Assembly (NCBI GenBank): GCA_021780815.1
Contig: JAJXYC010000020.1
Span: 69,046-133,045 of the forward strand
From: Bacteroidota bacterium
Lineage (GTDB): Bacteria > Bacteroidota > Ignavibacteria > Kapaibacteriales > UBA2268
Length of the DNA stretch: 64,000 nt
Direction of reading: 5' to 3'
Position 1 is the stretch's first letter, and each line of letters begins with the position of its first letter. Below are positions 1-64,000 of this stretch, piece by piece. The notes beneath the pieces were generated by a model that was given only the letters and a program-made list of their open reading frames with translations, did no database searches and was not told the DNA's origin. Both the position numbers and the translations under genes were made by a program.

Positions 1-405
1 ATTTCTTTTAATTTTAATAATTTCATAAGCTTCATTAATAATTATTGTTTTTTGTTCTGCTAATTCACGCAAGTCTTTGCCTAAATTATGAACTTTATCT
101 GGGTGATATTCTTTGATTTTTTGATAATATGCTTTTTTTATTTGTTCATTTGTTGAATTACTGTCAATTTCAAGGACTTTATATGCTTCACTTAAAGATA
201 ATTTTTGATTTTGTTGTTGTGTTGTTTTTGAATTATCTGATTTTCCTGTTTTTTCTGCCTTGCTTTTAAAATTATCTTGCGATTGATTTTCGTTATTATA
301 ATTAAGATTATTAATAATATCCTGTAAATCCAAATTATCTATACTTTCTTTATTATTAATTTCAGAGGCTACAAAATTTTTTATTCTATTAAACAACTGT
401 CCCAT
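1..405 (-). CDS. J-domain (DnaJ-like) co-chaperone, C-terminus beyond the window
   Basis: Reverse-strand frame from ATG at 405, open to the window edge (135 codons visible). The first ~65 residues are polar, low-complexity linker rich in Asn, Gln, Lys and Ser. From about residue 77 there is a J-domain: helix II (KKAYYQKIKEY), the diagnostic HPD tripeptide at about residues 107-109, and a following helix (QKTIIINEAYEIIK). J-domains stimulate DnaK ATPase. The J-domain lies distally, as in DjlA-type proteins, not at the N-terminus as in DnaJ, and no Gly/Phe or zinc region is visible. No signal peptide or membrane segment is seen, so it is probably cytoplasmic. Its partner is not shown by the sequence. 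Confidence 0.85.
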   Translation of the reverse strand, partial: MGQLFNRIKNFVASEINNKESIDNLDLQDIINNLNYNNENQSQDNFKSKAEKTGKSDNSKTTQQQNQKLSLSEAYKVLEIDSNSTNEQIKKAYYQKIKEYHPDKVHNLGKDLRELAEQKTIIINEAYEIIKIKRN

Positions 406-513
406 TGTTCTATTTTATTATATTTATATTTTAGACACAAAACCGACTAAAATAGTGTATTAAAAATTATTTTTTTGTAAAAAAATGATTTTTAATAATA
501 AATCGTTAATTTA

Positions 514-521
514 TATATTTG
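514..521 (+). promoter_or_regulatory. TAnnTTTG promoter box
   Basis: Perfect match (TATATTTG) to the Bacteroidota -7 element, 47 nt before the LRR gene. No convincing -33 TTG was picked out. Function is inferred from recurrence of the motif upstream of many genes here. Confidence 0.45.
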
Positions 522-568
522 AATAATGAAAACTAAAAATTTATGTTAATAATTTATAAGGAGGCATA

Positions 569-1498
569 ATGAGTATTGAACCAAGCCTTTCAAAAAAAAT
601 ATTTTATTCATTAAAAGAGGCATTAAGTAATCCGTTAGAAGCTGAAATATTAGATTTGCACTTTAATGACTTATCTAAATTCCCAGAGGAAATACTACAA
701 CTTCAAAATTTAAAAGTACTGCACCTTTACAACAACCAAATAGAACAAATTCCAGCAGAAATTGACAAATTAAAGCAGTTAGAAAAACTTGATATAAGTG
801 GTAATAGATTAAAATCTCTGCCAGATGAGTTAGCAAATTTAACTAATTTAAAAATACTTATTGCAAGTTGGAATTATCTTGAAACTTTGCCTAATAATTT
901 AGGAAATTTGCAACATTTAGAAAAATTAAGCTTAAACAATAATAAAATTTCTCATATCCCCAATTCAATAGGTGATTTGAAAAATTTAAAAGAGCTTATA
1001 TTATCCGAAAATGAATTATCTGCAATCCCAAAATTTATAGGTAGTCTCGAACATTTAGAAAAACTACGCTTATATGAAAACCATTTAGAAGAATTACCTG
1101 ACGAAATTTGTAATTTAAAAAATTTAACAAAACTTGAAATTAATGATAATAATTTAAAATCATTACCACAAAATATTGGTGATTTAAATAATTTAACACG
1201 TTTCAGAGCCTTTAAAAATTTATTAACTGAACTGCCAATATCTATTTGTAAGTTAAATAAATTAGAAAAGATGCTTTTGTATGAAAATGAAATAGAAAAA
1301 TTACCAAAAGAATTCGGTGCTTTAAAATCATTAAAAGAATTAGATTTAAGTTGTAATCTTTTAAAGGAATTACCTGAAAATTTTAATAATCTTAAAAATA
1401 ATATGAAACTTTTAAAACTTTCTAATAACAATTTCCCTGAACCTGTTAAAATTAATTTAAGTAAAGAATTTCAAGATACAAAAATTGACTGGGCATGA
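569..1498 (+). CDS. Leucine-rich repeat protein, cytoplasmic
   Basis: 309 aa made almost wholly of 23-residue leucine-rich repeats of the type LxxLxxLxLxxNxLxxLPxxIxxL. About eleven full copies and a partial twelfth run from residue ~25 to the end. The Ile/Leu-Pro step in nearly every repeat fits the Roco/Shoc2-type bacterial LRR class, a protein-binding solenoid. There is no signal peptide, sorting domain or catalytic domain, so it probably acts inside the cell as an adaptor; its partner is unknown. A strong ribosome site (AAGGAGG, 558-564) sets the ATG start. folC follows 29 nt downstream on the same strand, so co-transcription is likely. Repeat-rich genes of this kind can change length by recombination, but the repeats look diverged enough to be stable. 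Confidence 0.85.
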   Translation: MSIEPSLSKKIFYSLKEALSNPLEAEILDLHFNDLSKFPEEILQLQNLKVLHLYNNQIEQIPAEIDKLKQLEKLDISGNRLKSLPDELANLTNLKILIASWNYLETLPNNLGNLQHLEKLSLNNNKISHIPNSIGDLKNLKELILSENELSAIPKFIGSLEHLEKLRLYENHLEELPDEICNLKNLTKLEINDNNLKSLPQNIGDLNNLTRFRAFKNLLTELPISICKLNKLEKMLLYENEIEKLPKEFGALKSLKELDLSCNLLKELPENFNNLKNNMKLLKLSNNNFPEPVKINLSKEFQDTKIDWA

Positions 1499-1527
1499 GA
1501 TAACAAATAATTTCAGACTTTAATCCA

Positions 1528-2808
1528 ATGAAAAGCAATACAAAAGAAGCAACGTTAAATTGGCTTTATTCACTTCATAGATTTGGAATAAAGCCAGGCT
1601 TGGAAAGAATTTCCGCATTATTGAATTTTTTAGGTAATCCTGAAAAAAAATTTAAATCTATTCACATCACAGGAACTAATGGAAAAGGTACAACAGCTGT
1701 TCATTTCTCCTCTATTTTCAAAGAATCTCATTATAAAACAGCATTATATACATCACCTCATCTTGTTAATTTTAATGAAAGAATTCAAATTAATGGGGAC
1801 CAAATTTCCGATGATGTTCTTGTTTCTTATGCTTCTGATTTAATGAGGTTCCAAGAGAAGTTTAATGCAACTTTTTTTGAACTTACTACGGCAATTGCAT
1901 TTAAATATTTTGCGGAAAACAATGTGGATATTGCTATTGTTGAAGCGGGTATGGGCGGTATCAATGATGCAACAAATGTTTTGAACCCTCTTCTTTCTGT
2001 CATTACTCCAATTAGTTTAGAACATCAAGAGTACCTTGGCAAAACATTACAAGAAATCGCAATAGATAAATCTGGCATCATTAAGCCCAATTCTAAAACT
2101 TTAATTAGCGATGATAATTCAATTTTAAAGCCAATTTTTAGCAATATTGCAACTAAACAAAAAAACACATTAGTTTTTTTAGATGATTGTAAATTAGATA
2201 TACAAAGCAACTTAAATGCTCACTTTGAAAACTTAGTTAAAATAAGTGTAGATGAAGACTTATTTGATTTTAAAACAACTTTTTTAGGTAAACATCAAAT
2301 TCGCAATATTACTGCGGCAATTATAGGCAGTCAATTAATAAAAGATGACTTTCCTTTATCTAAATTTCAACAAATTTTAGGTGTAGAAAATGTATTACAA
2401 AATTTCTTTTTTAAAGGACGATTCCAATTTTTAAGTACTGAACCTTTGCAAATAATTGATGGTGCTCATAACCCAAGTGCTTTTGAAAAATTACTTAATC
2501 AAGTTGAACTTCTAAAAATGCCCAGTAAATTAAATTTAGTATTGGCAATTATGAAAGATAAAGATATTATCAAAATTACTGAATTAATCGCCGATAAATT
2601 TAATTCTTATATTTTAACTAAACCTCAAATTGAGAGAGCCGCTGAACCTGAAATTATCCGTTCTGAATTGTTAAAAAACAATATACCGCAAAATAGGATA
2701 ATTTGTACGAAAAATGTTAATGAAGCTTTATCTGTCGCTAAAAAACTAAACCAAAATACTCTTTTCACAGGTTCTTTTTATCTAATAGGAGAAATTTTAT
2801 CAAATTAA
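1528..2808 (+). CDS. folC: Bifunctional folylpolyglutamate / dihydrofolate synthase
   Basis: 426 aa Mur-ligase-like ATPase that adds glutamate to dihydropteroate and folates in the cytoplasm. The P-loop is seen as TGTNGKGTT (about residues 49-57), followed by the ligase signature SPHLVNFNERIQING and the metal/ATP region VEAGMGGINDATNVL. The C-terminal glutamate-ligase domain begins near FLGKHQIRN and contains IIDGAHNPSAF. Length fits the family. The gene follows the LRR gene by 29 nt. After it lies ~270 nt of AT-rich DNA with no gene. Confidence 0.93.
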   Translation: MKSNTKEATLNWLYSLHRFGIKPGLERISALLNFLGNPEKKFKSIHITGTNGKGTTAVHFSSIFKESHYKTALYTSPHLVNFNERIQINGDQISDDVLVSYASDLMRFQEKFNATFFELTTAIAFKYFAENNVDIAIVEAGMGGINDATNVLNPLLSVITPISLEHQEYLGKTLQEIAIDKSGIIKPNSKTLISDDNSILKPIFSNIATKQKNTLVFLDDCKLDIQSNLNAHFENLVKISVDEDLFDFKTTFLGKHQIRNITAAIIGSQLIKDDFPLSKFQQILGVENVLQNFFFKGRFQFLSTEPLQIIDGAHNPSAFEKLLNQVELLKMPSKLNLVLAIMKDKDIIKITELIADKFNSYILTKPQIERAAEPEIIRSELLKNNIPQNRIICTKNVNEALSVAKKLNQNTLFTGSFYLIGEILSN

Positions 2809-3082
2809 ATTATCAAATTCGAAATAATCACAAAAAATAAATTAACAATCTAGTGTAGGTTATCATTCTTTTGATGCTTATTATTGCTAATCATAACTAA
2901 ATTCTTTTTAAACAAAAAATATAGATAGAAATTTTTGAGAGATACTTCTTATTATTAATTTAAATTCATAATAGTGAAAATTTTTTTTAATATTTAAATT
3001 TTATTTTCTTAAATTTTAGTAATTTACAAATTTGTATATTTTAAAATCAAAGAAAATTAAAATTTTTTTAAGAGGTATATTA

Positions 3083-5209
3083 ATGAAAGTTTATGAAGCG
3101 CAAGACATAAGGAATATCGCCTTCATTGGGAACCAAGGTTCCGGCAAAACTTCTTTGACAGAAGCAATCTTGTTCCAATCAAACATTATCAATAGAAAAG
3201 GTAATGTTGAAGATGGAAATACAGTCAGCGATTTTATTGAAATTGAACACGAAAAAGGTTATTCTATCTTTTCAGCACCGGTATATTTTGAATGGAAAGA
3301 TAAAAAAATCAATATTGTCGATGCTCCTGGTTTGGAAGACTATGTAGGAGAAACTTACAATGCTTTATTTGCCGCTGATGTTGCTGTCATTGTTGTTAAT
3401 GCTGTGAATGGAATCGAATTTGGAACAGATATTTCTGTTCGTAGAACAAAAGAATTGAAAAAGCCAATTGCCTTTTTCCTAAATAAGTTTGACAGTGAAT
3501 CAGTAGATTTTGAAAAATTACTTAATGATATGAAAGATTCTTATGGAGTAAAAGTTGCTCCAGTGCAATATCCTTTAAATCATGGAAATAATTTTAATCA
3601 AATTGTTGATTTATTTAAAATGAAATTATTAACTTTTTCAGCAGATGGCAAATATACTGAATCAGATTTATCTACATCAGAACAATCAAAAGCATCAGGA
3701 TTGAGAAATCAACTGGTTGAATCAATTGCTGAATCTAATGAAGATTTGATGAATAAATATTTTGAAGAAGGAGATTTAACACAAGAAGAACTTACAGTAG
3801 GTTTCAAAAATGCGTTTTTATCTGGTGAAGTATACCCTATATTTTGTGGTTCAGCAAGAACAAATATTGGAGTATCTAGTTTTGTTGATTTTGTTGCAAC
3901 AGGCTTTCCTGCCGCTTCTGATTTTTCATATATTACAGATGATGGCAAAGAAATTCAAGTTGATTCAAAAGCACCTACTTCACTTTATATATGGAAAATG
4001 TATTCTGACCCTAAATTAGGAGATATGGCTTATTTTAAAGTAATTACAGGTAGTATTGCTTCTGGTATGGAATTAGTTAATCATAAAAGAAGTTCGGCTG
4101 AAAGATTTGGTCAAGTTTTTTCTATTCGTGGTAAAAATCGTGATGAATTCCCATCTATTCAAGCTGGTGATATTGCCGCTACTGTGAAATTAAAGAATAC
4201 ACATATTAGCGATACTTTTCATGATAAATTTTTTGATTTAGAATATCCAAAAATTCAATATCCAAAACAAAAAATACGTGTAGCAGTTGTTCCAAAAACA
4301 AAAGGTGAAGAAGAAAAAGTAGGTACAAGTTTGCATCAAATTGCTTTGGAAGATGCTTCAATTGTTGTTGAACACTCTCAAGAATTACGTCAAACTTTAC
4401 TTTTTGCACAAGGCGACCAACAATTACAATTAATCAAATGGCGATTGAGCAATCGTTTCAAAGTTGAAGCTGAATTTATTGAACCACGAGTTCCTTATCG
4501 TGAAACAATTACAAAAGCATCAAGAGCAAGTTATAGACATAAAAAACAAAGCGGTGGTGCTGGTCAATTTGCAGAAGTTCATCTTATTGTTGAACCTTTT
4601 GTTGAAGGTAGCCCTGCTCCTGACGATGTTACCGTTCGTGGTCGTGATTTACAAAGTTTACCTTGGGGTGGAAATCTTGAATATATAAATTGTATCGTTG
4701 GTGGTGTTATTGATGCACGTTTTATGCCTGCTATTTTAAAAGGTATTATGGAGAAAATGGAGTTTGGTCCTTTGACCGGTTCTTTCGTTCGTGATGTGCG
4801 TGTTTATGTTTATGATGGAAAGATGCACCCTGTTGATTCTAATGAAGCCGCTTTCAAGACCGCCGGACGTAATGCTTTCAAAGAAGCTTTCATAAATTCT
4901 GCTCCTAAAATATTGGAGCCTATTTATAATGTTAATATTATTGTCCCTGAACAATACGTTGGCGACATTATGAGTGATTTACCTACTCGCCGTGGAATTA
5001 TCCTTGGTATTGATGTCGATGGAAAAATGCAATATGTTAAAGCTCGTATGCCGCTTGCTGAATTAGACAAATATTATTCTACTTTGAAATCTATTACGCA
5101 AGCTCGGGGTACTTTCACTTATGAATTTTCCGAGTATCAACAAGTACCTCCTAATGTTCAACAAGAACTTATGGATGCTTACAAGAAGCAATCTGAAGAA
5201 GAAGAATAG
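3083..5209 (+). CDS. EF-G-like translational GTPase (FusA paralogue)
   Basis: 708 aa with the full EF-G domain plan: GTPase, OB barrel, two alpha/beta domains around an S5-like domain. G1 reads GNQGSGKTS, not the AHxDxGKTT of true EF-G. G3 is DAPG and G4 NKFD. The effector region lacks the usual ERGITI and reads EHEKGYSIF. This places it with the EF-G-like/EF-G2 group whose role is not settled, so I give no symbol. The start is the ATG at 3083, preceded by AGAGG; an in-frame ATG at 3032 would add 17 unlike-family residues. The C-terminus is acidic (SEEEE). It is followed by a strong terminator and is probably a single-gene unit. Confidence 0.88.
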   Translation: MKVYEAQDIRNIAFIGNQGSGKTSLTEAILFQSNIINRKGNVEDGNTVSDFIEIEHEKGYSIFSAPVYFEWKDKKINIVDAPGLEDYVGETYNALFAADVAVIVVNAVNGIEFGTDISVRRTKELKKPIAFFLNKFDSESVDFEKLLNDMKDSYGVKVAPVQYPLNHGNNFNQIVDLFKMKLLTFSADGKYTESDLSTSEQSKASGLRNQLVESIAESNEDLMNKYFEEGDLTQEELTVGFKNAFLSGEVYPIFCGSARTNIGVSSFVDFVATGFPAASDFSYITDDGKEIQVDSKAPTSLYIWKMYSDPKLGDMAYFKVITGSIASGMELVNHKRSSAERFGQVFSIRGKNRDEFPSIQAGDIAATVKLKNTHISDTFHDKFFDLEYPKIQYPKQKIRVAVVPKTKGEEEKVGTSLHQIALEDASIVVEHSQELRQTLLFAQGDQQLQLIKWRLSNRFKVEAEFIEPRVPYRETITKASRASYRHKKQSGGAGQFAEVHLIVEPFVEGSPAPDDVTVRGRDLQSLPWGGNLEYINCIVGGVIDARFMPAILKGIMEKMEFGPLTGSFVRDVRVYVYDGKMHPVDSNEAAFKTAGRNAFKEAFINSAPKILEPIYNVNIIVPEQYVGDIMSDLPTRRGIILGIDVDGKMQYVKARMPLAELDKYYSTLKSITQARGTFTYEFSEYQQVPPNVQQELMDAYKKQSEEEE

Positions 5210-5246
5210 GTCTTTCAACTTTGCTTTAAATATATATTAACTTTTG

Positions 5247-5294
5247 AACTGTAATTTATGTATATATTCAAAACTTAAATTACAGTTTTTTTTT
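5247..5294 (+). terminator. Rho-independent terminator of the EF-G-like gene
   Basis: Perfect 11-bp inverted repeat (AACTGTAATTT at 5247-5257 and its complement at 5277-5287) with a 19-nt loop, followed by an uninterrupted T-run to 5294. Confidence 0.85.
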
Positions 5295-5396
5295 ATTTGG
5301 TATAATAAGTCAAATTAAAATAAAAAATGGCAAATTATTAAATTCACAAAATATCAAAGTAAGTAAAACGTTGATTGTAAAAGTTCTTTGAAAATT

Positions 5397-5751
5397 GGGG
5401 GTGAAATGGCTTCGACGGGGTGAATGAGGTTATCTGTGGCATACCGAGCTAAACTGGTGTTGCTCGTTAATAAAACCGGTTAATTTTAAATGCCAATGAA
5501 AATTACGCTTTAGCTGCTTAAAAAAAGGCAACTAACATTTTTGATAAGGTTTGCCGACTGGCTTTCTCAAAAGTGTCGCAAATAAATCGGATAGCAAAGC
5601 AATTGGGTTGGTTGCTTTGTAAAACATAAAGACCCAAAATGTATAATCGCTCGTTAACTGGCAAAATTATACATTAACTTAACAGCTAACTATGTATGTA
5701 GAAGCAATAGGTGAAACACTTCGGACCCGGGTTCAACTCCCGGCACCTCCA
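5397..5751 (+). ncRNA. ssrA: Transfer-messenger RNA (tmRNA)
   Basis: The 5' end GGGGGTGAAATGGCTTCGAC and the 3' end with a T-arm (GGGTTCAACTCCCG region) and acceptor strand CACCTCC form the tRNA-like half. The seven-base acceptor stem pairs 5397-5403 with 5744-5750 (one G-U), with discriminator A at 5751. CCA is not encoded. The tag frame runs 5492-5521 and reads A-NENYALAA-stop as ANENYALAA, with the LAA end recognised by ClpXP. tmRNA with SmpB rescues stalled ribosomes and marks the nascent chain for proteolysis. This is a one-piece, not a permuted, tmRNA. Its 3' end borders an accessory patch. Confidence 0.97.
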
Positions 5752-5787
5752 CTATTTCTCTTTATTTTATAAATAGTTACATTTTTG
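5751..5787 (+). terminator. Possible tmRNA terminator
   Basis: ACTATTT at 5751-5757 pairs with AAATAGT at 5771-5777 across a 13-nt loop, followed by TACATTTTTG. The stem is AT-only apart from one pair, so this is weak. A second hairpin-plus-T-run lies at 6018-6046 (TTGCC/GGCAA then eight T). Confidence 0.4.
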
Positions 5788-6133
5788 TGATATTTGTTTT
5801 CTTTTTCGAATTTTTACCAAAAATATGAACTTCCTTGATTATATTATAATATTTATGAATTCTTTTCCCCTTTAAAACACGATTTCCACATGATCTTTAT
5901 ACTCTAATAATTGGTGCAATCTTAACAGTTGTACCACTTAAAAACGCAGGCAATCCGAATGACACCGCACCACCAAGTGCCGTAATGTAAGTTCAATAAA
6001 TTATAAAATCACAATGGTTGCCACTCAAAAGGCAAACATTTTTTTTGGTTAAATTTTAATTTTTTTTCTTTTAAAAAAAATATTTTGTTAATTTGCAATT
6101 TTACATTTTAACAAATTTTAAGCGGAGTTTCTA
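5752..6133. other. Intergenic region after ssrA with a GC-elevated segment
   Basis: 382 nt without a supported gene. Most is AT-rich, but about 5911-5988 is close to half G+C, unlike its surroundings. Short open frames cross it on both strands (plus: ...GAILTVVPLKNAGNPND...; minus: ...ITALGGAVSFGLPAF...), neither with a start signal nor a family I recognise. It could be a remnant of a coding sequence or a conserved non-coding element. No copy of the tmRNA 3' end (attachment repeat) was seen here. Confidence 0.4.
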
Positions 6134-6973
6134 ATGAAAAAAATATCAATACTTATTTTCCTTTTTGTTTTGATTGTAGGCAAAGCAAATGCACAATCAC
6201 TCGATATGTTCAGTGTCGATGATGCTTATACACATTACAAAACAATCCCAAACATAGATAACTACGAGTTAATTATGGTACAAGGAATGGAGATGCCATC
6301 TTCTGGTTTACTTGTAGATTTTGAAACAGGTTATGCAAACAACTGGACTTTTGCAACACGTTCAAAAGATACGTCAGACCACGATATTCATATGTTTATA
6401 TTCTTATCAACTTTTGGAGTTATAATATACCAAGAGCAAACTAATTCAGACAACGATGCCCAACAATCTGTTCCGCTTCTCGAAACACCTTGGTTTGGTT
6501 CGTCTCAATTAACTGAAAAATTTAAAAATTCACCAGAATTAAATCAATACTTACAAGCAAAAGGCAATGATATTACATATAAATATTTTATGCTAAATTG
6601 TATAGATGGTAATTTTCCCGATGGCAAGACCGAAGGAAATGTCTGGTCAATAAGTGAATTGGTTTCCATAAATGATATGGCGACTTGTTCCTTTGACGCA
6701 GAAACGGGCGATAATTTGGGCTGTATAATTAACCCTCCTTTAAGCGTTAAAGAAGTAACACGAAAAATATTAGAGCTTTTCCCAAATCCAACGACAAACG
6801 AATTAAAAATTAAAGAAATTCCCGATGAAGTAACAAAATACGAAATTTACAACCAAATAGGAATAAAAGTAACCGAAGGGATGATTTCCGATGAAATAGA
6901 TGTTTCTACACTTCCTGCAGGCACATATTTCTTGAAAATTGGCAATACACAGAAAAAATTCATAAAAATATAA
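6134..6973 (+). CDS. Secreted protein of unknown function with T9SS sorting domain
   Basis: 279 aa. Residues 1-20 are a signal peptide (MKKISILIFLFVLIVGKANA). The central ~190 residues match no family I recognise. The last ~65 residues are a type A T9SS C-terminal domain: LFPNPTTNELKI, then a Tyr-Glu-Ile-Tyr strand, DVSTLPAGTYFLKI and a terminal KKFIKI. The product should therefore cross the outer membrane by T9SS and be anchored or released. Ribosome site GGAG lies 6 nt before the ATG. It is the first gene after ssrA and is followed by a broken gene, a setting typical of recently acquired DNA. Confidence 0.75.
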   Translation: MKKISILIFLFVLIVGKANAQSLDMFSVDDAYTHYKTIPNIDNYELIMVQGMEMPSSGLLVDFETGYANNWTFATRSKDTSDHDIHMFIFLSTFGVIIYQEQTNSDNDAQQSVPLLETPWFGSSQLTEKFKNSPELNQYLQAKGNDITYKYFMLNCIDGNFPDGKTEGNVWSISELVSINDMATCSFDAETGDNLGCIINPPLSVKEVTRKILELFPNPTTNELKIKEIPDEVTKYEIYNQIGIKVTEGMISDEIDVSTLPAGTYFLKIGNTQKKFIKI

Positions 6974-7066
6974 AACGAAAATAAATCTTTTGAAAATTTT
7001 ATACCAAAGGTTTCAATTTTAAATATAGTAAAAAAATAATTATTTATTAAAAAAAATGAGAAGAAA

Positions 7067-7782
7067 ATGAACAATCAAAATGAAAATTTACAAAACAATT
7101 CTCAATCTACAGAAAAGCAAACAATTTTTTATGGTGGAGCGGGAACATATTACATCGGTTGGGATTACGACAAAATGGAAGCATTCATACTTAACGCAGG
7201 ATACTCGACGATGATATTATAGTAGAATTGCTTGAAAAAAAAATCCCGTTTAGAAGATTTACATAATGATGATATTTATGAATTGGCTTCGCTGTCAAAT
7301 GCAATAGGACCTAGTAAGTTACCAAATACTTTACAATTGCCATCAGGTGAAAAAGTTAGAATAAATTTACCTTCAAATAATAAAGATGAAGGCAAATCTG
7401 ATGCAAAAATATTATTTAAACAATCAAAGAAAGCGATTTTATTTTTTTGCTTGAAGAAATGGGTTACAGTTATAACACTACTTGGAATTCATATAAAAAG
7501 TATATAATACCAATAGATGAAGAATTTATCGACTTGAAAAAAGTATCGTTATATTTTGAGTTAAATGTTTTATGTGAGCTTGATTATAAGGATAACTATA
7601 TGGACGTAACTTTTGATGATGACACTGATTACGAGTATCAAGCATGTATCCTCTATTACAATAATGGCAAAAAACTCATTGAAATTGATATTGAGGATTT
7701 AGTCGAAGAATTAGAAAAGGCAAGTATTGCGTTAAACGACATTAAATCTATAAAAACATTCTTGAACAAAAAGAAAAAATGA
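7067..7782 (+). pseudogene. Frameshifted gene of unknown function
   Basis: Coding character continues across 7067-7782 but in changing frames. Piece 1 (7067-7222) starts MNNQNENLQ and contains YGGAGTYYIGWDYDKMEAF before two stops. A one-base shift near 7205 would continue it as DDDIIVELLEKK. A further shift in the A-run near 7232-7240 joins piece 3 (LEDLHNDDIYELASLSNAIG, to ~7441). A third shift in a run of seven T (7442-7448) joins the last piece (LLEEMGYSYNTTW...KTFLNKKKK), which ends at 7782. Two of the three breaks are in homopolymers, so sequencing error, true decay or programmed slippage are all possible. The protein is hydrophilic and unrecognised. The end overlaps the next ATG (ATGA). 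Confidence 0.6.
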
Positions 7783-8006
7783 ATAACCGTTTTAAAAATT
7801 TTATACCAAAGGCAATTTATTGGTTAATGTATCTTTTATTAGGTAGAGTAATTGTCTTTTATATTAACCAAAATGACAAATTTGCAATAAAGTGTTATTT
7901 TAATTTTAGTGATAAATACTTTTTACTGGAATTTATTGCAGCTATTTTTTCTGCAACTTTTTGGACATACATAATTTTTAAATGGGCAAAGAAAAATAAA
8001 CATTAA
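7779..8006 (+). CDS. Small membrane protein, unknown
   Basis: 75 aa with two predicted membrane segments (about IYWLMYLLLGRVIVFYI and FLLEFIAAIFSATFWTYIIF) separated by a short polar loop, and a basic C-terminus (KWAKKNKH). Its ATG overlaps the stop of the preceding frameshifted gene by four bases (ATGA), which suggests translational coupling and a functional pair before the frameshifts arose. No family is recognised. An immunity or partner role is only a guess from gene size and arrangement. Confidence 0.5.
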   Translation: MNNRFKNFIPKAIYWLMYLLLGRVIVFYINQNDKFAIKCYFNFSDKYFLLEFIAAIFSATFWTYIIFKWAKKNKH

Positions 8007-8473
8007 ATATTTCTTTGAATATATTTAACAAATTTTATATTCTTTTTAATAGAACAAAATTAAAATAGAATTATTCAGACCCTTCTTTATTTAATATTTA
8101 ACCAAATTGAAACTTATGAAAATTTTCTTTAAATAATATATCAATAATATAGATGTAAATGAAGATGAAATTTTCATAAAATTATCCTAACAAAGCAAAT
8201 TAATAGTAAATGACTCTATTAATAAGAATAATTCTGTTTTATTAAACGAACTTTACATATTGCTTTAAAAATTAAATAATAGAAATAATTAATTAATAAA
8301 TATTAATATAATAAAAACAATATAATAAATATAATAAATTAATTATTTTTAATTTTAATATTAAATATTTCTTATTTTTCAATTATATCATATTTATTAT
8401 TTGTAATTTTGTATTAAAATAAATCAACAAAATTAAAATTTATTTGTTTTTATTTCAATAAACTCAGGTAAAA
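8007..8473. other. Long AT-rich intergenic region before hydBAC
   Basis: 467 nt, nearly all A/T from ~8260 on. I see no gene, tRNA or strong hairpin. A perfect TAnnTTTG box lies at 8404-8411. Any further regulatory sites for the hydrogenase operon would be here, but none can be identified by eye. Confidence 0.6.
8404..8411 (+). promoter_or_regulatory. TAnnTTTG promoter box for hydBAC
   Basis: Perfect TAATTTTG, 62 nt before the hydB start. The only candidate promoter recognised for the first hydrogenase operon. Confidence 0.5.
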
Positions 8474-10654
8474 ATGACAAACGTACTTTTAGAATATGAA
8501 AATCTGAAAAAAGAACTTGACTTTGCTTCAACCGACGCAGATAGAACAGGGAAGATTATCATCCAAATAGGTTCGGCAACCTGTGAAAAAGCTGCAGGTT
8601 CCGATAAAGTTCGGGATGAATTCCAGAAATTAATCAAAGCATCGGGCAAATCCAATATTGTGATTAAGCAAACAGGTTGTACTGGTCGCTGTTCTCAAGA
8701 ACCTATTGTTACTGTGTTTTTACCAAATCAAATCCCTGTAAAATATAGCAAAGTAACAGTCGAAAAAGTTAATGAAATTTTTAACGAGCATATTATTAAT
8801 TCAAATCCACTCACAAAGTATATGCTTGATAAGCATACCAACTTACTTTGCAAGTGGGTGACAACAATTTTTTCAACAAAACATAGTTCTAATGAATTTT
8901 ATGAAAAATGGGGCAAAAAAATAAATTCAATGCTCGATGATTATGGTTTGTATTATGATGTCAGAATCTTGTTTGGTGGAGAAATTCAAATTCAACAAAG
9001 AAGCTCTTCAGAATACGATGGTATTTTAATGATATTCCCAGAAAATGTACTTTATGGCTTTTCTGATGAGGAAGACTTAAAACGTATTATTGAAGGACAA
9101 TTTATTAATAAACAATTGGTCCGTGACAATCATGTTTTTGCAAAAGATTTGGTTGAAAAATATATTAAGTTTTATGGTGATTTATCATTTTTCAACAAAC
9201 AAAACAGAATCACATTAAGAAACTGCGGAATAATTGACCCCGAAAGTTTAGTGGATTATATTCACGCACAAGGTTATGAGGCACTATCGCATATTTTATT
9301 TAAAGGTGACCCTGAATGGGTAATCAATGAAATCCTGAAGTCAGGTCTTCGAGGCAGAGGTGGTGGCGGCTTCCCCACTGGTGCAAAATGGAAAAACACA
9401 CGCACTCTTTCTAATGACCCGATTAAATATGTTATTTGTAATGCTGACGAAGGTGACCCGGGTGCTTTTATGGATAGAAGTGCATTAGAAGGTGACCCAT
9501 TCAGTATTATCGAAGGTATGACTATTGGGGCTTATACAATGGGTGCAAGCAAAGGCTTTATTTATGTGCGTGCAGAATATCCTTTGGCAATAAAGCGACT
9601 GGAAAATGCGATTAAAGAAGCACACAAATTTGGTTTACTCGGGAATAATATTTTAGGCTCGGACTTCTCTTTTGATATTGAAATAAGGTTAGGTGCGGGA
9701 GCCTTTGTTTGTGGGGAAGAAACTGCATTAATTAAATCAATAGAAGGTAAACGTGGTCAACCAGTATTCCGCCCACCGTATCCATCATTTAAAGGACTTT
9801 GGGGACATCCAACTTGTATTAATAATGTAGAAACTTGGGCAAATGTTCCTGCAATTATGCTCTATGGCGCTGATTGGTTCAATAAAATTGGAACAGAAGG
9901 TAGCAAGGGGACAAAAGTTTTCGCACTTGCCGGAAAAGTTAAAAATACTGGTTTAGTTGAAGTGCCTATGGGAACTACACTCCGTGAAATCATATATGAC
10001 ATAGGCGGCGGAATTCCCAATGGAAAAGTATTAAAAGCTATACAAACAGGCGGTCCTTCTGGTGGTTGTATTCCTGCTTCAAAAATCGATACCCCTGTCG
10101 ATTATGAATCACTTAAATCTGTCGGTTCTATGATGGGTTCCGGGGGAATGATTGTGCTTGATGACACTGATTGTATTGTTTCTACTTGCAAATTTTTTTT
10201 AGAATTTACTAAAGATGAATCTTGTGGCAAATGCTTACCGTGTCGAGAAGGCACTGTGAGAATGCTGGAAATCTTGGAAAGAATAACAAACGGTACCGCT
10301 GTTCTCGAAGATTTAGATAAATTAAAACGATTAGGTAATTTAATGAAGAAAACTTCATTATGTGGGTTAGGTCAATCAGCTCCGAATCCAGTATTGAGTT
10401 CATTAGAAAACTTTTATGATGAATTTATTACTCATATCGTTGAAAAAAGGTGTCCTACACAACGTTGCACTGATTTGATTAAATACGTAATTGATGCGGA
10501 CAAATGCACTGGTTGTACTGTTTGTGCCAGACGTTGTCCAGTACTTTGCATAAGTGGAAGCAAACGTATGCCACACGAAATTGACCAAGATAAGTGTATT
10601 AAATGTGGTGAATGCTATAATGCATGTAAGTTTGATGCAATTATTAAAATATAA
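8474..10654 (+). CDS. hydB: [FeFe] hydrogenase, NuoF-like NAD(H)/FMN subunit, extended form
   Basis: 726 aa. NAD(H)- and FMN-binding subunit of a multimeric hydrogenase in the cytoplasm. Order: thioredoxin-like [2Fe-2S] domain (~25-110; C37 and C69-x3-C73, so only three of the usual four ligands are obvious); an unusual ~100-residue stretch (~115-215); NuoF core from ~240 with the glycine-rich [15 protein letters not shown] (~290); [10 protein letters not shown]-type FMN region; 4Fe-4S site [11 protein letters not shown] (~582); and two C-terminal ferredoxin clusters [12 protein letters not shown] and [12 protein letters not shown]. It is longer than HydB of Thermotoga because of the N-terminal stretch. 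hydA follows 11 nt later and hydC overlaps hydA. NuoF of complex I is excluded by the adjacent H-cluster subunit. Confidence 0.93.
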
Positions 10655-10665
10655 AAAGGTACAAT

Positions 10666-12429
10666 ATGAATATGTTAAATGTAATTATAGATGATAAAGA
10701 AATTCAAGTGCCAGAAGGTACAACTATTATGCAAGCAGCTGACGGTATTGGTTCGCACGTCCCAAGATTATGCTATCATCCAATATTATCCACTGAAGGA
10801 GCATGCCGTATTTGCATTGTCGAAGTTGAAGGTATGAACAATTTTACTACTTCTTGCAATACGAAAATTCAAGAAGGAATGAAAATAAAAACTAATTCCC
10901 CATCCTTAATGCAAGCAAGGCGTGATTTGGTTGAATTACTTTTAGACAATCATCCACGCGCCTGTCTTACTTGTGATAGAGATGGTAATTGCGAATTACA
11001 AAATTTATCATATAAACTTGGTGTTCGAGAAAGATTATTTGCAGGCGAAAGAAAAAGAATCCCAATTGAAAGAGATAATATTGCAATTGTGCGTAATGCA
11101 GAAAAATGTATTCTTTGCCGTCGCTGTGTCCGTGTTTGTGCCGAAGTTCAAGGTATTTCAAATTTAAGTCAATTATATCGTGGATTTAATACCATTGTGG
11201 CGCCAGCATTCGAATCTAAAATGGACGATTCCATTTGTATAATGTGTGGACAATGTATCAACGTATGTCCAACTGCGGCATTAGAAGAAAAAAGCCACAC
11301 AGAACAAGTATTTGCCGCTTTGAATGACCCAACCAAACACGTTGTTGTTCAAACAGCACCTGCAATTCGTGTTGCTATTGCGGAAGGTTGGTATGATGAA
11401 GTTGGTATAAATGCTACGGGCAAAGCTGTCGAAGCTTTGCGTAGATTAGGGTTTGATGATGTTTTCGATACAAATTTTGGTGCTGATTTAACAATAGTAG
11501 AAGAATCGAATGAATTTTTATCAAGACTTGAAAAAGGGGAAAATTTACCTATTCTTACATCTTGTTCACCTGGCTGGATTAACTTTATGGAACACTTTTA
11601 TCCTGAATTTATTCCAAATGCTTCAACTTGCAAATCACCAATGCAAATGACATCAACTTTAATCAAAACATATTATGCACAACAAAAAGGACTTGACCCA
11701 AAAGATATTTACGTTGTCGCAATTATGCCTTGCATTGCAAAGAAATATGAAGCAAGTCGCCCAGAACATTTTTCCGAAGAAGGTTATCCTTATACTGACG
11801 CTGTGCTTACTACCCGTGAGTTAATTTGGATGATTAAAGCAATGGGAATAGATTTCAAAAATTTACCACAGAATTCAGAATTTGACAATCCATTAGGCGA
11901 AAGTACAGGTGCGGCAGTGATATTTGGTACCACCGGTGGTGTTATGGAAGCCACTTTAAGAACGGCGTATTTTAAATTAACAGGAAAAAAACCAAAAGAT
12001 TTAGAATATACTGAAGTTCGTGCTGTTGATGGATTAAAAGAAGCCTCGATTGAAATAGATGGCAAAACAATTAATGTCGCAGTTGCAAACGGGTTAAGCA
12101 ATGCAAAAATAATCCTTGATAAAGTAAAATCAGGCGAAAAACAATATCATATTATTGAATTAATGGCTTGTTCGGGGGGATGTGTTGCCGGAGGAGGACA
12201 ACCATTACCAAATACTTCTGAATATGTTTACCCATTAGATAGCGAAATTATCAAGAAAAGACAAGCCGCACTTTATCAAATTGATAAAGAGGAAGAAGTA
12301 AGAATATCAATTGAAAATCAATCAATCAAAAAGTTATACAAAAACTTATTAAAAAAACCAGGTAATGAAATTGCACATAAATTATTGCATACACATTATT
12401 CTGAAAAATTTCCAAGAGGTGTGAAATGA
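10666..12429 (+). CDS. hydA: [FeFe] hydrogenase catalytic subunit
   Basis: 587 aa, reduces protons or oxidises H2. N-terminal [2Fe-2S] ferredoxin (C36, C47, C50, C64), His/Cys 4Fe-4S motif (HPRACLTCDRDGNCEL), two 4Fe-4S clusters (CILCRRCVRVC; CIMCGQCINVCP), then the H-cluster domain: L1 TSCSPGW (~297), L2 MPCIAKKYE (~354) and L3 MACSGGCVAGGGQP (~500). The small C-terminal domain ends with the LLHTHYS motif. L1 has Cys-Ser where many [FeFe] enzymes have Cys-Cys. The subunit has the size and cluster set of trimeric HydABC enzymes, which can bifurcate electrons between ferredoxin and NADH; bifurcation here is inference. Maturases HydEFG are not in the window. Confidence 0.95.
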   Translation: MNMLNVIIDDKEIQVPEGTTIMQAADGIGSHVPRLCYHPILSTEGACRICIVEVEGMNNFTTSCNTKIQEGMKIKTNSPSLMQARRDLVELLLDNHPRACLTCDRDGNCELQNLSYKLGVRERLFAGERKRIPIERDNIAIVRNAEKCILCRRCVRVCAEVQGISNLSQLYRGFNTIVAPAFESKMDDSICIMCGQCINVCPTAALEEKSHTEQVFAALNDPTKHVVVQTAPAIRVAIAEGWYDEVGINATGKAVEALRRLGFDDVFDTNFGADLTIVEESNEFLSRLEKGENLPILTSCSPGWINFMEHFYPEFIPNASTCKSPMQMTSTLIKTYYAQQKGLDPKDIYVVAIMPCIAKKYEASRPEHFSEEGYPYTDAVLTTRELIWMIKAMGIDFKNLPQNSEFDNPLGESTGAAVIFGTTGGVMEATLRTAYFKLTGKKPKDLEYTEVRAVDGLKEASIEIDGKTINVAVANGLSNAKIILDKVKSGEKQYHIIELMACSGGCVAGGGQPLPNTSEYVYPLDSEIIKKRQAALYQIDKEEEVRISIENQSIKKLYKNLLKKPGNEIAHKLLHTHYSEKFPRGVK

Positions 12430-12935
12430 GAGATGTAAGTCATTTAAACATAACAATAGATAAAAGTATTGTTGATTTTATAGAGGAATGCTTGCAAAAA
12501 GAGCATCCTGAGAGTTATTTAATTGCAGTTTTGCACAAAGTCCAAGAATTATACGGATATTTATCAAACGAAAATATGTATCAAGTAGCTCATTTATTAG
12601 GTGTGCCAACTTCAACAGTTTACGGCGTGGCAACATTTTACCATTTCTTTAGATTAAAACCAAAAGGCAAATATTCAATTTCTGTCTGTCTCGGAACAGC
12701 TTGTTTTGTTAAAGGGGCAGATTTAGTTTTGCAATCATTTAAAAATGAATTAGGCATTGATATTGGAGAAACTACATCTGATGGTCTTTTTTCAATTGAT
12801 AATACAAGATGTTTAGGTGTTTGTGCTCTTGCTCCTGTTGTAACAATAAATGAACAAGTTTTTGGAAATGTTACTCCGAATCAAGTGCCAGAAATTTTGA
12901 ATAAAATTAAAACAAAAAGTGATACTATTGAATAA
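12426..12935 (+). CDS. hydC: [FeFe] hydrogenase, NuoE-like [2Fe-2S] subunit
   Basis: 169 aa. Helical N-terminal part (KVQELYGYLSNENMYQVAHLLGVPTSTVYGVATFYHFF) and a thioredoxin-like ferredoxin with four cluster ligands in CLGTAC and CLGVC. It passes electrons between the NuoF-like subunit and the rest of the complex. Its ATG overlaps the hydA stop (ATGA), so translation is coupled and stoichiometric assembly is likely. A strong terminator hairpin follows at 12966. Confidence 0.94.
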   Translation: MRDVSHLNITIDKSIVDFIEECLQKEHPESYLIAVLHKVQELYGYLSNENMYQVAHLLGVPTSTVYGVATFYHFFRLKPKGKYSISVCLGTACFVKGADLVLQSFKNELGIDIGETTSDGLFSIDNTRCLGVCALAPVVTINEQVFGNVTPNQVPEILNKIKTKSDTIE

Positions 12936-12965
12936 CTAAAAGAACCCATACACACTCATACATAA

Positions 12966-12995
12966 AGGTTGTTTCCGAAAAGGGCAGCCTTTTTT
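12966..12995 (+). terminator. Terminator of hydBAC
   Basis: AGGTTGTTT (12966-12974) pairs with GGGCAGCCT (12982-12990), including several G-U pairs, with a 7-nt loop CCGAAAA and then a T-run. The GGCAGCC/GGCTG core resembles the hairpins at 13062 and 42893. Confidence 0.75.
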
Positions 12996-13056
12996 ATTTC
13001 AGCATTGATTAATCTCACTTTGTTTTTCTTTGTTATTATGTTTAGAATGATAGAAG

Positions 13057-13086
13057 GAAAAAGGCTGTCTTTGTGCGGGACAGCCT
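13057..13086 (-). terminator. Terminator of the Asp-box T9SS protein gene
   Basis: Perfect 8-bp stem AGGCTGTC (13062-13069)/GACAGCCT (13079-13086) with a 9-nt loop. On the minus strand it is followed by TTTTTCC. It can act in both directions between the convergent hydC and propeller genes. Confidence 0.8.
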
Positions 13087-13106
13087 CTTTTAGATTTGTA
13101 TTTTTT

Positions 13107-15914
13107 TTATTTAACCACCAGCATTTTTTTGGTAATATTAAATTTCTTAGTCTTTAAAGTATAGATATAGCTCCCCACATACAAATTGGCCATATTTATT
13201 TGTAATTGATGTAACCCTTTCTCTACAAACCCTTCGAATAACGTTCGAATGAATTTACCCGAATTGTCTGATAAAATCATTGTGACAAAATCATCTTGAT
13301 TTAATGAAAATTCGATTGTGGTAGATAAATTAGCAGGATTTGGGTAATTTCGTAAAATTGAAGTTTCCCTTTGAAGATTATCATCAACACTTAAAGGAAT
13401 TTCACTAAGAAAAACCCCGCTACCTTGTGTAGCAATTGCGGCAGTAATTTTATCGTTATCTACGTAAGTATCTATCATTTCCACAATTACATTCCCGATA
13501 GTTTCTTTGCCTTCTTGTAACCATTCAGTTTGCATTCCTTGTAAATGAGTAGTTGAAAATAAACCTACATCAGTTCCAACCAAAATTAGCCCTTCTTGTT
13601 GATATGGTACATATTTAATCCAGCGAACAGATGGTCCTGCTCCTGTTCCATCGGGAAATTCTTCTAGATTACCCCCGATTTCTTGCCAACTTTGTCCTTT
13701 ATCCTTGCTGTAAAAAATACTCTGAACATTGTAATTAGAAAATGTTAAATAAATTTCATCACTCCCATTATTAGTATTAACGTCAATTGAAGAAATCCAA
13801 CCACCTCTTGGGAAATTTGCTCCTGTAATATTATATCTTACAGCAGAATTTGGATTGTCAGCATCATAAATTACATACAAATTACCATTATTTGTACCCA
13901 CCAATAAGTTTTTAAATCCACTTGCATCATCATAGATTTTCATAACAGAAATAGTATCGTTACTTGGTAAAACAAACGCATCAGGTGGCGAAATAACCCA
14001 TTCACTATTAAATATATTTTCGCTTTGCTCAATATCCATTAGCTTGTGATGAAATAAAATTTTATTCAGTGCAGGCAAATAAATACTATTTTTATCGTTA
14101 GGATCAATAATGAAATTATTGTAAAAAGAAAATTCTTCGCTGTTCAAAGACCAAGGAGTAATATAGTAAAAATTTTGTGGTTCAAGCGACTCACTAAGCG
14201 TTGTCAGAACAGATGCACCATTATACCAAGTAGTAATAACATAACTTAAATCATTTGCAATTGCAACATTCATCCCGTCCCCACCTGTTAATTCATTCCA
14301 ATCTTTTGTTGTTTGATTAGAGGCATTCATATAAAATGAGCCATTATCTTGCAACCCCCCTACTAACAATTTCGTGTATGGAGATTGTGATATTGCAACT
14401 GAGTAAAATTGAGAAGTAATCAAATTTTGGTTTAAACTTACCCATTCTGGTGTTACAGCATTAACATCTTCAAGTTTATATACTCCGCCATCACTAACGG
14501 TATATAAAGTTTTAGTATTTTGAGGTGAAAAAGTTAAACTATGCACATCAGGATGTAAATACCAACTGGCTAAATCATAAGTAAAATAATTATCTTGCCA
14601 GTAATATCCACCGATCATATCAAAATGTAAATTATCAGCAAATCCATTTTTAGAGCGATACAAAGAAGTTCCAGCCAATAAAACAAAATTTTCATCATTT
14701 GGACCTACTATTAAATTTTGTGCATATCCTCCCAAAGTAGAATATGTCATAATATCTTGCGATGGAGGAAATAAATTAGCAGTCAAATCTTGCCACTTTT
14801 GGCTTGCATTTTCAGTATATTTATATAAAGAAGATTTGGAATCATGGAATGAATACATATCTATACCATTGGTCGGTTCTTCTACTGATACATACAGCAC
14901 ATTATTATTAGATGGTGCTATTGCCAACTTAATAACCTTTGCATCATTAGGCAAAAAAGAACCTGATATATTTTCCCAATTATTTCCTTGATTAGTAGAT
15001 TTAAAAATGCCTGTATATTTTGGAGTTATACCTGACAACGAAATAGAACTAATTGCCGCATATAAAACACCATCATTAGTTATTTCTAAATCCGAAGAAA
15101 AGGCTAAATTATTTACATCACCAAGCACTAAATTCCAAGAATTGCCGCCATCAGTTGATTTTATAATGCCACCAACACAAGCGGCATAAACAACGTCGGA
15201 ATTGTTTATATTCGGGTCAGGAATAATTTTCCAAATTCCTTGGAATATTCCTGATAAATTAGTTGTATTACTTGGCTTTGTAGAAGGTAGTAAAAACCAG
15301 GACACACCATTATCAGTTGATTTAAACATCCCATCCCCAATATAGGACATACGAGCTTTGGTAGATATTTTTCTATCAATGGTACTTAAAAGTTCACCCG
15401 AACCATAATACCAAGTATTATATTTGCCTTCCCTTTTATCTTGTGCAATACAATACACACTTTGAATTTCATTTTTTGGTGTTGTCTTAACCCAAGTTAT
15501 CCCATCATCAGTAGAACGCCAAACTCCACCTGTTGCGGCACCTACTAAAAGCGTCTTTTCATCATTTATATCAATTGCTATACAATTTGCTCGCCCTCCA
15601 ACATTGGTCGGTCCTATATTTTGCCAAAAAAAACTACCATTGTTATAATCACCTGTTTTTTGTAATTGCAATTGATTACTTGAATTTATGTTCTTAACAA
15701 AATTTAATACCCGCTCTTTAATATTTTTAGGGAGGTCGCCTGTTTTCGGGTCTTTCGTTCGTTGAAATTCATAATTGGCATAAAGAGCAAGAGATTCCGA
15801 TTTTGATAGCCTATATTTTTTTTGTGAATTAATTTTATTTAAACTAAAATATAAAAACACAGGAATTATTAATAATCCAAAAATAAATATAAACAAGTAT
15901 TTTGTTTTTTTCAT
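13107..15914 (-). CDS. Secreted Asp-box (BNR/sortilin-like) beta-propeller protein with T9SS sorting domain
   Basis: 935 aa. N-terminal signal/anchor helix (KYLFIFIFGLLIIPVFLYFS). At least five Asp-box motifs of the SxDxGxxW kind are visible (RSTDDGITW, KSTDNGVSW, KSTDGGNSW, KSTNQGNNW, YSKDKGQSW), giving a VPS10/sialidase-like propeller fold, a family of glycan- or protein-binding and hydrolytic proteins. The last ~80 residues are a type A sorting domain (NYPNPANLSTTIEFSL ... GSYIYTLKTKKFNITKKMLVVK). No catalytic residues can be assigned, so the role at the cell surface is unknown. The start chosen is the ATG at 15914, with AGGAGAG 5 nt upstream; a TTG at 15929 is less likely. Convergent with hydC. 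Confidence 0.88.
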   Translation of the reverse strand: MKKTKYLFIFIFGLLIIPVFLYFSLNKINSQKKYRLSKSESLALYANYEFQRTKDPKTGDLPKNIKERVLNFVKNINSSNQLQLQKTGDYNNGSFFWQNIGPTNVGGRANCIAIDINDEKTLLVGAATGGVWRSTDDGITWVKTTPKNEIQSVYCIAQDKREGKYNTWYYGSGELLSTIDRKISTKARMSYIGDGMFKSTDNGVSWFLLPSTKPSNTTNLSGIFQGIWKIIPDPNINNSDVVYAACVGGIIKSTDGGNSWNLVLGDVNNLAFSSDLEITNDGVLYAAISSISLSGITPKYTGIFKSTNQGNNWENISGSFLPNDAKVIKLAIAPSNNNVLYVSVEEPTNGIDMYSFHDSKSSLYKYTENASQKWQDLTANLFPPSQDIMTYSTLGGYAQNLIVGPNDENFVLLAGTSLYRSKNGFADNLHFDMIGGYYWQDNYFTYDLASWYLHPDVHSLTFSPQNTKTLYTVSDGGVYKLEDVNAVTPEWVSLNQNLITSQFYSVAISQSPYTKLLVGGLQDNGSFYMNASNQTTKDWNELTGGDGMNVAIANDLSYVITTWYNGASVLTTLSESLEPQNFYYITPWSLNSEEFSFYNNFIIDPNDKNSIYLPALNKILFHHKLMDIEQSENIFNSEWVISPPDAFVLPSNDTISVMKIYDDASGFKNLLVGTNNGNLYVIYDADNPNSAVRYNITGANFPRGGWISSIDVNTNNGSDEIYLTFSNYNVQSIFYSKDKGQSWQEIGGNLEEFPDGTGAGPSVRWIKYVPYQQEGLILVGTDVGLFSTTHLQGMQTEWLQEGKETIGNVIVEMIDTYVDNDKITAAIATQGSGVFLSEIPLSVDDNLQRETSILRNYPNPANLSTTIEFSLNQDDFVTMILSDNSGKFIRTLFEGFVEKGLHQLQINMANLYVGSYIYTLKTKKFNITKKMLVVK

Positions 15915-15945
15915 AAACTCTCCTATCAATTAACTTTAATAAGAA

Positions 15946-15953
15946 CAAAATTA
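15946..15953 (-). promoter_or_regulatory. TAnnTTTG promoter box
   Basis: Perfect TAATTTTG on the minus strand, 31 nt before the ATG of the Asp-box protein. Confidence 0.5.
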
Positions 15954-16007
15954 AGCATTAATTTTGAATTTTATTAAACAAGAATTTAAATATTTAGGAG
16001 ATTCTTT

Positions 16008-16451
16008 TTATTTTGTTAAATCTTTTATAACATCTTTAATGCTATTGCAACTTGCTTGCTTTGTATAAACAGGACACTCACGACAATCTTTGTCAGCACA
16101 AATATTATTGTAATGAATTACTGTCCAACAAGGATTATCGTAATTGTTATATGCTTTGCATTGTGTTCTTTCTTCTTCTGAACATCCTAAAATCTTCCAG
16201 CATGGTAAAAGTGAATACATCATTCTTATTGCAGAAATCGAAACTTTCTTTTCTTTAATAGCGTTTCTTATGCAACTTATTTTTTCAACGTCATTTTGAG
16301 AATAAAGCCTATGCCCAGATGTTTTTTTGTACGTTATAATTAAACCTTCTCGCTCATACATTCTTAACGTATGAACCGAAACATTTAATAAATTAGAAAC
16401 AACACTAATTGTATAGATTGGGGTATCTTTATTAATTTGGTCTTTTTTCAT
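16008..16451 (-). CDS. MerR-family regulator with Cys-rich two-CW-like sensor domain
   Basis: 147 aa. Residues ~10-75 are a MerR winged helix (ISVVSNLLNVSVHTLRMYEREGLI, then SGHRLYSQNDVEKI), closest in style to HspR-type members. Residues ~85-140 carry eight Cys in a pattern CW-x4-C-x7-C-x9-CW-x8-C-x4-C-x2-C-x7-C (PCWKILGC ... PCWTVIHY ... CADKDCRECPVY), which resembles the two-CW module found in some sensory proteins and likely binds metal or an Fe-S cluster. MerR proteins usually work as dimers at elongated promoters. It is divergent from aroC across 149 nt and may control itself or its neighbour. The signal is unknown. Confidence 0.82.
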   Translation of the reverse strand: MKKDQINKDTPIYTISVVSNLLNVSVHTLRMYEREGLIITYKKTSGHRLYSQNDVEKISCIRNAIKEKKVSISAIRMMYSLLPCWKILGCSEEERTQCKAYNNYDNPCWTVIHYNNICADKDCRECPVYTKQASCNSIKDVIKDLTK

Positions 16452-16489
16452 ATAATTATTAATATTTATATTGTTATATTTTCTATATT

Positions 16490-16497
16490 CAAAATTA
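16490..16497 (-). promoter_or_regulatory. TAnnTTTG promoter box for the MerR gene
   Basis: Perfect TAATTTTG on the minus strand, 38 nt before the regulator's ATG. Confidence 0.5.
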
Positions 16498-16569
16498 TAT
16501 ATTTTCTATAAATAAATAAAAAAAACATAATTCTTAACTCAATAAAAATAAAGAAATAAAAAAAGTTCT

Positions 16570-16577
16570 TAAATTTG
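16570..16577 (+). promoter_or_regulatory. TAnnTTTG promoter box for aroC
   Basis: Perfect TAAATTTG. With a start site ~7 nt downstream the aroC transcript would have a very short leader (8-17 nt). Confidence 0.5.
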
Positions 16578-16600
16578 TAAATACTTAACAAATGCAAGAA

Positions 16601-17602
16601 ATGAACAAATTTGGAAGATTATATAGTTTAGAAATATTTGGGGAATCCCATAGTTTTGCAACTGGCGGTATAATTGATGGCTGTCCTTCTGGATTAGATT
16701 TTGATAAGGATTTCATATCGCAAAGTTTATTAGATAGAAAAGGTAATTCTTTTGCGACAACTCCACGCAAAGAAGATGATAGATTAATTACTTTATCGGG
16801 AGTAAAAAATGGTAAAACAACAGGAACCCCTATTTCATTTTATATTTTAAATAAATCATATGAATCAAAAGATTACAATTTTGAAGAAACGCCACGACCC
16901 GGACATGCAGATTTTACTCAATTAATGAAATATGGTAAAAATGCAGATATTTCAGGAGGTGGTCATTCATCAGGCAGGCTTACATTACCTTTAGTTGTTG
17001 CTGGTTCTGTAAGTTTGTTATTGTTAAAAAAACTTTTTCCAAATATCAAAATTCAAGCAGAAATTAAAGAAATTGGTGGGCAAGTAGATTATAATGAATT
17101 GCTTGTTGAAACTGTAAAAAGGGGCGATTCTCTTGGAGGCATTGTTTTATGTAAGATATCTAACATTCCTGTTGGAATTGGCGAACCTTTTTTTGATAGC
17201 GTAGAATCAGTAATCAGTCATTTGATTTTTTCAATTCCAGGAGTAAAAGGGATTGAATTTGGAGCAGGTTTTGCTTCTGCCAAAATGTTTGGAAGCGAAA
17301 TGAACGATGAAATACTAAATCAAACAGGACAAACCAAAACAAATAATGCCGGCGGGATTGTTGGAGGAATTACCAACGGGAATGACATTATCTTTAACGT
17401 TGCCTTTCGACCACCAGCAAGCATTAAACTACCTCAAAAAACAATTAATTTAAATTCAAATCTTGAAGAAAATATAACAATTAAAGGCAAACACGACGTT
17501 TGTTATGTTTTGCGAACAAAAACAATAATTGAAAGTACAGTTGCAATTGCACTCGTTGATTTATTAATGCTTGTCGGTCAAATCCCAAGAAAACTTGAAT
17601 AA
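16601..17602 (+). CDS. aroC: Chorismate synthase
   Basis: 333 aa from the ATG at 16601, giving the family start MNKFGRLYSLEIFGESHS; the ATG at 16592 adds only three residues. It converts 5-enolpyruvylshikimate-3-phosphate to chorismate with reduced FMN, the last step of the shikimate pathway. Signatures: GESH, RPGHAD followed by GGGHSSGRLT, the phosphate/FMN region GIEFGAGFAS, and NAGGIVGGITNG near the C-terminus. Slightly shorter than the usual ~350-360 aa. No Shine-Dalgarno is visible, in line with the short leader. Divergent from the MerR gene and convergent with the double-OmpA gene, 7 nt apart. Confidence 0.93.
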   Translation: MNKFGRLYSLEIFGESHSFATGGIIDGCPSGLDFDKDFISQSLLDRKGNSFATTPRKEDDRLITLSGVKNGKTTGTPISFYILNKSYESKDYNFEETPRPGHADFTQLMKYGKNADISGGGHSSGRLTLPLVVAGSVSLLLLKKLFPNIKIQAEIKEIGGQVDYNELLVETVKRGDSLGGIVLCKISNIPVGIGEPFFDSVESVISHLIFSIPGVKGIEFGAGFASAKMFGSEMNDEILNQTGQTKTNNAGGIVGGITNGNDIIFNVAFRPPASIKLPQKTINLNSNLEENITIKGKHDVCYVLRTKTIIESTVAIALVDLLMLVGQIPRKLE

Positions 17603-17609
17603 GCACATA

Positions 17610-19652
17610 TCAATGATTATTAATAGGTGTTTCTATATTAATTGTAACCGTTCTACAATAAAATCTACCTTCCGGCAAAGAATTATCGTACAGTACCTCG
17701 GATTCTCCTTTCCCTTCAACAAGCACATTGTTTGTGATGTTTAAACGTTTTAATACTGCTAAAGCACGTTTATCTGAAATTTTTTTGTTTACATCCTCGT
17801 TCCCCATTGTATCGGTGTAACCGTATATAAAAATTTTGGAATTTGGATTAATTCGATTTTTTACAAAATCAACAACTTTTTTATGCTCTTGTCCTAAATT
17901 CGATTTACCATAATCAAATAAAATCAGAGAATAGTATTCATATTCCTTGTCAGATTGTCCAGTTCTTCTTTTGGTTTCAATACTTTTTTTAACAATTGGA
18001 ATACGCTTGACTTTTGAGCTAACACTTTGACCAACTGAATCCATAGCAGTAATGAAATATGCTAAATCTTCTCCACTCTTTGGAACATTTTTAGGAGTAA
18101 TATCCCATAAAACTTTCTGGGGCAGATTTCCTTCCCCTTTCTGATTAAATATAACATTATCTTTTTGCTTCACAACTAAATCCCAAGAATTAACACCAAC
18201 TTCTGTTAAAGCCTTAGGAATAAATTTAATTGCCTCTGTATTTAACACCCTCATTGTATCAATAGTAAAAACAGGTTCAATAAGATTTGGGTCATCAGAA
18301 GTAATTTCTACACGACGGTTTTCTTGCATTCCTTGTGGATCATCTATTCTTGAATTCTCTTTTGGTAAATTCCTTGCAGAAACTTTTATTCTATCAGGAG
18401 AAATTTTCCATACATTAACAAAATAGTTAGCGACAGCTTGCGCTCGTGCCTTGGAAAGGTCTATATTATTTTTCTCCACACCATAATCTGCATTTGTCCC
18501 TGTTAAATTTATTGTAGCATTCGGACTTTCTATTAATCTTTTCCCGATAATATTTAATAAATAATAATACGTTTCCAGTGCATTCAAATTATTAAGTTGA
18601 GCAATATCAAACCTCTTGATATCATTACTGTCAAAGACAACATATCTATCAGGAATTTTAGAAGAATTTTCATCGAAGAAAACATAGTTAAGCAAAGGTC
18701 GCATGTTATAAGAAATAAAATCTTCTATTTTAATAGAAAAGTTTTTATTTTCTTTCTGGTTTGTATCAATTTCCACTGCATCAACATCTACTACAAATAA
18801 TGGAACTTTTGCAATAGGTCCTATATCTGGGTCTGGCGGAGCGATTGGAGGAAGTGGTGGTGGCGGTGGTGGTGGTGGTGTTCTATATTTCACACTCACT
18901 CCAATTGAAAATTGATGTACTTGCCATTTTCTACCTTGCACCAAATCATTAAAATGGTATGTATAAAATAATTCAGGTACAACGAATAAAGAGTGCTGTT
19001 TATTAAACGGTAGTTTATAACTAACCCCCAACTTAAAAGAAAATTGCACATTATTTAAGCTATCCGATAAAGTTCCATAATTTTGATTTCTATATGTACG
19101 ACCATCAAGAAAAGTACCTCTATCAGCAGGTTGTGTAATTTTCTCTATTTGATAATAATCTGACGAAGTTAAAAAACTTAATCTGAACCCCGCATGAATT
19201 CCCAAATCATTGTTCCAAGGCTTATATGTGAGTAATGGCTCAATTCCGAAATCAGAAAATTTTGTATCTACATAATGTTCAAATTCACCTATTGATTCTT
19301 TCCCATCAAGCAAAATTGGAGTTTCTTCATAAGCATGGAATTTTGCATACATTTGCGAGTATGTTATTCGTGCTGTTACTTGCATAAGGTAATTTAATGG
19401 GTAATCAAATATTCCACCAACATAAAATCCACTTCCAGAACCACTTTCATATTTTGGACAACAACTTGGCACACCAGGCAATGTTCTAAAATCAGTTGCA
19501 TGGTAATTATAATTATAACCAACTAATAATCCATAGTAAGGTTTTAATTCAAGTGAATCTTGATTATCTTGTAGATTAGATGTATCTTGAGAGTAATTTT
19601 GCTCTGTTAATACAAATAAAAACAATATTGTATAAAAAAGAAATTTTTGCAT
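17610..19652 (-). CDS. Outer membrane protein with two tandem OmpA-like domains
   Basis: 680 aa. Signal peptide (KFLFYTILFLFVLTEQNYS), an N-terminal ~230-residue beta-barrel-like region (repeated aromatic-ended strands), a poly-Pro hinge (eight Pro, then LPPIAPPDPD, ~265-285), and two OmpA C-terminal-like peptidoglycan-binding modules. The first (~375-470) has LTGTNADYG, LSKARAQAVANYF and ENRRVEI. The second (~575-670) has IYGYTDTMGNE, ISDKRALAVLKRL and CRTVTINI. OmpA domains tie the outer membrane to peptidoglycan. Having two in one chain separated by an Ig-like stretch is unusual. Convergent with aroC. Confidence 0.85.
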   Translation of the reverse strand: MQKFLFYTILFLFVLTEQNYSQDTSNLQDNQDSLELKPYYGLLVGYNYNYHATDFRTLPGVPSCCPKYESGSGSGFYVGGIFDYPLNYLMQVTARITYSQMYAKFHAYEETPILLDGKESIGEFEHYVDTKFSDFGIEPLLTYKPWNNDLGIHAGFRLSFLTSSDYYQIEKITQPADRGTFLDGRTYRNQNYGTLSDSLNNVQFSFKLGVSYKLPFNKQHSLFVVPELFYTYHFNDLVQGRKWQVHQFSIGVSVKYRTPPPPPPPPLPPIAPPDPDIGPIAKVPLFVVDVDAVEIDTNQKENKNFSIKIEDFISYNMRPLLNYVFFDENSSKIPDRYVVFDSNDIKRFDIAQLNNLNALETYYYLLNIIGKRLIESPNATINLTGTNADYGVEKNNIDLSKARAQAVANYFVNVWKISPDRIKVSARNLPKENSRIDDPQGMQENRRVEITSDDPNLIEPVFTIDTMRVLNTEAIKFIPKALTEVGVNSWDLVVKQKDNVIFNQKGEGNLPQKVLWDITPKNVPKSGEDLAYFITAMDSVGQSVSSKVKRIPIVKKSIETKRRTGQSDKEYEYYSLILFDYGKSNLGQEHKKVVDFVKNRINPNSKIFIYGYTDTMGNEDVNKKISDKRALAVLKRLNITNNVLVEGKGESEVLYDNSLPEGRFYCRTVTINIETPINNH

Positions 19653-19670
19653 TCTTAAATATTTTTTTTA

Positions 19671-19678
19671 CAAAATTA
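19671..19678 (-). promoter_or_regulatory. TAnnTTTG promoter box
   Basis: Perfect TAATTTTG on the minus strand, 18 nt before the ATG of the double-OmpA gene. Confidence 0.5.
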
Positions 19679-19703
19679 ATCAATTTAATCACTAAAACTA
19701 ATA

Positions 19704-19739
19704 ATATATTAAATTATATATTAAATTATATATTAAATT
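19704..19739. repeat. 12-bp tandem repeat, three copies
   Basis: ATATATTAAATT repeated three times without a mismatch in the AT-rich spacer between the double-OmpA gene and flhA. Too short and simple to assign a role. Confidence 0.8.
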
Positions 19740-19804
19740 ATCATAAACATAAATTAAAAAAACACAAATTTATTGGCATTAAAGTTGTAATTATTATTAA
19801 GAAT

Positions 19805-19812
19805 TATATTTG
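19805..19812 (+). promoter_or_regulatory. TAnnTTTG promoter box for flhA
   Basis: Perfect TATATTTG, 86 nt before the flhA ATG. Flagellar genes may use other sigma factors; no sigma-28 or sigma-54 site was recognised. Confidence 0.35.
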
Positions 19813-19898
19813 ATATTTTTATAATATATTAATATTCAATAAGTTATATAAATATTTTATTTAATTAAAAAGGATCTTGGAGTATAATATTATAATTA

Positions 19899-22028
19899 AT
19901 GGCTAAAAATAAGCAAATAAATAGAACATTGGCTGAAAATTCCCAACCAAGGATAGTATCGCTTTTTACAAAAAACCCTGATATGATACTTGCAGGTGGT
20001 GTTCTAGTTATTATGGCTTTGTTATTAATTCCACTTCCACCATTTTTGTTAGATTTGTTATTGGCAACAAATATTACAATTTCAGTTTTAACTTTGATAC
20101 TTTCATTATACTTGATGTCTCCATTAGATTTTTCAAGTTTTCCTACAATTTTGTTAATTACAACACTTTTTAGATTAGGTTTAAATGTTGCCTCAACGAG
20201 GTTAATTTTAGGAAAAGGATATGCAGGTAATATTATAAACGCTTTTGGTTCATTTGTTATACAAGGAAATTATATAGTCGGATTTATAATCTTTTTAATA
20301 CTTATTGTTATTAATTTTATTGTAATTATTAAAGGTTCCACCAGAATAGCCGAAGTAACAGCACGGTTTACTTTAGATGCTTTACCAGGCAAACAAATGA
20401 GTATTGATGCAGATTTAAATGCTGGATATATTGATGAAACTACTGCACGAAAAAGAAGAGAACAATTAACCAAAGAAGCAGACTTCTTCGGTTCAATGGA
20501 TGGTGCATCAAAATTTATTCGTGGTGATGCTATTGCTGGACTGATAATTTCAACAATTAATATTATAGGTGGCTTTGCTATTGGTATTTTGCAAATGAAT
20601 TTAACTTTTACAGAATCTGCCGCAAGATATACAATTTTAACAGTAGGTGACGGTTTAGTTTCACAAATTCCTGCTTTGCTAATTTCTGTAGGTGCAGGTT
20701 TAGTGGTTACTCGTTCTGCTTCTTCCAATCAACTTGATATTGAACTAAAAAAGCAATACGCCTACAAACCAAAACCTTTATTTGTTGTTTCAGGTTTACT
20801 TTTATTTATTTCTCTTATACCTAACTTTCCATTTTTCCCGTTTTTTGTTTTAAGTTTAATTACAGGTTCTATGGGTTATTATAGAATACAGAAAAATAAA
20901 AAAGACGAAGCATCTAAAATACAAGAAGAACAAAACAAACATCTTACTGAAAGCAAACCACAAGAACAGCCAGTAGAAGAATCTCTTAGAATAGACCCAA
21001 TTGAAATTGACCTCGGTTATAATTTAATTTCATTAGTTGATGAAGCGCAAGGTGGAGATGTATTCAAAAGAATTACTAATATACGGAAGCAATTAGCAAC
21101 AGAATTAGGTATTATTTTGCCTCCTGTAAGAGTTAGAGATAATTTGCAGCTGGAACCAGAAGAATATGTAGTAAAAATCCGAGGAAATGAAATTGCAAAA
21201 AATAAATTATATCCCAACTTATTACTGGCAATGAATCCAGGTACTGCTGATGGAGAACTCGATGGAACGAAAGTAACAGAACCTGTCTTCGGATTACCAG
21301 CCACATGGATACCTTATAATGCTCGTGAAAGTGCAGAAATTAGTGGCTATACTGTTGTTGAATCAGCAACTGTGTTAAGTACCCATTTAACTGAATTATT
21401 GAAGCGTAACGCAGATAAACTCCTCTCTCGCCAAGAAGTTAAAAAATTAGTTGATAACCTTGAACCTACCCATAAAGTTTTACTTGATGAAATGGCAAGC
21501 GAAAATTTACCGCTTTCAACAGTTCAAAAAGTATTACAAAATCTTTTAATTGAAAGTATTCCAATTAGAGACCTACCACAAATTTTAGAAAGTTTGTTAG
21601 ATTATTATAAAATCACAAAAAATATAGATGTGCTTACTGAATACGTAAGGCACAATCTTTCTGAAACTATAAAGAAATTATATCAAGATGAAAATAATGT
21701 AGTTCACGTTATCGCTCTTGACGGTGAAATTGAAGATATGATGACGCGTCAATTACAATCAAGCAATCAGCTTGCCGTGAGTTCATCATTGGGATTAGCT
21801 CCACAAGTAATTCAAGATATTAATCATAGTATATCAGAAGCAATTGATGAAGTAACAATTTTAGGTTATATGCCGGTAGTTATTTGTTCAGCACAAGTAA
21901 GACCTTATTTATTCCGTATGATTCATTCACAATTCCCAATGGTATCTGTAATAAGTTACACAGAATTACCTGCCGATACAGATATTGAGGTACATACTTC
22001 AATAAAAATTGGAGAAAAAGTAAGTTAA
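19899..22028 (+). CDS. flhA: Flagellar type III export gate protein FlhA
   Basis: 709 aa. N-terminal half with about eight membrane helices and the FHIPEP-family signature region (SPLDFSSFPTILLITTLFRLGLNVASTR, ~70-97), then RFTLDALPGKQMSIDADLNAG, followed by a ~340-residue cytoplasmic domain. FlhA forms the nonameric export gate of the flagellar basal body. The length and the cytoplasmic domain (GLPATWI, TVVESATVLSTHL, DREVKKLV-like LSRQEVKKLVDNL) fit flagellar FlhA, not injectisome SctV. No other flagellar gene is adjacent. Intact. It converges with ftsI, leaving 1 nt between stops. Confidence 0.94.
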   Translation: MAKNKQINRTLAENSQPRIVSLFTKNPDMILAGGVLVIMALLLIPLPPFLLDLLLATNITISVLTLILSLYLMSPLDFSSFPTILLITTLFRLGLNVASTRLILGKGYAGNIINAFGSFVIQGNYIVGFIIFLILIVINFIVIIKGSTRIAEVTARFTLDALPGKQMSIDADLNAGYIDETTARKRREQLTKEADFFGSMDGASKFIRGDAIAGLIISTINIIGGFAIGILQMNLTFTESAARYTILTVGDGLVSQIPALLISVGAGLVVTRSASSNQLDIELKKQYAYKPKPLFVVSGLLLFISLIPNFPFFPFFVLSLITGSMGYYRIQKNKKDEASKIQEEQNKHLTESKPQEQPVEESLRIDPIEIDLGYNLISLVDEAQGGDVFKRITNIRKQLATELGIILPPVRVRDNLQLEPEEYVVKIRGNEIAKNKLYPNLLLAMNPGTADGELDGTKVTEPVFGLPATWIPYNARESAEISGYTVVESATVLSTHLTELLKRNADKLLSRQEVKKLVDNLEPTHKVLLDEMASENLPLSTVQKVLQNLLIESIPIRDLPQILESLLDYYKITKNIDVLTEYVRHNLSETIKKLYQDENNVVHVIALDGEIEDMMTRQLQSSNQLAVSSSLGLAPQVIQDINHSISEAIDEVTILGYMPVVICSAQVRPYLFRMIHSQFPMVSVISYTELPADTDIEVHTSIKIGEKVS

Positions 22029-22029
22029 T

Positions 22030-23763
22030 CTACTTTTTTAAAGCATTAATTAAAACATCAGATGAATTAACGATTCTTAAAGCAATATTCCTGAAAATTG
22101 GTGCAGCCGTGGCTCCCCCGTAATAATTCCCTTTTGGATTATCTAATACAATTATCATAGCAATTTGAGGATTTTCAACTGGGAAAAATCCAACAAAAGA
22201 AGCATTATATTTAGATTTAGAATAAGTCCCATCAACAAGTTGTTGAGATGTCCCTGTCTTACCAGCTATTCTCATATTATCAATTTTCACAGATTTACCT
22301 GTCCCTCTATCAACAATTCCAGTAAATAATTCTTTAATTAAATCTGATGTTTCTTTTGAAATAACACGTCTGATTTTTTTTGGCTGTGCTTTATATATAT
22401 AATTGCCACTATTATCAAAAATTGATTTCACAAGAAAAGGTTTTACCAAATTTCCACCATTTGCAGCTGCACAATATGCTAATAATATTTGCAAAGGAGT
22501 AGTAGAAATACCATAGCCAAAACCTATATACCTTTGTAAGGTTAGAGTTATTTCGTCGGGACTGGGAATTCTGCCTCTTGCTTCACCTGGTAATTCAATA
22601 TCAGTAAGTAATCCAAATCCAAAATCTCTAATATATTTATAAAAAGTTTTTTTAGGTATCTTTGCTGCAACTTGTGCAAAAACAATGTTGCTTGAACGTT
22701 CTATTGCTTGACGGAAGGTCATATCTCCGAGATTGTGAACATCTCTTATGATGCTACCTTGGACGTGATAAGCACCTCCATAGCCAGAAAAAACTTGGTC
22801 TGGATATACTAATTTTTCTTCCAATGCTGCTGATGCAGTAACTAATTTAAAGGTTGAACCCGGTTCATATTCATCATTTATTGCTCGATTACGAACTAAT
22901 TCAGGTTTCCGTTCTGATATTATATTAGGATTAAATGTTGGCGCAGAAGCAAGTGCATAAATTTCACCTGTATTTGGATTCATTACAATAACGCTTCCAG
23001 CATCAGATTGAGTAGTTTTCAGACCAGATTCTAGTTCAAATTCTACAATATTTTGCAAATTTGAATTAATTGTTAATTCCACGTTATTACCATCAACTGG
23101 CTTTACACTTGGTAATTCAGCGCCAGCGTGGAAATTTCTCAACAAATCTCTTTTGAAAACCATATAACCTGACTTACCCCGTAATAAAGAATCATATTGA
23201 AATTCAATACCACTAATCCCTACTCCATCAGAATTAATAAATCCCATCAGATGTGCAGCTAAATTGTCGTAAGGGTATATTCTTTCATTTAATTCATCAA
23301 TTCTTACGCCATAAAAATTCAATTTGTTCAAAGTATCTTTGTACTGTATATTGATATTTTTTGCCAAAATAACATATCGCTGATTTGTATCTGCAACTTT
23401 TTTTAAATAGTAATTTGCAGTTTCACCAGTAATTGACGAAAGCAGATTAATCAATTCTTTCTTTTTATCTGAATCTGACGCAATCACTTTTGGGTCAGCG
23501 GCAACAATTAAAGATTTAGAATTTGTCGCTAGCACAACACCTTGATTATCTAAAATCTCGCCTCTATTGGCTTTCAACTCTACTTTTTTCAACTGAATTG
23601 TTTGTGCTTGTTTCGCATATTGACTATGCTTAATAATTTGTATTATAAAAAGTCTACCAACCAATACAACGGTAATTAGTGAAAAAATAAGTATTAATGT
23701 TAGCAATTTCCAACTTGATGTCGAAGTTAAAGTGAAATTTTTATGCTCTTTTACCCTTTTCAT
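22030..23763 (-). CDS. ftsI: Septal peptidoglycan transpeptidase (FtsI/PBP3-like)
   Basis: 577 aa class B penicillin-binding protein. One N-terminal membrane anchor (LLTLILIFSLITVVLVGRLFI), a dimerisation domain with KANRGEILD, then the transpeptidase domain with STFK (~301), SSN and KTGTSQ (~502). It cross-links peptidoglycan at the division site. FtsL lies 14 nt upstream in the same operon, as in division clusters, but mraZ/mraW and murE do not flank it, so the cluster is split. No PASTA domain. The C-terminal region is intact (GGATAAPIF). Confidence 0.9.
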   Translation of the reverse strand: MKRVKEHKNFTLTSTSSWKLLTLILIFSLITVVLVGRLFIIQIIKHSQYAKQAQTIQLKKVELKANRGEILDNQGVVLATNSKSLIVAADPKVIASDSDKKKELINLLSSITGETANYYLKKVADTNQRYVILAKNINIQYKDTLNKLNFYGVRIDELNERIYPYDNLAAHLMGFINSDGVGISGIEFQYDSLLRGKSGYMVFKRDLLRNFHAGAELPSVKPVDGNNVELTINSNLQNIVEFELESGLKTTQSDAGSVIVMNPNTGEIYALASAPTFNPNIISERKPELVRNRAINDEYEPGSTFKLVTASAALEEKLVYPDQVFSGYGGAYHVQGSIIRDVHNLGDMTFRQAIERSSNIVFAQVAAKIPKKTFYKYIRDFGFGLLTDIELPGEARGRIPSPDEITLTLQRYIGFGYGISTTPLQILLAYCAAANGGNLVKPFLVKSIFDNSGNYIYKAQPKKIRRVISKETSDLIKELFTGIVDRGTGKSVKIDNMRIAGKTGTSQQLVDGTYSKSKYNASFVGFFPVENPQIAMIIVLDNPKGNYYGGATAAPIFRNIALRIVNSSDVLINALKK

Positions 23764-23777
23764 ACTAAATATTTTGT

Positions 23778-24089
23778 TTATTTACTGCTATGTGTTATAA
23801 CAACTGGTGCTTCATCATTTAGTATCATTCCAAGCCTTTGTTGAGCAATTGGAATAATCCTATCTGGGGAACGTAACTGAGTATTTTCCCTGCTTAACAC
23901 CTCATTTTGAGAACTAATATCTTTCAGTTCAATCTCCAAACGATGATTTTCAAGTAGTAGTTTGTTTACCCTATTGACATTGCTTATCCAAAGCACCATT
24001 GTAATAACAACCAAAACAATAGATGATAAAACCTTCCATCTATTGTGCAAAAACCAGATTTTAAATGATTTAAATGCTCCCACGTTCAC
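23778..24089 (-). CDS. ftsL: Cell division protein FtsL-like
   Basis: 103 aa: short basic N-terminus, one membrane helix (VLSSIVLVVITMVLWIS), then a heptad-patterned coiled coil (NRVNKLLLENHRLEIELKDI) and a C-terminal part with RIIPIAQQRLGM, the FtsL/DivIC motif. It bridges FtsB and FtsI in the divisome. The start is a GTG at 24089; another GTG is two codons downstream. Identification rests on topology, the short motif and the position directly before ftsI. Confidence 0.75.
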   Translation of the reverse strand: MNVGAFKSFKIWFLHNRWKVLSSIVLVVITMVLWISNVNRVNKLLLENHRLEIELKDISSQNEVLSRENTQLRSPDRIIPIAQQRLGMILNDEAPVVITHSSK

Positions 24090-24120
24090 AAATGTTGTAA
24101 ATTAACAATTCCCCTTAATA

Positions 24121-24128
24121 CAAATTTA
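24121..24128 (-). promoter_or_regulatory. TAnnTTTG promoter box for ftsL-ftsI
   Basis: Perfect TAAATTTG on the minus strand, 31 nt before the ftsL start. Confidence 0.5.
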
Positions 24129-24217
24129 GCAAATTATTCACTTTGTTATACGTCAAAACTTAATTATTTTTATTTTTATTATATTTTTATATTTTTATAT
24201 TAAATTAGGTCTCACAT

Positions 24218-24892
24218 TTGAATAAAAAAGCAATCATATTATTAAGCGGCGGAATGGATTCTGCTGTTGTACTTGCAATTGCAAAGGATTTAGGGTTTGA
24301 CTTATATGCTTTACATTTAAATTATGGACAAAGAACCCAAGATGCTGAATTAAATGCATTTGAAAATCTTTGCAAACATTATTCTGTAAAAGAAAAATTA
24401 GTTGTTGATATTAATTATTTAACACAAATTGGTGGAAGTAGTTTAACTGATTTAAAGATTCAAATCCCAGATGCACAAATTAATTCACAAGATATTCCAA
24501 ATACTTATGTGCCATTTCGGAATGCAAATATTTTAGCAATTGCAACAAGTTGGGCAGAGGTAATAGGAGCAGAAGCTTTATTTATTGGTGCTAACCAAAT
24601 TGATTCGAGTGGTTACCCAGATACTCGTGATGAATTTTTCAAATCCTATGAGAAGATGATTGATTTGGGAACAAAACCTACAACAAAAATTAAAATTTTT
24701 ACCCCAATAATACAAATGACAAAGAAAGAAATTGTTGAACAAGGACAAAAGTTAAATGTTCCATTTGAACTTACTTGGAGTTGCTATAGAGAATCAGAAA
24801 TATCTTGTGGAACTTGCGATTCTTGTACATTAAGGTTAAAAGGATTTAAAGATGCAGGATTCGCCGACCCAATACCATATAAAATAAAGTAA
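24218..24892 (+). CDS. queC: 7-cyano-7-deazaguanine (preQ0) synthase
   Basis: 224 aa PP-loop ATPase that turns 7-carboxy-7-deazaguanine into preQ0 for queuosine in tRNA. The PP-loop SGGMDSAV is at ~10-17. The zinc site is C-terminal (SCYRESEISCGTCDSC). The start is a TTG at 24218, about 9 nt after AGGT; no better ATG exists without losing the PP-loop. No preQ1 riboswitch is seen upstream. Divergent from ftsL. Confidence 0.94.
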   Translation: MNKKAIILLSGGMDSAVVLAIAKDLGFDLYALHLNYGQRTQDAELNAFENLCKHYSVKEKLVVDINYLTQIGGSSLTDLKIQIPDAQINSQDIPNTYVPFRNANILAIATSWAEVIGAEALFIGANQIDSSGYPDTRDEFFKSYEKMIDLGTKPTTKIKIFTPIIQMTKKEIVEQGQKLNVPFELTWSCYRESEISCGTCDSCTLRLKGFKDAGFADPIPYKIK

Positions 24893-24952
24893 ACTGAAAT
24901 TTTATCATATTATTTTTTTATAAATTGAACTAAAAAGATTTAATAAATTTCG

Positions 24953-24960
24953 TAATTTTG
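24953..24960 (+). promoter_or_regulatory. TAnnTTTG promoter box for lpxC/fabZ
   Basis: Perfect TAATTTTG, 20 nt before the ATG. Confidence 0.55.
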
Positions 24961-24980
24961 TAAATTCAAAATGAAAGTAA

Positions 24981-26375
24981 ATGGAAAAACAAAGAACAAT
25001 TAAAACATCAGTTGCCCTTTCTGGAATAGGATTACATACAGGAAATAAATCAACAATAACATTTCATCCAGCTCCACCTAATTATCATTATAAATTTATC
25101 AGAACAGATATAGATGAAAAGGTTGAAATACCAGCACTTGTTGATTATGTAGTTGATTTATCAAGAGGGACTACCCTTGGAATTGGAAATGTAAAAGTTC
25201 ATACCGTTGAACACGTTTTAGCGGCACTTGCAGGCTTAAAAATTGATAATTGTTTAATTGAACTTTCAGCAAATGAACCACCTGTTTTTGATGGCAGTTC
25301 AATGGCTTATGTGAATGCCTTGTTAGAAGCAGGCATAGAAGAGCAAGATGCTGAACGTGAATATTTTGAAATTGATGAAACAATTGACTATAAAAATGAA
25401 GAAAAATTTGTTGAAATAGTTGCACTTCCACTTAATGATTACCGCTTAACAGTAATGATTGATTATTTCAATCCTGCACTTGGCAGTCAGCACACAGGTC
25501 TATTTGATATGGGAAAAGAATTTGTTTCGGAATTTGCTCCTGCTCGCACATTTTGCTTTCTTAACGAAGTGGAAATGCTTTATGACAATGGATTGATTAA
25601 AGGCGGAAGCTTAGATAGTGCATTAGTTATTATTGATAAAGAAGTAACCCCTAACGAATTAGGTAATTTAGCAAAGATTATGAATTTAAATACCACTGCT
25701 TTTGTTGGGACAAATGGTTATTTAAACAATATACAACTTCGTTATAAAAACGAGCCAGCACGACATAAATTACTCGATATGATTGGTGATTTGACTTTAA
25801 TTGGAGTACCTTTAAAATCACAAATACTTGCCGCACGTCCCGGTCATGCAAGTAATTATGAATTTAGTAAAGTTGTACGTAAAAAATACCTTGAAAAAAA
25901 GAAATTAAATAAAGTTCATCCTCAACGGAAAACAACGACTTCTATAAATATTGAAGAAATAATGGGTTTCTTACCACATCGCTACCCATTTTTACTCGTT
26001 GATAGAATTATTGAAATTGATAGGCAAAAAAATAGAATAATTGGTCTTAAAAATGTAACAATGAACGAAGAGTTTTTCCAAGGTCATTTTCCCGGACGTC
26101 CAGTTATGCCCGGTGTTCTAATAATAGAAGCATTAGCTCAAACTGGCGGAATATTAATATTCAATATGGTAGAAAATCCTGAAAAAAAACTTGCTTTTTT
26201 TTCATCAATCAATAATGCAAAATTTAGAAAACCTGTGGTACCCGGTGACCAACTGGTTTTTGATTTACAATTAACAAAATCAAAATTTGGCTTGTTCTAT
26301 TTTAATGCAACGGCTTATGTTGATAGTCAGGTTGTTGCAGAAGCTGAATTGCAAGCCGCAATAGTAGATAGGTAA
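24981..26375 (+). CDS. lpxC/fabZ: Bifunctional LpxC / FabZ: lipid A deacetylase fused to hydroxyacyl-ACP dehydratase
   Basis: 464 aa. Residues ~1-300 are LpxC (SVALSGIGLHTG, TVEHVLAALAGL with a zinc His, LDMIGDLTLIG, and the RPGHASN histidine), which deacetylates UDP-3-O-acyl-GlcNAc, the committed lipid A step. Residues ~315-464 are FabZ (LPHRYPFLLVDRI with the active His; GHFPGRPVMPGVLIIEAL with the active Glu). The fusion is a known Bacteroidota/Chlorobiota trait. lpxA follows by 5 nt, so one operon makes and uses the acyl chains of lipid A. Confidence 0.96.
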   Translation: MEKQRTIKTSVALSGIGLHTGNKSTITFHPAPPNYHYKFIRTDIDEKVEIPALVDYVVDLSRGTTLGIGNVKVHTVEHVLAALAGLKIDNCLIELSANEPPVFDGSSMAYVNALLEAGIEEQDAEREYFEIDETIDYKNEEKFVEIVALPLNDYRLTVMIDYFNPALGSQHTGLFDMGKEFVSEFAPARTFCFLNEVEMLYDNGLIKGGSLDSALVIIDKEVTPNELGNLAKIMNLNTTAFVGTNGYLNNIQLRYKNEPARHKLLDMIGDLTLIGVPLKSQILAARPGHASNYEFSKVVRKKYLEKKKLNKVHPQRKTTTSINIEEIMGFLPHRYPFLLVDRIIEIDRQKNRIIGLKNVTMNEEFFQGHFPGRPVMPGVLIIEALAQTGGILIFNMVENPEKKLAFFSSINNAKFRKPVVPGDQLVFDLQLTKSKFGLFYFNATAYVDSQVVAEAELQAAIVDR

Positions 26376-26380
26376 AATAT

Positions 26381-27163
26381 ATGAGTGAAGTTTTTATTCA
26401 TCCTATGGCAATTGTTTCTCCAAAAGCAAAATTAGGTGTCAATGTAAAAATTGATGCTTTCACCGTAATTAAAGACGATGTTGAAATTGGAGACAATACA
26501 ATTGTTGGCACATCAAATTATTTTGATGATGGAGTCAGAATTGGTAGTAATTGCAACATTTTTCATCACGTTGTTCTCGGTACTGCACCACAAGATTTAA
26601 AATATAATAATGAAAAAACTTTTGTAGAAGTTGGAGACAATAACACTATAAGAGAATTTGTCGCAATTAACAGAGCAACTACTGCTACTTATAAAACCGT
26701 AGTTGGTAGTAATAATTTAATTATGGAATATTGTCATATTGCCCACGATTGCAAAGTTGGAAGTAATACTATATTTTCAAATACTAGTCAAATTGCCGGG
26801 CACGTTCACGTTGAAGACTGGGTAATATTAGGAGCTTTTAGCAAAGTTCATCAATTTTGTATTATTGGAAAACATTCTTTTATCGGGGGTGATACAAAAA
26901 TTGTTAAAGATATTGTCCCTTATGCTATCGTCTCTGGTATTGACCCAAAATTTGAAGGAATTAATTATATCGGATTAAAAAGAAGAGGATTTGACACTTC
27001 AACTATTTCCGAAATTAGTAATTTTTACAAATTCCTTTTCAATTCTGGATACAATACTACTGATGGAATTAATAAATACCTTGAAATTCATCAAGCTAAC
27101 CAAACAATTCAAGAAATTATTGATTTTATAAATAACTCTCCCAGAGGTATTTACAGACATTAA
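26381..27163 (+). CDS. lpxA: UDP-N-acetylglucosamine O-acyltransferase
   Basis: 260 aa left-handed beta-helix made of hexapeptide repeats (IHPMAIVSPKAKLG, VKIDAFTVI, and so on). It contains the catalytic-histidine region MEYCHIAHDCKVG and the loop AGHVHVEDWVILG, followed by a helical C-terminal domain. It transfers 3-hydroxyacyl from ACP to UDP-GlcNAc, the first step of lipid A synthesis, in the cytoplasm. Length matches the family. The gene converges with der, with 8 nt between them. Confidence 0.95.
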   Translation: MSEVFIHPMAIVSPKAKLGVNVKIDAFTVIKDDVEIGDNTIVGTSNYFDDGVRIGSNCNIFHHVVLGTAPQDLKYNNEKTFVEVGDNNTIREFVAINRATTATYKTVVGSNNLIMEYCHIAHDCKVGSNTIFSNTSQIAGHVHVEDWVILGAFSKVHQFCIIGKHSFIGGDTKIVKDIVPYAIVSGIDPKFEGINYIGLKRRGFDTSTISEISNFYKFLFNSGYNTTDGINKYLEIHQANQTIQEIIDFINNSPRGIYRH

Positions 27164-27171
27164 TGATTTGC

Positions 27172-28479
27172 TTAATTTTTCTTTCTAAAAATTAACGAGA
27201 TTGGGACTCCCGTAAAGTCCCAATTTTTTCTTATTTGATTTTCTAAAAATCGTTTGTAATTTTCAGGAATCAATTTTGGGTCATTACAGAAAAAGGCAAA
27301 AACCGGAGGTTCGGTTTTCACCTGTGTAATAAAATTAATTTTTAAATCTTTTCCTCTAACTGAAGGAGTTGGAGTTAAATCCAATACCGGCAATAAGACC
27401 TCATTCAATTCGCTTGTTTTTATATGTGTCTTTCTTCTTTCACTAATTTTAATTGCCTGTTCTAATACTTTAACAATCCTTTGCTTTGTTAAAGCAGATA
27501 TAAAAACAATTGGTAAATAAGAATAAGAAGGAAGTTGCTCAAAAAAATCTTGCTTGAAGAACTCAACAGTATTAGTATCCTTTTCAATTAAATCCCATTT
27601 ATTCACTGCAATAAGAATTCCTTTTCGGGCTTCGTCGAGCATATTAATTATTTTCTTATCTTGGTCCTCTAAACCACGGGAAGCATCAAGCAATATAACT
27701 CCAACATCACTACGCTCTATTGCACGGGCAGTCCGTAATATACTATACATTTCAATATTTTCTTTTATAGTGCTTCGTTTTCTTAATCCAGCTGTGTCTA
27801 TCAATACAATTTCTTCGCCATAATATTTGTAAACACTATCTATCGCATCACGTGTTGTGCCGGGTATTTCCGTAACAATAGAACGTGTCTCACCCAGTAA
27901 AGCGTTAGTTAAACTTGATTTCCCTACATTTGGACGACCAACAAAACAAATTTTTAATCTTGTGTCTATATCTTCACCTTCAGGAGAATAATTGATATGC
28001 TTAATTAATTCATCTAAGAATTCTCCTGTTCCATGCCCATTTATGGAAGAAATTGGATAAGGTTCACCTAACCCAAGTTGCCAAAATTCATAAGAATAAT
28101 CATCTTGAACAACGTTATCGCATTTATTAACAACAACAATAGTATTTTTTTTATTCGCTCTTAATAGATTTGCAATTTCTTCATCAAAAGCAGTAACACC
28201 ATCTCGTCCATCCAAGACAAAAACAACAACTTGGGCTTCTGAAATAGCTAGTAATGCTTGTTCCCTGATAGATTCTTCCATAACTTCAGCATTACCGGGG
28301 ATGAAACCACCTGTATCAACTAATTTAAAATGAACTCCTGTCCATTCTGCTTCCCCGTAAATTCTATCTCTCGTAATACCAGGGGCAGATTCAACAATTG
28401 CATAACGCGAACCTACTAATCTATTAAACAAAGTCGATTTCCCTACATTTGGTCTTCCAACAATAGCAACTAAATCCAA
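27172..28479 (-). CDS. der: Double-domain ribosome assembly GTPase Der (EngA)
   Basis: 435 aa with two GTPase domains: G1 GRPNVGKST (~7-15), DTGG, NKCD; then GRPNVGKSS (~182), DTAG, NKWD; and a KH-like C-terminal domain (TPTPSVRGKDLKINFITQ, GVPISLIFRKK). It acts in 50S subunit maturation. All motifs are intact and the length is standard. Divergent from coaBC across 109 nt of AT-rich DNA. Confidence 0.96.
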   Translation of the reverse strand: MDLVAIVGRPNVGKSTLFNRLVGSRYAIVESAPGITRDRIYGEAEWTGVHFKLVDTGGFIPGNAEVMEESIREQALLAISEAQVVVFVLDGRDGVTAFDEEIANLLRANKKNTIVVVNKCDNVVQDDYSYEFWQLGLGEPYPISSINGHGTGEFLDELIKHINYSPEGEDIDTRLKICFVGRPNVGKSSLTNALLGETRSIVTEIPGTTRDAIDSVYKYYGEEIVLIDTAGLRKRSTIKENIEMYSILRTARAIERSDVGVILLDASRGLEDQDKKIINMLDEARKGILIAVNKWDLIEKDTNTVEFFKQDFFEQLPSYSYLPIVFISALTKQRIVKVLEQAIKISERRKTHIKTSELNEVLLPVLDLTPTPSVRGKDLKINFITQVKTEPPVFAFFCNDPKLIPENYKRFLENQIRKNWDFTGVPISLIFRKKN

Positions 28480-28547
28480 TTATACTCCAATTATTAAAAA
28501 AATTACTTTTTTAAATTTAAAATTATGAATATTTATAATTTTAAATT

Positions 28548-28555
28548 TAAATTTG
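28548..28555 (+). promoter_or_regulatory. TAnnTTTG promoter box for coaBC
   Basis: Perfect TAAATTTG, 33 nt before the coaBC ATG. The region also holds short AAATTTAAATTT palindromes that could produce the match by chance. Confidence 0.4.
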
Positions 28556-28588
28556 AAAATAATCAAATTACAAAATTAGAGAAAGTAA

Positions 28589-29962
28589 ATGGAAAGATTG
28601 CTAAAAGGTAAAAAAATACTTGTAGGAGTTACTGGTTCAATAGCTGCATACAAAAGCCCTTTAATTATAAGAGAATTAATCAAATACGGATGCGAAGTAA
28701 AAGTTGTAATAACCCCTTCGGCGAAAGAATTTGTTACTCCAATTACATTGGCAAGTGTTAGTAAAAATCAAGTCGTATCAGATATGTTTGATTTTCATAA
28801 TCAAGAAAAAGGAGCATGGCACATACATTTAGCTCATTGGTGCGATTTATTTTTAATAGCTCCTTGTTCTGCAACTTCTTTGGGAAAATTAACACATGGA
28901 ATTGCCGACAATGCTTTAATTGCAGTTGCATTAGCTACACCTCGCAGTACTCCACTCCTTATTGCCCCAGCTATGGATTTTACAATGTATGAATCGCCCG
29001 CAACTCAAAGAAATTTATCTCTTTTAGAAGGCTTCGGTTATAAAATTATTCCACCTGCTACTGGAGATTTGGCAAGCGGTTTATCAGGTGTTGGTAGGCT
29101 TGCTGATATTAATGATATTATTCAAGCAATTGCAAATGAATTTAATTTACATATAAACAACACTTCATCAACAAATGAATTACTTAATAAATCACTTGAA
29201 ACACTTAATGAATCTGTTGAGAAAATTCAATTCAACACTGAATTGGAATTTAGTCAATTAAAATTGCAATTCGCCCTTGACACTATGAAATCTTTTTTTA
29301 ATAGAAAAAATATATTAATCACTGCCGGACCAACAATTGAACAAATTGATGCAGTACGTTATATATCAAACTCATCAAGCGGGAAAATGGGTTTCGCACT
29401 TGCCGAAACCGCAAATAATTTGGGTGCAAATGTTACTTTAATTTCAGGTCCTGTTAATTTATCTTGTTCTTCACAAATACATAGAGTTGATGTAACAACA
29501 GCAGAAGAAATGTATAATAAAGTTATTGAAAATTATTCAGCACAAGATATATTCGTTATGGCAGCCGCTGTTGCTGACTTTACACCTTTAAACAAATCTA
29601 TTAATAAAATTAAAAAAAATCAAGTCCAAAGTAACCTTGTTCTTGAACTAGTACCTACAAAAGATATTTTGTTCACTTTGGGAAAAATCAAAAAAGAAGA
29701 TCAAATTTTAGTTGGATTTGCATTAGAAACTGATAATGAAATTGAAAATGGAATAAAAAAGCTGCAACAAAAAAATGCAGATTTGATAGTTATTAATTCT
29801 ACTATGATTAAAGATTCGGCTTTCCAAAGTGATAATAATCAAGTTGTAATTATTAATAAATATGGCAAACGTTTTGATTATGATAAATTGCCTAAAAAAG
29901 AAGTTGCTTTCAATATTTTACAAAAAATTGCAGAATTAAAAGAGTACAAAAAAAATAAATAA
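28589..29962 (+). CDS. coaBC: Bifunctional phosphopantothenoylcysteine decarboxylase / phosphopantothenate-cysteine ligase
   Basis: 457 aa. The N-terminal CoaC flavoprotein has VGVTGSIAAYKSP, the catalytic His region (WHIHLAHW) and PAMDFTMYESPATQ. The C-terminal CoaB begins at ~250 (ILITAGPTIEQIDAVRYISNSSSGKMG) and contains AAAVADFTP and the VGFALETDNE stretch. It makes 4'-phosphopantetheine from 4'-phosphopantothenate and cysteine for coenzyme A. The linker between the halves (~190-248) is longer and more polar than usual. The TPR gene follows by 39 nt. Confidence 0.95.
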   Translation: MERLLKGKKILVGVTGSIAAYKSPLIIRELIKYGCEVKVVITPSAKEFVTPITLASVSKNQVVSDMFDFHNQEKGAWHIHLAHWCDLFLIAPCSATSLGKLTHGIADNALIAVALATPRSTPLLIAPAMDFTMYESPATQRNLSLLEGFGYKIIPPATGDLASGLSGVGRLADINDIIQAIANEFNLHINNTSSTNELLNKSLETLNESVEKIQFNTELEFSQLKLQFALDTMKSFFNRKNILITAGPTIEQIDAVRYISNSSSGKMGFALAETANNLGANVTLISGPVNLSCSSQIHRVDVTTAEEMYNKVIENYSAQDIFVMAAAVADFTPLNKSINKIKKNQVQSNLVLELVPTKDILFTLGKIKKEDQILVGFALETDNEIENGIKKLQQKNADLIVINSTMIKDSAFQSDNNQVVIINKYGKRFDYDKLPKKEVAFNILQKIAELKEYKKNK

Positions 29963-30001
29963 AATCCAATTTAAACCGATATATATAAAAAAAAGAAAAA
30001 A

Positions 30002-31312
30002 ATGGCACAAGTTCAAGATTTAAAAGAATCAGAGTTATGGGTTAATAGGGCAGATGAATTTTTAAAAAATGAAGAGCTAGACAAAGCAATTGAATGTTAT
30101 ACAAGAGCATTGGATTTCAATACCCGTTCATCGACAGCCTATTTCAAACGTGGTTCAATTTTTGCACAAATAAAAGATTATGCAAAAGCAATCCAAGATT
30201 TGAATAATGCAATTATTTTAAATCCCGATTTTTCTTTTGCTTATTTTAAGCGTGGTTCTGTTTATTTCGATGCTAAACAAATTGACGCCGCTTTTGAAAA
30301 TTTTAATAAAGCAATTGAAATAAATCCCAATTTATCTTTTGCTTTTTTTAAAAGAGGCCTATGCTATTTAGCTTATAAACAATATGATGCCGCATTAGAC
30401 GATTTTAACCACACAATTTTATTAAATTCCGGCTATGGTCAAGCATATTTTCAAAGAGCAAATATATATTTTTCTAAACAAGACTATCAAAAAGCAATTG
30501 AAGATTACAATAAAGCAATTCATTTTGAACCAGAAAATGATAAAGCTTATTTATCTCGTGGAATAGCACTTTCAAATTTAAAACAGTACGCATTAGCCAT
30601 AAATGATTTTACAACGGCTATTGAAAAAAAGCCTAATATTCCTGCGGGTTACAATTATAGAGGAATGATGTACATAAAAATAAAAGATTATCATTCTGCT
30701 TTAAAAGATTTTCAAAGATTGATTGATTTGAATCCCGAAAGTTATGATGCTTACAATAATTTAGGTGTTACCTACCTTTCAATGAAAGAATATGCGGCAG
30801 CAGCTGATAACTTTTCTACGGCATTATCTTTTAATCCAAATTCGGCTCAATTATATTTTAATCGAGGCAATTCCTATTTTTATTTAAAAAAATTCAATGA
30901 GGCTTTATCTGATTATAATAACGCAATTTATCTGAATCCAGAAATGTATTTATCTTATTTTTCAAAAGGAAATGTTTATTTTAACAAACAAAACTTTCAC
31001 GACGCTATTAAAGAATATAGTAAAGCAATTGCAATTAATCCAAAATTTTTCAATGCTTATATTAGCCGTGGTAATTCTTTTATGAATATTAAATATTATG
31101 GTAAAGCACAAGAAGACTTTACTTTGGCAATCGAACTTAAGCCAGACAACTTTCTCGGATTTTTAAATCGTGGATTTGCTTTTAAAGAAGATAAAAAAAC
31201 TGACCATGCCGCTCGTGATTTTAATCAATTTTTACGATTAGCCCCTGGCAACACAAAAACAGCAGTACAAATTCGTAAATGGCTAAAATCTATAAATTAT
31301 CCAACTGATTAA
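30002..31312 (+). CDS. Tetratricopeptide repeat protein (12 TPRs)
   Basis: 436 aa consisting almost wholly of twelve consecutive 34-residue TPR units with the usual pattern (A/G at 8, Y/F at 11, A at 20, P at 32), for example YFKRGSVYFDAKQIDAAFENF. There is no signal peptide or membrane helix, so it is a cytoplasmic scaffold. The repeats have high Tyr/Phe content at positions 3-4. No partner is indicated. Likely co-transcribed with coaBC, though no functional link is known. Confidence 0.88.
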   Translation: MAQVQDLKESELWVNRADEFLKNEELDKAIECYTRALDFNTRSSTAYFKRGSIFAQIKDYAKAIQDLNNAIILNPDFSFAYFKRGSVYFDAKQIDAAFENFNKAIEINPNLSFAFFKRGLCYLAYKQYDAALDDFNHTILLNSGYGQAYFQRANIYFSKQDYQKAIEDYNKAIHFEPENDKAYLSRGIALSNLKQYALAINDFTTAIEKKPNIPAGYNYRGMMYIKIKDYHSALKDFQRLIDLNPESYDAYNNLGVTYLSMKEYAAAADNFSTALSFNPNSAQLYFNRGNSYFYLKKFNEALSDYNNAIYLNPEMYLSYFSKGNVYFNKQNFHDAIKEYSKAIAINPKFFNAYISRGNSFMNIKYYGKAQEDFTLAIELKPDNFLGFLNRGFAFKEDKKTDHAARDFNQFLRLAPGNTKTAVQIRKWLKSINYPTD

Positions 31313-31381
31313 TTTTATTAAATTTTTCTAATTAGTCAAAATTACGTAATTTAAGTTTTTAGCAATTAATAATATAAAAAA

Positions 31382-33004
31382 ATGAAAAATTTTCAAGTAT
31401 CCGGTAATATTGTAGATTTGTTAAACGAACAAATTTTCTCAGGAACAATTTATATTGAAAATGGAAAAATTGTTAAAATTAAGAAAGACAGAAAGACTTA
31501 TAAAAATTATATACTACCAGGCTTTATAGATGCACATGTCCACATTGAAAGTTCAATGTTACCTCCAAGCGAATTTGCTCGTTTAGCTTCAATTCATGGG
31601 ACTGTCGCAGCAGTATCAGACCCACACGAAATTGCAAATGTGCTTGGAGTAGATGGCGTTATCTTTATGTTAGAAAATGCAAGCAAAATTCCTTTTAAAT
31701 TTTATTTTGGTGTTCCATCTTGTGTACCTGCAACTAATTTTGAAACTTCTGGTGGTAAAATTGGAATTAATGAGATTAAATTTTTGTTTGAAAATTACAA
31801 CTTAAAATATTTAAGCGAAATGATGAACTATCCTGGTGTTATCAATTCTTTTCCTGATGTATTAGAAAAAATAGCACTTGCAAAAAAATTCAATAGACCT
31901 ATTGATGGTCATGCACCAGGATTAAAAGGTGATGAGGTCAAGAAATATATCGAAGCAGGCATTTCAACCGACCACGAGTGCTATTCTTATGAAGAAGCTT
32001 TACATAAAGCAAGATTAGGAATGAAAATTCTTATTCGTGAAGGTAGTGCCGCTAAAAACTTTGAAGCCATTGCTCCTTTGATTGCAGAAATGCCTGAAAT
32101 GTGTATGTTCTGCACAGATGATGCACATCCTGACCATTTGGTTGAAAAACATATTAAAGATGTTGTTTTACGAGCTTTCGATTTAGGATATGATGTTATT
32201 AATGTTTTAAAAATCGCTTCATTAAACCCAATTCAACATTATAAATTAGATGTAGGTCTCTTACAAATAGGTGACTTCGCTGATTTTATTGTTATTGATA
32301 ATTTTCAATATTTTAATATATTGAAAACTTATGTCAATGGTAATTTAATTGCTGAGGACGGTAAATCTACCCTGCCTTTTGTAGAATCCAACGCAATTAA
32401 TAACTTTAATGCAGTTTCTAAAATGCCAAATGATTTTAAATATTTATCAAAAGAAAAAGAAATTAAAGTCATAAAATCTTACGATGGCGAACTAATAACA
32501 GATGTAATTTTACATAAGCCCGAAATAAAAGATAATGATATTCAAACTAATTTAAACAAGGATATTTTGAAAATTTCAGTGGTAAATCGTTATACAAATT
32601 CCGCACCATCTATAGCTTTGATAAATGGAATTGGACTAAGAAAAGGCGCTATTGCAACAAGTGTTGCCCACGATTCGCATAATATCATTGCTGTTGGCGT
32701 AGATAATGATTCGCTTGCCAAAGTTGTAAACGCTATTATTGAATCAAAAGGCGGAATGGCAGTTTATGATGGAAAAGATATTTTTAAACTTGAATTGCCC
32801 ATCGCTGGGCTTATGTCTAATCTTCCTGCTTATGAAGTTGCAAATCAATACAAAATCCTTGACACAAAAGCCAAAGAATTAGGTTCAACACTTTCTGCAC
32901 CTTTTATGACTTTATCTTTTATGGCTCTTTTGGTCATCCCTAAAATTAAATTAAGCGATAAAGGACTTTTTAATAGTGAAACTTTTCAATTTATTAATCA
33001 ATAA
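31382..33004 (+). CDS. ade: Adenine deaminase
   Basis: 540 aa amidohydrolase that turns adenine into hypoxanthine and ammonia in purine salvage. The metal site GFIDAHVHIESSMLPPSEFA (~48-67), SDPHEIANVLG, the DGHAPG histidine, and the C-terminal region SVAHDSHNIIAVGVD match the Ade family, which includes a characteristic ~180-residue C-terminal domain. Length matches. No Shine-Dalgarno is clear; an A-rich leader precedes the ATG. The thioredoxin-like gene follows by 9 nt. Confidence 0.93.
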   Translation: MKNFQVSGNIVDLLNEQIFSGTIYIENGKIVKIKKDRKTYKNYILPGFIDAHVHIESSMLPPSEFARLASIHGTVAAVSDPHEIANVLGVDGVIFMLENASKIPFKFYFGVPSCVPATNFETSGGKIGINEIKFLFENYNLKYLSEMMNYPGVINSFPDVLEKIALAKKFNRPIDGHAPGLKGDEVKKYIEAGISTDHECYSYEEALHKARLGMKILIREGSAAKNFEAIAPLIAEMPEMCMFCTDDAHPDHLVEKHIKDVVLRAFDLGYDVINVLKIASLNPIQHYKLDVGLLQIGDFADFIVIDNFQYFNILKTYVNGNLIAEDGKSTLPFVESNAINNFNAVSKMPNDFKYLSKEKEIKVIKSYDGELITDVILHKPEIKDNDIQTNLNKDILKISVVNRYTNSAPSIALINGIGLRKGAIATSVAHDSHNIIAVGVDNDSLAKVVNAIIESKGGMAVYDGKDIFKLELPIAGLMSNLPAYEVANQYKILDTKAKELGSTLSAPFMTLSFMALLVIPKIKLSDKGLFNSETFQFINQ

Positions 33005-33013
33005 GAGGCAAAA

Positions 33014-33511
33014 ATGAGATTTCTTTTTTATTCTTTGCTAATATTTTTTGCGTTAAATATGTTTGCTTTTAGTCAAGATGAAAATTCTCAACACAATGAA
33101 AAAGCAATTATTACTGGACTTTATTTATGGAATGATTGGGAAAAAGAAACAAATTGGGAACTTCCAAAAGATTATGAAATAAATAAAGATAGCCTCAATA
33201 TTCTGAAAAATTTAATTAGCAAGAATAATATTAAATTTTTGATATTTGCGGGTTCTTGGTGTGGAGATTCAAAAAGCGAGTTACCTAAAATTATTTTGAT
33301 TTTTCAAAAAATAGGATTACAAAATAGCAATTATCAACTTTATGGTGTGGATAGAGAAAAGCTTGAACCAACACTGCATTCCGCTGAATTTAATATTGAA
33401 AAAGTTCCAACTTTGGTTGTATTAGAAAATGACAAAGAGATTGGTCGTATTGTTGAATATCCCAAGCAAAATTGGATTGATGATTTAATTCAAATCATTG
33501 TTAATCATTAA
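33014..33511 (+). CDS. Exported thioredoxin-like protein with a single active-site Cys
   Basis: 165 aa. Signal peptide (FLFYSLLIFFALNMFAFS), then a thioredoxin fold with active site FAGSWCGDSKSELP (~76-89), the cis-Pro loop EKVPTLVVL (~137) and a terminal helix. The usual CxxC reads CGDS, so only one redox Cys remains; WCGDS is a recurrent variant in small thioredoxin-family proteins. It should be periplasmic. Function (reductase, binding or peroxide-related) cannot be set. Ribosome site AGAGG precedes the ATG. A strong terminator follows. Confidence 0.8.
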   Translation: MRFLFYSLLIFFALNMFAFSQDENSQHNEKAIITGLYLWNDWEKETNWELPKDYEINKDSLNILKNLISKNNIKFLIFAGSWCGDSKSELPKIILIFQKIGLQNSNYQLYGVDREKLEPTLHSAEFNIEKVPTLVVLENDKEIGRIVEYPKQNWIDDLIQIIVNH

Positions 33512-33530
33512 CTCATTCTCTCTTAAATTA

Positions 33531-33574
33531 AAATTGCTGTTTTTCATATTTTTGTAAAAAACAGCAATTTTTTT
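33531..33574 (+). terminator. Terminator after the thioredoxin-like gene
   Basis: Perfect 14-bp inverted repeat (33531-33544 with 33557-33570, core TTGCTGTTTTT) and a 12-nt loop, followed by seven T. The flanking A-run also allows use on the minus strand for tldE. Confidence 0.88.
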
Positions 33575-33610
33575 AATAATTAATCTAATACTTAATTTGA
33601 AACTTAATTC

Positions 33611-35392
33611 TTAATTCTTTTTCACAAAAGGATTTGGAATATAAGTCGGCTTTGGGCTATCTTTGTCAATTGGATTAATTTCCAAATCTTCAAAAACAAT
33701 TGAAGGAGTAATGATACTTGCACCTATATAAGGGTCTCCCCCACTCATAAAAGAAGAAACAACAGATGGGGCAAGATAATTTAACACATAATTTTCTTTT
33801 CCAATATAGATAATATCTTTAAAAGATTGAGGGGATAAAGAATTAATCTGAACACTTCTAATTAGTTCTTCTTTTCCGTTAGGATAAATTTTATATGCTT
33901 CCAACACTGGTATAGTTCCTTGGTCAGCAAAATATGATATTTGACCATAAGTTAAACTCATAAGTGATGTAGAAAAAATATTTTGGTCTACTACCTTTGT
34001 AATCAAAATTCCATATGGCAAATCTCTTTTTTTAACTAAATCTAAAAATTTTGATTTCAAATCTTTTTCAGAAGTAGCTCTCATTGGGTCTGGAAATATA
34101 AATAAATTACTAAAAAGAGGTGCGCCATTACGTTTATGTCCATTTGAAGTTAGAACTCTTTTTATAGGTGTTCTATCGGATAATAAAGTTTTTAGGAAAC
34201 CATTTTCAACTAATGTCGTTCTTTCGGGGACAACCCCATCATCATCTACTTGATAATATCCAAGAAGGTCAGAATTTTTGTATTTAGATTCATTTGGCGA
34301 ATCAAAAACAGAAATAAATTCAGGAAGAACTCTCCCCCCTATTTTTTTCTGAAAACTTGCTGTTTTAGAGTTCATACCCAACGAAAAACCTTCACTTAGA
34401 GGTTGTCTTTGAGCAACTAAATTTGGTGCAAAACTTTGAGCAAATACTTCGGCAGCAGCTTGACCTTCAAATAAGACAGGACCATTATAAGTTTCGTCTA
34501 ATGTTGGAGATTGCTCCTGCTTCGTTAAGTTACTGCAAATTGCATTAACACCTTTTGTTAAAGAATCTATCGAAGGCAAATTCGATGGGTTTTTGCTGTA
34601 TGCCGAAAAATATTGTATCAAAGGTATTCCAGATTTATTTTGAGTATATGCAGTTGCCTCAAATCCTGAAAAATAATTATCTTTGATATATTCTACCCCC
34701 TCACTATTAACATAATATATCCTATCCGGTAGATATTCAAAATTTACTCCCGAAACTTCAATAGAAGGATAATTTTTAAATATTTCGCTTATTTTTGTTG
34801 AAATATCTGCATATTGATTTAAATTGAAATTCGAGAAATTTATAGTATCTATTGTAACTTTAATAGGAATCTTTGAAAAATCAGAAATAGTATCTTTACG
34901 AACTATATTTTTTAGTATAGCAAGTTTTTTAGCAAAAATTTCTGAATTTCTTTTGTATGCGGCATCAGTTGCAAGCCAAAGTTCATGTCGTAGAACATCA
35001 TAATTTAACCCATCAGGAATTTCTCTATTTTGAAAAGTTTCTTCGTCATCTGTACTTCCGAAGAAAGAAAATCCAACATCAAAGAAATTGGTATTATCTA
35101 ATTTATAATCCCCTACCCTTACGCCAACAGTTAATATATTGCTTTCATTAGATGTGTTACTTGTTAATGCACCAAGAATTGCTTTTGCCGAATAGTTTTT
35201 AGAAACTCGCAAAGTATATTCAATATAATAAGGTTTATCCAAAGATTCCAGTTTCAATTGTTTCATTGAACGGGCTAATTCATCTTTCATCGCCTTAATA
35301 ATTTCATCAGATTGTACATTTGATGCAGATACAATTGAGAATGAAATAATAAGAATTAAAATATATTGAATAAATTTCATAAGTTTTTTCAT
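33611..35392 (-). CDS. Exported TldE/PmbA-like protein (non-catalytic partner)
   Basis: 593 aa. Signal peptide (KFIQYILILIISFSIVSAS). The body follows the TldD/PmbA (peptidase U62) plan, and its ~130-residue N-terminal segment is related to that of the next gene upstream (compare VGVRVGDYKLDNTN with IQIRVGNYDFDNTH). The HExxxH motif is absent (FEGQAAAEVFAQSFAP stands there), and so is the C-terminal Cys of TldD. It would therefore be the non-catalytic partner in a TldD-TldE-type protease. The signal peptide is notable because E. coli TldD/TldE are cytosolic. The gene lies 16 nt after tldD on the same strand. Confidence 0.82.
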   Translation of the reverse strand: MKKLMKFIQYILILIISFSIVSASNVQSDEIIKAMKDELARSMKQLKLESLDKPYYIEYTLRVSKNYSAKAILGALTSNTSNESNILTVGVRVGDYKLDNTNFFDVGFSFFGSTDDEETFQNREIPDGLNYDVLRHELWLATDAAYKRNSEIFAKKLAILKNIVRKDTISDFSKIPIKVTIDTINFSNFNLNQYADISTKISEIFKNYPSIEVSGVNFEYLPDRIYYVNSEGVEYIKDNYFSGFEATAYTQNKSGIPLIQYFSAYSKNPSNLPSIDSLTKGVNAICSNLTKQEQSPTLDETYNGPVLFEGQAAAEVFAQSFAPNLVAQRQPLSEGFSLGMNSKTASFQKKIGGRVLPEFISVFDSPNESKYKNSDLLGYYQVDDDGVVPERTTLVENGFLKTLLSDRTPIKRVLTSNGHKRNGAPLFSNLFIFPDPMRATSEKDLKSKFLDLVKKRDLPYGILITKVVDQNIFSTSLMSLTYGQISYFADQGTIPVLEAYKIYPNGKEELIRSVQINSLSPQSFKDIIYIGKENYVLNYLAPSVVSSFMSGGDPYIGASIITPSIVFEDLEINPIDKDSPKPTYIPNPFVKKN

Positions 35393-35408
35393 AATTTTCT
35401 CCTTCTCC

Positions 35409-37106
35409 TTATGGTGCTGATAAAATTGGTGGTTTAGATTGTGATTTCATTTTCTTTTGAACTTCAATACGTGAAACTAAAATTGTTGGTGATGAAGCAC
35501 TAACAGGTACACCACCTGATTCAGCACCACAGATTCCGTTAAAAGTATCCATATTATTACCAACAGCAACAATATTAGCAAAAGTTGACAGTGGAGTTCC
35601 AATTAAATCAACTCCACGTACCAATTCATCAGGACGACCATCTACAAATACTTTGTAAACTACAAGTGGAGTAACATTAAAAGCATTAGGTATTGTTCTA
35701 TTTGTAAAGGTAAATCCTCCGGAAACATCTTCAAATAATAGTCCGTATTCTTTACCTTGTTGTTCGGCAATTTTTCTTAAATCAGTGCGGAGTTCATCAA
35801 TTGTTTCTGTTTTCGTAGCATTAACAATCAAATTAGATTGTCTTGTAACAGGTGAATAACCTGCTTGTTTCCGTCCATGCCCATTGGAATTAGGAAATCC
35901 CTCAATTGGAGTACGAGACATTAAAAAGTTTTTAAAAATTCCATCTTCAACAACATCAACTTTTTGAGCTTTCACTCCTTCATCATCATATTGATAAAAT
36001 CCTGCAAGTAGATGCCCGTTTAGTTCTCTTTTCGTTGGGTCAAAAGTGATAGACATAAAATCAGGTAAGATTTTAGTTCCAACCGATTTTTTAAATGTTT
36101 GACTTGAATTAGGGTCTTTTTCACGGAACCCTTCTACACGATGACCGAAAATTTCATGGAAGAATACTCCAGCGGCTCTTCCTGAAAGAATTGCAGGTCC
36201 CGTATATGTCTCCGCATAAGGTGCTTCTCGTAATTTGCCTAACAAATCAACGATTTTATCTATTGAGGCACTAATTGTGCTTTCATCTGGAAGTGAGTCG
36301 GGTGAATATGCAAAATAACTTTGATATAACGGTAATGTCATTCCATCGTCAGCTTTTGTTGAAGCGGTTACAAATATATAAAAATAATTTTCATAAGTTT
36401 GTATTTTTGTTCCTTCGCTTGTAACTATTGTTTTGCAACGTGAATTTCCAATCAATGAAACCGAAGAATTCAAAATCCATTTGTAAGACAAAAATTTCGC
36501 TGAAAGGCGATTAAGCATCGGCACAAAATCCGATGGATTTACTTTATATAAAAATCCGTTCTCAACAGCAACAACAGGATTTTCTTTACTAAAATCTGCC
36601 GATGTATCATCTTCTTTTACTTTAACTTTAGAATTTGTTAGAGCTTTTTCATATCTTTCAATAGCATCTTTATAAGCCCGATCTGTGGCAAACCAAATTT
36701 GATCTTTAATTGCGGCTTCGTCGTCTTTAAAAGTTAAAGGTATTCTCCCAAAACTCGAAGAAAAATTAAGTGGATTGCCCCGAATTAAGTGGGTATTATC
36801 AAAATCGTAATTGCCAACACGAATTTGGATATCGAGAATTCTTGAACTATCAACGCTTAAATTATCTGTAACTCCCAATGTACTCGAAATCCTTGTATTA
36901 CGATTGTCCGATATATAATACGAAAGGAAGTATGGTGGATATTGCTGTGATTTTAATGATTGCATAGTCCTTGCAATTTCACTATCGCAAATTTGCATTA
37001 TCTTCGTTTCTCCTGTATTTTGCGAATTTGCTTTAGAAATTGGCAAAATAAGAGCAAATAAAATTATTAAGAACATAGATCTGCTACTTAAGATGTTTGC
37101 TGACAT
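35409..37106 (-). CDS. Exported TldD-like metallopeptidase
   Basis: 565 aa. Signal peptide near the N-terminus (MFLIILFALILPISKANS, residues 11-28), then a TldD-type protease. The zinc motif HEIFGH lies at ~317-322 in GVFFHEIFGHRVEG. The late Cys region is NGICGAESGGVPVSASSPT. TldD/TldE complexes degrade unfolded peptides through a narrow active-site tunnel. Predicted to act in the periplasm or at the surface, unlike the cytosolic family type. The ATG at 37106 overlaps the end of mce by 19 nt; an ATG at 37076 would also keep the signal peptide. Confidence 0.85.
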   Translation of the reverse strand: MSANILSSRSMFLIILFALILPISKANSQNTGETKIMQICDSEIARTMQSLKSQQYPPYFLSYYISDNRNTRISSTLGVTDNLSVDSSRILDIQIRVGNYDFDNTHLIRGNPLNFSSSFGRIPLTFKDDEAAIKDQIWFATDRAYKDAIERYEKALTNSKVKVKEDDTSADFSKENPVVAVENGFLYKVNPSDFVPMLNRLSAKFLSYKWILNSSVSLIGNSRCKTIVTSEGTKIQTYENYFYIFVTASTKADDGMTLPLYQSYFAYSPDSLPDESTISASIDKIVDLLGKLREAPYAETYTGPAILSGRAAGVFFHEIFGHRVEGFREKDPNSSQTFKKSVGTKILPDFMSITFDPTKRELNGHLLAGFYQYDDEGVKAQKVDVVEDGIFKNFLMSRTPIEGFPNSNGHGRKQAGYSPVTRQSNLIVNATKTETIDELRTDLRKIAEQQGKEYGLLFEDVSGGFTFTNRTIPNAFNVTPLVVYKVFVDGRPDELVRGVDLIGTPLSTFANIVAVGNNMDTFNGICGAESGGVPVSASSPTILVSRIEVQKKMKSQSKPPILSAP

Positions 37107-37492
37107 AACTCTGTTAAAACTCCATTAGTTGACTTTGGATGTAAAAATGAAATAAGCATATTATGAGCTCCTGTTTCCGCTTGTTCATTGATTAAGCTAA
37201 AATCAAGATTTTTTAATCTTTGTAATTCATCATTCACGTTATCAGTTTCAAAAGCAATATGATGAATACCTTCCCCTTTCTTTTCAATAAATTTAGCAAT
37301 AGGTGAACTTTCGTCTGTTGCTTGTGTAAGTTCTATTCTAACTTCCCCAATTTTAAATGAAGCAACCTTGACTTTTTGTTTAACAACTGTTTCATAATGA
37401 ATTTCTGTAACTTGCAATAAATTTTTAAATGTTTGTAATGAAACATCTAAATCTTTTACTGCAATTCCGATGTGGTTAATTGATTTAATCAT
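37088..37492 (-). CDS. mce: Methylmalonyl-CoA epimerase
   Basis: 134 aa VOC-fold protein interconverting (R)- and (S)-methylmalonyl-CoA, between B12-dependent mutase and propionyl-CoA carboxylase/decarboxylase. Metal ligands are seen in INHIGIAVKDL (His), GIHHIAFETDN (His) and VLTELCQ (Glu). Length fits the family. It overlaps the GlmU-like gene by 8 nt and tldD by 19 nt. A cobalamin adenosyltransferase (49.1 kb) and acyl-CoA carboxylase genes (58.9-62.6 kb) in the same window support the assignment. Confidence 0.88.
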   Translation of the reverse strand: MIKSINHIGIAVKDLDVSLQTFKNLLQVTEIHYETVVKQKVKVASFKIGEVRIELTQATDESSPIAKFIEKKGEGIHHIAFETDNVNDELQRLKNLDFSLINEQAETGAHNMLISFLHPKSTNGVLTELCQQTS

Positions 37493-38258
37493 TACTTACC
37501 CGCTTTTTATTTATTACGTTATGTAAATTTAACAAATCTTCTTGTGAATTTACACCTTGCAATTCATCAAATTCTGCAATTGGAAACGCAAATACATTTT
37601 TGTCCCAAGATTTAATAATTGCAATTATATCAGTTAAATAGTATTCTTGTTGAGCGTTATCATTATTTAAATTTTTCAAAGCCTCAAAAAGCAAATTGCT
37701 TTGAACAAGATATATCCCTGAATTAATTTCATTAATTTGCTTTTCTAAATCGCTTGCATCTTTTTCTTCAACAATCTTTTGAAAATTTTTATTTGCATCT
37801 CTAATAATTCTACCGTACCCAAATGGATTTACAGTAAAACAGCTTAAAACAGATAAATCAGCAGAAAAAGAATTGTGCAATTCCAAAAATTTTTGTATTG
37901 TCATTGCATTGATTAAAGGAACATCTCCCGAAAGTATTAATATATTCCCGTCAAAGGAATTAAAAGATTCTCGTGTTTGATTAACTGCATGCCCTGTACC
38001 TAATTGTTGCTCTTGAACAACATATTCAATATTTATTTGATTAGAATAATCATCTTGTAAAAATTTAACAACTTTCTCTTTTTGATGTCCGATAATTGGA
38101 ATAATTTTAAAAGGTTCAAACTTAAGTGATAAATCTAGAACATAAGAAAGCAAAGGTTTCTGATTAAGTAAAGCTAATACTTTTGGCAACTCGGGGTTAT
38201 TCATTCTTTTTCCCTTGCCTGCCGCAAGAATAACAACTGAAAGATTATTTCTTTGCAT
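37485..38258 (-). CDS. GlmU-like UDP-sugar pyrophosphorylase, uridylyltransferase domain only
   Basis: 257 aa nucleotidyltransferase with LAAGKGKRMNNPELPKVL (~12-29), the substrate loop QEQQLGTGHAV and SGDVPLI, and the EINSGIYL motif, all as in the N-terminal half of GlmU. It would make UDP-GlcNAc from GlcNAc-1-P and UTP. The C-terminal left-handed helix that acetylates GlcN-1-P is absent, so acetylation must be done elsewhere or the substrate differs. It sits between panD (22 nt) and mce (8-nt overlap) in one operon. Confidence 0.85.
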   Translation of the reverse strand: MQRNNLSVVILAAGKGKRMNNPELPKVLALLNQKPLLSYVLDLSLKFEPFKIIPIIGHQKEKVVKFLQDDYSNQINIEYVVQEQQLGTGHAVNQTRESFNSFDGNILILSGDVPLINAMTIQKFLELHNSFSADLSVLSCFTVNPFGYGRIIRDANKNFQKIVEEKDASDLEKQINEINSGIYLVQSNLLFEALKNLNNDNAQQEYYLTDIIAIIKSWDKNVFAFPIAEFDELQGVNSQEDLLNLHNVINKKRVSND

Positions 38259-38280
38259 AATTAAAAATTTAAATTAAGTA

Positions 38281-38670
38281 TTAATTATTCATAAGATGTT
38301 TTGGGGTAACTTTATGAGAAATAGATTTAATATTGTTATCTTTATTAACAAGAACTATTGTAGGTTGAAATGGGTCTAATTCATTGTCATCAAACAAAGC
38401 ATAGCTAATGATAATAATTTCATCACCAACTGCTACTTTCCGAGCAGCCGCACCATTCAAGCAAATATCACGTTTTCCGGCTTCCCCTTCAATCACATAA
38501 GTTTCAAATCGCTCACCGTTATTAATATTTACAACAGAAACTTGTTCGTTCTCGATTAATTTTGCGGCTTCCATAAGTTCTTTATCAATGGTAATGCTAC
38601 CTTCATAATATAAATTTGCTTCTGTAACTGTTGCACGATGTATTTTAGATTTAAATAATATCCTTTGCAT
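38281..38670 (-). CDS. panD: Aspartate 1-decarboxylase
   Basis: 129 aa pyruvoyl enzyme making beta-alanine for pantothenate. The self-processing Gly-Ser is seen as YYEGSITID (~22-30), with [14 protein letters not shown] before it and [20 protein letters not shown] later. Length is standard. It is first in a minus-strand operon with the GlmU-like gene, mce, tldD and tldE. No clear TAnnTTTG box was found before it. Confidence 0.96.
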
Positions 38671-38847
38671 TGTTGACTCATTGATATTACTTTATAAACG
38701 AAATAGAGAAAAAATATTTTATAATATTATTTAAAAATAATTAATAAATAAAAATTTAAGCAACAAAGAATTATCAGTCAAATATATGAAGAATAATTAA
38801 TTTTTATTTTTTTAAATAAGTTTGGATATTAATTAAATAATTCTTTA

Positions 38848-38855
38848 TAATTTTG
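38848..38855 (+). promoter_or_regulatory. TAnnTTTG promoter box for the second hydrogenase operon
   Basis: Perfect TAATTTTG, 69 nt before the receiver-domain gene. Confidence 0.5.
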
Positions 38856-38924
38856 TATTACAGAATAATTACAAAGATAATAATTAATTTTTATTAATAA
38901 TTTATTTATAGGAGAATGAATTTT

Positions 38925-39290
38925 ATGCGAAAAATTGCAATTATTGACGATGAAATTCAAATAGTCAATGAAATTAAAGATATGTTTGAAAAAGAGGGAT
39001 ATGTAGTGGTATTTGCACAAAATGTTCCTGATGCTTTAAATTTAATTGACAATGAAAAACCAGATTTGGTAATATTAGATGTAATGATGCAAGAATCAGA
39101 CGATGGACTTTATTTAGCAAACAAATTCCGCCAAAAAGGTTACTATGCCCCGATAATAATGTTAGCTTGCATCTCAAAGGTTACAGGATTTTCATTCGGT
39201 AAAAGTGAGTCTTTGCCAGTAGATGAATTTTTATTAAAACCTGTAAATCCTGAATTATTATTAGAAAAAGCAAAACGTTTATTAAATTAA
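38925..39290 (+). CDS. Single-domain response regulator (receiver)
   Basis: 121 aa CheY-like domain: acidic pocket IIDDE (D8, D9), phosphorylation site LVILDVMM (D52) and the conserved Lys in FLLKPVN. The usual Thr/Ser after beta-4 reads Ala (IIMLACIS), so the signalling switch may be altered. No output domain. The ATG at 38925 is chosen because AGGAG then has normal spacing (10 nt); the ATG at 38916 touches it. The hydC gene follows by 15 nt, so the receiver is part of the hydrogenase operon. A cognate kinase is not adjacent; the PAS kinase at 56.9 kb is a distant candidate only. Confidence 0.83.
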   Translation: MRKIAIIDDEIQIVNEIKDMFEKEGYVVVFAQNVPDALNLIDNEKPDLVILDVMMQESDDGLYLANKFRQKGYYAPIIMLACISKVTGFSFGKSESLPVDEFLLKPVNPELLLEKAKRLLN

Positions 39291-39305
39291 ATAAAAGGAA
39301 AAACA

Positions 39306-39779
39306 ATGTTAGGAAGTGAATTAAGCGATTTAAACATTGAAATTTCAGAATTAGTGGAAAAACATGGTAATGGAAGACAATCTCTATTACCAATATTGCA
39401 AGAAATTCAAAAAAGACACGGTCATATTTCTGGTCATGCACAGCAAGAAGTTGCTCGTTTATTGGATATTCATCCCGTAGAAGTTAATGGAGTTGTTTCA
39501 TTTTATGCTTTTTTAAAAACAGGTATTAGAGCAAAATACAATATTCGTTTATGTAAAACAATATCCTGCGAATTAGCAAATAAAGCATCTATCGCAAAAA
39601 CTTTAGAAAGAGAATTAGGTATTAAATTTGGTGAAGTAACAAAAGATGAGCGCTATTCTCTTGAATATATAAATTGCTTGGGAATGTGTGACCAAGGTCC
39701 GGCAATGTTAATCAACAACGAAGTTTACACAAGTTTAACACCACATAAAGTTATTGAAATTTTAGATAATTTGAAATAG
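39306..39779 (+). CDS. hydC: [FeFe] hydrogenase, NuoE-like subunit, second operon
   Basis: 157 aa: helical N-terminal part (LLPILQEIQKRHGHISGHAQQEVARLLDIHPVEVNGVVSFY) then a thioredoxin-like [2Fe-2S] domain with ligands in CKTISC and CLGMC. Role and fold match the 12.4-kb subunit, but the sequence is clearly diverged (different N-terminus, DQGPAMLIN after the cluster). hydB follows by 15 nt. The ATG is preceded by AAAGGA. Confidence 0.93.
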   Translation: MLGSELSDLNIEISELVEKHGNGRQSLLPILQEIQKRHGHISGHAQQEVARLLDIHPVEVNGVVSFYAFLKTGIRAKYNIRLCKTISCELANKASIAKTLERELGIKFGEVTKDERYSLEYINCLGMCDQGPAMLINNEVYTSLTPHKVIEILDNLK

Positions 39780-39794
39780 TTAAGGAGAAAAAAA

Positions 39795-40967
39795 ATGCCA
39801 ATTTTAAATAAACCCATAGTCTTCGCCAAAGAAAATTTTGGAGATGGCTTTGAAAAAGGGCTTAAAATGAAGCCAATAGATATTGTTCTTGCTGTTCGTG
39901 AATCTGGATTAAAAGGACGTGGTGGTGCTGGCTTCCCAACAGGTACTAAATGGATGTTGGCTGCTACTGCTACTGCTGAAAAGAAATTCATCGTTTGCAA
40001 TGCTGACGAAGGTGAACCAGGAACTTTCAAAGATAGAGTTCTGTTAACAGAATTCACTGAACAAGTTCTTAAAGGAATTATTTTATGTGGTTATGCAATT
40101 GGATCACAAGTAGGCTATATTTATCTTCGTGGTGAATACGACTATATGGTAAATCAAATAAATAGTGCTATTCAAAAATTAAAAAACGAAAACAAATTAG
40201 GGAAGAACATTCTTGGCAAAGATTTTGATTTTGATATTGAATTACGATTAGGTTCAGGAGCTTATGTTTGTGGTGAAGAATCTGCTTTAATCGAATCGCT
40301 TGAAGGAAATCGTGGCGAACCAAGGAATCGCCCTCCTTATCCTGTAAACACCGGGTTTATGGGCTATCCTACTGTTGTTAATAATGTTGAAACTCTTGCT
40401 ACGGTACCTGCTATTTTAAATTTAGGTTCCGATTGGTACAGAAACATTGGAACAGATAAATCTCGTGGTTCTAAATTAATCTCTGTTTCAGGCGACGTTG
40501 AATTTCCAGGTGTATATGAAATTCCTTTTGGAACTAAAATCAAAGATATGCTTGAATTAGTTGGTGCAAAAGATACAAAAGCAATTCAAATCGGTGGTGC
40601 TTCGGGAACTTGTATTTCTGCAAAAGAATTAAATAGAAATTTATCTTTTGAAGACTTACCAACAGGCGGTTCCATTATTGTATTTAATAATTCACGCAAT
40701 ATGCTTAAAATACTTAAAAACTTTATGGAATTTTTTGTTGAAGAATCTTGTGGTCAATGTACACCTTGCCGCATTGGTAACAAAAAGTTATTAGATGGCG
40801 TTAATATGATTGAAAAAGGTGAATGCTCTGTTGCATACTTAAAGGAATTACTTTCTTTAGGAGAAACTATGAGAATTACTTCTAAATGTGGTTTAGGTCA
40901 ATCAAGCCCAAATCCATTTATTTCAATATTAACTACTTTTGGTGATGAAATTTTAGCAACATATTAA
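39795..40967 (+). CDS. hydB: [FeFe] hydrogenase, NuoF-like subunit, second operon (minimal form)
   Basis: 390 aa. Only the NuoF core is present: GLKGRGGAGFPTGTKW (~39-54) for FMN/NAD(H), CNADEGEPGTFKDR, the GEESALIESLEG stretch, and the 4Fe-4S motif SCGQCTPCRIG (~318). Unlike the 8.5-kb homologue it lacks both the N-terminal thioredoxin-like region and the two C-terminal ferredoxin clusters, so its electron inputs differ. Overall size is close to true NuoF, but it sits between a NuoE-like and an H-cluster gene. Confidence 0.93.
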   Translation: MPILNKPIVFAKENFGDGFEKGLKMKPIDIVLAVRESGLKGRGGAGFPTGTKWMLAATATAEKKFIVCNADEGEPGTFKDRVLLTEFTEQVLKGIILCGYAIGSQVGYIYLRGEYDYMVNQINSAIQKLKNENKLGKNILGKDFDFDIELRLGSGAYVCGEESALIESLEGNRGEPRNRPPYPVNTGFMGYPTVVNNVETLATVPAILNLGSDWYRNIGTDKSRGSKLISVSGDVEFPGVYEIPFGTKIKDMLELVGAKDTKAIQIGGASGTCISAKELNRNLSFEDLPTGGSIIVFNNSRNMLKILKNFMEFFVEESCGQCTPCRIGNKKLLDGVNMIEKGECSVAYLKELLSLGETMRITSKCGLGQSSPNPFISILTTFGDEILATY

Positions 40968-40980
40968 TTGGAGAAAATAA

Positions 40981-42858
40981 ATGACTGATGGTAATTATGT
41001 TTCAAGAACACCGGTTTCACAACAACCTTTAAAAATTGAACAATCTAGTCCACACGATATTGGTGGTCTTGTTGAAATTGAAATTAATAGAAAAAAATTT
41101 AAAGTTCCTTTTGGAATGACTATTTTGGAAGCTTGCAAATTATTTGATATTCATGTCCCAACTTTATGTCACCATGAAGATTTATGTATTGCGGGAGTAT
41201 GTAGAATTTGCTCTGTTGAAGTTGAAGGAATGAGGACTTTACAAGCTGCTTGCTCATTTCCTATTACCCAATCAATGAAAATTCACACTTCAAGCGAAAA
41301 AGTAAGAAAATCTCGCAGGCATATCCTTGATTTATTACTTAGCGAACATTATGGTGAATGTTATTCTTGTGTTCGTAATAATAATTGTGAATTACAAAAA
41401 CTTGCAAAAGAATATGGTGTTGATTTTTACCGTTTCGGACACGTTAAAGAACCATATTATGATATAGATAAATCAAGTTATTCTATCGTTAGAGATATGA
41501 ATAAATGTATTTTATGCCGCCGTTGTGTTCGTACTTGTATTGACTTACAAGAAGTTGGAGTTTTAGAAGCTCTCAATCGTGGCTATGATACTAAGATTAC
41601 TACATTTTTAGATAAACCTATTTCTGAAGTTATTTGTATAAATTGTGGTCAATGTATTAATCGTTGCCCAACTGGTGCATTACGTACTAATGACCCATCT
41701 GATATTATTTGGGAAGCTATTGATAATCCTAAAAAGCATGTTGTTATTCAAACTGCACCTTCACCTCGTGCCGCAATCGGTGAAGAATTTGGTTTGCCTG
41801 CTGGTAATTCTTTAACAAGAGAATTAAACACTGCTTTAAAGATGATAGGATTTGATAGAGTTTTCGATACTAACTTTACTGCGGACTTAACAATTATGGA
41901 AGAAGGCACTGAATTACTTAATCGTTTAAAAGCTGCCATCGTTGATAAAGATGAAAGTGTAAAACTTCCTCAATTTACTTCTTGTTCACCAGGTTGGGTA
42001 AAATATTGCGAACATTTTTATCCTGACTTTTTATCTCACCTTTCAACTGCTAAATCTCCACAGCAAATGTTTGGAGCAGTTATTAAAACATTTTATGCAC
42101 AAGAAGAAAACATTGACCCTGCTGATATAGTAACTGTTGCTTTAATGCCTTGCTCGGCTAAAAAATTTGAATGTAATCGTCCAGAAATGGTTGATTCCGG
42201 ATTTAAAGATGTAGATTTTGGGTTAACTACTCGTGAACTTGCACAAATGATTAAAGAAGCTGGTATCAATTTACCAGATTTACCAAAATCCAACTTTGAC
42301 GAACCTTTTGGTGAAGCATCTGGTGCTGGACTAATTTTTGGTGCTACTGGTGGTGTGATGGAAGCCGCTTTACGTTCCGTTTATGAAATTGTTACTGGTC
42401 GCACTGTCCCTTTTGACAATTTAGTAATTTCTCCTTGTCGTGGAATGGAGGGCGTTCGTGAAGCTTCTGTAAAATTGGAAAATGTTAAAAACGAATGGAA
42501 GTTCTTAGAAGGCGTCGAATTAAAGTTTATGATTGCCCATGGCACTGCTAATGCTAAAAAAGTTATGGAGAAATTGAAAAAAGGCGAACTCAAAGACGTT
42601 CATTTTGTTGAAATTATGGGTTGTCCTGGTGGTTGCCTTGGTGGTGGTGGACAACCAATTCCCACTTCTCCTGAAATTCGCCAAAAACGTGCGGAATCTA
42701 TTTATAAAGAAGAAGCCGAATTACCTATTCGTAAGTCACACGAAAATCCTCATGTAGCTTACTTGTATTCTAAATTCTTGACAGAAGGTCCTTGTGGACA
42801 TCTTTCACACAAACTTCTACATACAACTTATACAAAACGTGGTAATTATATAGCATAA
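40981..42858 (+). CDS. hydA: [FeFe] hydrogenase catalytic subunit, second operon
   Basis: 625 aa. N-terminal extension of ~30 residues, [2Fe-2S] domain (CHHEDLCIAGVCRIC), His/Cys 4Fe-4S motif (EHYGECYSCVRNNNCEL), two 4Fe-4S clusters (CILCRRCVRTC; CINCGQCINRCP) and the H-cluster domain: L1 TSCSPGW (~333), L2 MPCSAKKFE (~389), L3 MGCPGGCLGGGGQP (~546). The C-terminus again ends in the LLHTTY motif. Same domain order as the 10.7-kb enzyme but clearly diverged. The last gene of its operon, closed by a strong hairpin at 42893. Confidence 0.95.
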   Translation: MTDGNYVSRTPVSQQPLKIEQSSPHDIGGLVEIEINRKKFKVPFGMTILEACKLFDIHVPTLCHHEDLCIAGVCRICSVEVEGMRTLQAACSFPITQSMKIHTSSEKVRKSRRHILDLLLSEHYGECYSCVRNNNCELQKLAKEYGVDFYRFGHVKEPYYDIDKSSYSIVRDMNKCILCRRCVRTCIDLQEVGVLEALNRGYDTKITTFLDKPISEVICINCGQCINRCPTGALRTNDPSDIIWEAIDNPKKHVVIQTAPSPRAAIGEEFGLPAGNSLTRELNTALKMIGFDRVFDTNFTADLTIMEEGTELLNRLKAAIVDKDESVKLPQFTSCSPGWVKYCEHFYPDFLSHLSTAKSPQQMFGAVIKTFYAQEENIDPADIVTVALMPCSAKKFECNRPEMVDSGFKDVDFGLTTRELAQMIKEAGINLPDLPKSNFDEPFGEASGAGLIFGATGGVMEAALRSVYEIVTGRTVPFDNLVISPCRGMEGVREASVKLENVKNEWKFLEGVELKFMIAHGTANAKKVMEKLKKGELKDVHFVEIMGCPGGCLGGGGQPIPTSPEIRQKRAESIYKEEAELPIRKSHENPHVAYLYSKFLTEGPCGHLSHKLLHTTYTKRGNYIA

Positions 42859-42892
42859 CATCCTATAAAACACACTTATTTGGTATAATCTC

Positions 42893-42935
42893 ATAAATAA
42901 GGCTGCCCCAAAAGACAGCCTTATTTATGTTTTTT
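42893..42935. terminator. Bidirectional terminator between hydA (second) and the GDSL-like gene
   Basis: Perfect 13-bp inverted repeat (ATAAATAAGGCTG, 42893-42905; complement 42916-42928) with a 10-nt loop, followed by GTTTTTT. The GGCTG stem core recurs in the hairpins at 12966 and 13062 beside the first hydrogenase operon. Confidence 0.88.
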
Positions 42936-42962
42936 GCATAAAATTTAATATAAATTCATTTG

Positions 42963-44342
42963 TTATTGCTTAATTCTTGAAGGAAGAATTGTAGGTGTAA
43001 CTCTTATTGCTGGCAAATTCTGAACATTTACAAGAGGAATATCGGCATTAAATTTATTATTAATATATTTAATGATTTCATTTGCGATAACTCCATAGCC
43101 TTTTGAACTTGGATGAATCCCATCAAGACCAAACATTTCACCCGAAATATATTGTGTTGTTAAACTAGAAGAACCTGGTAAAGAATAACCATTTGTAAAC
43201 ATTAAATTGAGAATAGCATTCATATCTATCACAAAAACTTTATCGGGAAAGAAAAGTTCAAATTGTTTTATAACTTGATTGTAGTCATTAACCGCATCAG
43301 TTACCATTTTTGCTTCACTTGCATCTAACACATATTGATTAGGAATAGGAGTTATTGAACCCCACCCTGACTTTAAAGAGTCCTGCGGGCAAATTAACGT
43401 AACATAGTCATCTTGCGTTAATTGTTTTAATTTGCCAGGCGACGAAGGTGATTCAGCAACAAACCCGTTTTGTCCAAGTTTGAATTTGAAGCCTGCTTTT
43501 TGGTAAGCTGCGTTTAAAGCATCAACTTGATTTTGGTTAGTTAAAACAAGTCCATTCCAAGGAATTACATTAAAAAACGGTGTACGTAAAACATTTGGAA
43601 TTGTAAAAAGAAACACTTTAGTATTGGGTAACTTCTGAGTAATTGTTTGCAATGCGCTACCGATAATTTGCTGTATAGTTAGAACAGGAGTTGGTATAGG
43701 ATTATCTGGCATTCCTGTTGTAGATATTGTTCCACCAGAAGTAGCAAAACCTAAAACATCATTGTTCCCTATCCACATTGTTATTAAATTTGGATTTAAA
43801 CTAATTGCTTGTTCCAAAACGCTTTTACCCAAAATAGAAGAGCGAAGAATCGCAGCATAAAAAGGATTTTGTCGTTCTATTGTTCGGTTCATAAAATTGC
43901 TTGTATCAATTAAATCATACGCAATTGCGCCTGGAATTCCTAAATTACTAAATGGTCTTGAATAGTTATAATTGGCGGCACTTAATAAAGGATTTAATGT
44001 TTGCTCAATATCAGGAGTTCCATCAGATAAAAAGCCGTGCAAAAACATCCGAGTACCACTTCCTGGATTGCTGAATATTGGTTGCACAAAATTTTCAGCT
44101 TTTAATTGTTGTGCCAATAAATTTGGAAAACTATATTGTTGTGCATCTTCAAATAAAGCACCATCAGTATAACCAGCAGTTAAACTATTTCCAATTGCCA
44201 CATAAGTAATTGCTTGACCTTCTGGGAATAAAGTCCCTAACTTACCTGTTCCTATTGGATTATCAATTTTTGGATTACAAGAAATTAACAGGAACACATA
44301 AGATATGACAAAGAAGCCATATATTTTAATTTTACTTTTCAT
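42963..44342 (-). CDS. SGNH/GDSL-like hydrolase, lipoprotein
   Basis: 459 aa. Lipoprotein signal with lipobox LISC (Cys ~22). SGNH blocks: block I YVAIGNSLTAGY (Ser nucleophile in GNSL), block III WIGNNDVLG, and block V DGIHPSSKGY with the catalytic Asp/His. An esterase/lipase-type enzyme anchored to the outer or inner membrane; its substrate is unknown. The FadL-type channel gene lies 12 nt upstream on the same strand, so a joint role in lipid or hydrophobic ester uptake is plausible. This pairing is inference. Confidence 0.85.
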   Translation of the reverse strand: MKSKIKIYGFFVISYVFLLISCNPKIDNPIGTGKLGTLFPEGQAITYVAIGNSLTAGYTDGALFEDAQQYSFPNLLAQQLKAENFVQPIFSNPGSGTRMFLHGFLSDGTPDIEQTLNPLLSAANYNYSRPFSNLGIPGAIAYDLIDTSNFMNRTIERQNPFYAAILRSSILGKSVLEQAISLNPNLITMWIGNNDVLGFATSGGTISTTGMPDNPIPTPVLTIQQIIGSALQTITQKLPNTKVFLFTIPNVLRTPFFNVIPWNGLVLTNQNQVDALNAAYQKAGFKFKLGQNGFVAESPSSPGKLKQLTQDDYVTLICPQDSLKSGWGSITPIPNQYVLDASEAKMVTDAVNDYNQVIKQFELFFPDKVFVIDMNAILNLMFTNGYSLPGSSSLTTQYISGEMFGLDGIHPSSKGYGVIANEIIKYINNKFNADIPLVNVQNLPAIRVTPTILPSRIKQ

Positions 44343-44354
44343 TTGAATTTCTCC

Positions 44355-45599
44355 TTATTGAATTTTATATGATAGGGTTAAACTAACAACATTTGCCCAA
44401 GTATTATAAATACCATCAAATTGATTTGGATTGCCAATAACATTAGTTTGTGAACCGATTATACCGAGATACCCTAAATCTAATTTCAAATCTTTATAAG
44501 GTTTGTAACCAAATCCAACAGAGAAGCAATAACGATTTGATTCAGGTAAAACAGGTTCCACATTACTTGCAGAAACAGCAAGTGGGTCATAATAAAATCC
44601 TGCCCTTATTGCAAAATTATCAAATAAATATTCGCCGCCAATTCTATAAGTAATAGCATCTTTATAATTTCTTGGTGTTGCAGAAATATATTCAGTAGGA
44701 GGATTTCCAGGTGCTTTTGCAATGTCAATTTTTAATGTATCATAAGAAGACCAGCCCATATAGTTCATACCTGCTTCAATTGAGAAATTATCAGAAAATA
44801 TATAAGCAACTCCTAAACGAAAATCGTTTGGAAAATTAATTGTGGTCTTTCCTGTGCTTTCTTGAAATATACTTTCCAACCCTGCTATGTTTTCGTAAGA
44901 AGTGTTACCGTCATAATTAATTTTAATATTATTTCTATAAGAAGCGCCAATTTTTAAATTTTTCATTGGCTCAACTAATAGTCCAAAATTAAAAGTAGAA
45001 GCAGTCCCGTCTCCTTTCAAAGTCAATATCGGTTCAGGAGAAAAGGTGCTGATATTTTGTTTTAATTCAACGTTGCCAATTGCAAAACCATATCCAATCG
45101 ACAAGGAAATAGGTATTTGAGCAATTTCAAATTTATATGCAATATTTGGATTAATTTCTATTGTTTCAAGATAAGTTTTTGAAGCAAGAAAACGACCTAC
45201 CCAATTGTCAGGCCATTCAGTACCTAATCCAAAAGGAACAAAAACACCTAACCCAAAATTTAAATTGTTAATTGGGGTTTTCCAAGTTCCGAAGAAATGA
45301 GGAATAATAAAATTCCAAGTATTCATTTCTGTGGTATTTTGTTGATTCATTGTGGTTATACCTGTAAATTTGGCACCAGGCATAATGTAACTTGCACCTA
45401 AGGAAAAGTTGTATTCTCCATCTAAATTTGTCATTGCCGCAGGGTTAAACGCTATTCCAGAAGCATCAGTTGGATTAGCAACTACTGAAAATGCCATTCC
45501 AACCGACCTGCCCGAATGATCATTAATTTGGAACCCACCACCATAGACAAAAGCAATCGATAGAAAAAAAGCAAGTAACACTGTAGGAATTTTTCTCAT
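44355..45599 (-). CDS. FadL/OmpP1/TodX-type outer membrane transporter
   Basis: 414 aa. Signal peptide (LLAFFLSIAFVYGGG), then the mature start GFQINDHSGRSVGMAFSVVA with SGIAFNPAAMTNL, the typical OmpP1/FadL N-terminal plug. The rest is strands of a 14-stranded barrel (for example FRLGVAYIFSDNFSIEAGMNYMGW). The family passes long-chain fatty acids or aromatic hydrocarbons across the outer membrane. The gene starts an operon with the SGNH lipoprotein. Confidence 0.9.
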   Translation of the reverse strand: MRKIPTVLLAFFLSIAFVYGGGFQINDHSGRSVGMAFSVVANPTDASGIAFNPAAMTNLDGEYNFSLGASYIMPGAKFTGITTMNQQNTTEMNTWNFIIPHFFGTWKTPINNLNFGLGVFVPFGLGTEWPDNWVGRFLASKTYLETIEINPNIAYKFEIAQIPISLSIGYGFAIGNVELKQNISTFSPEPILTLKGDGTASTFNFGLLVEPMKNLKIGASYRNNIKINYDGNTSYENIAGLESIFQESTGKTTINFPNDFRLGVAYIFSDNFSIEAGMNYMGWSSYDTLKIDIAKAPGNPPTEYISATPRNYKDAITYRIGGEYLFDNFAIRAGFYYDPLAVSASNVEPVLPESNRYCFSVGFGYKPYKDLKLDLGYLGIIGSQTNVIGNPNQFDGIYNTWANVVSLTLSYKIQ

Positions 45600-45675
45600 A
45601 AATTTACCTTGTTTTAATGTGAATAAAATAAATTAAATTAAACAAAAATTTTCAATTTGTATAAATCGGTAAACA

Positions 45676-45683
45676 CAAATATA
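45676..45683 (-). promoter_or_regulatory. TAnnTTTG promoter box for the FadL-type gene
   Basis: Perfect TATATTTG on the minus strand, 76 nt before the ATG. Confidence 0.45.
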
Positions 45684-45827
45684 ATAAAATTCTTTATAAA
45701 AAACATTTAAAGATTAGTTTGATAATTCATAAATTGTTGATTTAAAATTTTAAGCAATAATTAAATTTGTGAATATAATAATTTCTATGTAAAAGTATTA
45801 TAAACAAATCATAAGTTAGAATAACAA

Positions 45828-46835
45828 TTATTTAAAACCGATAACAATTGATTTGCCGAAATTAGTTTCTATTTTGTAAATATCAGTAAACCACGCTTCA
45901 CGCAATGTAAACCAAATATCAGTATCGTTAAGCACATCTCCATCAAGGGTATTGACCAACATATTGAGAGATTTCATTATTGCTTCTTCATCTCCCGTTC
46001 TATCATCGTTAAAAAAAGAATCGATAATAGCAATAACCCCACCATATTTCATAGCATCGTATACTTTTTTTATAAGTTTTAAAATCACAGGAAAAGAATA
46101 TTCAGCAATAACATCAGAAATAAGAACGAAATCATAATCTTGACCTAAATCATCTGTTAAAAAGTTACCAGCAAAAGCAGAAATTCTATCAGAAAGACCT
46201 GATCTATTAATAAACTTTTGTGTAATTGTGGCTATTTTAGGAAGTTCATAAGCAATTGATGTTAATCTTGGATAAACTTTAGCAAATTCTATTGAAAAAT
46301 TAGCAGAACCTGCACCTAATTCAAGCATGCGAGAAGGATTTTGTAAAGGGATTTGTTTAACAATTTTGTCAGCATAAATCCTTGTTTCTCGATACGAAGA
46401 TAAAATAGATGCTTCCAACCATTCTTCATTTTTTTCGGATAATTCTTCATAAGCAGGTGGTCTGCCTATTTTAATTGTATCGGTCAAACGACTCCAATTT
46501 TCCCAGAGTGAAGCAATATGCATTAAATCACCTAAATAATTTGGGCTTTCTTTGCTTAAAAATAAAAGCGATTCAACTTTATTTGAAAATTGACCAAATT
46601 TTTTATTTAAAAACCCTAAATTGGCTAACGCATTCAAAAGTCTTTCTAATGCTTTCTCATTTACAGCGATTTGTTCAGCAAGATTTTTGCAAGATTTGCT
46701 TTCATTGCCAATAGCTGTAAAAATATCAAGTTCTAAACTTGTAAATAAAATACGACTTTTTTTAAAGGTATTCGCCATATCTCTGATAAATTGGTCTCGT
46801 TTTTCAATATGAATAAAAGTTTCTAATGTTTTCAT
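45828..46835 (-). CDS. SAM-dependent O-methyltransferase (family 2-like)
   Basis: 335 aa. The N-terminal ~100 residues form a winged-helix dimerisation region (FTSLELDIFTAIG, NEKALERLLNALANLGFL). The Rossmann methyltransferase domain has the SAM motif LELGAGSANFSIEFAK (~170) and LISDVIAEYSFP at the post-II/III position. The plan matches bacterial O-methyltransferases of the CrtF/BchU and acetylserotonin-MT group. The substrate is unknown. No pigment gene is nearby. Monocistronic; spacers of 228 and 188 nt flank it. Confidence 0.82.
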   Translation of the reverse strand: MKTLETFIHIEKRDQFIRDMANTFKKSRILFTSLELDIFTAIGNESKSCKNLAEQIAVNEKALERLLNALANLGFLNKKFGQFSNKVESLLFLSKESPNYLGDLMHIASLWENWSRLTDTIKIGRPPAYEELSEKNEEWLEASILSSYRETRIYADKIVKQIPLQNPSRMLELGAGSANFSIEFAKVYPRLTSIAYELPKIATITQKFINRSGLSDRISAFAGNFLTDDLGQDYDFVLISDVIAEYSFPVILKLIKKVYDAMKYGGVIAIIDSFFNDDRTGDEEAIMKSLNMLVNTLDGDVLNDTDIWFTLREAWFTDIYKIETNFGKSIVIGFK

Positions 46836-47023
46836 GTTTCCTTCAAATTTTATATTTTAAATTAAGAAAAAAAAATGAATTCTAAAAATTTTTACAATTT
46901 TTTTTATTTTTAAACAAAAATTATTGTAAAAATAAATTGTTTTTAATAGATATAGATAAATATATAATTCAAAAATATATGAACAAATACTATGATTTGA
47001 GAAGTAAAAAAAATAAATAATTG

Positions 47024-48082
47024 TTAATTACTGACGATCTTTCGTACTGTATTAATCATTATAAACAAATTATTCGCACCGCTTGATTTGATTTGTTCAT
47101 CTGCTTCCATCAAAGCATTTAAAGCAAAAGCTATTTTCGTAGGGGGATATTTTTTTGATGCGGTTAAATAGTCATCAAGAAAGAATGAATTAACTCCAAG
47201 TTGAGAGGCTAATTGGTATTTGTTAATGTTTATGTCTAATTCCGATAATTTCCACAAAATCAAGAAAAATTTTTGAAGAATTGCTAAAATCAACATTTCT
47301 TGTCTATCGTTTTCTAATAAATCAATTAAAAGTTTTACTGATTTATCAATTTGTTTTAATCCAACTGCTTTTTGTAAATCAAAAACAGTACTTTCTTTTG
47401 AAGCACCAGCTATTTCTATAATATCTTCAAGAGAAATATTTGTTTTGTTATCTGCATAAATTTTTAATTTGTCTAGCTCATTTGCTAAATTCCTTAGGCT
47501 ATCACCGGATTTTGATATTAATAATTCTACAACATTTGGCTGTAAGTTTAATCCCATTTTTTTTGCTCGTGTTTCTACCCAATTAGGGTATTCATTAGGC
47601 CATAATTTAGGAAATTCAAGCCAATTAAAATTATTAACAATAATATCAAATGGAAAATTTAATTTTTTAGTTGATGCTTTTGATGAACTGTTTAATTGTT
47701 TTGACAAACCATTTAAAGATGAATGATTCGCTTGTAAAATTAAAAAAGTATCGGGTGATGGATTTTTAAGATATTTCCCAAACGAAGTATTGCTGAAATC
47801 CTTTTTAGAATTTGCTCTTGGAATAATTTCTTCAAAGTTTTTAATTAAAATTGTACGTCTTATAGCAAGCAATGATGCAGTGCTTGCTAAATTGGCAATA
47901 TCGTTCAAAGATAAGCCTTCTGCATCATATCTTTCAAATTGAAAATCTTTTTCACCATTTTCAGCAACTTTTTTTATTATCGTTTGAATTGCTTCTTCTA
48001 CTAAAAATTCTTCTTCGCCAAAAATTAAAAGAATTAAAGGTAGTTGTTTAAAATTAATTGATTTTTCTAAAAGTTGTTGCAT
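47024..48082 (-). CDS. holA: DNA polymerase III delta subunit (clamp loader)
   Basis: 352 aa. N-terminal domain PLILLIFGEEEFLVEEAIQTI (~15-36), TRRTILIKNFEE-like TILIKNFEEI, the middle segment LQPNVVELLISKSGDSLRNLANELDKL and the helical C-terminal collar (KSVKLLIDLLENDRQEMLILAILQKFF). Together these match HolA, which opens the sliding clamp. Length is standard. It is 27 nt after the HD-GYP gene on the same strand. Confidence 0.9.
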   Translation of the reverse strand: MQQLLEKSINFKQLPLILLIFGEEEFLVEEAIQTIIKKVAENGEKDFQFERYDAEGLSLNDIANLASTASLLAIRRTILIKNFEEIIPRANSKKDFSNTSFGKYLKNPSPDTFLILQANHSSLNGLSKQLNSSSKASTKKLNFPFDIIVNNFNWLEFPKLWPNEYPNWVETRAKKMGLNLQPNVVELLISKSGDSLRNLANELDKLKIYADNKTNISLEDIIEIAGASKESTVFDLQKAVGLKQIDKSVKLLIDLLENDRQEMLILAILQKFFLILWKLSELDININKYQLASQLGVNSFFLDDYLTASKKYPPTKIAFALNALMEADEQIKSSGANNLFIMINTVRKIVSN

Positions 48083-48109
48083 AAAATTAAAGAATTTGTA
48101 ATTAAAAAA

Positions 48110-48988
48110 TTAAACAATAACAAGGATTTTCATTGGCAACTCGCCATTTTCGGCAAATCTCAACAAAGCACGAATATTTTCATTAGTTAGCATTTCGCCT
48201 CTTGAAGCAATTAACATACCATATGAAGTATAATAATCATCACCAACACGCATTCCTGCTTCAATTTGATTTACAGGTAAGCGAACAACAGATTTTGCTC
48301 CCATTTTTCTTCGTTCGTCTGTTTCTATTTCTATTAGAATCTCAACGATTTTTTTTTCGAATTGCACTCCCCTTTTATTGTAAAGATAATTCATCACGTT
48401 ATTAAATCTTTCTTTTGTTCCTTCTAGAAAACTGGCTGTATTAATACTTTGTAAAGTTGTGATATTTTTTTTGCCACTTGTTCTTCTTTTGAAGATTGCT
48501 ATATGATAAATGTCAACAACATTAATAATCTTTGCCGCCGGATGAATTTTCTCAGATGTTAAATGGAATGGAAAACCAGTACCATCTAATTTTTCATGGT
48601 GCTGTAAAATAATTTTAGCAATCTCAGAAAAATGTGGGTTGGTCTTTAATACATTATACGCAATTTCAGGATGCTTATGGTAAGTTTTTAGCTCATTAGG
48701 TTCCATTTCAGAAACATTTTTAAAGAGCAAAGTATCATTAAACCCAATTTTACCTAAATCATGCAAAGCGGCACTGATTTTAAGTTCTGTTAAACTTTCG
48801 TCTTTAAAACCAAGTTCATTGCCTATTATTGCACTTTTTTCAGAAACAAATTTGGAATGATTCCCATCAAAAAATTTTTCAGTCAGAACTGTTAATTTTT
48901 CAAGTATTTCTATATTAGTTAAAAACTGTTCTACTAATTGATTCGTAAGATTTTCAATTAACTCTTCGTTTTCTTTAAGTTCATCCAT
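48110..48988 (-). CDS. HD-GYP-type phosphodiesterase-like protein
   Basis: 292 aa. The HD pair is seen in ALHDLGKIG (~90-98). HxxxP-containing TYHKHPEIAYNVL, ILQHHEKLDGTGFP (~139-152, GFP in place of GYP) and AAKIINVVDIYHI follow, all as in HD-GYP domains that hydrolyse cyclic di-GMP or cGAMP. The ~60 N-terminal residues are helical and acidic. The C-terminal ~80 residues (GMRVGDDYYTSYGMLIASRGEML) resemble the DUF3391-like barrel seen in some HD-GYP proteins but placed at the other end. No membrane segment. Activity on c-di-GMP is inference. Confidence 0.8.
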   Translation of the reverse strand: MDELKENEELIENLTNQLVEQFLTNIEILEKLTVLTEKFFDGNHSKFVSEKSAIIGNELGFKDESLTELKISAALHDLGKIGFNDTLLFKNVSEMEPNELKTYHKHPEIAYNVLKTNPHFSEIAKIILQHHEKLDGTGFPFHLTSEKIHPAAKIINVVDIYHIAIFKRRTSGKKNITTLQSINTASFLEGTKERFNNVMNYLYNKRGVQFEKKIVEILIEIETDERRKMGAKSVVRLPVNQIEAGMRVGDDYYTSYGMLIASRGEMLTNENIRALLRFAENGELPMKILVIV

Positions 48989-49077
48989 TGCACATTATAC
49001 TATTCTAGAAACAATCAATAATAAATAAATAAATAAATAAATAGTAAAAATTAAAAACGATTAATACGAAATTAAAT

Positions 49078-49623
49078 TTAAAATTTTATGATAGTTTCAT
49101 TTGTTCCTGATTTAAAATTTGAATATCTTGAAGCGGTAAATAGGTAATCCGATAGTCTATTGATAAATTGCAAGATATAATTTCCAATATCTGTATTCTT
49201 TTGTAAAACCACTATCAATCTTTCAGCTCTTCGTGCTACTGTCCTCGCAAGATGAAGTAATGCAGCAGAATGAGTACCACTTGGCAAAATGAAGTTTTTT
49301 AGTGGAGGTAGTTGTGCCGTGTATTCATCAATTAAAGTTTCAAGGGAAGTAATATCATTTTCACTAATACGGATTACTTCAAATTTAGGTAATGGAAAAA
49401 TTGGTGTAGCTAAATCAGTCCCTAGTTTAAATAGCAAAAAAGATATATTGTTAAGGTCTGATAATAATTTCGGGTCTGTTTCAAAAGAAATCGCAGTACC
49501 AATAATAGCACTTAATTCATCAACTGTTCCGTAAGCATTGATCCGCAAGTCATCTTTTGCTACTCTTTTGCCATTAAATAAACTTGTAGTTCCATCATCA
49601 CCTGTTTTTGTATAAATTTTCAT
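49078..49623 (-). CDS. Cob(I)alamin adenosyltransferase, PduO type
   Basis: 181 aa four-helix enzyme of the MMAB/PduO class that makes adenosylcobalamin. The ATP site TKTGDDGTTSLFNG (~4-17) and VAKDDLRINAYGTVDEL, and the C-terminal LARTVARRAERL and NRLSDYLFTASRY, are intact. It supplies the cofactor of methylmalonyl-CoA mutase, in line with mce and the carboxylase genes in the window. No cobalamin riboswitch was recognised upstream. Confidence 0.93.
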   Translation of the reverse strand: MKIYTKTGDDGTTSLFNGKRVAKDDLRINAYGTVDELSAIIGTAISFETDPKLLSDLNNISFLLFKLGTDLATPIFPLPKFEVIRISENDITSLETLIDEYTAQLPPLKNFILPSGTHSAALLHLARTVARRAERLIVVLQKNTDIGNYILQFINRLSDYLFTASRYSNFKSGTNETIIKF

Positions 49624-49645
49624 ATATTTGTAATTAAAAAAAAAT

Positions 49646-49653
49646 CAAAATTA
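49646..49653 (-). promoter_or_regulatory. TAnnTTTG promoter box for the adenosyltransferase gene
   Basis: Perfect TAATTTTG on the minus strand, 22 nt before the ATG. Confidence 0.5.
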
Positions 49654-49693
49654 TAAATTTTATAAAGAAACTAAATTAACAAAAAAAACTATT

Positions 49694-50506
49694 ATGATTA
49701 CAAAAATTAACGTATTGTTTATTGGTGATATTGTTGGAGAAGATGTATTAACTTTTATTAAAGATAATTTAGAGAAGTTGAAAACAAAATATAAAACCAA
49801 CTTTATTGTTGTAAATGGTGAAAATATTAAAGAAGGAAAAGGTATTACAGAGGTAGAAGCTAATTTTTTATTTAGTTTAGGAGTGAATGTAATAACAACA
49901 GGCAATCATGTGTGGGATAATTGGAAAGCCCGTCCCTTGCTTTCAAGAGAACCCAAAGTATTAAGACCTTTGAATTATCCTCCAAACAATCCAGGATTTG
50001 GATATACTATTGTAGATATTGATGGAATGACACAAGTTGCAGTTATGCAATTACAAGGGCGTTCTTTAATGACTCCTATTGATTGTCCTTTCAGAACAGC
50101 AGATCATTTTTTAAAATCCATTAGAGAAAAAACCGAGAACATTATACTTGATTTCCATGCTGAAACAACAAGTGAAAAGATGGCTATGGGTTGGTATCTT
50201 GATGGAAAAGTTAGTGCAGTAGTTGGTACTCATACACATATTCAAACTGCTGATGCTCAAATTCTGCCTAATGGTACTGCTTATATTACTGATGTTGGTA
50301 TGACCGGTCCGTATAATTCAGTAATTGGAATGAGCAAGGAAGTTTCAATTAAACGTATGCTACTTCAAACTCCACAAAAATTTGAACTTGCTACCGGCGA
50401 TTTGCGAATTAGTGGGGTACATATCGAAATTGATGCTTTAACTCATCAATCTATGAATATTCAGCCATTTTCTTTTCCTGATTTTCACAAAGTAGCTTTT
50501 AGATAA
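49694..50506 (+). CDS. YmdB-like metallophosphoesterase
   Basis: 270 aa. The di-iron site is spread over LFIGDIVGED (Asp), VVNGENIKEGKG (Asn/Glu), TTGNHVWDN (Asn/His), LDFHAETTSEK and VVGTHTHIQTAD (His). This is the YmdB family, shown in Bacillus to act on 2',3'-cAMP. In the cytoplasm it may link nucleotide turnover to behaviour. Divergent from the adenosyltransferase gene, with 70 nt between them. Length is standard. Confidence 0.92.
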   Translation: MITKINVLFIGDIVGEDVLTFIKDNLEKLKTKYKTNFIVVNGENIKEGKGITEVEANFLFSLGVNVITTGNHVWDNWKARPLLSREPKVLRPLNYPPNNPGFGYTIVDIDGMTQVAVMQLQGRSLMTPIDCPFRTADHFLKSIREKTENIILDFHAETTSEKMAMGWYLDGKVSAVVGTHTHIQTADAQILPNGTAYITDVGMTGPYNSVIGMSKEVSIKRMLLQTPQKFELATGDLRISGVHIEIDALTHQSMNIQPFSFPDFHKVAFR

Positions 50507-50602
50507 AATAGTCTGAAGATATTTTTTATATTATTTTTTCATCATAATTATTAAAATAATTTCGTAAATTAGCAAACATATTTTTTACGAAGTTATTTTT
50601 TT

Positions 50603-52318
50603 ATGATACATTCATATTTAAACACGATTAAAATTGTATTTTTTACTTTATTTTTGATATTGAATTATCACCTTGTAATTTCAGCAGATTATAGTTATTG
50701 CGGAAGATTTATTATTGACGGATATTTTAACGATTGGAATTCCACAGCAAGCATTGATGATAAGATAGGCGATGCAAATGGGAAATTAGATATTCTCCAA
50801 ATGAAAGTTGGAAACGATGAAAAATATGTATATTTTTATGTGAAATTTGATTCAACAATTAATTTGCAAGAAAACAACAATATAACTTTATATATTGATA
50901 ATGATAATTCTGCAACAACAGGTGAACAAATCAATGGGATTGGAGCAGATTTAGTTTGGCATTTTGGGCAAAGATTTGGTAATTTTTATGTCAAAAAAAA
51001 TAAATATTTTTTAAAACATTCAAGTATAGAACTTGTTTCGCTGCCTTCTGTTAATTCAAATGAATTTGAAATTGCATTGCCAATTGATAAAACTGTGTAT
51101 GGAAATAAAATATTCCCACAATCTCAATTTCGTTTTGCATTGACCACCGATACGCTTGGAGGTGATGTAATACCAGATAATGGTGAGTTTATAAATTTTA
51201 CGATTTCATATTGCGACCAAATCCCATTACAAATTATAAACATTGAAAAAGAAAACACTGCCTTTATTCGTATTTCTGCTTGGAATTGCTTGCAAGATAG
51301 TATTTCAAATCCAAATTTAAAAGGTCAATTTGAAAGAATATTTAAAACAATTAATCCTGATATGATGGGATTAGAAGAACTTTATACAACAGATGAAACG
51401 TATGTTACCAAATTATTTAATGAGGCTATTCCGGGAACAGCATTTCACATAAAAAAGCAACCATATACAGATATTGTTTTAGTATCGAGATACCCAATAT
51501 TAGCCTCAAAACAAATTAATGGTAATGCGGCATTTTTAATTGATATGCAAGAGCAATTTCATACTAATGCTTTAGTAATAGTAGTACATCTACCTGCATC
51601 TCAAAACAACGATAGCCGATTAAAGGAAATATTAGATATTGTTAATTTTATATATAAAGCAAAAAACAAACAGATTTGGTCAAATTTAGAAATAAATTCT
51701 CCAATTTTTGTTATAGGAGATATGAATTTCGTTGGATTGAAAGAACAACTTGACACAATGCTTTCAGGCATTTATCAAGGTAGTGGTAGCTGGAACGATT
51801 GGGACAATACTGCTTTTGCAGAAGCAAATCCAAGACTAACAGAAGAACCATTTTGTTATTCTTGGATAAATAATCTAAGTTATTATGGGCCGGGAAAATT
51901 AGATTATATCTTTTACAGTGATTATGTTTCTGATTTAAAGAAAAGTTTTGTGATTTATACTACAAAAATGTCTAACACAGCAATTTCAAAATATGGTTTG
52001 AATTACGATGATTCGCCAAAAGCATCAGACCATTGCCCTATTGTGGCAGATTTCCAGTTGAAAAATATTTCAGATGTGGAAACAAATAATGAGCAAACTC
52101 AACAATTTAAAATTGAAAATAATGCGATTGTGCTGAAACAAAATTCAAATTCATTTGTAGTAATTTATAATATACTTGGGCAAATTGTAAAGCAAAAACA
52201 AGTAAAAGATATTGAACAGATAGATATAAGTTATTTAAAACAAGGAATTTATTTTATTGTTATAGTGGATAATCAATTAAATATGCAAATTAAGTCATAT
52301 TTTATTAAAAATTATTAG
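50603..52318 (+). CDS. Secreted endonuclease/phosphatase-family protein with CBM9-like domain and T9SS tail
   Basis: 571 aa. Signal peptide (~1-28, [18 protein letters not shown]). Residues ~30-205 resemble a CBM9/DOMON-type sandwich ([39 protein letters not shown]). Residues ~220-490 are an endonuclease/exonuclease/phosphatase domain: [17 protein letters not shown] (metal Glu), [19 protein letters not shown] and [10 protein letters not shown] (catalytic His). The last ~75 residues are a short T9SS-like domain ([27 protein letters not shown]). It probably cuts DNA or phosphoesters outside the cell. The mscL gene follows by 8 nt. Confidence 0.82.
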
Positions 52319-52326
52319 GAGGTATT

Positions 52327-52728
52327 ATGGGATTATTAGATGAATTTAAAACATTCGCAATGAAAGGCAATGTTATTGATATGGCAGTTGGTATTATTAT
52401 CGGTGCTGCTTTTGGAAAAATTGTTTCATCAATTGTTGCTGATATTTTGATGCCGCCAATTGGTCTAATAATAGGTGGAGTAAATTTTGCTAATTTAAAA
52501 ATAGTTATGAAAGAAGCATCAGGTAATGTCCCAGCGGTTACTTGGAACTATGGTAATTTTATTCAAACTACGATTGATTTTTTGATTATTGCTTTTTCTG
52601 TATTTATATTAATCAAAGCAATAAATTCCTTGAAAAAGAAAAAAGTAGAAGAACCTATTGCTGAACCTGTTAAATCGAAAGAAGAAACTTTATTAACTGA
52701 GATTCGGGATATTTTAAAACAAAAATAA
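52327..52728 (+). CDS. mscL: Large-conductance mechanosensitive channel
   Basis: 133 aa. The conserved amphipathic start [30 protein letters not shown] and the second membrane helix ([20 protein letters not shown]) with a charged C-terminal helix are as in MscL, which releases solutes on hypo-osmotic shock at the inner membrane. AGGAGG lies just before the ATG. Length is standard. Confidence 0.97.
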
Positions 52729-52764
52729 TTTAAAATTTAACAAAAGAACACATTTATTTAATAG

Positions 52765-52772
52765 TATTTTTG
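52765..52772 (+). promoter_or_regulatory. TAnnTTTG promoter box for the slipin gene
   Basis: Perfect TATTTTTG, 36 nt before the ATG at 52809. Confidence 0.5.
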
Positions 52773-52808
52773 TAATTTACATTTTTTATATTATTAGAGG
52801 AGTTGAAT

Positions 52809-53546
52809 ATGGAAGGGACCATAATAATTATTGTCATTTTTGTATTTTTACTATTTTCGGCAATAAAAGTTGCAACAGAATATGAAAGAGCTGTTGTATT
52901 TCGTTTGGGGCGTTTGATTGGCTTCAAAGGTCCAGGACTATTCTTTTTAATACCTTTTATTGATAGAATGGTTAAGGTATCTTTAAGAACAATAACAATG
53001 GATATTGAGCCACAAGATGTAATCACAAAAGACAATATCTCAATCAAAGTTAATGCAGTACTCTATTTCAAGGTTATCTATCCAGATAAAGCAGTTGTTG
53101 AAGTTGAGAATTATTTATATGCAACAAATCAAGTTTCACAAACAACTTTGCGAAGTATACTCGGTCAAAGCGATTTAGATGAGATTTTATCTGAGAGAGA
53201 AACAATTAATCATAGATTGCAAGAAATAATTGATGGAAGCACTGAACCTTGGGGAGTAAAAGTTACAGCAGTGGAATTAAAGCAAATTGATTTACCTCTG
53301 GAGATGCAAAGAGCAATGGCTCGTCAAGCAGAAGCTGAACGTGAAAGGCGTTCAAAAATTATTACAGCTGAAGGTGAATTTCAAGCGGCACAAAAATTAA
53401 CTGATGCGGCACACACAATTGAAGAACATCCTATCGCTTTACAACTTAGATATTTGCAAACATTAGCCGATATTGCTACTGAAAAGAACTCTACGATTGT
53501 ATTTCCTGTTCCAATTGATATTTTAAATGCTTTTATTCAAAAATAA
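52809..53546 (+). CDS. Slipin (stomatin/SPFH band 7 protein)
   Basis: 245 aa. One N-terminal membrane hairpin segment ([18 protein letters not shown]), then the band 7 domain: [49 protein letters not shown], and a coiled-coil tail ([22 protein letters not shown]). Slipins organise membrane microdomains and usually pair with an NfeD protease partner, which is absent here. The ATG at 52809 has GAGGAG 7 nt upstream; the TTG at 52803 is unlikely. Confidence 0.93.
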
Positions 53547-53595
53547 GAGGGAAAATGATTTCTTTGTTTTCCTAATTTTAACTCTTAATTTTGTT

Positions 53596-54879
53596 ATGAA
53601 ATTACCAAATTATCTTTTTTTATGTGTACTTTGTTTGGTTTTATTGAACTTTCAAAATCTTGTTGCTAAACAAAATATAAATTATTATTTACAAGAGGCA
53701 TATAAAAATAATCCTTCAATCAACGAGCAAAATAATTTTATGAAAATAAATAAATTGCAGAAGGATTTAGACTATGCTCAAAATTCTGATTTTCAAGTTT
53801 ATTTATCTGCAAATTATCTGTTTGCTCCATACTTTAATAATAGTAATGGAATAATTAACACTAACCCTGACCAAACTGCTATTGGTTATGATGTTGGTAT
53901 TACTAATGGAGGTTTGTATTCTGCTCTTTTTAATGTTGAAAAAAATATTTTCAATAATCCATTAAAAAATGCTTTATCGCAACAACGATTGATTTATGAT
54001 AGTTCCACTAAAAATAATATAGAACTTTTAAAAAGAGATATTAAAAAGCAAGTTATTGACCAATATCTTCAATCTTATTTATCAGATTCTTTATATAAAA
54101 TTACTAACGAACTAATTTCATATTTAAACGAACAATTAGTAATTTCAGAGGAACTTGTTGAGGAAGGATTAGCAAAACAATCTGATTATTTACTTCTTTC
54201 ATTAGAAATTGAAAATCAAAGATCAATATCTAAAAATTATTTATCGCAATTTGAAACAAATTTATTTGATTTAAATACTACTTGCGGCATTAAAGATAAT
54301 AAAGATATCGAATTAGATTCGTTATCGCTTGAACTACACAACGAGAACATATCTTCTTCTTTATACAAAAGATATGAAATTGATAGTCTTACAATCGCAA
54401 ACCAACAACAAATTTTTGAAACAAAATATCAGCCACAAGTTTCCTTGTTTTTTAATACAGGATTAAATGCAGTTGAACTAAACAATATTCAGAGAAAGTT
54501 TGGGGTAAGTGGTGGAATTAATTTTTCTCTTCCCATTTTTGATGGGAATCAAAAATCAATCACACAACAACAAAGTAAAATTTCTATTGAAACAATTGGT
54601 AATTACAAATCTCAATTGGAAGTTACATTAAAAAATCAAAGAGAAAGTATCTTGAAAAAAATAAAGAATTTGCAAAATAACTTAACAAATTTATCCAAGC
54701 AAATTGAAAAATATAATACTGTTATTAAAATATCAGAACAAGAGTTAAAGCAAGGACATATTTCAATGATTGAATATTTGACAATATTAAAGAATTTTAC
54801 TGATTTTAAAATCAATAAAATAACAATTGAAATCAACCTTCAACAAGAAATCAACAATTTTAATTTTTGGAATTATTAA
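53596..54879 (+). CDS. TolC-like outer membrane efflux protein
   Basis: 427 aa. The ATG at 53596 gives a signal peptide (YLFLCVLCLVLLNFQNLVA); the upstream ATG at 53527 overlaps the slipin gene and blunts it. Long heptad-rich helices and the central FGVSGGINFSLPIFDGNQKSI (~310) are as in the TolC repeat, where the entrance strands end in LPIFDG. It forms an outer membrane tunnel for efflux. The adaptor gene is next, after a single base. No inner membrane pump follows. Confidence 0.85.
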   Translation: MKLPNYLFLCVLCLVLLNFQNLVAKQNINYYLQEAYKNNPSINEQNNFMKINKLQKDLDYAQNSDFQVYLSANYLFAPYFNNSNGIINTNPDQTAIGYDVGITNGGLYSALFNVEKNIFNNPLKNALSQQRLIYDSSTKNNIELLKRDIKKQVIDQYLQSYLSDSLYKITNELISYLNEQLVISEELVEEGLAKQSDYLLLSLEIENQRSISKNYLSQFETNLFDLNTTCGIKDNKDIELDSLSLELHNENISSSLYKRYEIDSLTIANQQQIFETKYQPQVSLFFNTGLNAVELNNIQRKFGVSGGINFSLPIFDGNQKSITQQQSKISIETIGNYKSQLEVTLKNQRESILKKIKNLQNNLTNLSKQIEKYNTVIKISEQELKQGHISMIEYLTILKNFTDFKINKITIEINLQQEINNFNFWNY

Positions 54880-54880
54880 A

Positions 54881-55804
54881 ATGAAGAAAAAAATTTTTAT
54901 TTTAAGTCCCTTTGTAATTATCTGCTTTTTAATTATTTTTACATCTTGTTCATCTCACAAAAAAGAAGAAGATGTTGTAGAAAATGGAACACCTGTGAAG
55001 GTATCCCAGCCTACTTTATCTTCATTAACTAACTATTTACGGTTGAATGCAAATACATTGTTTTTGAAGAAAGAGATTGTTCGTGCTACGTTTCAAGGCT
55101 ATATTCAGAAAATATACAAGGGTATTGGTGATAATGTCAAAGCAGGCGATGTATTATTCCAATTAATTACCAAGGAATCTTATGCAACGGATAGTTTGAA
55201 AATAAAATTGAAAGATGCGACATTCAATGGATTAGTAAATTTTAAAGCAAAAACCAATGGCATATTAACTGAATTAAATTTTAATGTTGGTGATTTTGTG
55301 TCTGACGGAGAACAACTTGCAGTAGTATCAAATCCAAATTCATTGGCTGTTATGCTTAATGTTCCTTATCAACACATTTCACGCATTAAACTTAATTCAA
55401 GATGTATTCTTGTGTTCCCTAACGGTAAAACAATCAACGGACTAATCGCAAAATCATTGCCAAGCGTAGACCCTATTGCTCAAACTCAATCTTTTTTGGT
55501 TTTATGCGGTGATGAAAAAAATATTCCAACAAATTTAAATTTAGAAATCAAAATCCCTGTGAATATCATTAATGATGCAATAGTTTTACCAAAATCTGCT
55601 ATTCAAACAAATGAGACGCAATCCATATTTTGGATTATGAAACTGTTGAACGATTCAACTGCAATTAAAGTTCCTATTACAAAAGGAATTGAAAATGATA
55701 GTTTAGTACAGATAGTAAATCCAAAGTTATCATTAGGTGATAAAATTATTATTGACGGGGCTTATGGCTTACCTGATACAGCAAAAATTATTATTAAAAA
55801 TTAA
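54881..55804 (+). CDS. Periplasmic adaptor (membrane fusion) lipoprotein
   Basis: 307 aa from the ATG at 54881 (the open frame upstream overlaps tolC). Lipobox FTSC, then a lipoyl-like half (GYIQKIYKGIGDNVKAGDVLFQLI, later TNGILTELNFNVGDFVSDGEQLAVVSNP), a beta-barrel (SRCILVFPNGKTINGLI) and a membrane-proximal domain (IVLPKSAIQTNETQSIFWI). The helical hairpin between the lipoyl halves is very short, so contact with TolC must differ from AcrA. It directly follows the TolC-like gene. Confidence 0.83.
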   Translation: MKKKIFILSPFVIICFLIIFTSCSSHKKEEDVVENGTPVKVSQPTLSSLTNYLRLNANTLFLKKEIVRATFQGYIQKIYKGIGDNVKAGDVLFQLITKESYATDSLKIKLKDATFNGLVNFKAKTNGILTELNFNVGDFVSDGEQLAVVSNPNSLAVMLNVPYQHISRIKLNSRCILVFPNGKTINGLIAKSLPSVDPIAQTQSFLVLCGDEKNIPTNLNLEIKIPVNIINDAIVLPKSAIQTNETQSIFWIMKLLNDSTAIKVPITKGIENDSLVQIVNPKLSLGDKIIIDGAYGLPDTAKIIIKN

Positions 55805-55830
55805 CTTAGTTAAATTAGAATTTAATTCAA

Positions 55831-56733
55831 TTAAGTTTTCTTGAAATTTTCACCTAAATTTGCTAAATATATTCCAACAAAAATAATTAATAGGCTTAAG
55901 AAATGTACAATAGATATTGTTTCTCCATCAATTGCTCCCCAAATAAGTGAAATAAATGGGATTAAATAAGTTACAAAAGAAGCAAAAAGTGCATTTGATT
56001 TTTGAGTTAATTTGCTAAATAGAAAGATTGCAAGGGAAGAACCAAAAACTGCTAATATAACAACATAAAGAAATGCCGAAAGATGTTGGTGATTTGATAA
56101 AGGAATTGTAATAAAATTTGTTGAAAAAAGATAAATACCTGCGGGGATTGAAAGGCTGACAAATGCTGTTGCGCTTAAAAGTGAACTTGGCACATCATTA
56201 AGGTATTCATTTAAAATATTTCCTGCAAATCCATACATTAACGTTGCCAATATAATTAATAAGCCATAAGAATTTGAAAAATCAAAACTTGTCTCATTGA
56301 TTGATATATCTTTGAAAAAAGTCATTAAAAAAGCACCGACCAAACCAATTAACACCCCTACTTGAGTTAGCCAATGGAATTTATGTTTAAACATAAAAAT
56401 TCCTGTTAATAATGTAAAAAGTGGTACTAAACTATTCAAAATACCTGCCGATGAACTATCAACTTTGGTCTCTGCAAACGTATAAAGATATGGAGGAATA
56501 CCAATTTCTAACAAACCAAAAAGAATTATGTACTTAAATTTATTCCAAGGTATTTGAGAAAAATTTTTTATAATAAAAGGCACAAATACAAGACCTGCAA
56601 AAAATACTCTCATTGATGCTACTTGCGATGGTGAATATGCTAACATTCCCTTTTTCATCAATATGAACGAACTTCCCCAAATCAACGTTAGTAATAGCAG
56701 TAAAATATATGCTTCATTACGGTTTTTATTCAT
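55831..56733 (-). CDS. DMT-family (EamA) membrane transporter
   Basis: 300 aa with ten predicted membrane helices in two EamA repeats. The first starts LLLTLIWGSSFILMKKGM and ends in the FLMTFFKD loop. The second begins at ~155 (YGLLIILATLMYGFAGNIL). Family members export amino acids, nucleobases or other metabolites through the inner membrane. Substrate cannot be read from the sequence. Convergent with the adaptor gene. Confidence 0.88.
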   Translation of the reverse strand: MNKNRNEAYILLLLLTLIWGSSFILMKKGMLAYSPSQVASMRVFFAGLVFVPFIIKNFSQIPWNKFKYIILFGLLEIGIPPYLYTFAETKVDSSSAGILNSLVPLFTLLTGIFMFKHKFHWLTQVGVLIGLVGAFLMTFFKDISINETSFDFSNSYGLLIILATLMYGFAGNILNEYLNDVPSSLLSATAFVSLSIPAGIYLFSTNFITIPLSNHQHLSAFLYVVILAVFGSSLAIFLFSKLTQKSNALFASFVTYLIPFISLIWGAIDGETISIVHFLSLLIIFVGIYLANLGENFKKT

Positions 56734-56888
56734 TTATTCCAGTTAAAAATTTACTGTAAACGATTTTTTAATGAATATAATTTCTCTGAAATACAAATAA
56801 AAATCAATATTAATATCTGTTTGATTAAATTGCAATAATAATTAAACTTTATTATTGAATGACGATATTTAAAATAAATTTTGTAATT

Positions 56889-56896
56889 TAAATTTG
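56889..56896 (+). promoter_or_regulatory. TAnnTTTG promoter box for the PAS kinase gene
   Basis: Perfect TAAATTTG, 32 nt before the ATG. Confidence 0.5.
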
Positions 56897-56928
56897 TTAG
56901 TATTTTCTTTTTAAAACAAAGTTCAAAA

Positions 56929-58347
56929 ATGGAAGATAATATTAGTATAATTGTTGAGCAATTGCAGAAAGAAAATGAAGATTTGAAGCAACAACTTCAT
57001 AATTGTTTGAACAACCAAGAATCGCTAAAAGAAGATTTGCAAAGCAATACAGAAGAATTTGAACAAATTATAATTTCTAAACAAGCATTAGAAAAACAAG
57101 AATTAATTTTAACAAACATTATTGAGCATAGTAATAATGTGTTTTATTCTCATACTGCTGATAATGTATTAGATTATATTAGTCCACAAATAACCAATCT
57201 TTTAGGTTATGCACCAGAAGAAGTATTGGACAAATGGACTAAACTTTTAAGTGATAATCCAATTAATAAAATTGGTGAGGATTTAACCCGTAGCGCAATT
57301 GAAACAGGAATAGAACAACCTCCGTATGAATTAGAATTATTACATAAAAATGGCTCACGGGTTTGGGTAGAAGTGCGGGAAACGCCAATTTGTGAAAATC
57401 AACAAACGGTCCGTGTTATTGGTGCTTTAATTGATATTAATGAAAGAAAAGAAAATGAATTAAAAATCAAACAATTAAATTATGAATTGGAGCAAAGGGT
57501 CGCTGAAAGAACTGCTGATCTTAACAATTCATTAAATCAATTAAAAGATGCTAATTTAGAACTTCAACTTCTAAATGAACAAGTTTTAAATGATTCGAGG
57601 AAAATATTGCAATTAAACGATAACTTGTTAAACTCGCAAGATGAATTGACAAAAGCTTTGCAAACAAAAGATAAATTTTTCTCCATTATTGCACATGATT
57701 TGATAAATCCTTTTGTTGCTTTAATCAATAATTCTGATTTTTTATTGAATTATCTTGATAGATTATCCGTTGATGAACAAAAAAGAATCATCGCAAGTAT
57801 TAGCGATGCTTCCAAACAAACTCTATCTTTATTAGAGAATTTATTACAATGGTCTCGCAGTCAAATTGGAAATTTAAACTTCGAACCGGAAATCATAAAC
57901 CTAAAAGAAGTCATCAATTGTGAAGTAAATCATATAAGAACACAATTAAACAATAAAAGTATTTCTGTTCAGCAAGATGTAGCAGATATAATGCTCTATG
58001 CAGATCGGAATATGATTTCTACGGTGTTTCGTAATTTAATTTCTAATGCAATCAAATTTACTCATAAAAATGGTTTTATTTACATTTCAGCTATTGAAAA
58101 CGGAAGCAATGTCATGTGTTCAATCAAAGATACAGGGATTGGAATGGACAAAAGTTTGTGCAATGCTTTATTTAGAATTGATAAAAAAGTTTCTCGTCCA
58201 GGAACAGAAAATGAATCAAGCACAGGATTAGGTCTTATCCTTTGCAAAGAATTTATTGAAAAGCACCAAGGCAAAATCTGGGTTGAAAGTGAAGAAGGTA
58301 TTGGTAGTTCTTTCTTTTTTACCATACCTAAACAAAAACAAAACTAA
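56929..58347 (+). CDS. Cytoplasmic PAS sensor histidine kinase
   Basis: 472 aa. N-terminal coiled coil (~5-60), a PAS/PAC domain (~62-175, FYSHTADNVLDYISPQITNLLGY and VIGALIDINERKENE), a second coiled coil, HisKA with FFSIIAHDLINPF (His ~256), then HATPase with N box LISNAIKFTH, DTGIGMD and GLGLILCKEFIEKHQGKIW. No membrane segment, so it senses an internal signal. No response regulator is next to it. Whether it serves the receiver at 38.9 kb is unknown. Confidence 0.93.
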   Translation: MEDNISIIVEQLQKENEDLKQQLHNCLNNQESLKEDLQSNTEEFEQIIISKQALEKQELILTNIIEHSNNVFYSHTADNVLDYISPQITNLLGYAPEEVLDKWTKLLSDNPINKIGEDLTRSAIETGIEQPPYELELLHKNGSRVWVEVRETPICENQQTVRVIGALIDINERKENELKIKQLNYELEQRVAERTADLNNSLNQLKDANLELQLLNEQVLNDSRKILQLNDNLLNSQDELTKALQTKDKFFSIIAHDLINPFVALINNSDFLLNYLDRLSVDEQKRIIASISDASKQTLSLLENLLQWSRSQIGNLNFEPEIINLKEVINCEVNHIRTQLNNKSISVQQDVADIMLYADRNMISTVFRNLISNAIKFTHKNGFIYISAIENGSNVMCSIKDTGIGMDKSLCNALFRIDKKVSRPGTENESSTGLGLILCKEFIEKHQGKIWVESEEGIGSSFFFTIPKQKQN

Positions 58348-58395
58348 ATATTATTAATAATTTTAGTCTCTTTTTAAAATTTTTATGTTAAGTTT

Positions 58396-58833
58396 TTAAT
58401 CAGGACTTTTTACTAATTGTATATCTATAGTAATTTTGCAGTCATTTTTTCCTAATGCAACCCAAGAGACTTTACGGTACCAAAAATCATTTTTTAATGC
58501 TACATTCTTTTTGTAACTTCCGTTTAAAGCACCCATTGAAATTTGCTCTTCTGCATATTTTAAAAGGTCTCGCCAATCTGGGTTGCTCCCATTAGGTCCA
58601 ATCATATCTTTGTTGCTTTTTGGGTCAAACATAAATTCGCATTTGTTTATCCCTTTACCTTGACAAGTCAATACACTGCTGGCATCTGTAAGCAATCCAC
58701 CATCTTTGTGTATTTCTACCATTTGATAACAACCTGAACTACTACAATTGCTTTTAATAATAGTGATTGTCCTACTCAACAAACTTATTGTAGATAACAA
58801 CAAAATGAAAATAAATATAGGGACTTTCTTCAT
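58396..58833 (-). CDS. Small secreted Cys-containing protein, unknown
   Basis: 145 aa. Signal peptide (FIFILLLSTISLLSR), then ~125 residues with five Cys (NCSSSGC, LTCQGKGINKC, NDC), suggesting disulfides in the periplasm or outside. Aromatic-rich segment DFWYRKVSWVALG. There is no T9SS tail and I recognise no family. A promoter-like box lies 36 nt upstream. Convergent with the PAS kinase gene, 48 nt apart. Confidence 0.65.
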   Translation of the reverse strand: MKKVPIFIFILLLSTISLLSRTITIIKSNCSSSGCYQMVEIHKDGGLLTDASSVLTCQGKGINKCEFMFDPKSNKDMIGPNGSNPDWRDLLKYAEEQISMGALNGSYKKNVALKNDFWYRKVSWVALGKNDCKITIDIQLVKSPD

Positions 58834-58868
58834 TTTTGAACCTTCAATAATTTAATTAATTTTAGACA

Positions 58869-58876
58869 CAAAATTA
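58869..58876 (-). promoter_or_regulatory. TAnnTTTG promoter box
   Basis: Perfect TAATTTTG on the minus strand, 35 nt before the small secreted protein gene. Confidence 0.45.
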
Positions 58877-58894
58877 ATTAAAAAACTTAATAAA

Positions 58895-58930
58895 AATAAA
58901 ACTTTTAAATAAAATTCTAAAAGTTTTATT
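58895..58930 (-). terminator. Terminator of the carboxyltransferase gene
   Basis: Perfect 13-bp inverted repeat (58895-58907 with 58918-58930, core AAAACTTTTA) with a 10-nt loop, overlapping the stop codon of the carboxyltransferase. On the minus strand it is followed by TTTTTATT. It insulates the gene from the small secreted protein downstream. Confidence 0.75.
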
Positions 58931-60494
58931 ACAAAGGTATATTGTCGTGTTTTTTATAAGGATTTTTGTCTACTTTATTTTGTAATAAATTAAATGCTTC
59001 AATTAAAATTGGTCTGGTGTATTTAGGTTCAATTACATCATCAATATATCCATAAGAAGCGGCAATATAAGGATTTCCAAATTTGTCATTATATTCATTA
59101 ATTAATTCTTGTTCACGTTCATCTGGATTTTCGGCATCGTCAATTTCTTTTTTAAAAATAATTTCAACTGCACCTTTTGCTCCCATCACTGCGATTTCCG
59201 CAGAGGGCCAAGCATAATTTAAATCACCACGAATATGTTTGCTATTCATCACGTCATAAGCACCACCATAAGCTTTACGAGTAATGACTGTAACTTTTGG
59301 CACTGTTGCCTCACTATATGCAAAAAGTAATTTAGCTCCATTGGTTATAATACCATTCCATTCTTGGTCTGAACCTGGTAAAAATCCCGGAACATCCTCA
59401 AATGTAAGTAAAGGAATATTAAAAGCATCACAGAAACGAATAAATCTTGCCGCTTTTTTAGAAGCATTAATATCTAATACTCCTGCTAAAATTGCTGGTT
59501 GGTTAGCAACAACACCAACAGACCGACCACCAAGCCTAATAAAGCCGACAACAATGTTTTGTGCATACTCTTTATGCACCTCAAAGAAGAAATTTTCATC
59601 AGCAATAGAATTGATAATATTCCTAATATCATAAGGTTGATTAGAATTTGAAGGGACTATGTAATTTAGGCTGTCGTCAATTCTATTGGCAGGGTCATTA
59701 TTAGGGACAAAAGGTGGTTCTTCAGCGTTATTTTGTGGAATAAAGTTCATTAGTGTTTTTACAATATCCAAAGCCTCAATATCATTTTCAGCAACAAAAT
59801 GAGCAACACCACTTTTAATAGCGTGAGTTTCAGCACCACCTAATTCTTCGCTTGTTAGATTTTCGTGAGTAACTGTTTTTACAACCTTTGGACCTGTTAC
59901 AAACATATAAGAAGTGTCTTTTACCATAATGACAAAATCTGTAATAGCAGGAGAATAGACAGCACCACCAGCACAAGGTCCCATAATTACAGATATTTGT
60001 GGAACAACACCTGATGCAAGTGTGTTACGCAAGAAAATATCCGCATAAGCACCAAGTGAAATAACTCCTTCTTGCACTCTTGCCCCACCAGAATCGTTTA
60101 AACCTATTACCGGGACACCTATTTTCATCGCCATATCCATTATTTTGCATATTTTTTTACCGTGTTGTTCTGCTAAGCTACCGCCTAAAACAGTAAAATC
60201 TTGTGAAAATAGCATTACTTTTCTTGTTGCAATTTCGCCGTAACCTGTAACAACTCCATCACCTAAAAAAACTTGTTTTTCTAATCCAAAAGAATTAGAA
60301 TGATGATGGGCAAGTGCATCAATTTCTCTAAAAGTGTTTTTATCTATTAGATAATTTAATCGTTCATGTGCAGTAAGTTTATTTTTTTTGTGCTGTGCTG
60401 CAATTTTATCTATACCTCCACCTATTTCTGAAAGACTTTTTAATTTAGATAACTTTTCTAATTTTTGTTCAATATTTTTTTTATCTTCATTCAT
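58929..60494 (-). CDS. Acyl-CoA carboxylase, carboxyltransferase subunit (propionyl-CoA carboxylase beta / methylmalonyl-CoA decarboxylase alpha type)
   Basis: 521 aa crotonase-fold carboxyltransferase that moves CO2 between biotin and propionyl/acetyl-CoA. AARKVMLFSQDFTVLGGSLAEQHGKKI-type N-domain (here ATRKVMLFSQDFTVLGGS), GLNDSGGARVQEGV (acyl-CoA oxyanion site), MGPCAGGAVYSPA, and the C-domain GYLGGSLD-like FEDVPGFLPG with YGGAYDVMNSK fit the PccB/MmdA group. It is divergent from the biotin carboxylase gene (107 nt) and likely part of the same enzyme. Direction (carboxylation or Na+-linked decarboxylation) cannot be told; no MmdB membrane subunit is seen. Confidence 0.92.
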   Translation of the reverse strand: MNEDKKNIEQKLEKLSKLKSLSEIGGGIDKIAAQHKKNKLTAHERLNYLIDKNTFREIDALAHHHSNSFGLEKQVFLGDGVVTGYGEIATRKVMLFSQDFTVLGGSLAEQHGKKICKIMDMAMKIGVPVIGLNDSGGARVQEGVISLGAYADIFLRNTLASGVVPQISVIMGPCAGGAVYSPAITDFVIMVKDTSYMFVTGPKVVKTVTHENLTSEELGGAETHAIKSGVAHFVAENDIEALDIVKTLMNFIPQNNAEEPPFVPNNDPANRIDDSLNYIVPSNSNQPYDIRNIINSIADENFFFEVHKEYAQNIVVGFIRLGGRSVGVVANQPAILAGVLDINASKKAARFIRFCDAFNIPLLTFEDVPGFLPGSDQEWNGIITNGAKLLFAYSEATVPKVTVITRKAYGGAYDVMNSKHIRGDLNYAWPSAEIAVMGAKGAVEIIFKKEIDDAENPDEREQELINEYNDKFGNPYIAASYGYIDDVIEPKYTRPILIEAFNLLQNKVDKNPYKKHDNIPL

Positions 60495-60601
60495 ATTTAT
60501 GTTGAATTTATTTTATTAAAAAAATATAAATTAAATAATTTTTTTGAAAAAACAAATATTTTTTTTAATTTTACTTTTTTTTAAAAGTTAAATTAGATAA
60601 A

Positions 60602-62101
60602 ATGCTGAAAAGAATTTTAGTAGCGAATAGAGGAGAAATTGCAATTAGAATAATGCGAGCAGCAAAGGAGCTAGAAATAGAATCAGTTGCAATTTTCCAC
60701 GAAATAGAGAAAAAGGCTCATTACATTCATTTTGCAGATTATTCAATAGAGATAAAAGGAACAAGTCCAAAATCATCGTTTCTGGATATTGAACAAATTA
60801 TTTCTATAGCAAAAGAAATACGTGCGGATGCAATTCATCCTGGTTATGGATTTTTGTCTGAAAACGCAAATTTGGCACGTAGATGCGAAGAAGAAGGAAT
60901 TAAATTTATAGGTCCATACTCCCGTTCAATTGAAACAATGGGAAGTAAAACAAAAGCACGTGAAATTATGGCTAATGCAGGAGTACCAATTGTTCCAGGT
61001 ACGAAAGAACCAATTCAAGATATTAATCAAGCAAAAAAAATTGCTAATGAAATTGGCTATCCAATACTTTTAAAAGCATCTGCTGGCGGTGGTGGTAAAG
61101 GAATGCGTGATGTCAGTAACGAAGAAGAATTTGAGCAAAACTTTGAATCAGCTCAAAGAGAGGCATTAAAAGCTTTTGGTGATGATTCAATTTATATTGA
61201 AAAATTGATTGAAAACCCTAAGCATATTGAAATTCAAATAATTGCTGATGAATATGGCAACTACGTTTATCTTGGAGAAAGGGATTGCTCTATTCAGCGG
61301 CGACACCAAAAGTTAATTGAAGAATGCCCTTCAACAGTGCTTGACCCAATTAAACGAGAAGAAATGGGCAAAGTTGCTATTGCAGCGGCAAAAGCAGTTA
61401 ATTATGTAAATGCAGGAACAATTGAATTTCTCTTTGATACAAATCGTAATTTTTATTTTTTAGAGATGAATACTCGTTTACAAGTTGAACATCCTGTTAC
61501 AGAACTTGTTACAAGAATTGATTTAGTGAAAGAGCAAATTTTAGTTGCGTCTGGAATGCCATTGTCTTTTACACAGGACGAAATCCCTTTTTGTGGTCAT
61601 GCAATTGAATGTAGAATAAATGCCGAAGATGTTTTTAATGACTTTTTGCCAGACACAGGAAAAATCTTGTTTATACAAGAGCCTGATGGAAATGGTGTCC
61701 GTATTGATAGTGGTATTGCCTTGAATTCAGAAATTTCAGTTCATTTTGACCCAATGTTGGCTAAATTAATCTCCTTTGGAAAAAATCGCAAAGAAGCTAT
61801 TGAAAAAATGACCCGTGCTTTGAAAAATTTTATAATTCAAGGAGTTAAAACCAATATACCGTTTCATCTATCTGTAATGAAAAATCAAAAATTTATTGAT
61901 GGAACTTTTGACACTGATTTCATCGAAAAAGATTTTGATTTTGAATCTATGAATTGGATTGATGAAAAAGAATTAGAGATGCTGGCAGCTATTTTAGCTT
62001 TTCATATCATTGAAGTTGAAAAAAACAAAATACCTGTAAAAACTGAATCTAAACTTGCTTCTTGGAAAGAACAACAATTAATTACTCGTAGATTGATTTA
62101 A
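60602..62101 (+). CDS. Biotin carboxylase subunit of acyl-CoA carboxylase
   Basis: 499 aa ATP-grasp enzyme. N-terminal LVANRGEIAIRIMRAAKEL, HPGYGFLSENA, the ATP lid KASAGGGGKGMR (~158-169), ERDCSIQRRHQKLIEECPS, FLEMNTRLQVEHPVTE and the C-terminal RINAEDVFNDFLPDTG region. It carboxylates biotin on the carrier protein with ATP and bicarbonate. The presence of a biotin carboxylase favours an ATP-using carboxylase over a plain decarboxylase. The final ~50 residues extend beyond AccC. The carrier follows by 9 nt. Confidence 0.93.
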   Translation: MLKRILVANRGEIAIRIMRAAKELEIESVAIFHEIEKKAHYIHFADYSIEIKGTSPKSSFLDIEQIISIAKEIRADAIHPGYGFLSENANLARRCEEEGIKFIGPYSRSIETMGSKTKAREIMANAGVPIVPGTKEPIQDINQAKKIANEIGYPILLKASAGGGGKGMRDVSNEEEFEQNFESAQREALKAFGDDSIYIEKLIENPKHIEIQIIADEYGNYVYLGERDCSIQRRHQKLIEECPSTVLDPIKREEMGKVAIAAAKAVNYVNAGTIEFLFDTNRNFYFLEMNTRLQVEHPVTELVTRIDLVKEQILVASGMPLSFTQDEIPFCGHAIECRINAEDVFNDFLPDTGKILFIQEPDGNGVRIDSGIALNSEISVHFDPMLAKLISFGKNRKEAIEKMTRALKNFIIQGVKTNIPFHLSVMKNQKFIDGTFDTDFIEKDFDFESMNWIDEKELEMLAAILAFHIIEVEKNKIPVKTESKLASWKEQQLITRRLI

Positions 62102-62110
62102 AGGAAAAAA

Positions 62111-62629
62111 ATGAATAAATTTTCAATTAATATAAATAACAAAATATTTGATATTGAGAAATCAGATGATAATAAATTTATCGTTAATGATAAAGTTTTT
62201 GAAGTTGAACGAATAAAAGAAATTGGAAATAACTTTTGCTTTTATAAAGTTGATGGTAAGACTTTCATTTGCGGGATTAAAGACATTGAAATGAATAAGT
62301 ATATATTGAATTATAACAATCGCAGCATTGTAGGTGAAGTAATAGATGGTTACATTGAGTTAATTCAAAAATATATTAAAGGTTCATCATCTTTAAACAA
62401 TTTCTCGCATTTAATTATTAAAGCACCAATGCCCGGTTTGGTTGTGAAAATATTGAAAAAAATTGGAGATACAGTGCAAAAAGGTGAACCTGTTTTAATT
62501 ATTGAGGCAATGAAAATGGAAAATTCCATCAAATCAAATGTAAATGGAACTATTACAGCAATTAAAGCGGAAGAAGAAAAACCTGTTGTTAAAGACCAAA
62601 TACTTGTTGAAATTGAAATTGCAAGGTAG
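62111..62629 (+). CDS. Biotin carboxyl carrier protein
   Basis: 172 aa. The biotinyl domain is C-terminal (~98-172): IKAPMPGLVVKILKKIGDTV and the biotinylation site EAMKMEN. The N-terminal ~90 residues are strand-rich (IDGYIELIQKYIK) and may hold the carboxyltransferase and carboxylase together, as in the BT domain of PCC alpha chains. Here that region is on a separate protein. It follows the biotin carboxylase gene by 9 nt. Confidence 0.92.
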   Translation: MNKFSININNKIFDIEKSDDNKFIVNDKVFEVERIKEIGNNFCFYKVDGKTFICGIKDIEMNKYILNYNNRSIVGEVIDGYIELIQKYIKGSSSLNNFSHLIIKAPMPGLVVKILKKIGDTVQKGEPVLIIEAMKMENSIKSNVNGTITAIKAEEEKPVVKDQILVEIEIAR

Positions 62630-62714
62630 TAGATTGAATTTATATTGTTCTTTTGCTCAATAAAATTACTTTTTTGACGATAATACGTTTAGTATTTATT
62701 CTAAATTACGTTAA

Positions 62715-63872
62715 ATGTTTAAATATTTAAATATTGCTTTATTTTTATTTTTATTTTTTATCAGTTTTATTGATAGTGAGGCGAGAGTTCCAAGAACGAA
62801 AGCTAAACATAAAGCAGGTAAATTGCTTATTCCTAAAATCAAACAATTCGATACATTTGATGAAAATATTAATTTTTTGAATTATCCTCACTTTGATAAA
62901 CTAAAAGAGGATGATAATCTTGATAAAATAGAATATAGTTCTTTAAGTAAAACAGTGAATGTGGACACTAATACTTTTAAACTTAATACTAAAGTGCTAA
63001 ATAATAAAGAATATATTTCTGATGCTGATTTTGCAAAAATCTTTGATGGTGAATTATTATCTAACAAAAACTTTTCCATCATTGCAACATCTAAAGGAAT
63101 TTTTGCTTTTATTAATTCAAGTACAATTTGCAAATTTGTTGAAGAGAATAAACAATATTTAATTCAATTAAATTTGCCTGTTATAAATATTAATGACGAA
63201 CTTAATATTCCTTTTGAAGCAATTTTTCTTTCACTCGATAGCATTATGCTTTATAGAGTAGTAGAAACACAAACAGGTTTTTCTTTGTATAAAGATTATA
63301 AACATAAAAATAACGGATATATAAGCTATTCCTATAATGAACTTGTTAATTCTACAAATTTTACTGATGTAAATTTACAAAATACTCAAACAAAAATAGA
63401 TAGTATTGGTAACAGCTCGTATATCAATCAAGATACTTCACAAAATGAAAGATTAATTCAAGAAGAATTAAAAAAAGCGGAAGAAGAGTATTTACAACAA
63501 AAAAGAAAAAAGATGTACAATCAGGCGGACAGCACTAATATTGTTTTATCAAACACCTTGCCGATTAATAACGATGCATCTAATCCAATTGATAGTGCAA
63601 CTTCTCCAACACTTGCAAATGATAATCAAAATTTACCATCAAAAGATTCTATTGATTATAAAGTCGAAAAATTAACACAAGCAGTTGATAGTTTGAGAGA
63701 GGAAGTAAACAAACTTCAGCGGAACCAAACCAAGAAAGTAAACATAAAACAAAATTACTTAAATGGAGACAATACAGGGACAAATAATTTAGATGGGGAC
63801 GGTTATAAAATTCCTAAAAGCTTGAAAAGGAAAAATATTGATAAATACTTAACGAAAGAAAATGATAAATAA
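62715..63872 (+). CDS. Exported stalk-like protein with a coiled-coil tail, unknown
   Basis: 385 aa. Signal peptide (YLNIALFLFLFFISFIDSEA). Residues ~95-215 resemble the stalk/copper-amine-oxidase N-terminal-like module (ADFAKIFDGELLSNKNFSI, FAFINSSTICKFVEENKQYLIQLNLPVININDELNIPFEAIFL), often a peptidoglycan-associated domain. Residues ~240-270 form a charged helix (EELKKAEEEYLQQKRKKM) and ~310-335 a coiled coil (LTQAVDSLREEVNKLQR), with low-complexity linkers. The family match is by eye. The downstream gene overlaps its stop, which suggests one operon. Confidence 0.55.
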   Translation: MFKYLNIALFLFLFFISFIDSEARVPRTKAKHKAGKLLIPKIKQFDTFDENINFLNYPHFDKLKEDDNLDKIEYSSLSKTVNVDTNTFKLNTKVLNNKEYISDADFAKIFDGELLSNKNFSIIATSKGIFAFINSSTICKFVEENKQYLIQLNLPVININDELNIPFEAIFLSLDSIMLYRVVETQTGFSLYKDYKHKNNGYISYSYNELVNSTNFTDVNLQNTQTKIDSIGNSSYINQDTSQNERLIQEELKKAEEEYLQQKRKKMYNQADSTNIVLSNTLPINNDASNPIDSATSPTLANDNQNLPSKDSIDYKVEKLTQAVDSLREEVNKLQRNQTKKVNIKQNYLNGDNTGTNNLDGDGYKIPKSLKRKNIDKYLTKENDK

Positions 63873-64000
63873 AGAACTTGAAAATTTAATCCAGAACTTA
63901 ATTAATCAATTATCTACAATACAAAATAATTTTGATGATTATCAAAATCAATACTTTGAAAAGAAGTCATCGCAATTTTTTTGTCTTGAATTGAATGGAG
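63862..64000 (+). CDS. Start of an unidentified gene, cut by the window edge
   Basis: Open frame from the ATG at 63862, overlapping the previous stop by 11 nt and open to the window end (46 codons). It begins MINKELENLIQNLINQL, an amphipathic, Asn/Gln-rich helix, without a signal peptide. Too little is present to name. The overlap supports it as a real, coupled gene. Confidence 0.5.
   Translation, partial: MINKELENLIQNLINQLSTIQNNFDDYQNQYFEKKSSQFFCLELNG

Follow-up and report, generated by a model that had tools for sequence, protein, structure and literature searches.

The window, i.e., the whole stretch of 64,000 nucleotides that was analysed, carries on its minus strand an intact open reading frame of 147 aa with an ATG at 16451 and a stop codon ending at 16008 (Table 1). 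The sequence-only reading had placed this ORF exactly, and the plus strand of the same interval contains many in-frame stops. The divergent neighbour is an aroC-like gene (16592-17602), and a gene for a secreted-type protein of 940 aa (13107-15929) follows the regulator on its own strand after about 80 bp. The names of both flanking genes are our presumptive assignments; for the 940-aa protein, NCBIfam gave only a glycosylhydrolase match below its cut-off. Further along the window (8474-12935), a three-gene NADH-dependent [FeFe] hydrogenase of group A6 was identified (NF040763, 832.6 bits, cut-off 765).

Table 1. Position of the regulator gene and of its parts in the window.
Feature	Position	Strand	Evidence
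MerR-two-CW regulator	16008..16451	-	intact ORF, 147 aa; aligned with 82 distinct full-length homologues (window copy included)
MerR winged-helix head, residues 13-78	16218..16415	-	PF13411, E 2.5e-15; nearest solved structures are GlnR/TnrA heads (Z ~10)
Codon of C60, conserved Cys within the MerR head	16272..16274	-	Cys in 75/82
Compact two-CW Cys module, residues 83-140 (C84, C90, C98, C108, C118, C123, C126, C135)	16032..16205	-	alignment, NF045718, hhalign
Intergenic region between the regulator and divergent aroC	16452..16591	.	no recognisable family operator or TGGCA element

Analysis of the protein sequence assigned the N-terminal part to the MerR superfamily (MerR_1, 56.8 bits against a cut-off of 21.6). 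The C-terminal part contains two CW motifs (residues 84-85 and 108-109) followed by C118-x4-C123-x2-C126, and the architecture proposed earlier, a MerR head joined to a module with paired CW motifs and a CxxxxCxxC cluster, was thereby confirmed. Likewise, the eight closely spaced cysteines were found as described; they fall within 52 residues, for which P is about 3.5e-8 per stretch at the window Cys frequency of 0.95% (taken from the 43 window ORFs of at least 150 aa), so that the clustering is not due to chance. Only one of these 43 ORFs, a hydrogenase subunit (8474-10651, nine Cys), has a denser stretch. A ninth cysteine, C60, which the sequence-only reading did not count, is located inside the MerR head. 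The AlphaFold model of the whole protein reached a pLDDT of 90.9 and a pTM of 0.82 (by itself the module gave a poor model, pLDDT 71), and fold searches returned MerR heads, with GlnR and TnrA first. After residue 80 the model, which is that of a monomer and not of a dimer, has only short helices, the longest spanning residues 137-146. The window thus holds an intact copy of a small, cysteine-rich, predicted DNA-binding protein with a MerR head.

Homologues were collected in two ways. In a scan of genome contigs 80 of 92 loci were kept, mostly from Ignavibacteria, Melioribacter, Kryptonia, Kapabacteria, KSB1 and Calditrichota. The same scan yielded 14 loci of HspR-type MerR proteins lacking the module (L100-L113), which served as controls. 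In addition, the C-terminal module was used as a query against 296 genomes of the phylum and gave matches in 31, nearly all from the class or family of the window organism; this search listed 34 places, of which 31 were fetched with long flanks. Since three of the six contig-scan patterns span cysteines and the phylum query was the module itself, proteins in which the entire module has been lost would have escaped both searches. The alignment of 82 distinct full-length proteins left out the fragments L029, L094 and L098, the proteins with internal stops L080 and L095, L097, the 14 HspR-type proteins and exact duplicates. L080 and L095 belong to the family but are interrupted by an in-frame stop, which may reflect decay of the copy or an error of assembly.

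Six module cysteines (C84, C90, C98, C108, C123 and C126) as well as W109 and Y129 are invariant in the 82 proteins, and Cys is kept at C118 in 76, at C135 in 77 and at C60 in 75 of them (91-94%). The earlier proposal of a metal or Fe-S/redox sensor had been staked on conservation of the cysteines in orthologues; this conservation was found, and it speaks for a role in metal binding, an Fe-S site or thiol redox chemistry. C60, C118 and C135 were all lost in one clade (L086, L090, L091 and L092). L024 lacks C60 and C135, L032 lacks C60 and C118, and single losses were seen in L077 (C118) and L085 (C60) as well as, in the larger set, in L199 (C60) and in the in-frame stop copy L080 (C135). Because they tend to disappear together, the alignment suggests that C60, C118 and C135 may form a functional trio apart from the six invariant cysteines, with the number of events being small. 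Loss of C60 accompanies loss of sulfur-gene linkage (see below) with a Fisher p of 2.1e-5 (truncated L154 also left out), which reflects just 3-4 independent events; the association was not significant when independent pairs on the tree were compared.

A profile search of the C-terminal half, as suggested by the sequence-only reading, gave a divided answer. Pfam returned six families, each matching one or two of 38 members and none convincing. The NCBIfam two-CW domain NF045718, in turn, weakly matched 26 of the 38 members (best E 9.4e-4), with the window module at 10.6 bits, below the curated cut-off of 35. Comparison of the module with four canonical two-CW domains by hhalign gave a probability of 97.6 and an E of 3.6e-12, scores which Cys-rich profiles can inflate. 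The seven-Cys order of NF045718 (C-W, C, C, C-W, C, C, C) was found in the module together with the PAY-like and CxxC-VY motifs, whereas the loop from the second CW to the CxxC is shorter and C135 is extra. Judged by these profile comparisons, the module is related to the two-CW domain but compact and divergent. In Nitrospirota genomes the module profile detected canonical two-CW domains, namely one forming the end of a chemoreceptor and others within two histidine kinases, as well as a small free-standing two-CW protein adjoining cheW (names that we presume from the sequences); MerR-two-CW proteins with seven module cysteines are encoded there as well. Four canonical domains come from one Nitrospirota genome (L126:2859-3128, L126:3177-5681, L126:8815-11511 and L128:1361-4705). 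No paper using the phrase two-CW domain was found in the open-access literature. A deltaproteobacterial MerR protein (L097:2241-2648) carries PCWKILGC followed by a different, shorter Cys tail and has an NrfD-like gene upstream.

Clustering of the genes around the homologues revealed recurring operons, the members of which were identified by profile. The first type encodes a thiosulfate-reductase-like molybdopterin enzyme (PhsA/PsrA-like), a ferredoxin, NrfD, Sulf_transp and rhodanese proteins. The second comprises a type III sulfide:quinone reductase (SQR), DUF1641, DsrC/TusE and a DsrE2-like protein, and the third an octaheme tetrathionate reductase, cytochrome b, Sulf_transp and rhodanese; a small further group consists of DsrE2-TusA. 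The profile scores lie above the cut-offs for SQR (NF049943, 665.3 bits, cut-off 525), the octaheme enzyme (TIGR04315, 586.5 bits, cut-off 375) and DsrC (TIGR03342, 102 bits, cut-off 53.5), and below it for the PhsA-like enzyme (NF012032, 519.7 bits, cut-off 694). Among 110 distinct proteins the next gene on the same strand is a sulfur gene in 82 (PhsA-like 42, SQR 22, octaheme 16, DsrE2 2). Of the remainder, two have the PhsA-like gene in second position, three lie at contig ends and 23 have no downstream link. Of these 23, L184, L186, L188 and L189, which belong to the nearest relatives of the window protein, stand directly behind a sulfur operon (the contig of L188 carries just the end of a DsrE2-like gene), in L054 the octaheme gene is third in the operon, and L097 has its NrfD-like gene upstream. 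With upstream genes and the third-gene octaheme counted, a sulfur operon adjoins 90 of the 105 distinct homologues that could be judged, i.e., without the 3 on short contigs and 2 Nitrospirota loci whose flanks measure about 1.5 kb, and the regulator is mostly the first gene. In the phylum sample 27 of 31 fetched regions were linked downstream. None of the 14 HspR-type control loci contained any of 17 reference genes. Linkage to sulfur genes, as in sulfane-sulfur sensing regulators, is thus a genomic association of the family that the window copy does not share.

On a tree with many weak forks the operon type switches 16 times over 88 typed rows, and this scatter indicates that the regulator tracks the chemistry and not one inherited operon. 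Conversely, type III SQR was found in 74 of the 296 genomes and the regulator stood beside SQR in just 5 of 30 loci fetched, so that the majority of SQR genes in the phylum rely on something other than this regulator. Three other arrangements were observed. At L145:5859-11054 a MerR-two-CW gene precedes an HdrA-like flavoprotein and an MvhD/FlpD gene. At L153:809-3101 one lies about 160 bp ahead of genes that we take to encode an ACR3-like arsenite exporter and an ArsC-like protein. At L096:9326-11786 a 363-aa exported-looking protein without Pfam family is followed by a FadL-type outer-membrane protein, a pair which recurs behind or in place of the SQR operon. Because its members nearly always adjoin genes oxidising or reducing sulfur compounds, the family is probably a sulfur-responsive gene switch.

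The upstream regions of the family genes contain a palindrome, AGTTGATATTTATAAATATCAACT, with TGGCA ahead of it at fixed spacing. The exact dyad GTTGA-N12-TCAAC occurs in 30 of 84 upstream regions, whereas in 20 shuffled sets no dyad word occurred in more than 7. The refined palindrome scored at least 14 bits in 51 of the 84 regions, on which its matrix had also been trained, mostly 25-60 bp ahead of the start codon; in 1680 shuffled sequences the 99th percentile was 3.8 and the maximum 15.6. In 1.26 Mb of locus DNA 68 sites of at least 14 bits were found, 59 of them within 200 bp upstream of a family gene. Of the nine others, eight lie ahead of a different MerR-two-CW gene; three of these eight are known sites detected a second time in reverse orientation, and three more (L042, L058 and L070) stand in front of gene starts outside the training set. 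The only strong site not preceding a MerR-two-CW gene (L043:1121-1146) is followed by a different gene, presumably for a carboxymuconolactone-decarboxylase family protein. The proposal to search for binding sites starting from 16452-16600 was thus sensible for the family, which has a putative palindromic operator at the promoter of the genes concerned, as is characteristic of the MerR superfamily; the region upstream of the window copy has none.

TGGC stands exactly 8 bases ahead of the palindrome in 50 of 57 sites (background 4 in 2850), and the combined element, TGGCAAGAAAGTTGAT, has the spacing of a sigma54 -24/-12 promoter. Such promoters carry GG at -24, within TGGCA, at a canonical distance from the -12 element, and this feature is present in the family element. 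A -24/-12 score of at least 15 was reached by 77 of 109 regions and by 3.9% of shuffles, with the -12 part overlapping the operator. Sigma54 promoters prefer C after TTG at -12; among 57 main-palindrome sites, A occupies this position of the putative element in 52 and C in 2. TTGC or CTGC is present at -12 in L124, L125, L084, L140, L068 and others. In the KSB1-type loci L124 and L125 a nearly perfect -24/-12 pair is closely followed downstream by a palindrome of another sequence, an arrangement which suggests that palindrome and -24/-12 pair are separate elements and that the protein would be placed where a repressor would be. The clade without C60, C118 and C135 has kept a -24/-12-like pair (TGGCA-like) but has a degraded palindrome; a sulfur operon was not found in the three members, of four, that had enough flank. 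RpoN is encoded in all 33 genomes searched, which is permissive only and does not discriminate. The TGGCA-palindrome arrangement resembles a sigma54 -24/-12 promoter, from which we infer that sigma54 may be used.

The window copy is an outlier of the family, having neither a sulfur neighbour nor the usual operator. Upstream of the gene the best family-operator score was -3.1 bits, no TGGC element was found at the family spacing, and promoter-like sites in 16452-16591 did not exceed those of shuffled sequences. Within the window the best operator scores were 8.0 bits at 32286 and 6.3 bits at 20292, and the whole genome contained no family operator within 3 mismatches. In this genome (2.63 Mb, 99% complete) SQR, DrsE_2 and PhsA-like genes were not detected. 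It does encode an octaheme-Sulf_transp operon on another contig (contig 16; L163:3758-8277), headed by a gene with two Cys which we take to be MarR-like and for which no NCBIfam match was found. In the relatives L185, L196, L199, L200 and L201 a MerR-two-CW gene heads the same octaheme operon. A weak operator-like site located 37 bp ahead of the MarR-octaheme operon has the highest score in the 12-kb locus, 5.8 bits, and may be due to chance, because 2 of the 63,975 positions in the 64-kb window reach this score. This octaheme tetrathionate reductase operon is the first candidate target of the window protein.

It is a serious possibility, falling a little short of even, that the window copy is a relic, i.e., an intact but displaced gene that in this lineage has lost its operon and operator and now controls only itself, the downstream secreted-protein gene, or nothing. 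This reading concerns the window copy and is compatible with what is proposed below for the family. Besides the missing linkage and operator, it is favoured by the absence of the gene from all four other genomes of the genus (it is present in 17 of 54 of the family) and by the octaheme operon now standing behind a MarR-like gene. The intact ORF, in which all nine cysteines and all invariant residues are kept, argues against it, as would the 5.8-bit site if it is not a chance match.

Comparison with characterized regulators set the family apart. The equivalog models of MerR, ZntR, CueR and SoxR were rejected (34.0, 30.9, 26.3 and 22.5 bits against cut-offs of 150.85, 167.95, 147.4 and 116.9, respectively), as was HspR, which is the best NCBIfam match (NF047375, 55.3 bits, cut-off 105). 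The winged-helix MerR_1 domain is shared with GlnR, TnrA and HspR, whereas the C-terminal part here is the eight-Cys two-CW module. Repressors of this group have a palindromic operator overlapping the promoter, like the family palindrome. With SoxR and the metal-sensing MerR proteins the family has in common a MerR head combined with Cys chemistry as the presumed input, but in the monomer model only short helices follow the head, and the CxxCxC motif of SoxR is absent. Classical MerR operators lie within the 19-20 bp spacer of a sigma70 promoter, in contrast to the predicted family operator, which overlaps -12/+1 of a sigma54-like promoter. CstR, SqrR, FisR and some MarR proteins are likewise Cys-bearing regulators encoded beside sqr and other sulfur genes, but belong to protein families other than MerR. 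These sulfane-sulfur sensors are listed in PMC11211675, and no case of a MerR-family sulfane-sulfur sensor was found in the open-access literature.

The MerR genes reported ahead of psrABC in Melioribacter roseus and Ca. Thermonerobacter probably belong to the same family. The accessible parts of two papers mention such a gene, MROS_1773 before psr in M. roseus (PMC5492636) and a MerR gene before psrABC (PMC6338057), and contain no Cys module, operator, SQR or octaheme context; apart from these mentions, no description of this regulator class was found in the open-access literature. L099 lies on contig MS_under01959, the number of which is shared with gene IDs in PMC6338057. L130 was equated with MROS_1773 by map position only (62.7% along a 3.300-Mb contig, compared to gene 1773 of the 2838 given in PMC3534657).

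The best explanation of these observations is that the family acts as an autoregulatory repressor of sulfur operons on a sigma54-like promoter and is released when its cysteines react with reactive sulfur; that this is right and that it is wrong seem to us about equally probable. The usual MerR dimerisation and effector part would be replaced by the compact two-CW cysteine module, and a dimer would bind the 24-26 bp palindrome overlapping -12/+1 of the promoter before its own gene, thereby repressing its own operon. Cysteines would then be modified by reactive sulfur, such as persulfide, polysulfide or the sulfane sulfur that arises when thiosulfate or tetrathionate is turned over. The best switch candidates are C60 of the head and C118/C135 of the module, with the six invariant cysteines presumably holding a structural metal or Fe-S site. 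The DNA would be released and an enhancer-binding protein could fire the promoter. Repression with release by sulfane sulfur is the course that we consider likeliest, and CstR and SqrR of other families are released in this way (PMC11211675). In M. roseus, psr/phsA showed hardly any expression in aerobic and microaerobic cells or in strictly anaerobic, fermenting ones, and its expression increased on arsenate (adjusted p 0.03), an inducer that is not a sulfur compound (PMC5492636). Such a pattern is what an inducible promoter would give. According to the same study, 1 mM sulfide was present under the strictly anaerobic condition (PMC5492636), so that sulfide alone was not enough there. Counting against the proposed repressor are the outlying window copy, with no sulfur neighbour and no operator, the induction of psrA by growth on arsenate, the A in place of C at the putative -12 element, the few independent events behind the C60 association, the majority of SQR loci without the regulator and the position of L153 ahead of arsenic genes.

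Alternatively, the eight cysteines might bind an Fe-S cluster or another redox metal site that senses oxygen or redox state, as in SoxR, FNR or IscR, and the sulfur respiration operons would then be switched by anaerobiosis and not by sulfur species. Six invariant and two near-invariant cysteines, the anaerobic respiratory enzymes encoded by many linked operons, and the occurrence of related canonical two-CW domains in chemoreceptors and histidine kinases, two kinds of protein that often sense redox state, would agree with such a sensor. We nevertheless regard it as unlikely, if well worth considering: what SQR, octaheme and PhsA-like operons have in common is sulfur chemistry and not their relation to oxygen, and the Cys spacing fits no recognised Fe-S motif. 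Moreover, psrA was nearly silent in strictly anaerobic M. roseus fermentation (PMC5492636), which indicates that anaerobiosis alone is not the inducer.

The arsenate effect keeps alive a further reading, in which the signal is arsenite or another thiophilic metal(loid), as for classical MerR/ArsR proteins, and the PhsA-like enzyme is an arsenate reductase. The induction of M. roseus psr/phsA on arsenate together with the MerR gene MROS_1773 (PMC5492636) would fit it. So would the genes presumed to be ACR3- and ArsC-like behind L153. Arsenic genes came up, on unsystematic inspection, beside this one homologue only, and the neighbours of the SQR-DsrC-DsrE2, octaheme, TusA and Sulf_transp/rhodanese kinds are not known to act on arsenic; we consider arsenic sensing improbable. 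Finally, the link to the hydrogenases that the sequence-only reading had found attractive was dropped, and control of the window's hydrogenase genes by the regulator is most improbable, since the group A6 genes, although only 3 kb away, are on the opposite strand, neither adjacent nor co-directional, and separated by the unrelated 940-aa gene, nothing resembling the operator was found in their vicinity (position 8405, among the ten best scores of the window, reaches only 1.2 bits), and hydrogenase operons did not recur in the homologue neighbourhoods (one HdrA/MvhD-like set at L145), which point to sulfur oxidoreductases.

Returning to the repressor released by reactive sulfur, the observations could be joined into a wider reading, which we offer tentatively and think rather unlikely to hold in full. 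The family would be the first MerR-family class of reactive-sulfur sensors, in which the module senses sulfur and the protein silences the sigma54 promoters of three unrelated operons via -12/+1, and the module in chemoreceptors and histidine kinases of other phyla would be a general sulfur/redox input domain. We know of no description of how sulfide oxidation or the reduction of thiosulfate, polysulfide or tetrathionate is regulated in Ignavibacteria, Kryptonia, Calditrichota and KSB1. A regulator family that tracks three unrelated sulfur operons provides a marker for annotating such operons in these organisms, and its palindrome is a ready-made candidate operator for regulon mapping. The family also gives a concrete handle on the role of the two-CW domain and would allow an unusual arrangement to be examined, in which a repressor of MerR type acts on a sigma54-like promoter.
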